IMG/VR virus record: IMGVR_UViG_3300042868_003670
Coordinates: 1 to 34,418 of that record
Length of the DNA: 34,418 nt
Source: a virus
Strand: one strand, 5' to 3'
Of the stretch, positions 1-34,418 are shown piece after piece. Position 1 is the stretch's first letter. Each line of letters begins with the position of its first letter. The position numbers and the translations under genes are program-made. Under the pieces are notes generated by a model. It made no database searches, had not been told where the DNA came from, and saw only the letters and a list, made by a program, of their open reading frames with translations.

Positions 1-188
1 AGCAATGACCAACATAGCAAGTAATGAAGATAGTGGATTTGATGTCATTGGCAAATGGATTAGTGAACAGCATTGTCATTTGACCTTTCGTCTTAACGAA
101 GATGGCCTGGGCGAAACTGAAATTGATTATGATTTTGACCGTTATGATCTTGCTTTCTTGCGTGATATCATTACTGAATTTTTAGATT
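1..188. repeat. Terminal redundancy, left copy (matches 34231-34418)
   Basis: The first 188 bases recur at the right end with one difference: T at 61 versus C at 34291, a synonymous Ile codon. The repeat starts in the last codons of the 108-aa gene (bases 1-24 encode its tail and stop) and cuts the 66-aa gene at an arbitrary point. This favours a circular assembly overlap, or circularly permuted DNA, over a defined T7-like terminal repeat. Unique length is 34,230 bp. Confidence 0.95.
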
Positions 189-205
189 CAGCCCCTAAGG
201 AATAA
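5..205 (+). CDS. Small acidic hypothetical protein upstream of terL
   Basis: This encodes a 66-aa acidic protein whose second half is rich in Asp/Glu and aromatic residues (EIDYDFDRYD around residues 39-48). I see no signal peptide, membrane segment or known motif. It sits directly before the large terminase, with one base between stop and the next ATG, so it is translationally linked to the packaging genes. Its start overlaps the end of the preceding 108-aa gene by 20 nt, which is visible at the right end of the window where the gene is repeated. Function is unknown; a packaging or virion accessory role is guessed from position only. Confidence 0.75.
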   Translation: MTNIASNEDSGFDVIGKWISEQHCHLTFRLNEDGLGETEIDYDFDRYDLAFLRDIITEFLDSAPKE

Positions 206-206
206 T

Positions 207-1823
207 ATGCTTGGCACAGAAACTTTGATGGCTCGTGCTTTGCGTTATAGTTTAGACAAGAACTCAGTTGCTCCTGAAACTTACAAAAACTGGCCCTCAA
301 ATTTACAAAACCAATTACAAGATTTAGTAATTGATGTTGCTGATGAAATGAAGTATAATCAATTAAAATACTTTAGACCATTTGCACATCAACTTACTTT
401 TTTTGCCACAGGTGACAGCGAACGCCGTGGCATATTGGCTGCAAACCGTATTGGAAAAACAGTATCAACATGTGCTGAAACAGCAATGCACTTGACAGGA
501 CAATATCCTGATTGGTGGAATGGCTATCGTTTCAACAAGCCCATCACTTGCATGGTAGCAGGTGAAGGGTGGAGCCAGGTTGCGCTTGTATTACAGAATG
601 AACTGCTGGGATCGCAGGACGTTAAGATTACAGATAATCTTGGTTCAGGATTCATTCCTCGCGACTGCATCATAACAGACACCATGCGTAATGATGGTGC
701 CAACTGTATTGGTGTAGAAGTTAAACATGTAAGTGGCACTAATAGCTATTTGTTGTTTGCAAACTATACGCAGGAAGTTCGTCAACTGCAAGGTTTTAAA
801 CTTAATTTGGCAGTGTTTGATGAACAGCCACCAGATGACTTCTTCTCTGAAATTGTTACCAGAACTGCTACCACTCAAGGCAAAGTGTTGTGCTCGTTTA
901 CACCACTCAAAGGCTTGAACGGTCTAGTAAGTAAATTTTGGAACAAAGAAGAAGGATATGAATTTATTCGTGTAAGTTGGGATGATTGCCCTGAGTATGA
1001 TCCTTGGGGTGAAGCATTCCTGCTGAAGGCCACACGCCGTCAGTTAGAGCGCGACTACTTGCCACATGAAAGAGAAGCCCGTATTGCTGGTAAGCCAGTT
1101 ATGGGTAAAGGTGCTGTGTTCCAATTACGAGAATGGCCCACATACACTACTGGACAAATTGACTTCAGTCGTATTCCAAACATTCAGCGTGTGATTGCCC
1201 TGGACTTGGGTTTAGTCAATGATGCTACAGTTATAAGTTTGATGTATTGGGAACCATATGAACGAGTCGCTTACTTACATAGACAAATTATTGTGCAGGG
1301 TATTGAAGAAGCAGTGCCCTCTAATTATATCAATCATTTGCTTCGTCCTGAAGTGTTTGGCACTCCTATTGTGTTACCTGCTGACGGTAGCACTCCTGGC
1401 AGATACACCATGAGTTCAAGTAGCATACGTGAACTGTTTGAAAGTTATGAACTTAATGTGTATCACAAAGCAATTATGAATCCGCCTGATCAAGAAGGGC
1501 GTGTGACCAATCACAAGAGTTATGGTATTAACCAAATGCGACAAATGCTGGAAGTTGGCAGTCTGATGATCAATGAAAACTGCACCAAGTTCTTAAGTGA
1601 CGCACAAAACTACTATGTGGATCAGCAAGGACGCTTTAGTGATCCAGATGACACAATTGACTCATGTCGTTATGCTCTCCTAGCAGTGCTACAAGGCATT
1701 GCAGAGCCCTGGGACAATAGAACACCACAACAACGCATGGCAGCAGCCCGTGATAAGTTAATGAAACCAAAAGACCAAAGCAGTAAACCTGCTTGGAAAC
1801 AAACAATGAGCCCTGGAGGTTAA
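207..1823 (+). CDS. terL: Terminase large subunit (packaging ATPase/nuclease)
   Basis: This 538-aa protein has the normal length of a phage large terminase, the motor that cuts concatemeric DNA and pumps it through the portal into the prohead. The N-terminal ATPase shows a Walker A variant AANRIGKT (residues 78-85) and a Walker B strand ending LAVFDEQPP (201-209), with D205 and E206 as the acidic pair. A coupling-motif-like CSFTPLKG follows at about 229-236. The C-terminal RNase H-like nuclease is indicated by ALDLG (D333), by PADG near 391-394, and by the acidic cluster DPDDTIDS near 479-486. A Shine-Dalgarno-like AAGGA precedes the ATG. The gene runs straight into the next one and lies just before the portal. 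Identity is firm; the packaging mode (pac or cos) cannot be read from it. Confidence 0.95.
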   Translation: MLGTETLMARALRYSLDKNSVAPETYKNWPSNLQNQLQDLVIDVADEMKYNQLKYFRPFAHQLTFFATGDSERRGILAANRIGKTVSTCAETAMHLTGQYPDWWNGYRFNKPITCMVAGEGWSQVALVLQNELLGSQDVKITDNLGSGFIPRDCIITDTMRNDGANCIGVEVKHVSGTNSYLLFANYTQEVRQLQGFKLNLAVFDEQPPDDFFSEIVTRTATTQGKVLCSFTPLKGLNGLVSKFWNKEEGYEFIRVSWDDCPEYDPWGEAFLLKATRRQLERDYLPHEREARIAGKPVMGKGAVFQLREWPTYTTGQIDFSRIPNIQRVIALDLGLVNDATVISLMYWEPYERVAYLHRQIIVQGIEEAVPSNYINHLLRPEVFGTPIVLPADGSTPGRYTMSSSSIRELFESYELNVYHKAIMNPPDQEGRVTNHKSYGINQMRQMLEVGSLMINENCTKFLSDAQNYYVDQQGRFSDPDDTIDSCRYALLAVLQGIAEPWDNRTPQQRMAAARDKLMKPKDQSSKPAWKQTMSPGG

Positions 1824-2069
1824 ATGACAATAGAAGCAAGATATTTGTGTTCAATTGAACACAACACAGTAATTTTATGCGAACGACACGCAAAGATATT
1901 TGAAGCAATGGGCATTACAGCAGATGTGCCGCACACTATTGTAGAACTTGAAGCAGAAGATGCTCCAAAGTACTGTCATTCATGTGACTTACAAACCGCA
2001 AAAGCGTATGCACAAGCAGTAGAAGCTGCCAATACCCCGCGTATCGTGTTACCTGGCGAATATAATTGA
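1824..2069 (+). CDS. Small Cys/His protein, possible zinc-binding
   Basis: An 81-aa protein starting at the base after the terL stop, with its ribosome site (GGAGGT) inside the terL 3' end, so expression is coupled. It contains C9, H13, C19-x2-H22 and a CHSC knuckle (C51, C54), which could form one zinc-ribbon-like site. The middle is acidic (VELEAEDAP). I do not recognise a family. Its place between the terminase and portal suggests a packaging or head-maturation accessory, but this is inferred from synteny. The motif CTAAATA follows its stop. Confidence 0.7.
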   Translation: MTIEARYLCSIEHNTVILCERHAKIFEAMGITADVPHTIVELEAEDAPKYCHSCDLQTAKAYAQAVEAANTPRIVLPGEYN

Positions 2070-2071
2070 TG

Positions 2072-2078
2072 CTAAATA
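2072..2078 (+). promoter_or_regulatory. CTAAATA motif upstream of portal gene (putative late promoter)
   Basis: CTAAATA occurs 27 nt before the portal ATG, in a 36-nt gap. It is one of seven intergenic copies that precede virion genes and resembles the T4-type late promoter TATAAATA. A TATAAT string lies just upstream (2061-2066) but has no visible -35 partner. Promoter activity is inferred. Confidence 0.5.
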
Positions 2079-2105
2079 AGTTATCAGAAAAGGGAACACA
2101 TACCA

Positions 2106-4379
2106 ATGTTAGATATTAAACATATCCCAGTAGACAAGATTAATCAGAATAAAAAGCAAAATGCTATTTTTGTTCGTATGAAAAATCAGATGGACGTCAA
2201 AATGGCGTCCTATTTGCGTTACTTGGGAACTAAAAATGCAGTTAACCGTGCCAGTGACTATCACTATTTGTGTTTAGCAGTCACAGACTCCACAGCGCCA
2301 GTTAACGGCATTGATTACATTCATCCCAGTGTAAAGCCAGTTGTGGATTATGCAACAGCAGTGATTACTAAAGGACTTATGCCCAATGGCGAAGTTAACT
2401 TTGACTTTGTAGCAGATGGTGAAGAAGACGAAACAGCAGCACGTCAAGCAACCAATATGGTCAGTAAAGTTATTAACCAGATGAATGATCCACACTTTAT
2501 TTTAGAGCGTTGGGTTATGGATAGTACTATGCACAAAAATGGTATGATGATGGTCAAACCTGTGCGTGAACAAATTACTCGTTATGTTGAGACTGAAGGA
2601 ACTGCTGACCAGTTACTGGCATTTGAATTACAAGCAGCAGAAGCAGGACTTACTGCACTGCGTCAGAGCAAGCGTAGATCAAATGTAGACATGACAAAAG
2701 TCATGGAAGAAGTAAAGCAGTTGATGGGTGAACATCAAGAAGAATTTGCGCAAGGTATTGCTGACAAGTTTATGTCAACATTACAACAGCCCATTGATGA
2801 AGATGCTCAGTTGCCTGATGGCGAAGAAATGCGCCTAGAAGACATCCAAGGCCAAGAAGCAGTTGTAAATGATGCTATTCGTCGTAATACAAGTTATAAA
2901 GCAAAATACAAACTAACTGGCTACAACATCAATATCAAGTTTCACCCTATTGCACAGCACTACTGGATTTGTGATCCTACAGTGCCAGAAATGCGTGACC
3001 AACCTTTCTGTGGCTACTACGATCCAATGAGCATCCAAGAAGCCATGGACTTGTATCCAGACATTAATTTAGATGAGTTCCGTGAGTTTGCTGAATACAA
3101 TATGAACGGTGCTTACCAAGCAGGTTCAGTGCTAAACAACTTGGCTATTCACGCACGTGACTCAGTGCCAGTTATGGGTATTCCAGTTAGTTCAGCAGCC
3201 TCTGCAGATCCTGACTCAAGACAAGTCAGTATCGTGACTGTTTGGAACAAGTATGACATTGATGGTGATGGCGAACTAGAACTTGTAGAATTGATTTACT
3301 CAGGTAGCTACATTATCAGTGCTCGTGAAGTAGAGTTTATCCCTGTTGCCAACATGTGTCCAAAGCCATTACCTGGCAACTTCTATGGTATGAGTATTGC
3401 TGAGTCAGTTATCCCTATGCAGGAATATCAAACCAGTGCTGCTCGTGCAGAAATTCAATTGGGCTTGTTAACTGCTACTCCTCGTATTGGTGTCAAGCCA
3501 GACCGCGTGGATTTTGAAATGATGCAAGATGGCGAAAGCGCAATCTTTATTCTAGACTCAAAGTTTGACCCAAGCAAAGACATTTACCAAATGCCTCCTC
3601 CTTCAGGCAACTTGCAGTTCTTGGAAGTTGCCATGGACCGTATCCAGAAAGATACAATGGCCATGGTGGGTATGACTACTCCACAAGATGTATTCAATCC
3701 AGAAGTAATGGGTGCTGGCAATTCAGGTATTAAATTACAACTTGCATTAAGCCCTAATCAGATTATTCAAGACAACACAGTGCGTAACGCTGCTGAAGGT
3801 CTGCGTGAGTCATTATGGTTGGTATGGCGGACCTTGATCCAGTTTGGTGATGACTATGGTGTTAAGAAGTTAGCACAATCAAGTCACCCAGACAAGAAGC
3901 CAGAGTTCCTGGACTTTATGGCCTGGGATGACATGAACTTCTGTGATCGTAAACAGATTCACTTGGAACTGGCCTTGGGTATGATGAGTGAAGAAAACGC
4001 ATTAAGTCGTTTACAAATTATTCAGAAGTGCCAAAATGATTTATATGGCACAGTTACCAGCATGGTTGGCGCAGGCACATTGACTCCAGAAATGTACAAG
4101 AAGGTTAAAAAGCCTTTTGCTGATACGCTGTATGTGTTGGGTGTTAAAGATTGCGATGCATACTTGCCAAGCGATCAAGAAATTCAAGCAATGATTCAAG
4201 GCAGTTCAGAAGCACAAAAGAACAAGCAACCAAGTGCTGAAGATCAGAAGAACATTAGCATGGCCAAACTCAATGATGTCAAAGCACAGCAAATTGCTGC
4301 AGAAGTTGCAGGCGAAGATGCTGAAAGCCAATTGGACTTCATGGCAGTGGCTGCTGGTGATCCAAAAGTTTATAGTTAA
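2106..4379 (+). CDS. Portal protein
   Basis: This 757-aa protein would form the dodecameric ring at the packaging vertex, through which DNA enters and leaves; P22 portal is of similar size (725 aa). The portal call rests on size, position between terL and scaffold/capsid, and content. There is a mixed alpha/beta N-terminal half, a wing/stem-like segment near GNFYGMSIAESVIPMQEYQ, a long helical part (AARAEIQLGLLTATPRIGV), and a Gln/Lys/Ala-rich C-terminal helical tail like the barrel of P22-type portals. Residues around 240-275 carry a Glu/Gln-rich linker. A ribosome site (AAAAGGGAA) precedes the ATG. No similarity search was possible, but the gene order leaves little room for another function. 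Confidence 0.85.
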   Translation: MLDIKHIPVDKINQNKKQNAIFVRMKNQMDVKMASYLRYLGTKNAVNRASDYHYLCLAVTDSTAPVNGIDYIHPSVKPVVDYATAVITKGLMPNGEVNFDFVADGEEDETAARQATNMVSKVINQMNDPHFILERWVMDSTMHKNGMMMVKPVREQITRYVETEGTADQLLAFELQAAEAGLTALRQSKRRSNVDMTKVMEEVKQLMGEHQEEFAQGIADKFMSTLQQPIDEDAQLPDGEEMRLEDIQGQEAVVNDAIRRNTSYKAKYKLTGYNINIKFHPIAQHYWICDPTVPEMRDQPFCGYYDPMSIQEAMDLYPDINLDEFREFAEYNMNGAYQAGSVLNNLAIHARDSVPVMGIPVSSAASADPDSRQVSIVTVWNKYDIDGDGELELVELIYSGSYIISAREVEFIPVANMCPKPLPGNFYGMSIAESVIPMQEYQTSAARAEIQLGLLTATPRIGVKPDRVDFEMMQDGESAIFILDSKFDPSKDIYQMPPPSGNLQFLEVAMDRIQKDTMAMVGMTTPQDVFNPEVMGAGNSGIKLQLALSPNQIIQDNTVRNAAEGLRESLWLVWRTLIQFGDDYGVKKLAQSSHPDKKPEFLDFMAWDDMNFCDRKQIHLELALGMMSEENALSRLQIIQKCQNDLYGTVTSMVGAGTLTPEMYKKVKKPFADTLYVLGVKDCDAYLPSDQEIQAMIQGSSEAQKNKQPSAEDQKNISMAKLNDVKAQQIAAEVAGEDAESQLDFMAVAAGDPKVYS

Positions 4380-4399
4380 GATTTTACAAAGGAACAGCA

Positions 4400-4753
4400 A
4401 TGATTAGTGAAGAAGCAGTGGACGCTTACAACAAGCGTCTCACTATAGATACCAGTAACCCTAAAAAGTTAACGCCAGGTCAGCGCGATGCTGTTAAAAG
4501 TTATGGTTCAATTGCTGAATCTCTTTTAACAAATCGCGACTTGGCCATGTTTATACATCACTTCAAATTTGAAGTAAATGATGTAATGGCAAACATTAGA
4601 ACACACAGTACAGAAGCAAATGCAGAACGAATTGCACTTGCCAATCAGTTAAGTGGCATTGACAGTTTCGTGAACACATTGAAAAGTGCTGTTTACAAGA
4701 AAAATGTATTAATTAGAGCAGAAAATGCTGGTACACAGCAGAACCTGCAATAA
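4400..4753 (+). CDS. Hypothetical helical protein between portal and scaffold
   Basis: A 117-aa, mostly alpha-helical, mildly charged protein with no membrane segment or motif that I recognise. A GGAACAG-type ribosome site precedes the ATG, and the gene follows the portal by 20 nt. The region about 60-100 (HSTEANAERIALANQL and after) could form a short coiled coil. Its position between portal and scaffold suggests a head-assembly chaperone or minor head protein. This is an inference from synteny; function is not known. Confidence 0.75.
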   Translation: MISEEAVDAYNKRLTIDTSNPKKLTPGQRDAVKSYGSIAESLLTNRDLAMFIHHFKFEVNDVMANIRTHSTEANAERIALANQLSGIDSFVNTLKSAVYKKNVLIRAENAGTQQNLQ

Positions 4754-4760
4754 CAAGATA

Positions 4761-4767
4761 CTAAATA
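4761..4767 (+). promoter_or_regulatory. CTAAATA motif upstream of scaffold gene (putative late promoter)
   Basis: CTAAATA preceded by GATA lies in the 61-nt gap before the scaffold gene, 47 nt from its ATG. It belongs to the same set as 2072, 7243, 19535, 25400, 31022 and 31374. Confidence 0.5.
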
Positions 4768-4814
4768 GAAGTGAAGGTAATCCGTAAGGACCCTTATACA
4801 ATTTAAGGATAGAT

Positions 4815-5984
4815 ATGACAGACACGATCACCCCTAATGCTCCGCAGAGCACGGGCACTGAACAAAGTGCAGTTCCAAGTTTAGACTCAATAGCTGCTAA
4901 GATGACCGCAATGCGTGAAAGCACATTACGTAATCAAATTAGACCTACTGAACAAACTGCAACAGGAGCAGACGATACGGCAGTATCTTCAAACCCTGTG
5001 GCACCCAGCGATAATGCTGATGCTGAAGTTGCTGAATCAAGCGACACTGAATATGCAAGCGACGATCTAGAAAGTCAAGCCCAGCACGATGATGCTGTAA
5101 GCAACACTAGTACAGATTCTTCATCAGATGAATTAATTGACTTCTTAGAATTTGCGGATAGTAATCCTAACGCCAAATTCAAGTTCATGAAAAATGGCAA
5201 AGAAGTAGTTATTGATGCTAAGAAAGCCGCAGCAATTTTAGGTCAGGGTTCTGCAATACACGAAGAAGCACGCCAACTGAAGATTGAACGAGCAGAATTT
5301 GATGAGTATTTGAATGATGTACGTGCAAGACAAGAAGGTTTAACTCTAGCGATGGAGTTCACTGTTCAGCCCAAGTTGCAACGAGCGTATGATGAAATCT
5401 TGAAAACTCAAGGTTACCAGACAACGTTTCAGCAGCAATTAAGTAGAACACAGGATCCTGCTCAAGTAGCAAGGATTCAGGCAAGTATGCAACAGAATGA
5501 ACAATACATTCGCAGCCAGCAAACGACTATTCAAGGTCTAAAGCCAGCAGTGGATGAGTTTAGACAAGTGCGTACACAACAGGTAGCAGAGCGTTTGAGT
5601 CATGCTCGTAAGAATTTCAAAGACAAAGAGTTGAAAAACGATTATGTGTTTAATGAAGTTCGCGACAAGATCACAAAGCTGTGGCCTGAAGCCAAAGGTG
5701 AAATCATTCCAGGAGTTCCCAATATTGATTTGATCTCAAGTGATGAAGGCCTATTGAGCCTTGTCAGAGATGGATTACGATACAGGGATAAACCCTCTGC
5801 TAAATCAGCAGGGTCTAGCATGGCAGCATTAACTCAGCGCAAAGGCTCAAGTCCAGGACGCAGTGGAGCAGATAGTGATATCAGCAAACTTCGTGAACAG
5901 GCCAAAGCTGGCGATAAAAAAGCTGGCGACAACCTCTTAGTAGCTCAGTTGCAAAGATTGCGACAGGGCAGAGGTGGTAGATAA
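4815..5984 (+). CDS. Putative scaffolding protein
   Basis: This 389-aa protein lies immediately upstream of the major capsid gene, the usual scaffold position. The first ~110 residues are low-complexity, Ser/Thr/Asp/Glu-rich and probably disordered. Residues ~115-150 hold a small folded segment (FLEFADSNPNAKFKFMKNGK), and ~155-270 are long charged and Gln-rich helices likely to form coiled coils. The C-terminus is basic and Gly/Arg-rich (ending RLRQGRGGR), as expected for a scaffold tail that contacts the coat. Such proteins guide procapsid assembly and then leave or are degraded; no protease gene is evident. A ribosome site AAGGA lies 6 nt before the ATG. The call comes from position and composition. 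Confidence 0.75.
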   Translation: MTDTITPNAPQSTGTEQSAVPSLDSIAAKMTAMRESTLRNQIRPTEQTATGADDTAVSSNPVAPSDNADAEVAESSDTEYASDDLESQAQHDDAVSNTSTDSSSDELIDFLEFADSNPNAKFKFMKNGKEVVIDAKKAAAILGQGSAIHEEARQLKIERAEFDEYLNDVRARQEGLTLAMEFTVQPKLQRAYDEILKTQGYQTTFQQQLSRTQDPAQVARIQASMQQNEQYIRSQQTTIQGLKPAVDEFRQVRTQQVAERLSHARKNFKDKELKNDYVFNEVRDKITKLWPEAKGEIIPGVPNIDLISSDEGLLSLVRDGLRYRDKPSAKSAGSSMAALTQRKGSSPGRSGADSDISKLREQAKAGDKKAGDNLLVAQLQRLRQGRGGR

Positions 5985-6009
5985 TAATTGATTTAAAGGA
6001 AAAATAATC

Positions 6010-7185
6010 ATGGCGGAAATTACTACGAGTCAAATTGGTAACGGTACTACAGCATACGGCTCAGACATCGTTGTCAAAGACTTAGACCTAGATGTGTCTA
6101 ACCGTGTCAAAGATGACACCCCAGTGCTCAACATGTGTATGAGCAAAAAGCGTAAAGTTAATTCTACGCTACCATTATGGACTGACGATATCTATCGCGC
6201 TCCTGGTGTTCAAGCGCAAGTTGAAGGCGCAGCAGTTAGTACAGGTAATGCTGAATCTAACAGTCGTTACAACTTGGGTAACTACACACAAATTTTCAGC
6301 ACAGTTATCGCATCCAGCGGTACAGCTCGCGCAGTTATGCAAGCTGGTGGTGATCCACAAGCATACCAGGAAGTCAAGCAATTGATTGAATTGATGTTTG
6401 ACGTGGAAATGCAATTGGTTCGTAACGACCAAATTGGTACTAAGTATGCTGGTCAAACAGGCACTGCTTCTGGCTTGCCAAGTGGTCAAACTGGTCGTCG
6501 TATGGGTTCATTGAGTTCTTTCGCAGGCACTCAGTCGTTCAACACTACTAGTACTACAGTTAGTGGCTTAGACACCAACATCAACAACGAAGACACTGAC
6601 AGTGTTGTTCAAGCAACAAATGCATTACGCATTTATGCTAACGGTTCTACATTCTACTCTGGCACATTTACTAACCAGTATTTCTCTCCAGCGTTATACA
6701 AGCAGTTGGTAACAGTTGCTGAACAGCGTTACAACGCTAAGATCCGTACTGTTGTTGCTCCAACAAGTCTACGCACAAGTATCAGTGATAACATTGCACA
6801 AAGTCGTGGTATCAACCGTGTTGACTCAGCACGTGGTGACACAATCCAGACTTACGAAGGTGACTTCAACTACAGCTACGAAATTCACGATTCTTGGATC
6901 ATGGATCAAGCAGGTGTAAGCAACAGCATTTACTTCTTGAATGATGATGTTATTCAGTGGGGTAGCTTGCGTGACCTAGGTCCTAACAACGAAGTGTTCT
7001 CAAACGCTGACGCTAGTTTAGATCAGTTCATTATGGAGGGATGTTTAATCGTGCGTAACCCAGCTGGTGTTGGTATGTTGAACAACATCACTGCAGGAAC
7101 TGTAGCACAAGCTTCTTTACCAGCAGCCCGTCCAGCGGTTTTGGTAAGTCGTGTAAACTTTGGTGCAGGCGATGTTACTCCTTAA
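6010..7185 (+). CDS. Major capsid protein (DUF5309 / SU10-type HK97 fold)
   Basis: A 391-aa protein with features of the DUF5309/SU10 major head family: an N-terminal targeting stretch, LPLWTDD (residues 54-60), an alanine-rich E-loop-like segment with VEGAAV (71-76), NYTQIFSTVIASSGTARAV (91-109), and a helical spine rich in Glu/Gln after residue 118. A central insertion (~145-195) is Gly/Thr/Ser-rich and may be a surface loop. The C-terminus returns to hydrophobic strands (FIMEGCLIVRNPAGVGML). It forms the icosahedral shell. The ribosome site is TTTAAAGGAAA, 8-10 nt before the ATG. The gene is followed by a strong rho-independent terminator, consistent with very high expression. Confidence 0.9.
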   Translation: MAEITTSQIGNGTTAYGSDIVVKDLDLDVSNRVKDDTPVLNMCMSKKRKVNSTLPLWTDDIYRAPGVQAQVEGAAVSTGNAESNSRYNLGNYTQIFSTVIASSGTARAVMQAGGDPQAYQEVKQLIELMFDVEMQLVRNDQIGTKYAGQTGTASGLPSGQTGRRMGSLSSFAGTQSFNTTSTTVSGLDTNINNEDTDSVVQATNALRIYANGSTFYSGTFTNQYFSPALYKQLVTVAEQRYNAKIRTVVAPTSLRTSISDNIAQSRGINRVDSARGDTIQTYEGDFNYSYEIHDSWIMDQAGVSNSIYFLNDDVIQWGSLRDLGPNNEVFSNADASLDQFIMEGCLIVRNPAGVGMLNNITAGTVAQASLPAARPAVLVSRVNFGAGDVTP

Positions 7186-7210
7186 TTCTTAACGAATTTT
7201 GGGTGAATAC

Positions 7211-7236
7211 GAAAGGGCTCTTAGGAGCCCTTTCTT
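7211..7236 (+). terminator. Rho-independent terminator after capsid gene
   Basis: A perfect 10-bp stem (7211-7220 with 7225-7234, GAAAGGGCTC arm) with loop TTAG, followed by TT. It lies 25 nt after the capsid stop and is the clearest terminator in the left half. Confidence 0.85.
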
Positions 7237-7242
7237 ACGACA

Positions 7243-7249
7243 CTAAATA
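7243..7249 (+). promoter_or_regulatory. CTAAATA motif between terminator and 7255 gene
   Basis: CTAAATA lies between the capsid terminator and the next ATG, which is only 5 nt after the motif. That is where a promoter would be needed to restart transcription. If it acts as a -10 element the 7255 message would be nearly leaderless. Confidence 0.5.
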
Positions 7250-7254
7250 ACATT

Positions 7255-7839
7255 ATGAGCGAAAACAACAATCCAGAATATCTAGACAACAACGACCCAG
7301 AAAAGAACCTTGACTACTGGCGTCAAGATCATGGCGGCATGATCACAAACCACAATGGCATGGCAGATAAACTGCTTAAGAATGATGACTTATACCGCAG
7401 CATGAAAGGCGATTGGAGCAGAACTGCCTGGAACAAAGGCAACAACATTAAAGTCACCACTGGTCGTCAAGATGGCAAGTTCTACATCACACGCGAACAA
7501 CAGAATACTGATGAAGTAAAACAACGTGTAAAGAATTACAGACATGCTGCTGAACTTGGCATTCCAGATCCACTAGCACCAATTGGCGATGATGGCAAAC
7601 TAAGTTTCAAATGGATGGAACTGCCCACTGTTATTAGTATTCGTATTAGTGATCAATATTTTGATGGCATTCCTTGGGCAGCATTAAAGAATGACAGAAC
7701 ACTCAAAGCACAATTCTACAAAGTAGTAGAAGCAGAATATCCTGAATATGTGTGCTACCCAGGTGGTAAATTGCCTATCCCAGTTGCGGTTGCATACCCA
7801 ACTAAAAAAGGTGAGAAGAAATATTTTAAAGGAAACTAA
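7255..7839 (+). CDS. Hypothetical protein between capsid and adaptor
   Basis: A 194-aa protein with an acidic Asn-rich N-terminus, a Lys/Arg-rich middle (about 60-100) and a folded C-terminal half ending in basic residues. It has no membrane segment or known motif. It has no Shine-Dalgarno sequence; the ATG is 5 nt after a CTAAATA motif, so it may be translated as a leaderless or near-leaderless message. It ends with a TAA directly abutting the ATG of the adaptor gene. The place between capsid and adaptor suits a head-completion or decoration protein, but I do not recognise it. Confidence 0.8.
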   Translation: MSENNNPEYLDNNDPEKNLDYWRQDHGGMITNHNGMADKLLKNDDLYRSMKGDWSRTAWNKGNNIKVTTGRQDGKFYITREQQNTDEVKQRVKNYRHAAELGIPDPLAPIGDDGKLSFKWMELPTVISIRISDQYFDGIPWAALKNDRTLKAQFYKVVEAEYPEYVCYPGGKLPIPVAVAYPTKKGEKKYFKGN

Positions 7840-9045
7840 ATGTTTACAATTCCAACAGGTGATGCTTTAGTAAGTTTCATCAAAGACTTTACAGGCAGCA
7901 CAAATGATACAGAAGTTAAACAGTGTATCTTTATGGCAGAGATGTCAATGCGTAACATTGAACTGCCAGCACTACGCAGTGATCCATACGCAATAGAAAA
8001 TATTGGTGTTGCTGACGCAAATGGTCGTGTTCCTATTCCAGGTGATATGAACAAGCCTATCTTGTTTTTCAAACAAGGTCAACAAGTAACAACAACTGCC
8101 ACTGCCACAGGTACTAGTGGTCAATTCACAATTGTTCTTACCAGCACGCCAGCACGATCAATATCAAACAACATGTTGGTAACTGGCACAGGCATTGGCA
8201 GCAACGCCACAATTACTAACGTAAGCACAGGTATCTCAGGTGCTACCATCACATTAAGTGTTGCTAATAGTGGCACAGTAAGTGGCACATTGGTATTCTC
8301 AACAACTGGCAATGCTTCAAGTTCAACTGGTCCTTGGATTGTTTATGATCGCATTGGTGATCGTGACATTATTACACAAAGCATGATTGCTCAGTTATAC
8401 TTGCAGCCAGTAAACGTTCCAGCAGTTATCCGTGGTAAGTTTTCAGAAGTATACAACAACTATCAGTTCTTGCCTTACATTGCTGAAGGTGACTTGATCA
8501 ACATGTATTACTACAAAGCATGGCCGCTGTTGTTTGCACCTGTTACAGATGAAGTTATCAGTGCCACTGGTACAGTAGGCACTATTACTGGCACAGGTCC
8601 TTGGACTGCTAGAATTACAGGTATGACCAGTGTTGGTGATTTAGAAGTTGGTGATGAAATTTACGCTGCAAATGGCACTGGCAAATTGGGTGTGGGTGGT
8701 GTTTACACTGTGGCCAGCATTTTAAGTGCTACCAGTATCTCATACACTGCAACAGGTGGAACAATCCCAATTGCAGGCACAGTAACAGGTGTTACACAAA
8801 CAGGTTTAACAGTTCAAAACAACGCAGTGTTACAAACATGGCCAGAAGGTTATGTATACGCTACACTGCGTGAATATTACATCAAGCGTCACAATGAGAC
8901 TGATGCCGCAGTGTATCAAGCCAAGTTTACTGAAGCAGTAAACACGGTTGAAGATCAAAACAATTTAGGCAAATGGTCAGGTGGACACACTCGTTTAACC
9001 AGCGTATGGCAACCTCGTCAGTATCGCCAATACAACATCAAATAA
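7840..9045 (+). CDS. Head-tail adaptor-like protein with two inserted beta modules
   Basis: A 401-aa protein whose core (residues 1-80, 163-238 and 328-401) is helical and resembles SU10/T7-type adaptors that bind under the portal: helix DALVSFIKDFTGS, the AEMSMRNIELPALR region, IPGDM, YKAWPLLF and the closing WPEGYVYATLREYYIKRH helix. Two Gly/Thr/Ser-rich beta segments interrupt this core, at about 84-160 and 239-327. Related segments occur in the nozzle, fibre and 21977 proteins, so these look like inserted surface modules. The ribosome site AAAGGAAAC overlaps the upstream gene end. The adaptor identity is inferred from core pattern and position. Confidence 0.7.
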   Translation: MFTIPTGDALVSFIKDFTGSTNDTEVKQCIFMAEMSMRNIELPALRSDPYAIENIGVADANGRVPIPGDMNKPILFFKQGQQVTTTATATGTSGQFTIVLTSTPARSISNNMLVTGTGIGSNATITNVSTGISGATITLSVANSGTVSGTLVFSTTGNASSSTGPWIVYDRIGDRDIITQSMIAQLYLQPVNVPAVIRGKFSEVYNNYQFLPYIAEGDLINMYYYKAWPLLFAPVTDEVISATGTVGTITGTGPWTARITGMTSVGDLEVGDEIYAANGTGKLGVGGVYTVASILSATSISYTATGGTIPIAGTVTGVTQTGLTVQNNAVLQTWPEGYVYATLREYYIKRHNETDAAVYQAKFTEAVNTVEDQNNLGKWSGGHTRLTSVWQPRQYRQYNIK

Positions 9046-9054
9046 GGATCACAA

Positions 9055-12000
9055 ATGACAAGTAGTTCAAGTTTATACGGCACAGTGACCACACAAAACT
9101 CAAGTTCAAGCAACTCAACAAGTTTGTATGGTGAAGCTGGCACGCCTATTCCAGACAGTTCTGGCAATGTAGTTGTTCGCGGAGACTTGTATGTCTTGTC
9201 AGGCAACATTTTAACCACAGCAAACACTGGCAACATTTTTCCTGCCAACGCAACAACTGTTAATTTAGGACTTGCTGCCACAGCAGTAAACATTGGTGCA
9301 GCATCAGGCACAACTACAATTAATAATGATTTGGTAGTCAATGGCACATTTGTTGTGCCTGGTGCTGAGTTTGGCAACATCACTATTGGTGTAGCAGATG
9401 ACAACACAATTACAACTACAACTGGTAATTTAAAACTAAGTTCAGCAACAGGTGAAGTTGGTTTAGTTGGTGCTGACACACTATTCACTGATACAACTGG
9501 AACATTCTTGTTGTTAAATGCTCCAACAACAATTTATGCGTTTGATAGTGCAACCACATTAGAACTTGGTGATGTAACAGGCACAACTACTGTTCGCAAC
9601 AATCTTGTAGCAGGTGGATCTGTAACTGGTGATAGCGGCGACTTTGCCAACATCACAATAGGTGTTGCTACAGATAACACTATTACAACTACCTCAGGCG
9701 ATCTTGCTATCACAGCCACAGGATCTAATGGCGTAGAAATTACTAGTGGCACTGCCGCACCTACACTAATAACAAGAAATACAGGCAACACCAATACTAG
9801 CACAAGAACTCTGGCCTTAGCAATTCAAAGTTCAGGAACTCCTGCTGTGGGATTTGGTAACACTTTAGATTTTCAAATTGAAGCACAATCAGGCAACACT
9901 GAGCAAGCAGGTTTTATCAATGTTGTCAGCACAGACCTGACACCTGACAGTGAAGATTTCTCAATGGGGTTTGGCTTGATGCAGAATGGTTCTGCATATA
10001 CTACTAAAATGATCCTGGACAGCACAGGTAGCCTGGCCATTGACAATAATTTAACTGTTGGTGGTGTAAACATCAACATGGCGCCTAGCACAAATTTCTT
10101 ATACAGTGAAAACAATGATCGTGCAAACAGACCAGAAGTGCAAAGTATTTCAGGCGACAGTTCAGGCTTTAGAGTTAGAGCACCAAACGCAACTGCCAAT
10201 GCAACATCAACACTGAGCGTTAACAATTCAAGTGATTCAGCCAACACTGAATTCTTAGCAATACAGGCTCGTGGTAGTGCTTTAACAAATACATTCCGTA
10301 TTCTTACTGGTGAATATATTGCCAATGTGGCCACAGCAACCAACAAAAGCGTTGCGTTTGTTGACAACACAAATACCTATGCCACAGTTAACCCAGCAGG
10401 ACCCACCATTGGCACTGACTTGACCACAAAGACCTATGTTGACGCATTGGTTGCTGGATCAGGTGTAACCAGCATCACTGGCACAGCCAATCAAGTTATT
10501 GCTTCAAGTCCTACAGGTGCTGTCACACTGAGCCTGCCACAAAGTATTGCCACAACCAGCACGCCAACATTTGCTGGTGCCACACTGGATGCAATCACAA
10601 TTGGTGTTGCAACTGCCAACACAATTACTACCACTACTGGTGATCTTAACATAACTGCGGCTGCGGCCAGCAATGTTAATATTACCAGTGAAACCAACGC
10701 AGCAACTAGCATAACAAGAAACACTGTCAATACCACTGGCAATTCAAGAAGTTTGACTTTGGCAGTTCAAAGCTCAGGCACTCCTACTGTGGGATTTGGC
10801 AACAGCTTGGAATACCAAGTTGAAGCGCAACCAGGTAACACTGAGTCAGCAGGTTTTATTGCTGTCACTTCAACAGACTTGACTGTTGGCAGTGAAGACT
10901 TTAGCATGAGATTTGGCCTAATGCAAGCAGGCGCTGCTAGCGACGCCAAAATGGTTCTAGACAGCACAGGTAGCTTGTCCATTGACAATGACTTGACTGT
11001 TGGTGGTACTGCTATTAACATTGCACAGGCCGCAGACATTTTATATTCTGAAGACAACAACCGTTTAAATCGTCCAAACTTTCAAAGTACTACTGGCAAC
11101 ACTTCAGGCATGCGAGCCATTGGACCAAACGCAACTCCAAGTGCAGTTGCTACTATTTCAGCGTTTAGTAGCAGTGATCTAGACAACGGATCATTCATTA
11201 ACATTCAGGCTCGTAACAGCGGTGCTAATCCACTGCGTGTTCAAACTGGCCTATACACAGGTGGCACGGTAGGACCCAGCGGAACAAGTCTAGCATTTGT
11301 TGATAACGCAACTGTTTACGCCACAGTTAACCCAGCAGGCCCCACCATTGGCACTGACTTGACAACCAAGAGTTATGTTGATGGCTTGCCAGACTTAAAC
11401 ACAACCTACACAATTGATGCGTCAAGCACTACAGGTGGTGCCAACTTAAATCTAGTTGGCTCAGATTCCACTACTGACACAGTTAAAATTGCAAGTGGCA
11501 CTGGTGTTACTGTTGCACAAACAAGTGCAAACGAATTAAGTGTTGCAATTGGACAAAGTGTTGCTACCACAGCTGATGTCACATTCAACACAGTAAACGC
11601 AAACTTAACAGATGACAATTATGTGTTGGGTCAATTGTATGCCACTCGTAATACTGCATGGACACCACCACCTGTTCCACTAACAACTCTTGCTGGACAA
11701 AACGGCATTTATGCAGTGTCAAGTGGCAACGGTGCAGGTTATGCGCCTGCAATTCAAGCAATTTATTACAGTGGTGATACAACTGCTGGCGTTCAAGCAA
11801 GTGCGGCATTTGCTGTTCGTGGCGCAAATGGAACAAATAGTGCGCCCACAGCAGCCTCAATCAATCAGGTCATGGGCACAATGAACTATGATGGTTATGG
11901 AACTACAAACTGGGCAAATACCATTGCTTCAGTAAATCAAGGTGCTGGAACTGCTTCAATAACTCCATTACAAGCACAAGGTTATGCTCGTCAGACCTTT

Positions 12001-13350
12001 GTTGATTCAGGTGCAGTCACAACCACAGTAACAGGTGCATCAGGAACAGGTTCAGTTGCAACATTGACATTTACGTTACAAAACACAGCACCATACGTGG
12101 TGGGACAAAGTGTGACCATTGCAGGTATGACTCCAAGTGGCTACAATGGCACTTACATTTTAACTGCTGCTACTACTAGCAGTATCAGTTACGCCAATGC
12201 AACAACTGGCTTTACGTCAGGTGGAACAATTGCAGCCACAAGAACTGTAACGGCAGCAGGTATGGGCTTTAGAGTTCGCGGCTTTGCCAATTCAACCAAT
12301 CTGAGTGTGGCCAACAGATTCAACTTTATGGATCTTACTGCAAGTGCTGCTACTTTTAAAAGTGCGACTTACACATTTGCCAATGAAGTTATTACTGGTA
12401 GTACATTAACTGCAACCAACTATCTAACTTTGGCTTCAACTGGTGCTAACTTTGTTGGTGCTGGAGCCGCTGGTTTTAGTAGAACTGGTGCAGTTGCCGC
12501 GAATGTGCCTGGACTTACACTTCGTTACAGTAGAACTGATCAAACTGGTCCGCAAGATAATGATGGTATTGATTTTCGCTTGGGAGTAGGCGGCACTTCA
12601 ACTTTTGCCAATGTGGCTCGTTTTGATTGCATTTACAAGTCAAGTGGTGACAATGAAATTGGCATGACTGTCAGTGCTGACTCATTCACTGCTGACACTG
12701 ACCGTATCTATGTTGGTAGCAGAGCCAGCACTACGATTCGCACAACACCTGTTGGTGGTGGCACCACAGCTAATACTGCTGAATTTACACAATTGGCTAC
12801 CACAATTAAAACTGACTCAGTGGTATTGCAAACAGCGGCAGGCGTGGCTTTGGTTGGCAATAAAATTAGTTACAACCGTGTGTTTGGACAGTGGCAGCAT
12901 GATGCCACTATTACGCCAGCGGTTGCTGATACTGCTTATGCAGTTCCATTCCAAGGCGTCAATTCCACAATAGACTTTGCTAACATTGCATCAACTACCA
13001 ACACCAGCAGAATACAACCCAATGCCCTGGGCATGTATAAACTACAGTTCAGTGCTCAGGTTCAAAACTCAGACAATGCTCAGGAACACGAAGTTACATT
13101 CTGGTGGAGAAAGAACGGCACTGATATTAGTAACAGTGCTGGTTATTTTACTGTTCCAAAAGCCTCTGTGGCTGATGGAGCATTGATTGTTGGATGGGAC
13201 AACATGGTAGAAGTCACAACCATTACAGATTACTATGAATTGATGTATGCTGTAAGTGATATCGCAGTAACATTGCCATTCATTGCGGCTGCTGCTCCTC
13301 GTCCAGGAGCAGCCAGTGTGTTCTTAACTCTAATCCCAGTAGGAGCATAA
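9055..13350 (+). CDS. Large repetitive tail fibre / receptor-binding protein
   Basis: At 1431 aa this is the largest gene. The product is Asn/Thr/Ser/Gly-rich and beta-repetitive, like trimeric fibres of marine phages. Three copies of an ITIGVA-x-(D/A)NTITTT motif occur near residues 109, 200 and 514. The second and third begin a ~314-aa duplicated unit, each ending ATVNPAGPTIGTDLTTK. Residues ~989-1066 hold a GTGSVATLTFTL-type beta module shared with other tail proteins. The C-terminal ~140 residues (from YNRVFGQWQHD) look like a C1q/TNF-type jelly roll, the usual receptor-binding tip. It follows the adaptor gene by 9 nt with an AAGGATC ribosome site. Attachment at the fibre tip is inferred. 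Confidence 0.8.
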   Translation: MTSSSSLYGTVTTQNSSSSNSTSLYGEAGTPIPDSSGNVVVRGDLYVLSGNILTTANTGNIFPANATTVNLGLAATAVNIGAASGTTTINNDLVVNGTFVVPGAEFGNITIGVADDNTITTTTGNLKLSSATGEVGLVGADTLFTDTTGTFLLLNAPTTIYAFDSATTLELGDVTGTTTVRNNLVAGGSVTGDSGDFANITIGVATDNTITTTSGDLAITATGSNGVEITSGTAAPTLITRNTGNTNTSTRTLALAIQSSGTPAVGFGNTLDFQIEAQSGNTEQAGFINVVSTDLTPDSEDFSMGFGLMQNGSAYTTKMILDSTGSLAIDNNLTVGGVNINMAPSTNFLYSENNDRANRPEVQSISGDSSGFRVRAPNATANATSTLSVNNSSDSANTEFLAIQARGSALTNTFRILTGEYIANVATATNKSVAFVDNTNTYATVNPAGPTIGTDLTTKTYVDALVAGSGVTSITGTANQVIASSPTGAVTLSLPQSIATTSTPTFAGATLDAITIGVATANTITTTTGDLNITAAAASNVNITSETNAATSITRNTVNTTGNSRSLTLAVQSSGTPTVGFGNSLEYQVEAQPGNTESAGFIAVTSTDLTVGSEDFSMRFGLMQAGAASDAKMVLDSTGSLSIDNDLTVGGTAINIAQAADILYSEDNNRLNRPNFQSTTGNTSGMRAIGPNATPSAVATISAFSSSDLDNGSFINIQARNSGANPLRVQTGLYTGGTVGPSGTSLAFVDNATVYATVNPAGPTIGTDLTTKSYVDGLPDLNTTYTIDASSTTGGANLNLVGSDSTTDTVKIASGTGVTVAQTSANELSVAIGQSVATTADVTFNTVNANLTDDNYVLGQLYATRNTAWTPPPVPLTTLAGQNGIYAVSSGNGAGYAPAIQAIYYSGDTTAGVQASAAFAVRGANGTNSAPTAASINQVMGTMNYDGYGTTNWANTIASVNQGAGTASITPLQAQGYARQTFVDSGAVTTTVTGASGTGSVATLTFTLQNTAPYVVGQSVTIAGMTPSGYNGTYILTAATTSSISYANATTGFTSGGTIAATRTVTAAGMGFRVRGFANSTNLSVANRFNFMDLTASAATFKSATYTFANEVITGSTLTATNYLTLASTGANFVGAGAAGFSRTGAVAANVPGLTLRYSRTDQTGPQDNDGIDFRLGVGGTSTFANVARFDCIYKSSGDNEIGMTVSADSFTADTDRIYVGSRASTTIRTTPVGGGTTANTAEFTQLATTIKTDSVVLQTAAGVALVGNKISYNRVFGQWQHDATITPAVADTAYAVPFQGVNSTIDFANIASTTNTSRIQPNALGMYKLQFSAQVQNSDNAQEHEVTFWWRKNGTDISNSAGYFTVPKASVADGALIVGWDNMVEVTTITDYYELMYAVSDIAVTLPFIAAAAPRPGAASVFLTLIPVGA
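9652..11386 (+). repeat. ~940-bp imperfect tandem duplication within the fibre gene
   Basis: The first unit starts at 9652 and the second at 10594. Matching end blocks (GCCACAGTTAACCCAGCAGG) start at 10381 and 11320. The period is 939-942 bp, or 313-314 codons. The copies share long stretches such as GFGN(T/S)L(D/E)(F/Y)Q and EDFSM(G/R)FGLMQ but have diverged elsewhere, so this is an older duplication of a shaft segment. Confidence 0.85.
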
Positions 13351-13351
13351 T

Positions 13352-13486
13352 ATGCCAATAAACAAAGTAAAAGGGGGCTACAAGTATGGCACGACAGGCA
13401 AAACTTATCCTACAAAAACAGGAGCAGAAAAGCAAATGCGAGCCATTAAAGCAGCCCAGGCAAGAACAGCCCCCAAGAAAAAATGA
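13352..13486 (+). CDS. 44-aa basic peptide, conserved phage small-protein type
   Basis: ATG starts 2 nt after the fibre stop and TGA ends at 13486. The product begins MPINKVKGGYKYGTTGKTYP and is strongly basic, ending APKKK. The pattern K-x-GGYKYG-x-(S/T)GK-x-Y-(13 or so)-A-x-RQ/KAI-x-A resembles a short protein often seen in tail or lysis modules of environmental phages, but its function is not known to me. The ribosome site GTAGGAG lies in the fibre gene end. A longer overlapping frame (13386-13625) is less convincing. Confidence 0.7.
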   Translation: MPINKVKGGYKYGTTGKTYPTKTGAEKQMRAIKAAQARTAPKKK

Positions 13487-13603
13487 TTTATCGCACATTG
13501 TAATAAACAAAGCAGAATTACGCAGTGTGCGGCAGTTGCAACAGTTGCGACTGCTGTTGCGTGAACAAGAATTAAAACGAATTGTAAAAAAGGAACAACA
13601 GAG

Positions 13604-13879
13604 ATGTCAGAAAGAGAAAGCCTAAGCACTCACGTGGATCTGTGCGAACTGCGTTATCAGCAGTTGGAAGACAGAATGGACCGTGTGGAAAAACGTCTGG
13701 ACGCAGTGATCTCTGATATGGCCTCACTCAAACTCAGCAACGATCGTCAGTTCAATGAAATCAAAGCAATGTTAAGCAGTGCCAAAGACGAAAAGTTTAA
13801 AACAATGGTCACAGTAACTGGCACTGTGGTGGCGGCACTACTAGGCATGCTGGGCTATTTGATTACTCATATCAAGTGA
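13604..13879 (+). CDS. XhlA/holin-like protein (coiled coil plus C-terminal TM)
   Basis: A 91-aa protein: residues ~8-60 form an amphipathic coiled coil (YQQLEDRMDRVEKRLDAVIS) and residues ~67-88 a single hydrophobic membrane segment (TVTGTVVAALLGMLGYLITH), followed by a short end. This is the layout of XhlA/hemolysin-type phage proteins that anchor at the inner membrane and help lysis. The ribosome site AAGGAAC precedes the ATG. No separate endolysin is recognisable in the genome, so if this is a holin the lytic enzyme must be unrecognised or virion-borne. A spanin or other membrane role is possible. Confidence 0.65.
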   Translation: MSERESLSTHVDLCELRYQQLEDRMDRVEKRLDAVISDMASLKLSNDRQFNEIKAMLSSAKDEKFKTMVTVTGTVVAALLGMLGYLITHIK

Positions 13880-13915
13880 GGATAAACTCCAGATGTTTAA
13901 CAGCATACATATCAG

Positions 13916-14620
13916 ATGCAACAAGACATCTGGACAAACACCTCAACTGCAACTACCTTAGGAGTCACTGGCCCTTTGGGTAGTCCCCGTGGCTGGCTAC
14001 GGCGAGCTTTAAATGTATCAAACTTAGATGATACCACATTCCACGAAAGTTCAATAACCCCACCAGAAATATCAGTGGCGGGCATCTGGTATTTGCCTGT
14101 TACTGGATTACCTGCCACTGGCACTCATCGTGAACTAATTCGTTGGTTTGGCATACCTGGCACACAACACATGATTCGTAAAAATAACAAAGAGTTATTG
14201 CCTGCTGTTGGCATTGCGGCTGCTGTTCCTTATCATGAAGTTTCACACTGGGTCAAAGTATATCAAGAATCTGGTGCTGTATTCACCTGGTGGAAACGGC
14301 CAGAGAACAAAAGTGTTCGTGCTTCAAGTAGTGAAAAGCCACAACGCAGGCAATTGGATCACGCTGCAATATATGCGCTGTTGGATAAAGGACTAAAGCC
14401 TTCAGAAATTGCTCGTAAGTTGGACATACCCAGTCCCAACATTGAATACGTTAAAAAGAAATGGACCAATGGCGATGTGCTGAGCGAACGTAGAGTACCT
14501 ATTGATCTCACGGCTTTGATTGCTGATTATCGTGCTGGAGCAACTGCCATAGAACTAGCTGAAAAATATGAAACCAGTGAAAGTTATGTGTATCGTTTAA
14601 TGCGTGGAGCAAAACGATGA
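13916..14620 (+). CDS. DNA-binding protein with two C-terminal helix-turn-helix segments
   Basis: A 234-aa protein. Residues 1-145 form a folded Trp-rich domain that I do not recognise. Residues ~150-182 (AIYALLDKGLKPSEIARKLD and on) and ~197-231 (LIADYRAGATAIELAEKYET and on) are two successive sigma-region-4/resolvase-like helix-turn-helix units. Such tandem HTHs suggest sequence-specific DNA binding, for example a transcriptional regulator of late genes or a small-terminase-like protein. The ATG at 13916 has no clear ribosome site. An upstream ATG (13893) with GAGGAT before it opens only a 22-codon frame that overlaps this start, so translation may be reinitiated. It overlaps the next gene by 4 nt (ATGA). 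Confidence 0.7.
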   Translation: MQQDIWTNTSTATTLGVTGPLGSPRGWLRRALNVSNLDDTTFHESSITPPEISVAGIWYLPVTGLPATGTHRELIRWFGIPGTQHMIRKNNKELLPAVGIAAAVPYHEVSHWVKVYQESGAVFTWWKRPENKSVRASSSEKPQRRQLDHAAIYALLDKGLKPSEIARKLDIPSPNIEYVKKKWTNGDVLSERRVPIDLTALIADYRAGATAIELAEKYETSESYVYRLMRGAKR

Positions 14621-14910
14621 GCCGTCCTCAACCAACACATATCTGTAGTCACCTGGATGGAAACATTATAGTTGAAATCTGTGAAAGCTCAGCAGTGTAT
14701 GCAGTACTGTATCAGGGGCGCCCTATAAAATTGCGCAAGCATGATCCAGCCAGGCTGTATCAAGGTATCAAATATGGCAAGACCAGTTTTCCAGAACCTG
14801 GACATGCTGTTGCTTTGGCCTGCAGACTAAACGCCACTTACAATACCACTGACTTCACAGTGAGTCAGATGCTGCCAGGTAGAACAATAAACCTTAAGAA
14901 AAACGCCTGA
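14617..14910 (+). CDS. Hypothetical protein coupled to the HTH gene
   Basis: A 97-aa protein starting in an ATGA overlap with the double-HTH gene, so the two are co-translated. It is mixed alpha/beta and mildly basic, with a hydrophobic strand near 16-33 (NIIVEICESSAVYAVLYQGR) and a basic C-terminus. I recognise no domain. It is the last gene of the left late block and is followed by a terminator about 57 nt after its stop. It could be a partner of the HTH protein. Confidence 0.75.
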   Translation: MSRPQPTHICSHLDGNIIVEICESSAVYAVLYQGRPIKLRKHDPARLYQGIKYGKTSFPEPGHAVALACRLNATYNTTDFTVSQMLPGRTINLKKNA

Positions 14911-14929
14911 AAATTCCAGGCCATGTACC

Positions 14930-14939
14930 CAGTATACTG
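14930..14939. promoter_or_regulatory. Perfect 10-bp palindrome CAGTATACTG
   Basis: The palindrome CAGTATACTG lies in the gap before the terminator, 20 nt after the 14617 gene stop. It contains TATACT but no -35 element 17 nt upstream. It could be a protein-binding site, but with one copy it may also be chance. Confidence 0.25.
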
Positions 14940-14966
14940 AATCGTGTGTTTTCGCCAGGTCTAAGG

Positions 14967-14993
14967 AAAAGCCCCAGAATTTGGGGCTTTTTT
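14967..14993 (+). terminator. Rho-independent terminator closing the left late block
   Basis: A stem AAAAGCCCC/GGGGCTTTT (14967-14975 with 14983-14991) with a short A/T-rich loop, followed by a T run. It separates the left late block from the - strand gene and the early region. The A-rich 5' side could let it work in the opposite direction for the convergent - strand gene too. Confidence 0.85.
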
Positions 14994-15035
14994 CATACAC
15001 AGCGGTGCCGCTGTTGGGGGTAAATCAGGTCAGAT

Positions 15036-15242
15036 TTAATCTTCTTCTGAATCAGACAAGTCAAGGTCTAAATTAAAACCTTCTCCACCAAGTATTTGAC
15101 TGTAAGCATCATCCACACAGTTTTTCATAACTTGGATGGCTTGATAACCACCTTTGCAATTGGGATTTGCTATTGCATCATTCAGATACATTGTTATTAG
15201 TAAGTGACATTTGGACACTTGTTCTTTGTAAAAGTTGCTCAT
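15036..15242 (-). CDS. Small acidic hypothetical protein, minus strand
   Basis: A 68-aa protein on the minus strand, convergent with the left late block and divergent from the AAA+ gene. The first ~50 residues are helical with three cysteines (C12, C29, C42). The C-terminal tail is strongly acidic (LDLDLSDSEED), as in small DNA-mimic or inhibitor proteins, though that is only an analogy. No clear ribosome site precedes the ATG, which lowers confidence. Between it and the AAA+ gene lie two inverted repeats and a sigma70 promoter pointing the other way, so shared regulation is plausible. Confidence 0.55.
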   Translation of the reverse strand: MSNFYKEQVSKCHLLITMYLNDAIANPNCKGGYQAIQVMKNCVDDAYSQILGGEGFNLDLDLSDSEED

Positions 15243-15256
15243 ACTGTATGTAGCGT

Positions 15257-15269
15257 ATCTGCCGCAGAT
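15257..15269. promoter_or_regulatory. Inverted repeat ATCTGC-C-GCAGAT
   Basis: A perfect 6-bp inverted repeat with a 1-nt centre lies 15 nt upstream of the minus-strand ATG, in the divergent intergenic region. It is a possible operator or part of the minus-strand gene leader. Confidence 0.35.
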
Positions 15270-15290
15270 CAGTGCTCAAATGGTGGGAAA

Positions 15291-15308
15291 TGTTGTAAAA
15301 ATACAACA
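15291..15308. promoter_or_regulatory. Inverted repeat TGTTGTA-N4-TACAACA, putative operator
   Basis: A perfect 7-bp inverted repeat separated by AAAA, ending 30 nt upstream of the -35 box of the AAA+ promoter. Its symmetry and position are those of a dimeric repressor or activator site controlling the divergent pair. Confidence 0.5.
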
Positions 15309-15338
15309 CAAAAAGATTAAGAATTCAGCATAAACTGG

Positions 15339-15367
15339 TTGACAGTAGTATGAATTGATCGTATAAT
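15339..15367 (+). promoter_or_regulatory. Sigma70 promoter for the AAA+ operon (TTGACA-N17-TATAAT)
   Basis: A perfect -35 (TTGACA, 15339-15344) and a perfect -10 (TATAAT, 15362-15367) with optimal 17-nt spacing lie 45 nt before the AAA+ ATG. This would be read by unmodified host polymerase and marks the AAA+/NUMOD3 genes as early. Confidence 0.85.
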
Positions 15368-15411
15368 TACTACATAGACAGCAAGGTGCAGTCTAATTTT
15401 AAGGAAAAGAA

Positions 15412-16329
15412 ATGGCAACAAAAGCAAAAAAGGCAGCTCCCAAAGCGCCAGCGTTTAACACATACTTTAGTCAAAGTCACCAGGGCTATCATTTGCAAGG
15501 TAAAGACTATCGTGACTTGTTTGAAGAATCAGTAGTAGACTTTTTTGACCGTATGAAACATCACTTGTATATTGCAGGTCAACCAGGCGTAGGTAAAACA
15601 TGGTTTGTTGAAGAAACAGCAAAGCGATATCCAGATATTGATTTTGTGCCTGTTAAACAAAGTATGACAACTTGGGCGTTTGTTAAATTGGTGGCAGTGG
15701 CCCGTTGGAAAGGTGAGATGACAGGAGCTAAGACTGTATTTTACATTGATGACTTTAATGCTATCTTCAAAGCCAACAGTGAGTTTTTGGATATGTTTAA
15801 AAACGCTATGGATAAAAAGAGTGGCGATAGATTAGAATATAACAAAAGTCTTGGTGCTCAATATGATCAAGCAGATGACATTGAAAAACAAGCTATTGAC
15901 TATTTCAAGGCGCTATCACCAGACCGCACTGGTTTTGTGATTCCTTTCAACAAAAGTCTAAAGTTTATCTTTACTATGAATACACCATTGCCAGGTGCTA
16001 CAGAATTAGCCAAGCATCCAGTTGGTAGCGATCGTTGGATTAAATTAAACAACCGTAGTGCTATTCGTAGTCGTGTTAACTATGAAGATTTGGTTATGTC
16101 TAAAGAAGTATACTGGGGATGGATTGCTGAAGTACTTTGGAATGCACCTGGTATGTGCGTTGGTTCAACTTCTGATCAAAAGTTTGAAATGCTAAATTGG
16201 CTCTGGGATAATTGGGATAGTGTAAGCGAACATAGCTTGCGCTTTATTGAAGAAAAATTGTGGGATGTTATGGAACGCTATCCACAGCGTCATGCATATC
16301 TTACTCGTTGGGAAAAATTGAAAGGTTAA
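15412..16329 (+). CDS. AAA+ ATPase (replication or helicase-loader type)
   Basis: A 305-aa protein with a basic N-terminus (ATKAKKAAPKAP) and an AAA+ core. It shows Walker A GQPGVGKT (56-63), Walker B TVFYIDDF with D113/D114, sensor 1 FTMN (187-190) and a likely arginine-finger region RSAIRSRV (215-222). The C-terminal lid is Trp-rich (WLWDNWD). The single AAA+ domain with no helicase, protease or DNA-polymerase part fits helicase loaders, replication-initiation ATPases or transposition-type ATPases. Since no polymerase, primase or helicase is recognisable, it is the best candidate for recruiting host replication enzymes. It has a strong promoter, a ribosome site (TAAGGAAAAG), and leads an operon with two NUMOD3 genes. 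The exact role is unknown. Confidence 0.75.
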   Translation: MATKAKKAAPKAPAFNTYFSQSHQGYHLQGKDYRDLFEESVVDFFDRMKHHLYIAGQPGVGKTWFVEETAKRYPDIDFVPVKQSMTTWAFVKLVAVARWKGEMTGAKTVFYIDDFNAIFKANSEFLDMFKNAMDKKSGDRLEYNKSLGAQYDQADDIEKQAIDYFKALSPDRTGFVIPFNKSLKFIFTMNTPLPGATELAKHPVGSDRWIKLNNRSAIRSRVNYEDLVMSKEVYWGWIAEVLWNAPGMCVGSTSDQKFEMLNWLWDNWDSVSEHSLRFIEEKLWDVMERYPQRHAYLTRWEKLKG

Positions 16330-16331
16330 TT

Positions 16332-16829
16332 ATGGACAAAGCACTTGAACAATATCTTGCTGGACTAACTGATAAGAAGGCCCGCCAAAGTGATGTTAAT
16401 ATTATTACTCGTAATGATCCTGTTTATAAACAGCAATCATCAGAACGCAGTCGTAAATTTAGAGAAGAAAATCCTTTAACTGCAAATGACAAAAAGCGTA
16501 TTAGCAATTCTATGCGTGGCAAAACTCTAGAAGAACTTATTGGTGAGGAAGCAGCCGCTAAAGGTCGTAAGGCTCGTAGCGAAGCAAGCAAAGGCAAAAA
16601 GCGTCCTGTAGAAGTAGTTGAAAAGATTGCGGCTACACGACGAGCAACTGGATCATATCAATCTGATACACATGGTATGAATGGCAAACAACACAAGGAA
16701 AGTACCAAGGCAACTATGCAGATCAAAGCCAAGATTCGTCAGGAACTCAAGCGAACTCTTGGTATGGGCAGGGCAGGCAAGTTGCCCAAGGCTTTGTTGG
16801 AAGCAGAATACAAGAAAGCAGGTATCTAA
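16332..16829 (+). CDS. NUMOD3-like DNA-binding protein, paralogue 1 (no nuclease domain)
   Basis: A 165-aa, very basic protein. I chose the ATG at 16332, which is 2 nt after the AAA+ stop and gives an N-terminus matching the next gene; an earlier in-frame start would overlap the AAA+ gene. Residues 1-16 match the downstream paralogue at 14 of 16 positions. Segments at ~52-90 (ANDKKRISNSMRGKTLEE, then KGRKARSEASKGKKRP) and ~115-132 (GMNGKQHKESTKATMQ) have the NUMOD3 pattern, the modular DNA-binding helix repeats of GIY-YIG and HNH homing endonucleases. No GIY-YIG, HNH or other catalytic motif is present. It may be a regulator or a relic of a homing endonuclease. Confidence 0.7.
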   Translation: MDKALEQYLAGLTDKKARQSDVNIITRNDPVYKQQSSERSRKFREENPLTANDKKRISNSMRGKTLEELIGEEAAAKGRKARSEASKGKKRPVEVVEKIAATRRATGSYQSDTHGMNGKQHKESTKATMQIKAKIRQELKRTLGMGRAGKLPKALLEAEYKKAGI

Positions 16830-17375
16830 ATGGACAAAGAACTTGAACAGTATCTTGCTGGCTTGACTGCGAAGAAGTTAAAAACTAGCGATAACAGGAT
16901 TGTTGCTGCTAATGAAAGAGCAAACTTACTACGCCAGGATCCAATTAAATGGCAACAACTTTGTGAAAAAAACAAACGCATTGCTGTAATTGGTGCCCAG
17001 GCCGCCGCAGATGCAAAGCGTGGTAAACCAACAAGCGAAGAGGCAAAACAAAAACAAAAAGAAACTATTGCTAAAAAAGGTTATATTCCAGCCTGGAATA
17101 AAGGATTAGAATTGAGCGATGAACATAAGAAAAACTTGTCAATTGCTAACACTGGTAAAAAATTATCTGATGAAACAAAAGAAAAAATTAGTAAAAAGTC
17201 TCATAAAAGCAAACCTATTATGACACCAGAAGGTCCGTTTGATTCAAGGACTTTGGCTGCGAAACATTACTTTAATAACAAATTAACAAAACATTCAAGT
17301 TACCAATCAGTTGGAGTCTGGATGCATACCATGTTAAATAGAAAAAATAGTGGCTTTTATTTTATTTTAAAATAA
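16830..17375 (+). CDS. NUMOD3 DNA-binding protein, paralogue 2 (no nuclease domain)
   Basis: A 181-aa basic protein starting directly after its paralogue's stop. The N-terminal 16 residues (MDKELEQYLAGLTAKK) match paralogue 1. Three NUMOD3-type units follow: ~60-83 (DAKRGKPTSEEAKQKQ), ~87-107 (AWNKGLELSDEHKKNLS) and ~108-125 (TGKKLSDETKEKISKK). Residues ~127-181 (KPIMTPEGPFDSRTLAAKHY to the end) resemble the C-terminal HTH/NUMOD1-like part of phage homing enzymes, which reads DNA. No nuclease active site is visible. The stop lies within an A/T-rich hairpin. Probably a sequence-specific DNA-binding protein, with the target unknown. Confidence 0.8.
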   Translation: MDKELEQYLAGLTAKKLKTSDNRIVAANERANLLRQDPIKWQQLCEKNKRIAVIGAQAAADAKRGKPTSEEAKQKQKETIAKKGYIPAWNKGLELSDEHKKNLSIANTGKKLSDETKEKISKKSHKSKPIMTPEGPFDSRTLAAKHYFNNKLTKHSSYQSVGVWMHTMLNRKNSGFYFILK

Positions 17376-17378
17376 AAG
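17354..17378 (+). terminator. A/T-rich hairpin at the end of the AAA+ operon
   Basis: A perfect 10-bp stem CTTTTATTTT/AAAATAAAAG (17354-17363 with 17369-17378), loop ATTTT, overlaps the stop codon of the NUMOD3 gene. It is followed by GCCCTTTTGCGTTTT rather than a clean T run, so it may be a weak or bidirectional terminator. Confidence 0.5.
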
Positions 17379-17456
17379 GCCCTTTTGCGTTTTAAGCGGT
17401 AAGTGTTTGATCAGAACACACAGGCACAATTTACCAGATTACCAAAGGCATTTAAA

Positions 17457-17522
17457 ATGGCTATAAAAAACACAAAAAACGGTAATCCTGTCACACAACA
17501 TTGCATTGTGTGCATATACTAA
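17457..17522 (+). CDS. Possible 21-aa peptide
   Basis: A short frame (MAIKNTKNGNPVTQHCIVCI plus Y) with an AAAGG ribosome-site-like sequence 8 nt before the ATG. It lies in the 280-nt gap between the NUMOD3 operon and the next gene, and an inverted repeat (17492-17512) lies inside it. No promoter is evident upstream. At this length it may be chance; it is recorded because of the ribosome site. Confidence 0.2.
   Translation: MAIKNTKNGNPVTQHCIVCIY
17492..17512. promoter_or_regulatory. Inverted repeat CACACAA-N7-TTGTGTG
   Basis: A perfect 7-bp inverted repeat, 69 nt upstream of the -35 box of the 17582 promoter. The remainder of the 17376-17655 gap holds the promoter, a quasi-palindrome around TGATCA (17403-17419) and no other clear feature. 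A possible regulator site. Confidence 0.4.
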
Positions 17523-17581
17523 TTATGCCACCTTGCTCAACAGATGTCAATCAAAAAATGCATTTATTTCGCCATATCCCA

Positions 17582-17610
17582 TTGACTTTGCGTTACGAAT
17601 CATATATAAT
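17582..17610 (+). promoter_or_regulatory. Sigma70 promoter (TTGACT-N17-TATAAT) with CGTTACGA spacer element
   Basis: The -35 is TTGACT (17582-17587) and the -10 is TATAAT (17605-17610), with 17-nt spacing, 45 nt before the 17656 ATG. The spacer contains CGTTACGA 9 nt from the -35 start, exactly as in the promoter at 19256. This marks a co-regulated pair. Confidence 0.8.
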
Positions 17611-17655
17611 TAAACAACAGCACAAAGATCAAGTGCTGTAGAACAAAGGGCTACA

Positions 17656-18141
17656 ATGAACGAACAAGAATTTATCAAACGATACGACCAAGTCAACGCT
17701 TGGGTCAACACCATGCGTCCACACTGGCGCCACCTAAATGGCAATGTGTTTAACGACAAGGACTTTTGGCAGCAGTGCATACACTCAGTGCCACCAAGTA
17801 CATGGCAAGCCTGGTGTGAGATTTACAATGACTTACAAGCAGGTGCACCAGGTGCATTTGCTAGACACACTTACATTCATGAAGACACAGTGGAAGTTGC
17901 CAAGCGCATTGATCTAGACAAGGCCATAACCAAACCCTACGACAAAACTGGACGCAACAAGCCCATGTTCCGTGCGGCAATGGCCATCAAGGACATCATT
18001 GCAGAAATCAGTGAGCGTCCGTTTGAAACTAAAGAACAACAGCCAGCAGCCAAACGCACTCGCCCAACGCAGGAACAGGTGTTAGCAGAGTTTGCCAAAC
18101 TACAAGAGATGGTTGAAGACTTGTTTGACACAGGAGAATAA
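17656..18141 (+). CDS. Hypothetical early protein
   Basis: A 161-aa protein, helical and Trp-rich at the N-terminus (residues 14-60 contain six Trp), with a basic central part and an acidic C-terminal helix (EFAKLQEMVEDLFDTGE). I see no catalytic motif or membrane segment. It has its own near-consensus host promoter and an AAAGGG ribosome site, so it is likely expressed early. It is followed after 3 nt by the 18145 gene, making a two-gene operon. Function unknown. Confidence 0.8.
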   Translation: MNEQEFIKRYDQVNAWVNTMRPHWRHLNGNVFNDKDFWQQCIHSVPPSTWQAWCEIYNDLQAGAPGAFARHTYIHEDTVEVAKRIDLDKAITKPYDKTGRNKPMFRAAMAIKDIIAEISERPFETKEQQPAAKRTRPTQEQVLAEFAKLQEMVEDLFDTGE

Positions 18142-18144
18142 GCA

Positions 18145-18801
18145 ATGACAACAGATGAATTAATGCCAGGCGTAATGCCTGCACTATATGACCCCAACCT
18201 AAAGTGGCATGCTATACAAGTTACCATTGGAGAATGGGCTACTGAAAAAGGCAAGAGCGTAGAAGCAACTATACAATGCAAAACAGACAAGACTCAACGC
18301 TGGGGTGATTGTGCGCTGATGTTAAAAATGAAACTGCAAGGACGCAGTCGCAATACACGCAAACAAGAGTATGACCTAACTGAATTGTGTTTGCAATATG
18401 GTGAGATTCCCATTAGAGACTTTATGCTGGCTCAACGAGCCAGTCTTGGCAGTGAAGTCACTGAGATTGCCAGTGCCAATAATCCCACTTGGAAGCAGGC
18501 ATATTTGCGCAGTGGCTTTGGTCGCGAAACAGGTGCATTCATTCCAGGACGCCCAGGATACAAGCCCTTAAACCCTGCTGTGTTTGGTTTCTTTGATCGT
18601 GGTTCAATGACATTTGGATTGCAAATTGGACACTTCAGACGCATCACCACATTGCCAACCAAACTGAGTAAAGCACAAAAGGCACGGGGCTTTATTGCAC
18701 ATGATACTTGGTTACTGGATCCACTACAGTTTACGCCCACAGTGGGTGAAAGTGCCAATGATAGACTAGCCCGTTTTCTATCTGTCAAGGCGCTAACATA
18801 A
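18145..18801 (+). CDS. Hypothetical protein, second gene of early operon
   Basis: A 218-aa protein of mixed alpha/beta character with many basic residues between ~45 and 75 (KTDKTQRWGDC, KLQGRSRNTRKQEYD). A Gly/Pro-rich segment is near 124-150 (RETGAFIPGRPGYKPLNPA), with a hydrophobic core after it. No membrane segment or known active site is evident. Translational coupling to the 17656 gene (3-nt gap) suggests a shared early function. A nucleic-acid-binding role is possible from its basic segments, but this is a guess. Confidence 0.8.
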   Translation: MTTDELMPGVMPALYDPNLKWHAIQVTIGEWATEKGKSVEATIQCKTDKTQRWGDCALMLKMKLQGRSRNTRKQEYDLTELCLQYGEIPIRDFMLAQRASLGSEVTEIASANNPTWKQAYLRSGFGRETGAFIPGRPGYKPLNPAVFGFFDRGSMTFGLQIGHFRRITTLPTKLSKAQKARGFIAHDTWLLDPLQFTPTVGESANDRLARFLSVKALT

Positions 18802-18804
18802 TAC

Positions 18805-18840
18805 AGTATTAACAGTATTAAGTAGTATTAAGAAGTATAA
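18805..18840. repeat. Four phased AGTATTA iterons
   Basis: AGTATTA at 18805, 18814 and 18824, and AGTATAA at 18834, repeat at 9-10 bp intervals, about one helical turn. The array begins 3 nt after the 18145 gene stop. Two further copies lie beyond the small basic gene (19153, 19170). The phasing is that of a replication-initiator or repressor-binding iteron set. Confidence 0.6.
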
Positions 18841-18846
18841 AGAGTA

Positions 18847-18876
18847 GTCAGCGTTTTGCTTCACAAAACCACTGAC
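18847..18876 (+). other. Imperfect hairpin after the iteron array
   Basis: GTCAG-CG-TTTTG / CAAAA-CCA-CTGAC (18847-18858 with 18864-18876) can form a 10-bp stem with an internal loop and a CTTCA loop. It may be a terminator-like structure or part of an origin. The rest of 18877-19002 is G/C-richer than the surroundings and holds no gene I can support. Confidence 0.4.
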
Positions 18877-19002
18877 GCTTCGCCTGTTTCTTCCCCTGCG
18901 GGATCACTTCGTTGCACTCGTGAGGGAGTCAAAGGGGTTATGAGAAAGACTCAAAGAGCAAGAGAGAGTTCCGCGATGAACTTGTTAACAAAAGGAATAG
19001 AA

Positions 19003-19152
19003 ATGAACACAGAAATTAAACAACCAAAAAAGAAAATGGGCCGTCCACTAAAGCCAGGTGGTCCCGTCAGTAATAAAGAACGTCAGCAACGATGGAGAGA
19101 CCGTGTCAAAGCAGACGCCCAGGCTCTGTTGGACCAATTGAAACTTAACTAA
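19003..19152 (+). CDS. Small basic AT-hook-like DNA-binding protein
   Basis: A 49-aa protein. I chose ATG 19003 because AAAGGAA precedes it by 6 nt; the in-frame ATGs at 18940 and 18976 lack good ribosome sites. It starts with a Lys-rich segment (KQPKKKMGRPLKPGG) containing the AT-hook core GRP flanked by Lys, then a charged helix (NKERQQRWRDRVKADAQALL). Both parts suggest DNA binding, with the helix perhaps for dimerisation. It is flanked on both sides by AGTATTA repeats, so it may bind them as an autoregulator or origin protein. This link is an inference from position. Confidence 0.65.
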   Translation: MNTEIKQPKKKMGRPLKPGGPVSNKERQQRWRDRVKADAQALLDQLKLN

Positions 19153-19176
19153 AGTATTAAGACTACTCAAGTATTA
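19153..19176. repeat. Two further AGTATTA repeats downstream of the AT-hook gene
   Basis: AGTATTA at 19153-19159, starting right after the stop codon, and again at 19170-19176. With 18805-18840 they bracket the small basic gene. The 19177-19255 stretch before the promoter shows no supported gene. Confidence 0.5.
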
Positions 19177-19255
19177 GTGTTGTTTTTATGCAGCACATTT
19201 GGCGTGTGCCTGGACCACTGTTTGATTTTTATCAGATCTTTCTGTTAGAAAACAC

Positions 19256-19284
19256 TTGACATTTCGTTACGATTGCGCTATAAT
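19256..19284 (+). promoter_or_regulatory. Consensus sigma70 promoter (TTGACA-N17-TATAAT)
   Basis: Both boxes match consensus exactly (19256-19261 and 19279-19284) with 17-nt spacing. The spacer carries CGTTACGA at the same offset as the 17582 promoter. It lies 30 nt before a 40-aa membrane peptide and has a CAGGAG ribosome site downstream. Confidence 0.9.
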
Positions 19285-19314
19285 AAACACATACACAAAC
19301 AAACAGGAGTTAAC

Positions 19315-19437
19315 ATGCAAGATCTAATTGGTATCACAGTGGTTATCCTAGCGTTCGCAACAGCCATCCTGGTGGTGTTTGCAGTGGGTTGCATCTGTCT
19401 GAAGGTGATGTTCAAAATAGCAGACAAGATCTTTTGA
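19315..19437 (+). CDS. 40-aa single-pass membrane peptide under a strong promoter
   Basis: The frame starts at ATG 19315 (CAGGAG ribosome site 5 nt before) and ends with TGA at 19437. The product begins MQDLIGITVVILAFATAILV. Residues ~4-28 form one membrane helix with two cysteines at its end (GCIC), followed by a short basic amphipathic tail (KVMFKIADKIF). It has the strongest promoter in the genome and stands alone between the early and late blocks. Possible roles are a small holin or antiholin, an inner-membrane early effector or a superinfection factor. None can be chosen from the sequence. Confidence 0.7.
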   Translation: MQDLIGITVVILAFATAILVVFAVGCICLKVMFKIADKIF

Positions 19438-19472
19438 GTCTGATAAATATTTCACAACGACAATTGATAATA

Positions 19473-19516
19473 GGCGTTGAGACACCTACTTGCTGGGAAG
19501 CGCCGTAGGTGTCGCC
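19473..19516 (+). other. Structured RNA hairpin before the nozzle operon
   Basis: GACACCTAC/GTAGGTGTC (19481-19489 with 19505-19513) forms a perfect 9-bp stem. The loop can form a small GCT/AGC stem, and outer GGC/GCC bases can pair across a TTGA bulge. It lacks a T run, so it is not a standard rho-independent terminator. It may stop transcription from the strong 19256 promoter, protect the 3' end, or be a small RNA. Confidence 0.55.
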
Positions 19517-19534
19517 TTGAGCACTTGGAGCTGA

Positions 19535-19541
19535 CTAAATA
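19535..19541 (+). promoter_or_regulatory. CTAAATA motif upstream of the nozzle operon (putative late promoter)
   Basis: CTAAATA preceded by TGA lies 27 nt before the nozzle ATG, the same distance as at the portal gene (2072). It is the first copy after the early region and would start the right-hand late operon. Confidence 0.5.
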
Positions 19542-19568
19542 TAGTATACTACCAAGGACCTGACCTAT

Positions 19569-21977
19569 ATGGCACAAACCAAACCCGCTTTTGACGAAGC
19601 AAGAATTCCATTACAAAACATGAGTTTCACTCCTGATGTTCCATCAACAGCATTAGGCCCCAATGAATACAACGCAGGATTAAACGTAGAAGCAGACGTG
19701 CGTGGTATCCGTAGCGTGAGTGGTGAACAAGAAATACTAAGTGATGTTCCAGGAACCCCAACTTACATCACAGGTGGTTACAGAAATGATGGTTACTTTT
19801 GGTTTGTTGTGGCCACCACAGAAGGTGATTGGTACTGCAACCGTGGTGCCAACAAAACAAATCCCACACCAGGTTCTGGTGACATTTGGATCAACATCAA
19901 TCCAGTAGGACTTGCTGTCACATACACTCAAGCACAGAACATCACAGGCGATTGGAATGGCACAGTGCCATTCTTCAATGACGCACAAACTGCTCCTATG
20001 TTTTGGCCAGACACACAGAATCATGATGAAGTCACCACTGGTGCCAGCGGCACAGGAACCACAGCCACGCTGACCTTTACAGCATTGAGTGCAGCACCGT
20101 ATGTGGCAGGAGATCTGATCATTGTAGAAAACATGGTGCCCACTGCTTACAATGGCGTTCAGACTGTGACAGCATGTAACACCAGCAGCGTGAGTTTTCT
20201 AAGTGCAGCAACAGGCAGTCAGACTCAAGCAGGAGTTGTGTCAGGACCTGTGCCTGTGATGACACAGTACAGTCAGACCTTGCCAGTGGGTATCAGCACA
20301 ATCACATATGTGAGTTTATCACAACAGCAGATCACATTTGATACCCCTTATGTGACTGCGCCTTATGTGGCAGGTGAAAGTATCACCATCAGTGACGTCA
20401 ACACATTCTTCAATGGTACTTTTAAAGTGGCGTCATGCACTACTACCACTGTGAACTACATTGCAAGTCCCACAGCCACTTACCCAGGCGGCAGTGTGGG
20501 TACAGTGCGTCCAGAATATTCCTGGAATTACAATCCAGCCTGGAGCAGAGTCTCAGCTGGCTTTATGCGACTGTATACCACCCCCAACGTGGGCTGTATC
20601 TTGGTAGCTGGTAATTTAACTGCCACACTGCTGGATGGCACTGAAGACAACTATCCTGTAACAGTACAGTGGAGTCAAGCGTTTGGACTTAATCAAGCAC
20701 CTGGTACCTGGGAACCCACTGTGACCAATGTGGCCAACCAACTTGAAGTTCCGTTACGTGGCGCTGTGCTAGATGCGTTTCCTTGTAACGGTAATTTGTA
20801 TTTGCAAAGTTATTGGGACACAGTGGTGCTGAGTCCAATCAACTTTACCACAACAATTACACCTATCCTGGGTGTGCGACTATTCAACCTGGGTCGTGGA
20901 CTGTTAAGTGCCAACTGTTGGTGCAACAGTGACAACCAGGTGTATGGCGTTGATGCACGTGACATCTGGGTCTTTAATGGACAGAGCTTTGATGGTCTTG
21001 GTAACCAGCGTGTCAAGAACTTTTTCTTTAGTGACCTGGATCCCAGATATGTTGACCGTGTGTTTCTGAACATGAACACACAGAAGAATCAAGTGGAGAT
21101 TTACTATCCCACAGTGGAGGCCACACTGGGATTACCAGATCGCATGCTGAGTTATCGTACTGACCTACAGACCTGGAACGCACCAAGACAAGTTTTTAAT
21201 GCTACCTTTGCGTGTGAAAGTCCAATATGGACAGGCACCACAGTGACCTACGCAGCATTGACACCTGTAGTGGTCAGCAGCAGCGGCACTGGAGCCAAAC
21301 TCTCAGTGTTTGTGCAAGGCACACAGTACCTTGTAACTGTGGCCACAGAAGGCACAGGTTATGCAGTAGGCGACACACTAAAGATATTAGGCACCAGTGT
21401 AGGCGGAGCAACTCCAGCTAACGATATCAACATCACAGTGCTGTCAGTGTCAGATGCAGGAGGCATTGAGTTTTTAACTGCCCCTGGTGCAAACGCAGTA
21501 GGTTACAACACAAGCAATTCTGGCTCACGTTGTGTTGTATATGCACGTGGAGTCTCAAATACAAAACCAGTGCAAAAAGATCAAGGTTATGCCAACTTAG
21601 ATAGTCTTGCTATTAATTCTGAATTTGAACGCAGCAACATCAAAATGATCAAGGACTACTCTGGCAAGTTAATGGTGCATCGTATCTTGCCAGAGATTGT
21701 TAACTTAGATGATCAAGGTTTGCCACTGGGCTCAGGTGCTGGCGCCAGTCGCATTGGCAGTGTCACTGTGGGTGTTAGTGCAGCAAACTCAGTGGGACAA
21801 ACTGCACAATTTGTCAGCAGTCAAGCAGTGGCAACTGACACTGATCAACCCTGGGCACAGATCAACCAAAACGCTTTTCGTGTCAACACCTTGAACCTAA
21901 GCAACAAAAGCAGCAGCAACATCTGGAGCTGTCAGGCCACCACATGGCAATTTACACAAGTGGAAGATGATAGATAA
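19569..21977 (+). CDS. Tail nozzle / tubular B-like protein with inserted beta modules
   Basis: An 802-aa protein, close in length to T7 gp12 (tail tubular protein B). The N-terminal ~150 and central ~320-540 residues have the blade-like pattern of nozzle beta-propellers, including YNAGLNVEADVRGIRSVSG, then GVDARDIWVFNGQSFDGLG and YVDRVFLNMNTQKNQVEIYY. Residues ~155-229 and ~245-316 are two related beta modules (APYVAGDLIIVENMVP; APYVAGESITISDVN). Residues ~560-640 hold a GTGYAVGDTLKILG-type module. Nozzles close the tail channel until ejection. The stop overlaps the next ATG by one base (TAATG). Identity is inferred from length, pattern and place. Confidence 0.75.
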   Translation: MAQTKPAFDEARIPLQNMSFTPDVPSTALGPNEYNAGLNVEADVRGIRSVSGEQEILSDVPGTPTYITGGYRNDGYFWFVVATTEGDWYCNRGANKTNPTPGSGDIWININPVGLAVTYTQAQNITGDWNGTVPFFNDAQTAPMFWPDTQNHDEVTTGASGTGTTATLTFTALSAAPYVAGDLIIVENMVPTAYNGVQTVTACNTSSVSFLSAATGSQTQAGVVSGPVPVMTQYSQTLPVGISTITYVSLSQQQITFDTPYVTAPYVAGESITISDVNTFFNGTFKVASCTTTTVNYIASPTATYPGGSVGTVRPEYSWNYNPAWSRVSAGFMRLYTTPNVGCILVAGNLTATLLDGTEDNYPVTVQWSQAFGLNQAPGTWEPTVTNVANQLEVPLRGAVLDAFPCNGNLYLQSYWDTVVLSPINFTTTITPILGVRLFNLGRGLLSANCWCNSDNQVYGVDARDIWVFNGQSFDGLGNQRVKNFFFSDLDPRYVDRVFLNMNTQKNQVEIYYPTVEATLGLPDRMLSYRTDLQTWNAPRQVFNATFACESPIWTGTTVTYAALTPVVVSSSGTGAKLSVFVQGTQYLVTVATEGTGYAVGDTLKILGTSVGGATPANDINITVLSVSDAGGIEFLTAPGANAVGYNTSNSGSRCVVYARGVSNTKPVQKDQGYANLDSLAINSEFERSNIKMIKDYSGKLMVHRILPEIVNLDDQGLPLGSGAGASRIGSVTVGVSAANSVGQTAQFVSSQAVATDTDQPWAQINQNAFRVNTLNLSNKSSSNIWSCQATTWQFTQVEDDR

Positions 21978-23104
21978 TGAGTCAATTTCCTTTAACCTAC
22001 AATGAACAAGACAGTGACGCGGCTGTTGATGCGCTGAACTATGTGTTGAGCGGTCCATCAGGCCTGGGACAAAACTTCTCAGGACTTAGTGGATACAACA
22101 ACACATTTCTAACTGGCAACTTCCGCCCACCATTTGTTATTGCCAGCGTCAGCGTCAACACTTTAGGTGGAGACACTGCGTTTACCTTACTGGTGGACAG
22201 TGTTGAAGGTATCAAAGAAGGTTACTTTGTAAACAACGTAGGCGGCACCATTGGCACAGGCGCAGTTGTGGCTGTGGGTGGCATTGATGCAGATACCAGA
22301 ACTATAACAGTAACTGTGGCCAACTCAGGACCAGTAAGTGGTCTGGTAACATTTTATGAAAAAGAATATGCAAATCTATATGTGGCGCCCATTGCCATAA
22401 CCACCATTACTTGGCTGAGTCCGTTCAACATCAGAATTGATTACGCTGCTCAACCTGTTCCACCTTTTGAACTTGGTAACAATGTGCGTGTTAGTGGTAG
22501 TAGTGTGCCCATCTATGATTACTTTTATACTGGCGCAGGTGTAATTGAATGCACCACAACTTATGCTGTTGTCAAAAGCACACGCAGTATTGCCAATCCA
22601 GGTGTGGGTGCAGGCGGCACTGTCACATACACCAACACAATACAACCTCCAGTGGGCACAGCAGTGCCCCCACCCAATGATTGGATTTCAACAGACTGTA
22701 TTGCCAATGCCACTGTTACAGGTGCAACTGATCGTGTGTTTATTAGTGGTCAGATAAGACAGCGTGTCAGATACAATGCCACTACAAATTCTTTCCTAAG
22801 AGTAACCTGCGCTATCAATCGTTACCGTGTGATCAACATTGGCAATGTAAACAGTCCAGACTTGCGTACCATATTTGATAAAACAATTGCGCAGAAGTCA
22901 GATCTGTTTATTGATCTACTGGGCATTGGCAGTCTGGACTTATTGGAATCAGTGTTTAACACATTCATTGATCAACCCGCCCCTGGTTTTTATTCATATC
23001 GTCTGGAACTATTGTTCAGAGTAGTAAACTCAACTGGTAACATGCAAGTGACTCGTGACAGCATTGACGTGCGAACATTAAGCAGTCAGGTTGTCAAGCA
23101 ATAA
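21977..23104 (+). CDS. Tail-associated beta-module protein, probable fibre or spike accessory
   Basis: A 375-aa protein, translationally coupled to the nozzle. The N-terminal ~50 residues could be an anchor. Residues ~57-128 and ~140-217 are beta modules; the first ends with an ANSGPVSGLVTF strand that matches ANSGTVSGTLVF in the adaptor protein. The C-terminal ~130 residues (from DRVFISGQIRQRVRYN) look like a TNF/C1q-type jelly roll as in receptor-binding tips. It may form a short spike or side fibre on the nozzle. The exact role is unknown. Confidence 0.7.
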   Translation: MSQFPLTYNEQDSDAAVDALNYVLSGPSGLGQNFSGLSGYNNTFLTGNFRPPFVIASVSVNTLGGDTAFTLLVDSVEGIKEGYFVNNVGGTIGTGAVVAVGGIDADTRTITVTVANSGPVSGLVTFYEKEYANLYVAPIAITTITWLSPFNIRIDYAAQPVPPFELGNNVRVSGSSVPIYDYFYTGAGVIECTTTYAVVKSTRSIANPGVGAGGTVTYTNTIQPPVGTAVPPPNDWISTDCIANATVTGATDRVFISGQIRQRVRYNATTNSFLRVTCAINRYRVINIGNVNSPDLRTIFDKTIAQKSDLFIDLLGIGSLDLLESVFNTFIDQPAPGFYSYRLELLFRVVNSTGNMQVTRDSIDVRTLSSQVVKQ

Positions 23105-23141
23105 CAACACAGCATAATTATTGTATAGAAAAGGAAAAGCA

Positions 23142-24140
23142 ATGACACTTAAACAAATAGCACAAGTACTGCCAGCCAGTTTACTTAAAGAAGTAAGCGA
23201 ACATATCTCCACTGTGCCTTGGCGGTATGGCTGGGCATCAAACAAAAGCATTGAGTTCACACATTGGAATCATGACTTTACAGGAGCGCCAGTTTACAAC
23301 AGTCTAGACTGCGCTGCAGAACTGCCAGAACCCATTAAGACTGCATGGCATTACATACAGTCACAGTTCCTGGGAGCCCAATGCTTGCTACGCTGTTATG
23401 TCAACAGTCACACTTATGGTGTAGAAGGTTATCCACATACAGATTCAAAGCGTGATGCAGACAATACCCTGGTTGTTTACATGAACCCAGAATGGCGGCG
23501 TGATTGGGGCGGCGAAACCATGGTGTATGATGGTTATAACATTGTTCACGCTGAGTTGCCCAAGTACAACAAAGGACTTGTGTTCCCAGGTGCCAAAACA
23601 CATCAGGCCAGGAGTGTCACACGCATTTGTCCCGCACAGAGAATAACGCTAATGTTCAAGTTTTGCGCAGCAGACACTGACACACAGCGTGATCGCATTC
23701 AACAGTTTGTCACAGCAGTTGGCGCACACAAGATCAAACATTCAGGCGGCACTCTGGCTGCTCACTTGCTTAACACATACGATATCTTAAAAGCAAATGA
23801 TTATGATCAAGTCTCTTGTAATGCTGGTGCGCTACACAGTATCTTTGGCACCAATGCGTTCAAGACAGAAATACTAAAGTTAGAAGATCGTGCGCAAGTT
23901 GTTAATGTAATTGGGGAAGAAGCCGCCAGTCTTGTTGAACTGTTTCATTACATTCGTCGTCCACATGCGTTGGAACGTGCGCTGGCCACCAATACACGCC
24001 TGGTTGATGCCAATACGGGTAATCCAATTACCTTAACACAGGCTCAACTAAATAGACTATGCGCCATTGAAGCGGCCAATCTGAGCGATCAGAAGGCCTT
24101 GAAGAATTACGAACATCTTCGCAAACTAATAACGAAATAA
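23142..24140 (+). CDS. 2OG-Fe(II) oxygenase fused to a DUF6817-like (HD-type) domain
   Basis: A 332-aa protein. I chose ATG 23142, preceded by AAGGAAAAGC; an upstream TTG is in frame but lacks a ribosome site. Residues ~1-175 are a prolyl-4-hydroxylase-like 2-oxoglutarate/Fe(II) oxygenase: H99-T-D101, TLVVYMNPEW, DWGGET, distal H154 (KTHQAR) and R167 for 2-oxoglutarate. Residues ~195-275 (HSGGTLAAHLLNTYDIL; LHSIFGTNAF) resemble DUF6817, a His-rich helical domain. Such oxygenases hydroxylate proteins or nucleotides using O2 and 2-oxoglutarate; the substrate here is unknown. It lies within the tail operon. The first domain is firm; the second is likely. Confidence 0.8.
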   Translation: MTLKQIAQVLPASLLKEVSEHISTVPWRYGWASNKSIEFTHWNHDFTGAPVYNSLDCAAELPEPIKTAWHYIQSQFLGAQCLLRCYVNSHTYGVEGYPHTDSKRDADNTLVVYMNPEWRRDWGGETMVYDGYNIVHAELPKYNKGLVFPGAKTHQARSVTRICPAQRITLMFKFCAADTDTQRDRIQQFVTAVGAHKIKHSGGTLAAHLLNTYDILKANDYDQVSCNAGALHSIFGTNAFKTEILKLEDRAQVVNVIGEEAASLVELFHYIRRPHALERALATNTRLVDANTGNPITLTQAQLNRLCAIEAANLSDQKALKNYEHLRKLITK

Positions 24141-24151
24141 CAGGAACGGGT

Positions 24152-25396
24152 ATGTCAAAACATAAAAAAAGTAAGAACAAAGATTATCAGATACCAGCAG
24201 ATGAAATGCTGTCAGATGATGGCACACCCGTCAACAAAAAGAAACGTGCCAAAGGCGATCCAGCTTACGGCTCTATCCCATCTGGTCCCGTAGCACCTGA
24301 TCCAGAATCAGCTGCACAACACTTGCAGCGTTTTGGACTTGGCAAGGACACCATCCTGGCACACATTACTGAAGAAGAAGCGCAAGTATTAAAACAGCGT
24401 GGTGGCTCTGGTGCTGTTAACCCATACACTGGTCTATTAGAATTTGACGGTGACGGTGGTGGTGATGGTGGCGGGGGCGATGGTGGTGGTGGAGACGGCG
24501 GAGGCGATGGCGGAGGCGATGGCGGAGGCGATGGCGGAGCAGGTGACGGTGGTGACGGCTCAGGAAGTGGTGATGGCGCAGATGGCGCAGATGGCGCAGA
24601 TGGCGCAGATGGCGCTGCTGATGGTTCTGCAGATGGCTCTGGTGAAGGCTCTGGTGAAGGCTCTGGTGAAGGCTCTGGTGAAGGCTCTGGTGAAGGCTCT
24701 GGTGAAGGCTCTGGTGAAGGCTCTGGTGAAGGCACAGGTGAAGGAACTGGTGAGGGAACTGGTGAAGGTGAAGGAACTGGTGAGGGCGAAGGCACAGGCG
24801 AAGGTGAAGGCACAGGTGAAGGCGAAGGTGAAGGCGAAGGCTCAAGTAGTGGGCCAGGTGGTTCATCTGGAGAGTCAGGTGCAGCAGCAGGTGGCGCAGG
24901 TCCAGGCGGACCTGGTGATGATGGTGGCGGCAGCGGTGGCGGAGATGGACCTAGTGATGGACCTAGTGATGGCGGTGGCTGGGGTGGTGATGGAGGTGGT
25001 GGTGATGGTGGTGGTGGTGGCGATGGAGTCACACCAGTTACACCTGTAGTGCCTGGCAATCCCAGAATTCCTGGTACAACCTGGAGTGACGTTAATAAGC
25101 AAACTGGTCTAAGTCCTGGCTTTATGCAAGCACAGCCATACTACAACACAACAAATGATGTTCAATCCAAATACTATTGGGGTGGCGCACCTATGCAAAC
25201 TGGTGCTACATTTAACCCAGCGCAAGCTCAGAATATTCCACAAGCACCTGTAGTGCCCTGGGGCATTCAGGAAATTGCACAACAACTAACTCCAGAAGAA
25301 ACTGCACAGTTGATATATGGCTTACAGCCACAGCAACAAGCACAACCTGGATATGCTATTCCACCAGAGTGGTTACAGCAATGGCGTAACAGTTAA
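24152..25396 (+). CDS. Glycine-rich repeat protein (virion or assembly protein, unknown)
   Basis: A 414-aa protein: a basic N-terminus ([10 protein letters not shown]), a short folded part to ~90, then ~200 residues of Gly/Asp/Glu/Ser low complexity ([14 protein letters not shown] repeats). A Pro/Gln-rich C-terminus follows (~295-414, [29 protein letters not shown]). The repeats come from short tandem DNA units. The disordered acidic middle could be a flexible linker in the virion. It sits between the oxygenase and the internal proteins, with a CAGGAAC ribosome site. Long - strand frames over this region are shadows of the repeats. No family recognised. Confidence 0.8.
24497..24538 (+). repeat. 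GGCGGAGGCGAT 12-bp tandem repeat (~3.5 copies)
   Basis: Perfect copies at 24497, 24509 and 24521 and a half copy at 24533 encode GGGD-type repeats in the glycine-rich gene. Confidence 0.9.
24572..24616 (+). repeat. GATGGCGCA 9-bp tandem repeat (4 perfect copies plus 1 variant)
   Basis: Copies at 24572, 24581, 24590 and 24599, with a GATGGCGCT variant at 24608, encode DGA repeats. Confidence 0.9.
24635..24730 (+). repeat. GGCTCTGGTGAA 12-bp tandem repeat (8 perfect copies)
   Basis: Eight identical units in a row encode (GSGE)x8, followed by diverged GTGE and GEGT units to about 24840. Identity at the base level, including the third codon positions, indicates recent slippage expansion. Confidence 0.95.
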
Positions 25397-25399
25397 ACG

Positions 25400-25406
25400 C
25401 TAAATA
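25400..25406 (+). promoter_or_regulatory. CTAAATA motif upstream of the internal-protein operon (putative late promoter)
   Basis: CTAAATA preceded by CG lies 24 nt before the 25431 ATG in a 34-nt gap. It would head the genes for the internal virion proteins. Confidence 0.5.
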
Positions 25407-25430
25407 ACTTAACAATAAAGGACATACATC

Positions 25431-26153
25431 ATGAGTTTTGGCAAAGGCGGAGGCAGCACGCAAACAACTGTAGAAATGACTCCAGAACAAAAAGAACAAA
25501 TTGCGCTGCAAAACAAGTTCTTCAAAGAAACAATTGCACCCACATACGAAGGTGCTGTTCGTGGTGCCACAGACATTTACAATAAGAATGCTCCTGGAGC
25601 ACTAAATGCTGCTCAGAATCAAGCTCGCACTGCTATGCAAGCACAAGAAGCCTTGGGTGGCACTGGTGAAAGTGCGCTACGCTCAGGTATCAGTGGCTTA
25701 CAAAGTCTGTTTAATCCAGATTATGAGCGCACACAAATTGCAGCCGCATTGGCACCAGCACAAGCACAGTATGCACAAAACGTAGAAATGCAAGGACGCA
25801 GTTTTGGTGGCACTGGCAACCTAGGTAGTGCCCGTCAAGCATTAGCAGATCGTCAATTGGCAGGCGCAACACAAAGCGCACAGATGAAAACTGCTGCTGA
25901 CATTCAGCAACAAATTGCCGCACAACGAGCAGGTGTTGGCGCACAATTAGCACAACTTGGCCAAGGCGGTATTGGACAAGCATTAGGAGCCTCAGGCAGC
26001 GCAGTAACAGCCTCCATGGTTCCACAACAGTTATACAACCAATATGCCTCAGTGATCTTTGGTACACCTTCAGGAAGTTATAATCCAGACTTCCGTGGTA
26101 CACAAAGTAGTTCAGGAACATCCAGCAATTGGAATATTGGCGCAAAAATTTAA
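25431..26153 (+). CDS. Putative internal virion / ejection protein (small)
   Basis: A 240-aa protein rich in Ala, Gln and Gly, almost entirely helical after a Gly-rich start (SFGKGGGSTQTTVEMTPEQK). Long amphipathic helices occur at ~20-95 and ~105-205 (AQYAQNVEMQGRSFGGTGNL, then QMKTAADIQQQIAAQRAGVG). The C-terminus is Ser/Gly-rich. Small Ala/Gln-rich proteins next to a large lytic protein resemble the ejection-protein sets of T7 (gp14-16) and P22 (gp7, 16, 20), which leave the head and form a channel across the envelope. The call is from composition and neighbours. Confidence 0.6.
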   Translation: MSFGKGGGSTQTTVEMTPEQKEQIALQNKFFKETIAPTYEGAVRGATDIYNKNAPGALNAAQNQARTAMQAQEALGGTGESALRSGISGLQSLFNPDYERTQIAAALAPAQAQYAQNVEMQGRSFGGTGNLGSARQALADRQLAGATQSAQMKTAADIQQQIAAQRAGVGAQLAQLGQGGIGQALGASGSAVTASMVPQQLYNQYASVIFGTPSGSYNPDFRGTQSSSGTSSNWNIGAKI

Positions 26154-26162
26154 GGATAATAT

Positions 26163-29132
26163 ATGGCATACGATGCATTTGGTGAATACACAGGTGGACA
26201 GCGTGATCCTTACGAGGAAGAACGTTTGCGCCAGGAAGAAGAAGATAGAAAACGCAGAGAAGAAGCGGAACAACTGGCTCGTGCTGCTGGAGTTGCAGGT
26301 GGCTACGTGCCTGGCGGCCCTGGTGTGGCTGGTGGTGAAGGCTCTGGAACTTACTATGATGCTGAAGGCCGTTTAATTGTTCCATCACCCAGTTCAGGAC
26401 CTATTGCGCCTGATTCTGATCCCCTGGGTTCATTTATTGCACAAAAGTTACAAGGTGTTAAGGATCGTTTTGGACAAGTACAAACTGCTTTTGAAGACCC
26501 AGCTAAAGCATTTCAAGAACGTATGGATGCTGCCACTGCTCCAGTCAAGCCTGATGCAGTAGTTAAGAAAGAACAAGTAGAAACTCGTGCTGACGGAACC
26601 AAGGTTGTAAAGACAACACAAGAGTTACCAAGTGCTGCACCAGCGCAGGCCTTTCCAGTTGCCCCACCTGGCGGCTTTCAGGGACAGACTGATGAATTTG
26701 GTGGTGTTGATGCTGCTGTTGCGCAACAAGCAAGACAAAATGCACAGACTCCCGCAGCAGTAAGCACAGCATTACCATCAACAGGTGTCGCTGCTGCTCC
26801 AGCTGCTGCTTCTGACTACAATGCACGTATTGCACAAATGGAATCTGGTGGACGTGATGACATTGGTTATCATGATCGTAGTAAGAGTAGCGCATATGGC
26901 AAGTATGGCATCACAGACAAAGCATGGACAGATGCACAACGTGCTAATCCAGCATTGGCAGGTGTTCGTAAAGAACAAGCAACTCCAGCACAAATGGAAC
27001 TGGCACAAAATGCAGTTACAAACAACAATGCCAGATACCTGGGCAAGTTGGGTGTTGAAGTTAATCCCAACACATTAGCAGCCGCACACTTTATTGGTGC
27101 TCAAGGTCTTGCAAATTACTTGCGTGATGGCACCATAAGTGAAGGTGCTATCAAAGCCAACGGTGGCTACGACAAAGCAAAACAAATTATTGATCAACGC
27201 CTGGGTGGCGTGGCTGCTCCAGCATCAGGTGCCGCACAACAACAGCGTCCAGCTCCTACAGCGCCTGTTGCTCCTACACTGACTGCTCCAGAAGCTCCTG
27301 TTGCTGCACCAGAAGCAGTAAGCCCATACAGTTTAAGCACTGGCCAAACAGGCCTGGGTTTGCGTATGCCCACAACACCTGCTCCAGTAGCTAGTCCATC
27401 AGCACAAGCAATCAGCACATATCAAGCAGTGCAAGATGACCCTATGGCATTATTGAAACTGCGTCAAGATTCTACAGTACCTGCTTTTATTCGTGAGCGT
27501 GCAGGCGCACAAGCATATGAGTTATTGAACCGTGAACGCAAAACAGCAGCCGCAGAAACGCAAGTTGAGAAGATGGTTGCTGCTGGTGATCAGAATACAA
27601 TTGCTAAAACTTTAGCCAGCAAGCCCAAGACAGAAGAAGGCAGTTTCTTAAAGGCAGTGTTGTATGCTCGCTTGGGACTAACAGATCTTGCTGCTGAAGA
27701 ACAACAAAAATTAGGTGCTGGCACCAAGTGGACCAGCATTACAGGTCCTGATGGTGAAAATGCACTTGTTAAAGTTGCTGCCAATGGACGCCCATTAGAA
27801 GGTGTAAAGAGTGATGGCACTGCTTTCACAGAAAATGAATTAATTAAGTTTGGTGGCAACGCTGGTGTTAAGTTTACCAAGCCAGATGTATCAATGCAGG
27901 ACGTGGAAAAGGATGGCCAGAAAGGTCGTGTTGTTACAACATATGATCGTAATAATAAGCCAACCACAGTGGTTGAATCTGGTGGCAAGACATTCAAGTA
28001 TGATGCCACATGGAAGCCAACCTCAATTGGTGTTGCCGCAGAGAAAGCTGAAACAGCAGCAGGTATCAAATTGCGCTATGCAGGTCCTACAAGTTACACA
28101 GAAGCAGGTGCAGCAGCAGCTGGTAAGTTTAATTTTGAGAATGGCACTAACATTGGTTATGCGTCACAGACTCCAGGTGCTCCGCTAGTTGACTTGAACA
28201 CAGGTAAGCCAGTGGCAGTAAGTGCTGGTGGTGTTATCACAACTACACAAACAGGCATTCCTGGTGCGGCTGCACCTGGAGGTGTTACAACTACTGCTCC
28301 AGCAGCCGTAGGCGGTCAGACACCAGCACAAATTACTGGTGAAAGAGAAATTGGTAAAGTTGCCAAAGAACAGTTTGTTAAAACAACTGTGCCAGCAGTG
28401 CTTGAACAAGGCAATAATGGTCGTGACATTGCAACTGCTCGTAGACAACAAGTTGCTATCATTGAAAACAATCCAAGCATCTTGGATATCTACAATGGTT
28501 CAGGTGACAACTATGATCGTGGTCGTAATGTTATCAGCAAGTTGTTGACAGGTGCTTACAATGAAAACAACTCAGGTGACTTCTACAAAGATGTCAAAGG
28601 CACAGGCTTAGACAGCAATCAACGCAGTGCATTAGAGCAAATGTGGAACTTGACAAGTGGTATCAACGGCAAGACATTGAAGACCAACACAGGTGGTGGA
28701 CCAATCAGTAATGCTGATATGAAGACCAACCAAGCAGCCAACTTGCAAAACTTTACAGAAACAACACCACTGGGTGCGCTACAAGTTATTAACCGTAGCA
28801 AGTTCACTGGTGACTTGGACACTGCCAAAGCCGCGTTTATTGCCAAGAATCCTAACTTGAATGATGAAGTCAAATTTAATGATGCCTGGTCAAAAGAAAG
28901 CGCAAGATATACCAAAGCGTATGAAGGTATTGCAGATGCTAGAGCACAGTTCTTGAAACCATTTGCTCCACCTAGAGACGCTACACGAGAACAACTCAGT
29001 GTGTTCCGTGACAAGGTATTCAAATCGTTTGAAATGTATCCTGTTCCTGCATATGATGCTGAAGCAGGTAAGTGGAGTTATGGTACAGCCAACGCTGAAC
29101 GAGCAGCCGCTAAGAAACTATTAGGAAGATAA
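26163..29132 (+). CDS. Large internal virion protein with lytic transglycosylase domain
   Basis: A 989-aa protein. Residues 16-42 are a charged helix (YEEERLRQEEEDRKRREEAE). A disordered Pro/Ala linker reaches ~215. Residues ~218-345 form an SLT/lysozyme-like domain: IAQMESGG with E227 as the likely catalytic acid, SSAYGKYGI, and AAAHFIGAQGLANYL. The rest (~350-989) has Pro/Ala stretches, a beta-rich segment (~545-650) and a long helical C-terminus. T7 gp16 likewise joins a transglycosylase to a very large ejection protein that opens peptidoglycan during DNA entry. It may also be the only lytic enzyme here. The domain is well supported; the ejection role is inferred. Confidence 0.75.
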   Translation: MAYDAFGEYTGGQRDPYEEERLRQEEEDRKRREEAEQLARAAGVAGGYVPGGPGVAGGEGSGTYYDAEGRLIVPSPSSGPIAPDSDPLGSFIAQKLQGVKDRFGQVQTAFEDPAKAFQERMDAATAPVKPDAVVKKEQVETRADGTKVVKTTQELPSAAPAQAFPVAPPGGFQGQTDEFGGVDAAVAQQARQNAQTPAAVSTALPSTGVAAAPAAASDYNARIAQMESGGRDDIGYHDRSKSSAYGKYGITDKAWTDAQRANPALAGVRKEQATPAQMELAQNAVTNNNARYLGKLGVEVNPNTLAAAHFIGAQGLANYLRDGTISEGAIKANGGYDKAKQIIDQRLGGVAAPASGAAQQQRPAPTAPVAPTLTAPEAPVAAPEAVSPYSLSTGQTGLGLRMPTTPAPVASPSAQAISTYQAVQDDPMALLKLRQDSTVPAFIRERAGAQAYELLNRERKTAAAETQVEKMVAAGDQNTIAKTLASKPKTEEGSFLKAVLYARLGLTDLAAEEQQKLGAGTKWTSITGPDGENALVKVAANGRPLEGVKSDGTAFTENELIKFGGNAGVKFTKPDVSMQDVEKDGQKGRVVTTYDRNNKPTTVVESGGKTFKYDATWKPTSIGVAAEKAETAAGIKLRYAGPTSYTEAGAAAAGKFNFENGTNIGYASQTPGAPLVDLNTGKPVAVSAGGVITTTQTGIPGAAAPGGVTTTAPAAVGGQTPAQITGEREIGKVAKEQFVKTTVPAVLEQGNNGRDIATARRQQVAIIENNPSILDIYNGSGDNYDRGRNVISKLLTGAYNENNSGDFYKDVKGTGLDSNQRSALEQMWNLTSGINGKTLKTNTGGGPISNADMKTNQAANLQNFTETTPLGALQVINRSKFTGDLDTAKAAFIAKNPNLNDEVKFNDAWSKESARYTKAYEGIADARAQFLKPFAPPRDATREQLSVFRDKVFKSFEMYPVPAYDAEAGKWSYGTANAERAAAKKLLGR

Positions 29133-29133
29133 T

Positions 29134-29952
29134 ATGACAGAAGCAGAAGTAGAAAAATTACGAGCAGGTGGTATCAGTGATGCCATCATCCTTGAAATGC
29201 AAAAAGATGAGAGCACTGCTAAAGGACAGGCTGCTCCTGCTGCAACGGCCACAACTGAATTGCCAGAAGTTGATCCTAACACACCTAGTCGTGTTTACAG
29301 CCAAGCACAATCTGCTGGCACACCAACTGAAGGCGCAGGACAAACATGGGCACAAACTGGTGCTGAACTTGGTGGAGTATTAATTGATAATGCTGGCAAG
29401 ATTGGATTGGGTGGTTTAGGTGCCGCTGGCTTAGGTGCTGGTGCAATGTATAAACGCGGCAAAGGAATTGAATTAGAAACAGAAAAACTGAGACAGCAAG
29501 GCATTCAAAATCGCTTTGACGCAAGAGCCGCACAACAAGCCGCACAACAAGCCAGACCAATGCCAGTGGCACCAGGTCCTTTAGTAGATGCCCAGGGCCG
29601 CCCAATGCAAATGCAAGCAAGGCCAGTTGCTCCTGCTGGTGCTGTGCCCACTGCTCCTATTGCTCAAGCCGCAGAACAAGGTGTTGTAAATCGTGCCAAA
29701 CAAGTTGTGCAACAATTGGCTCTGAGCAAACTTGCACCAATGGCCACTAACCTGTTAAAAGGTGCCAATGTGGCCAGTCTTGCTGGATACAGTGCAGACT
29801 TGGGTCCTAAGACTCCGCAAGCAGGTCGTATGCGTGGTATGGAAATTAACCCTCTAACAGGTGCTCCATGGACTCCAGAACAAATTGCACAGTACGAAGC
29901 CAATCCTGCACAGTATGATGCGCAGATGGCACCGCCACAGTTTCGTAGGTAA
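29134..29952 (+). CDS. Internal virion protein with glycine-zipper membrane segment
   Basis: A 272-aa protein. Residues 3-24 form a short helix-turn-helix like motif (EAEVEKLRAGGISDAIILEM). Residues ~80-105 are a Gly/Ala-rich hydrophobic segment (NAGKIGLGGLGAAGLGAGAM) of glycine-zipper type. Residues ~109-205 are Ala/Gln-rich helices with a Pro-rich break, and the end is Pro/Tyr-rich. It starts 2 nt after the transglycosylase gene. The membrane-inserting zipper plus its neighbours suggest an ejection protein that lines a channel in the inner membrane. I do not recognise a named family. Confidence 0.65.
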   Translation: MTEAEVEKLRAGGISDAIILEMQKDESTAKGQAAPAATATTELPEVDPNTPSRVYSQAQSAGTPTEGAGQTWAQTGAELGGVLIDNAGKIGLGGLGAAGLGAGAMYKRGKGIELETEKLRQQGIQNRFDARAAQQAAQQARPMPVAPGPLVDAQGRPMQMQARPVAPAGAVPTAPIAQAAEQGVVNRAKQVVQQLALSKLAPMATNLLKGANVASLAGYSADLGPKTPQAGRMRGMEINPLTGAPWTPEQIAQYEANPAQYDAQMAPPQFRR

Positions 29953-29960
29953 GTAAGCAT

Positions 29961-30392
29961 ATGACAACAGCAGAACAACTAACCCAAATCTTCAAAGACA
30001 ACTTTGTTGTTTACTTTCGTAGCCATGTGGCACATGTAAACATTACTGGTCGCACATTCCAAAGCGATCATGAATTGCTTGGTGGTATCTACGAAGCTAG
30101 ACAAGCACAAATTGATTTCATTGGCGAGCTATTACGCACACTAGGTGAATATATGCCTTGTGATATTAGTGAAGTGCTGTCAGACAGTCAATTTGGCACA
30201 GATGAGTTATCTGGTAGTGCTGACTTTTTACTTGAAGCTGTCAAAGAAGATTTAGAATTCTTAGCAAATGAATATCGTGAACTAATTGTAATTTCTGAAT
30301 TAGAAGATGAAACCCAGATTGCCAACTACGCACAAGAACAAGTTCTGAGTTTAGCCAAGCAAATCTGGATGTTAAATTCTACATTAAGTTAA
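29961..30392 (+). CDS. Dps-like ferritin-fold protein with intact ferroxidase ligands
   Basis: A 143-aa, mostly helical protein. Residues H25, H37, D52 and E56 have the same spacing (12, 15, 4) as the ferroxidase ligands of Dps proteins (H31, H43, D58, E62 in Listeria Dps). The context also fits: HVNITGRTFQSDHELLGGIY corresponds to the Dps HW-x-x-G-x-x-F-x-x-x-H pattern. Length (143) is typical of a short Dps. Dps stores iron and protects DNA from peroxide; whether this protein oxidises iron or is a structural derivative is unknown. It is the last gene of the internal-protein operon, 8 nt after the previous gene. Confidence 0.7.
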   Translation: MTTAEQLTQIFKDNFVVYFRSHVAHVNITGRTFQSDHELLGGIYEARQAQIDFIGELLRTLGEYMPCDISEVLSDSQFGTDELSGSADFLLEAVKEDLEFLANEYRELIVISELEDETQIANYAQEQVLSLAKQIWMLNSTLS

Positions 30393-30448
30393 GCCGTCAA
30401 GAACACGATCAAGAACCAGGCGATTTTACGGCTTTCTAACCTGGGTTC
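30391..30448 (+). ncRNA. Possible pseudoknot RNA between convergent genes
   Basis: Two inverted repeats interlock: AAGCCGT (30391-30397) pairs with ACGGCTT (30428-30434), and GAACCAGG (30413-30420) pairs with CCTGGGTTC (30440-30448) with one bulged G. The order A-B-A'-B' gives an H-type pseudoknot, or two alternative hairpins. It lies at the 3' end of the Dps-like gene and in front of the convergent GNAT gene's end. Confidence 0.4.
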
Positions 30449-30479
30449 AACGAATTGGCAGGCGTGGCTTGTGTTGTGT

Positions 30480-30971
30480 TCACTTTAATCGCTTGTATGC
30501 GTATGATCCACGCACACTATAACCCGCACGTTCATGCAGTTTTAAGAAGCCTGCTTGATCATGACGCATCGTAGTACTACAAATAATGTAGTTGCCAGCA
30601 TAGTTTGCCAGACGTTCCCAATGCTCCATCATATCTTTTACTAATTTAACTCGCATGCGCGATGGCAATACCAGATCCACATGTGCCATGCAAACAATCA
30701 CCATTGGGTCATCACTCCAACAAGCACGATCTCCACTCTTGGCCCAAGTATAAGCAAGTAAACGGTTATCATCTTGTGCTCTGCACACTGTAATCATCTG
30801 CGTTCCTGGATAGTAGATCTGATTCATAATAGCAAATGTTATATTACGAGTCATTGTAGGTACTTCAGGCGAGAAGATATCATCAATCTCTGTTTCAAAG
30901 TGTTGTTTTGCCATGCTGACGATATCATTTGTATCGCTCATGTCAGCAAGTCTCCATTCATGTTCTATCAT
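30480..30971 (-). CDS. GNAT-like acetyltransferase, minus strand
   Basis: A 163-aa protein on the minus strand. I chose ATG 30971 because AAAGGAAT precedes it; an upstream in-frame TTG at 30986 would overlap that ribosome site. The pattern fits GNAT: MIEHEWRLADMSDTNDIVSM at the start, a strand VCRAQDDNRLLAYTW, HVDLVLPSRMRVKLVKDMM as the acyl-CoA-binding strand-helix, and a closing GFLKLHERAGYSVRGSYAYK. The usual (Q/R)xxGxG loop is not exact (PSRMRVK), so activity is uncertain. It is one of only two minus-strand genes, wedged between two late operons. The substrate is unknown. Confidence 0.65.
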   Translation of the reverse strand: MIEHEWRLADMSDTNDIVSMAKQHFETEIDDIFSPEVPTMTRNITFAIMNQIYYPGTQMITVCRAQDDNRLLAYTWAKSGDRACWSDDPMVIVCMAHVDLVLPSRMRVKLVKDMMEHWERLANYAGNYIICSTTMRHDQAGFLKLHERAGYSVRGSYAYKRLK

Positions 30972-31021
30972 TTCTATTCCTTTCAAGTGATACTTTATTT
31001 AATGTCGCAGCGGTAGCCATG

Positions 31022-31028
31022 CTAAATA
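31022..31028 (+). promoter_or_regulatory. CTAAATA motif upstream of AT-hook gene (putative late promoter)
   Basis: CTAAATA preceded by TG lies 5 nt before the ATG at 31034. The divergent region (30972-31033) contains no other plausible promoter. The same 5-nt spacing is seen at 7243/7255. Confidence 0.5.
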
Positions 31029-31033
31029 AAAGT

Positions 31034-31381
31034 ATGGAAAAGAACACTGACAAGAAAAGCAATCGCGGTGGAACCCGTAAAGGGGCAGGTCGCCCAAAAG
31101 GTAGCCGCGACCAAGTAAGTATCAAAGCCCTGCTAGATACATTAGACCGTCAAACTGGCGGCAGAGATTACGAAGAATTATTAGTAGAAGACTTTTTATT
31201 GGCTCGTAATGAAGGCGACAAGCAAACTACACTAAAGTACCACAATTTGATTTTGAACAAGGTTATGAATAGTCTTGCCAAAATTGAAGTTACTGATAGC
31301 AAAGATGCAATTGAAGCCAAACAAGCAGCATTTGCAGAAGCACTTGCTCGTCTCACTGGTGTTATACCAGATACTAAATAA
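31034..31381 (+). CDS. AT-hook DNA-binding protein, candidate small terminase subunit
   Basis: A 115-aa protein; an alternative ATG at 31019 would add MLNKS. The N-terminus carries GGTRKGAGRPKGSRD (residues ~12-26), an AT-hook-like basic motif common at the start of small phage packaging or DNA-binding proteins. The remainder is helical, with an oligomerisation-type C-terminus (EAKQAAFAEALARLTGVIP). No other small terminase is apparent, so it is the best candidate to recognise DNA for TerL, about 3.4 kb away on the circle. The double-HTH protein at 13916 is the alternative. No ribosome site precedes the ATG. Confidence 0.55.
   Translation: MEKNTDKKSNRGGTRKGAGRPKGSRDQVSIKALLDTLDRQTGGRDYEELLVEDFLLARNEGDKQTTLKYHNLILNKVMNSLAKIEVTDSKDAIEAKQAAFAEALARLTGVIPDTK
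31374..31380 (+). promoter_or_regulatory. CTAAATA motif upstream of 31433 gene (putative late promoter)
   Basis: CTAAATA preceded by GATA overlaps the stop codon of the AT-hook gene, 52 nt before the next ATG. It has the same GATA context as the 4761 copy. Confidence 0.5.
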
Positions 31382-31432
31382 GACTATGCCACTAACCGTA
31401 GTGAAGCGGCAATACACATAAAGGAAAACAAT

Positions 31433-31801
31433 ATGAAAGAAGCAAGAAGTCAAGCAGCGACTCCTGGTTTTGATGCCGCAACTGGCACTTCAAGTCCAGG
31501 CTACAGCCGTTCAGCTGATAAGTTCGCCAAGAACCAACACACAGGTCACAGCAATGATGGACGCACTGTGAACTTTGGTCGTGGCCCAACAGTAGGTAAC
31601 AAGAGCAGCAAGTCTACTCCTGGTACTGATTCAATGTCAGCATGCCATCCTGGACATGACATATTCAAAGGCAGTGCTAATCCACAAGTTCGCACCCCAG
31701 GCGGCACTAGAGCATTTGAGCCTAAAGCAACACAGAATTACAAAGGCAACGCTGACAGTATCAATGTAGGACGTGGCCCAACTAAAGGGAACCAACTATA
31801 A
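31433..31801 (+). CDS. Small Gly/Ser/Asn-rich protein with RGPTxGN motifs
   Basis: A 122-aa basic, low-hydrophobicity protein that is probably mostly disordered. It contains NFGRGPTVGN (~47-56) and NVGRGPTKGN at the C-terminus; the same RGPTxGN motif is in the 32168 protein. The ribosome site AAGGAAAACA precedes the ATG. Its stop overlaps the next ATG (TAATG). It is likely a minor virion or assembly protein, judging by its neighbours. No family recognised. Confidence 0.7.
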   Translation: MKEARSQAATPGFDAATGTSSPGYSRSADKFAKNQHTGHSNDGRTVNFGRGPTVGNKSSKSTPGTDSMSACHPGHDIFKGSANPQVRTPGGTRAFEPKATQNYKGNADSINVGRGPTKGNQL

Positions 31802-32157
31802 TGTCTGCATACATCGTAGCAGGAGCCACAGTTGCTCTAACAGCCACAGCCTCATCCAGTGGTAGTAGCATTACACCAGCCGCTGCCAGTGTTGGCTTAG
31901 ATGGCGCCAATGGCCCATCATTTTTAAAAGTAGTAAACACCAGCGCCACTGAGCCTGTGTTTTTCAGAACAGGCGCTACTGCTCCTACAGCAGTAATTCC
32001 AGTAACTGCAACCAACACAGGTAGCAATTGTATTGCTCCAGGCACAACTGAATATATCAAAGTAAATGCCGCTGGACAGCCACCAGTTGAAATCTTCTTT
32101 GCTGTGGTGGCTGCAACATCAACAGCAGTATATGTTACTCCAATCACTCTAGTATAA
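31801..32157 (+). CDS. Small beta-rich virion protein, possible capsid decoration
   Basis: A 118-aa protein rich in Ala, Thr, Val and Ser, alternating in a beta-sandwich-like way: SAYIVAGATVALTATASSSG, FLKVVNTSATEPVFFRTG, TEYIKVNAAGQPPVEIFFAV. There is no signal peptide. It starts within the stop of the previous gene. The pattern resembles small decoration or head proteins that stabilise capsids, but the match is by look only. Confidence 0.65.
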   Translation: MSAYIVAGATVALTATASSSGSSITPAAASVGLDGANGPSFLKVVNTSATEPVFFRTGATAPTAVIPVTATNTGSNCIAPGTTEYIKVNAAGQPPVEIFFAVVAATSTAVYVTPITLV

Positions 32158-32167
32158 GGAAAATAAA

Positions 32168-32452
32168 ATGAGTTCAAATCCACAAGGCGGAAAAGCCATT
32201 AATCAAAAGCGTGGCCCTACTACAGGCAATGCTGGTAACGCAACCAAGCGCACAACTTTCATGGACGATAAAGCTACCTCTGGTTCAGAGCGTAGTAAGA
32301 TTGCAAGTATGATCACAGATGCATTAGAAATGCGTGGTCGTGGCACACAGTCTAAAATTGATCCAGCTCTTGAAGGCTTACACAGCAACACAGGTCCTAA
32401 AAAGAATCCCACTGCTGATGGTAGCAAGTTGCCTAAGAAATTTAAGAAGTAA
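32168..32452 (+). CDS. Small basic protein with RGPTTGN motif
   Basis: A 94-aa basic protein. The N-terminus (SSNPQGGKAINQKRGPTTGN) carries the RGPTxGN motif also found twice in the 31433 protein. A central helix (ERSKIASMITDALEMRGRGT) and a Lys/Pro-rich end follow. Ribosome site AAGGAAAATAAA. It is in one operon with the flanking virion-type genes. Unknown function, possibly a DNA- or capsid-associated minor protein. Confidence 0.7.
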   Translation: MSSNPQGGKAINQKRGPTTGNAGNATKRTTFMDDKATSGSERSKIASMITDALEMRGRGTQSKIDPALEGLHSNTGPKKNPTADGSKLPKKFKK

Positions 32453-32454
32453 TC

Positions 32455-33033
32455 ATGGGTGCATTTTCATTTGGTCCTGATACTCGTGCTCCTGGCGGTG
32501 GCGGGCAAGACTACAATGGTAATCCCATTGGCGGAGGTATGGGCGCACAATTTAATTTTGGTGGCCCACGCCTGGGTGGAGGCCCAGCACCAGCTTATGG
32601 CGCACCTCCAGCAGCTGGAGATTTGTATAATAGAGCAGCTCGCCAGGCACAAGACAATCCAGTAACAACACCTGGAGTCAACCCACAAATGGGATCTGGC
32701 TTTGGTAATCCAAGACAATTTAATCCAGGTGGTGGCGTAATGCGACCAGCTGCTGGTAATCGTTTTAGACCACCAATGGCTCCAGGAGTCAGTCCACAAC
32801 AAGTAATGCAACAGGCCACAAACGTCCTGGGTAACAATCCACTTGGATTTGGTGGCCAGGCTGGTAACCCACAAATTGGTTTTGGTCCAGCGCCAATTGT
32901 AGATCCCAATGCTCCTAATCCTTTAGGACCTGCAGGACAGCAATCAGTTGTACCACAGCAAATTCAGAATGCCGCAATGGGTCCTGGATTCAGTGGTGGT
33001 AAGAGTAGTGGCGGTAAAAGCGGCGGCTTTTAA
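32455..33033 (+). CDS. Gly/Pro/Asn-rich unstructured protein
   Basis: A 192-aa protein made largely of Gly, Pro, Asn, Gln and Ala with almost no charged residues except at the end (SGGKSSGGKSGGF). Short blocks such as PGVNPQMGSGFGNPRQFNPG and NPLGFGGQAGNPQIGFGP recur, so it is probably disordered or a flexible virion component. It starts 2 nt after the previous stop. No family recognised. Confidence 0.7.
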   Translation: MGAFSFGPDTRAPGGGGQDYNGNPIGGGMGAQFNFGGPRLGGGPAPAYGAPPAAGDLYNRAARQAQDNPVTTPGVNPQMGSGFGNPRQFNPGGGVMRPAAGNRFRPPMAPGVSPQQVMQQATNVLGNNPLGFGGQAGNPQIGFGPAPIVDPNAPNPLGPAGQQSVVPQQIQNAAMGPGFSGGKSSGGKSGGF

Positions 33034-33048
33034 TCACTAAGTAAGTAC

Positions 33049-33076
33049 AGCAAGGGAACAGACTTCCCTTGCTTTT
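33049..33076 (+). terminator. Rho-independent terminator
   Basis: A perfect 10-bp stem AGCAAGGGAA/TTCCCTTGCT (33049-33058 with 33064-33073), loop CAGAC, followed by TTT. It lies 15 nt after the Gly/Pro gene stop. A related motif, CTAAGTA (33037-33043), lies just before it. Confidence 0.8.
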
Positions 33077-33101
33077 AGCATAGAAAATTAAGGAAAAGAA
33101 A

Positions 33102-33926
33102 ATGCAAACAAACAAACCTGCGGACAATCCTTGGGACGCTCCTGAAGCGACACCTGAGCGGGCTCCTGCAAAAACAACAAAAACAAAACGCAGTGACACA
33201 GTGGCCAAGGAAGTGCTAGACATTCCCACACCTGCCCCAGTAACACCTGCAGCCGCATTTGCTGGTGAATACGACATTGATGGCTTGATGACAGACTTCC
33301 CAACAGCAACAGACCTAGAGCGTTTTGTATACGACGAAACTGGTATTGTGCTACAGTTAAAAGGTCGTGCAAACAAGTTAAAGTATCAAGTGGCAATGGA
33401 TGTGCTGAATGGAGAACAAGTTGATGCTAAATTTGTTGGTGGTGATAACCCATACATTGACCGCACAGAACTAGTTCCTATTGATCCAATCAAGGAACCA
33501 CCTGCACGTAGTACAGCATTGCCAGATCGCAGCCAACTACAAAACATCTTTATTAGCAATGTAATTCCTCATCCAGATGATGAAGCCAGAGCACAAGATA
33601 AAAAAGTCAGCATGATGTTTCGCAAATACAACAATGGCATGATCAGTTATGAAATTCTTGGTCCACTAGAACAACGCCCTCATGGAGAGAAGATTGACAA
33701 GTTTGGTCGTGTTCGTCCAGAAGTAATCAAATGGGTTGATCCACGCACAGGTGAACAAGTTGTGATGCGTGAAGACGGCACATTAACTCCACAAGGCAAA
33801 CGCCTGCGAGCCATGATGCAGACATTCAAAGTCAACAGAACTAACCAATGGGAAGTTTGGATTGACCGTGAGTTTGTAAGTCTGAATGACACAGTTGCAC
33901 ACAATCCTTGGGACTTAAAGGCCTAA
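33102..33926 (+). CDS. Hypothetical protein with NPWD motifs at both ends
   Basis: A 274-aa protein. The first ~55 residues are disordered and Pro/Thr/Lys-rich. Residues ~57-110 form a small alpha/beta unit, followed by a Pro-rich linker and a larger C-terminal domain (~150-270). NPWDAP near residue 9 and HNPWDLK at the very end may be binding motifs. Ribosome site TAAGGAAAAG. It is the first gene after the terminator and leads towards terL across the window junction (33102, 33928, 5, 207). An upstream packaging or virion role is inferred. Confidence 0.75.
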   Translation: MQTNKPADNPWDAPEATPERAPAKTTKTKRSDTVAKEVLDIPTPAPVTPAAAFAGEYDIDGLMTDFPTATDLERFVYDETGIVLQLKGRANKLKYQVAMDVLNGEQVDAKFVGGDNPYIDRTELVPIDPIKEPPARSTALPDRSQLQNIFISNVIPHPDDEARAQDKKVSMMFRKYNNGMISYEILGPLEQRPHGEKIDKFGRVRPEVIKWVDPRTGEQVVMREDGTLTPQGKRLRAMMQTFKVNRTNQWEVWIDREFVSLNDTVAHNPWDLKA

Positions 33927-33927
33927 T

Positions 33928-34254
33928 ATGACAGATCCAATCATTCGTGACACAATGATTGATCAAGCACAACAACAGCGTATGACTCGTGATACGCTTA
34001 TTATGCAAAAGGTCAATCATGCACATCGTGAAGCGTTTATACAAAAGTTTCCAGGGCAGTTAGAACACTGCATGCGACTAACAGCAGAACGCTTGCAAGC
34101 TGTGTTAACCAACAAGCCCACAGCATTGAACAATCCAGACACTTGGGCTGCTTCAGCTGCTGAGATTGCCAGTTTAAGTGAAGCACTATGGCACCTGAGT
34201 GTTATTAGTCAAATTTACCCAATGGAGATCAGCAATGACCAACATAGCAAGTAA
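33928..34254 (+). CDS. Hypothetical helical protein
   Basis: A 108-aa, almost entirely helical protein with an amphipathic N-terminus (IIRDTMIDQAQQQRMTRDTL) and a central helix rich in Ala and Leu. It starts 2 nt after the preceding gene and overlaps the 66-aa gene by 20 nt. Its last codons also appear at positions 1-24. It belongs to the chain of genes that runs into terL. Function unknown. Confidence 0.75.
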   Translation: MTDPIIRDTMIDQAQQQRMTRDTLIMQKVNHAHREAFIQKFPGQLEHCMRLTAERLQAVLTNKPTALNNPDTWAASAAEIASLSEALWHLSVISQIYPMEISNDQHSK

Positions 34255-34418
34255 TGAAGATAGTGGATTTGATGTCATTGGCAAATGGATCAGTGAACAG
34301 CATTGTCATTTGACCTTTCGTCTTAACGAAGATGGCCTGGGCGAAACTGAAATTGATTATGATTTTGACCGTTATGATCTTGCTTTCTTGCGTGATATCA
34401 TTACTGAATTTTTAGATT
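34231..34418. repeat. Terminal redundancy, right copy (matches 1-188)
   Basis: It matches positions 1-188 with one substitution (C at 34291 for T at 61). It shows that the genome closes on itself. It may be an assembly overlap from a mixed population or a true terminal repeat. Confidence 0.95.
34235..34418 (+). CDS. Partial second copy of the 66-aa gene (5-205)
   Basis: The frame starts at ATG 34235 and runs off the window end after about 61 codons. It is the same gene as 5-205, with one synonymous change, and should be counted once in the circular genome. Confidence 0.9.
   Translation, partial: MTNIASNEDSGFDVIGKWISEQHCHLTFRLNEDGLGETEIDYDFDRYDLAFLRDIITEFLD

Follow-up and report, generated by a model that had tools for sequence, protein, structure and literature searches.

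Among bacterial Dps proteins, those most similar to the phage protein described here include HP-NAP, Listeria Dps, Campylobacter Dps, and B. anthracis Dlp-1, which share its length and fold and, like it, have no extended basic tail. DNA binding by E. coli Dps depends on a lysine-containing N-terminal tail; Dps proteins that lack the tail (e.g., that of Listeria) do not bind DNA and owe their protective effect to ferroxidase activity.

Dps genes are also known from phages. The SU10 paper (PMC4281155) compares five C3 phages and reports a Dps-domain gene in every one of them; such a gene is also known from Lactobacillus phages (PMC6669764). In the SU10/phiEco32 group (e.g., SU10 gp67, GAP52 gp62), Dps is a middle gene, with dCTP deaminase, thioredoxin, and anaerobic ribonucleotide reductase as neighbors (PMC4281155). 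The Dps gene of Synechococcus phage S-EIV1 adjoins sulfate adenylyltransferase. Roles in oxidative stress have been proposed for the Dps proteins of gut phages, Gratiaviridae included (PMC8008677), and freshwater phage genomes carry ferritin with other ROS-defense genes (PMC6802176). In the accessible parts of these two papers, neither core status nor operon linkage was found described for Dps of freshwater or gut Caudoviricetes.

The window analyzed here is the whole of IMG/VR record IMGVR_UViG_3300042868_003670, a stretch of 34,418 bases from an uncultivated bacterial virus. Positions 1-188 and 34231-34418 are identical at 187 of 188 positions, which makes it likely that the window covers an entire genome of about 34.2 kb that closes into a circle and is either permuted or terminally repeated. 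The last ORF is followed by terL in relatives such as L005. The window encodes a terminase, a SU10-type portal, and a SU10-type major capsid protein. The closest annotated capsid protein (61% identity) belongs to an uncultivated podovirus from Manatee Spring; at the nucleotide level, the late half of the window matched no known phage.

Like the SU10/phiEco32 group, this virus is a Dps-bearing podophage with a portal and capsid protein of SU10 type, and the Dps proteins of both fall in the same PHROG, phrog_3636. They are only about 24% identical, however, and the window Dps has internal-virion-type proteins rather than metabolic enzymes for neighbors. The S-EIV1 protein is about 30% identical to that of the window and has the same ligands, whereas its gene does not adjoin virion-type genes as Dps does here. 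The nearest viral model in BFVD (A0A6J7WGJ1, uncultured freshwater/gut Caudoviricetes) is 43% identical and already named Dps; since phage Dps has also been reported before, the protein itself is of an already known phage kind. No earlier description of a fixed Dps position behind internal-virion-type genes was found in the limited open-access literature.

Fold, ligands, and conservation of the Dps protein

The 143-aa ORF at 29961-30392 encodes a genuine Dps miniferritin. It matches PF00210 at 1e-9 (38.9 bits; curated cut-off 24.5) and phrog_3636 at 2.7e-25. Its best PDB matches are all Dps-type, the first being HP-NAP (1ji4, 2.9e-12), and a 12-sequence profile matches Helicobacter cinaedi CAIP at 7.6e-21. 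The AlphaFold monomer model (mean pLDDT 93.1) consists of four long helices and a short BC helix, spanning residues 3-27, 33-60, 69-75, 87-114, and 118-142 in the Dps helix order. The best Foldseek match is again HP-NAP (3t9j, TM 0.95, rmsd 1.3). VIA-align gives Z scores of 20-23 against about 50 Dps-type entries, reaching 22-23 for S. suis Dpr, HP-NAP, and Listeria Dps; a note that accompanies the tool puts unrelated helical bundles far below this range.

Read directly from the translation, the motif H-x11-H-x14-D-x3-E corresponds to H25, H37, D52, and E56, a numbering identical to that of HP-NAP at 27-29% sequence identity. By analogy, H25 and H37 of one subunit and D52 and E56 of a partner subunit are the predicted ferroxidase ligands. 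Relatives were drawn from IMG/VR, where a first scan gave 14 and a profile scan 192, of which 80 were kept. All four ligands are invariant in 110 of 110 distinct relatives, and H22 is likewise invariant over 110 distinct family sequences. The count includes, through L165:1290-1718, an outlying branch of this Dps family to which L211-L215 also belong and whose C-terminal half is strongly different; the L165 protein keeps all four ligands. The family is under purifying selection, with a median pairwise dN/dS of about 0.19 (Nei-Gojobori, pairs with dS < 1.5). The sequence-only reading had named a four-helix bundle and ligand conservation in related phages as the points on which its Dps assignment would stand or fall; the model and the 110 relatives bear out both.

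The same reading had called the ferroxidase spacing exact. This holds for the four ligands, at the positions it gave, but two other residues are noncanonical. Residue 41, four residues after the second His, is presumably equivalent to the fifth acidic site of many Dps proteins (Asp67 in E. coli). It is G in the window protein, and among the 110 relatives it is Q in 67, G in 21, E in 16, and K in 4. The residue after the first His, usually Trp in Dps, is V26 here; the 82 sequences inspected have V, A, or I. Both features, residue 41 being mostly Q or G, set this phage Dps apart from the HP-NAP group. Because the phage Dps proteins of S-EIV1 and S-SRM01 are also non-acidic at position 41 (G in both), the change is not taken as a loss of function, and an acidic residue there is probably unneeded. 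Judged from sequence, the altered residue 41 and the missing Trp could together change the rate or the oxidant preference of the enzyme. A ferritin fold recruited for structure or assembly, with no catalytic role, would suit the linkage to virion-type genes described below, but with all four catalytic ligands invariant in 110 of 110 relatives it is extremely improbable.

The late gene cluster and its distribution

The Dps gene lies at the end of a series of late genes arranged as follows.

23121-24140: 2OG-Fe(II) oxygenase fused to DUF6817, an accessory gene
24152..25396, + strand: Gly/Asp/Glu low-complexity late protein, 414 aa, opening the four-gene cluster upstream of Dps
25431..26153, + strand: conserved late protein, 240 aa, probable internal/ejection protein, upstream of Dps in all testable relatives
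26163..29132, + strand: internal-virion/ejection-type protein, 989 aa, named from the PHROG matches of its orthologues
29134..29952, + strand: Ala/Pro/Gln-rich ORF, 272 aa, with its stop 8 nt before the Dps start
29961..30392, + strand: Dps/miniferritin gene, 143 aa, ATG start, identified by Pfam, PHROG, PDB, model, and conservation
30480..30986, - strand: convergent ORF closing the cluster, 168 aa, GNAT-like by eye

The 414-aa protein contains a long Gly/Asp/Glu/Ser low-complexity tract with DGGG and GEGS repeats, and its orthologues among the relatives range from about 370 to 1255 aa. The 240-aa protein has no significant PHROG or PDB assignment. In the 989-aa protein, residues ~218-312 resemble a lysozyme/transglycosylase domain, and an ESGG...YGKYGIT stretch typical of muramidase/transglycosylase domains is recognizable by eye. 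Orthologues of this gene match PHROGs for lytic tail protein, endolysin, and internal virion protein with endolysin domain. Different members match different endolysin or lytic PHROGs, and the lytic domain appears to be exchanged between relatives. The 272-aa ORF is poorly conserved in sequence, yet most relatives hold some ORF at that place. The convergent ORF, which has no Pfam match, stands at the end of the cluster in 101 of 106 Dps-bearing relatives and is present also in 34 of 45 sister-lineage loci.

An AGG-containing stretch lies just 5' of the Dps start. In nearly all relatives the gap to the preceding ORF is between -4 and +10 nt, a 4-nt overlap being frequent, and this spacing suggests translational coupling of Dps to the preceding ORF. 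A promoter of its own was considered for Dps and rejected, as no + strand promoter-like site was found between 29057 and the gene start; a promoter-like site at 29029 and terminator-like sites occur at about background density, and the predicted RNA fold downstream of Dps is not significant (z 0.26). Thirty-five distinct relatives have 6.5 kb or more of sequence upstream of Dps, and in every one of them that stretch carries homologues of both the 240-aa and the 989-aa gene. The sequence-only reading had placed Dps at the end of an ejection-protein operon. The synteny agrees with that placement, and the label is a reasonable one in view of the lytic and internal-virion PHROG matches of the 989-aa orthologues and the muramidase-like stretch in the window protein.

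For the distribution of Dps, 80 loci were fetched with the window terminase at 80% identity or more; 37 were informative, reaching at least 5 kb upstream or showing the Dps gene, and the others stop too soon upstream of terL to be informative. Dps is present in 37 of 37 informative contigs, 3.4 to 5.4 kb before terL. A sister lineage, to which the Manatee Spring phage belongs, has the terminase, portal, and capsid genes in common with this one, as well as several others, and Dps was found in none of its 24 records, most of which are about 40 kb. In a comparison of gene families, ferritin occurs in 26 of 26 lineage records versus 0 of 16 sister records. Because of this universal presence, its absence from the sister records, and its constant position, Dps looks like a core late gene of the lineage, unlike a sporadic auxiliary gene. 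The simplest reading of the pattern is a single gain or loss of Dps close to where the two lineages separated, after which the gene stayed in place. A recent host origin of the gene was rejected: motif-based scans of GTDB genomes for Dps or the terminase gave no relative and thus no host clue, the motifs being strict enough to leave distant ancestors possible.

The constancy of position bears on whether Dps serves the survival of the host against external oxidative stress (sunlight, protist grazing), its late place being a historical accident kept by synteny. Kavagutti et al. propose phage-mediated ROS defense in freshwater phages and list ferritin (PMC6802176), and in other phages Dps lies among metabolic genes of the early or middle region. 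Prolonged host life fits a late position poorly, however, and no informative contig lacks Dps or has it elsewhere, as would be expected of a typical auxiliary gene; a host-survival role is accordingly quite unlikely.

Iron handling had also been suggested as a theme of the late region, joining Dps with the 2OG-Fe(II) oxygenase. This was rejected: the oxygenase is accessory, present in only 6 of the 26 lineage records in which ferritin is universal, and 2OG oxygenases are common in phages, so that no conserved iron theme emerges.

DNA binding, virion packaging, and proposed function

The chain of the phage Dps starts at helix A, without a basic tail. The family is also strongly acidic, unlike the HP-NAP group, with a pI of 4.2-4.7 and a net charge of -12 to -21 per subunit. 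Direct shielding of phage DNA by bound Dps, as earlier proposed, is therefore unlikely, and by analogy the protein is expected to protect in the manner of Listeria Dps, through ferroxidase activity and with no coating of DNA. The corresponding alternative, in which a DNA-binding Dps proper condenses the phage DNA or shields it inside the cell, can point to membership in the Dps branch and to a PHROG family named "DNA binding protein". That name stems from annotation with no test behind it, and given the absence of a lysine-rich tail and the negative charge of every subunit, this alternative is very improbable.

Linkage to virion genes raises the question of packaging. Dps cages could be incorporated into the prohead together with the internal proteins, travel in the particle, and carry iron or guard the packaged DNA from oxidation. 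The constant, often overlapping linkage to internal-virion-type genes favors this account, as does the occurrence in BFVD of Dps-like domains inside longer proteins of uncultured phages (290-763 aa), some of which (A0A6J7WPK9, A0A6J7XDU5, A0A6J7WIS1) bear the database name "Prohead protease"; through these proteins a direct tie between a ferritin cage and prohead assembly is possible. Several points stand against it. A Dps dodecamer is about 9 nm wide and could not pass the portal channel intact, the high acidity of the protein would be unfavorable beside packed DNA, and the sister lineage makes related heads without Dps. A further point in favor is that the SU10 middle-gene product gp67 was seen by mass spectrometry in concentrated phage (6 peptides), but the sample was PEG-precipitated rather than CsCl-purified, and its authors warn of non-structural proteins (PMC4281155). 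Packaging in this general form is possible but on balance unlikely, and the narrower proposal that the cage is a prohead or virion constituent co-assembled with the ejection proteins in this lineage is doubtful. If it were true, each particle would carry an iron-oxidizing and possibly iron-loaded compartment protecting the genome or the entry step from oxidation. The link to marine phage particles and the Ferrojan horse hypothesis, also raised from the sequence, is unsupported, no sign of a marine origin or of Dps in virions having been found.

The reading preferred here, with a probability of roughly 0.6, is that of a phage-adapted miniferritin that acts late within the infected cell to clear Fe(II) and peroxide. 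Dps would be made late in infection, and its coupling to the ejection operon, presumably through co-transcription, would set its timing and dose and is no proof of a part in the virion. The subunits are predicted to assemble into a dodecamer with 12 inter-subunit di-iron sites (H25, H37 / D52', E56'), which would oxidize Fe(II), preferably with hydrogen peroxide, and the ferric mineral would be stored within the cage. Both Fenton reagents would thus be removed, probably in the cytosol, at a time when the host is failing and newly copied phage DNA builds up along with virion proteins, to the likely benefit of the phage and apparently without any coating of DNA. Phage ferritins have been read as ROS defense in freshwater (PMC6802176) and gut phages (PMC8008677). 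Against a late miniferritin of this kind stand the noncanonical residue 41 and Trp position and the location of SU10-group Dps among middle metabolism genes; its constant tie to ejection-type genes also stays unexplained by cytosolic protection alone.

Phage Dps genes have so far been treated as occasional auxiliary genes. Here, Dps is an invariant, tightly linked late-cluster gene of a large uncultivated podophage lineage, lacking in the nearest sampled sister. The lineage is therefore well suited to asking whether phages ever package ferritin; a Ferrojan-horse reading would need such packaging, for which no evidence was found. It also makes stress from oxidation or iron, around virion assembly or lysis, a selective pressure open to testing.
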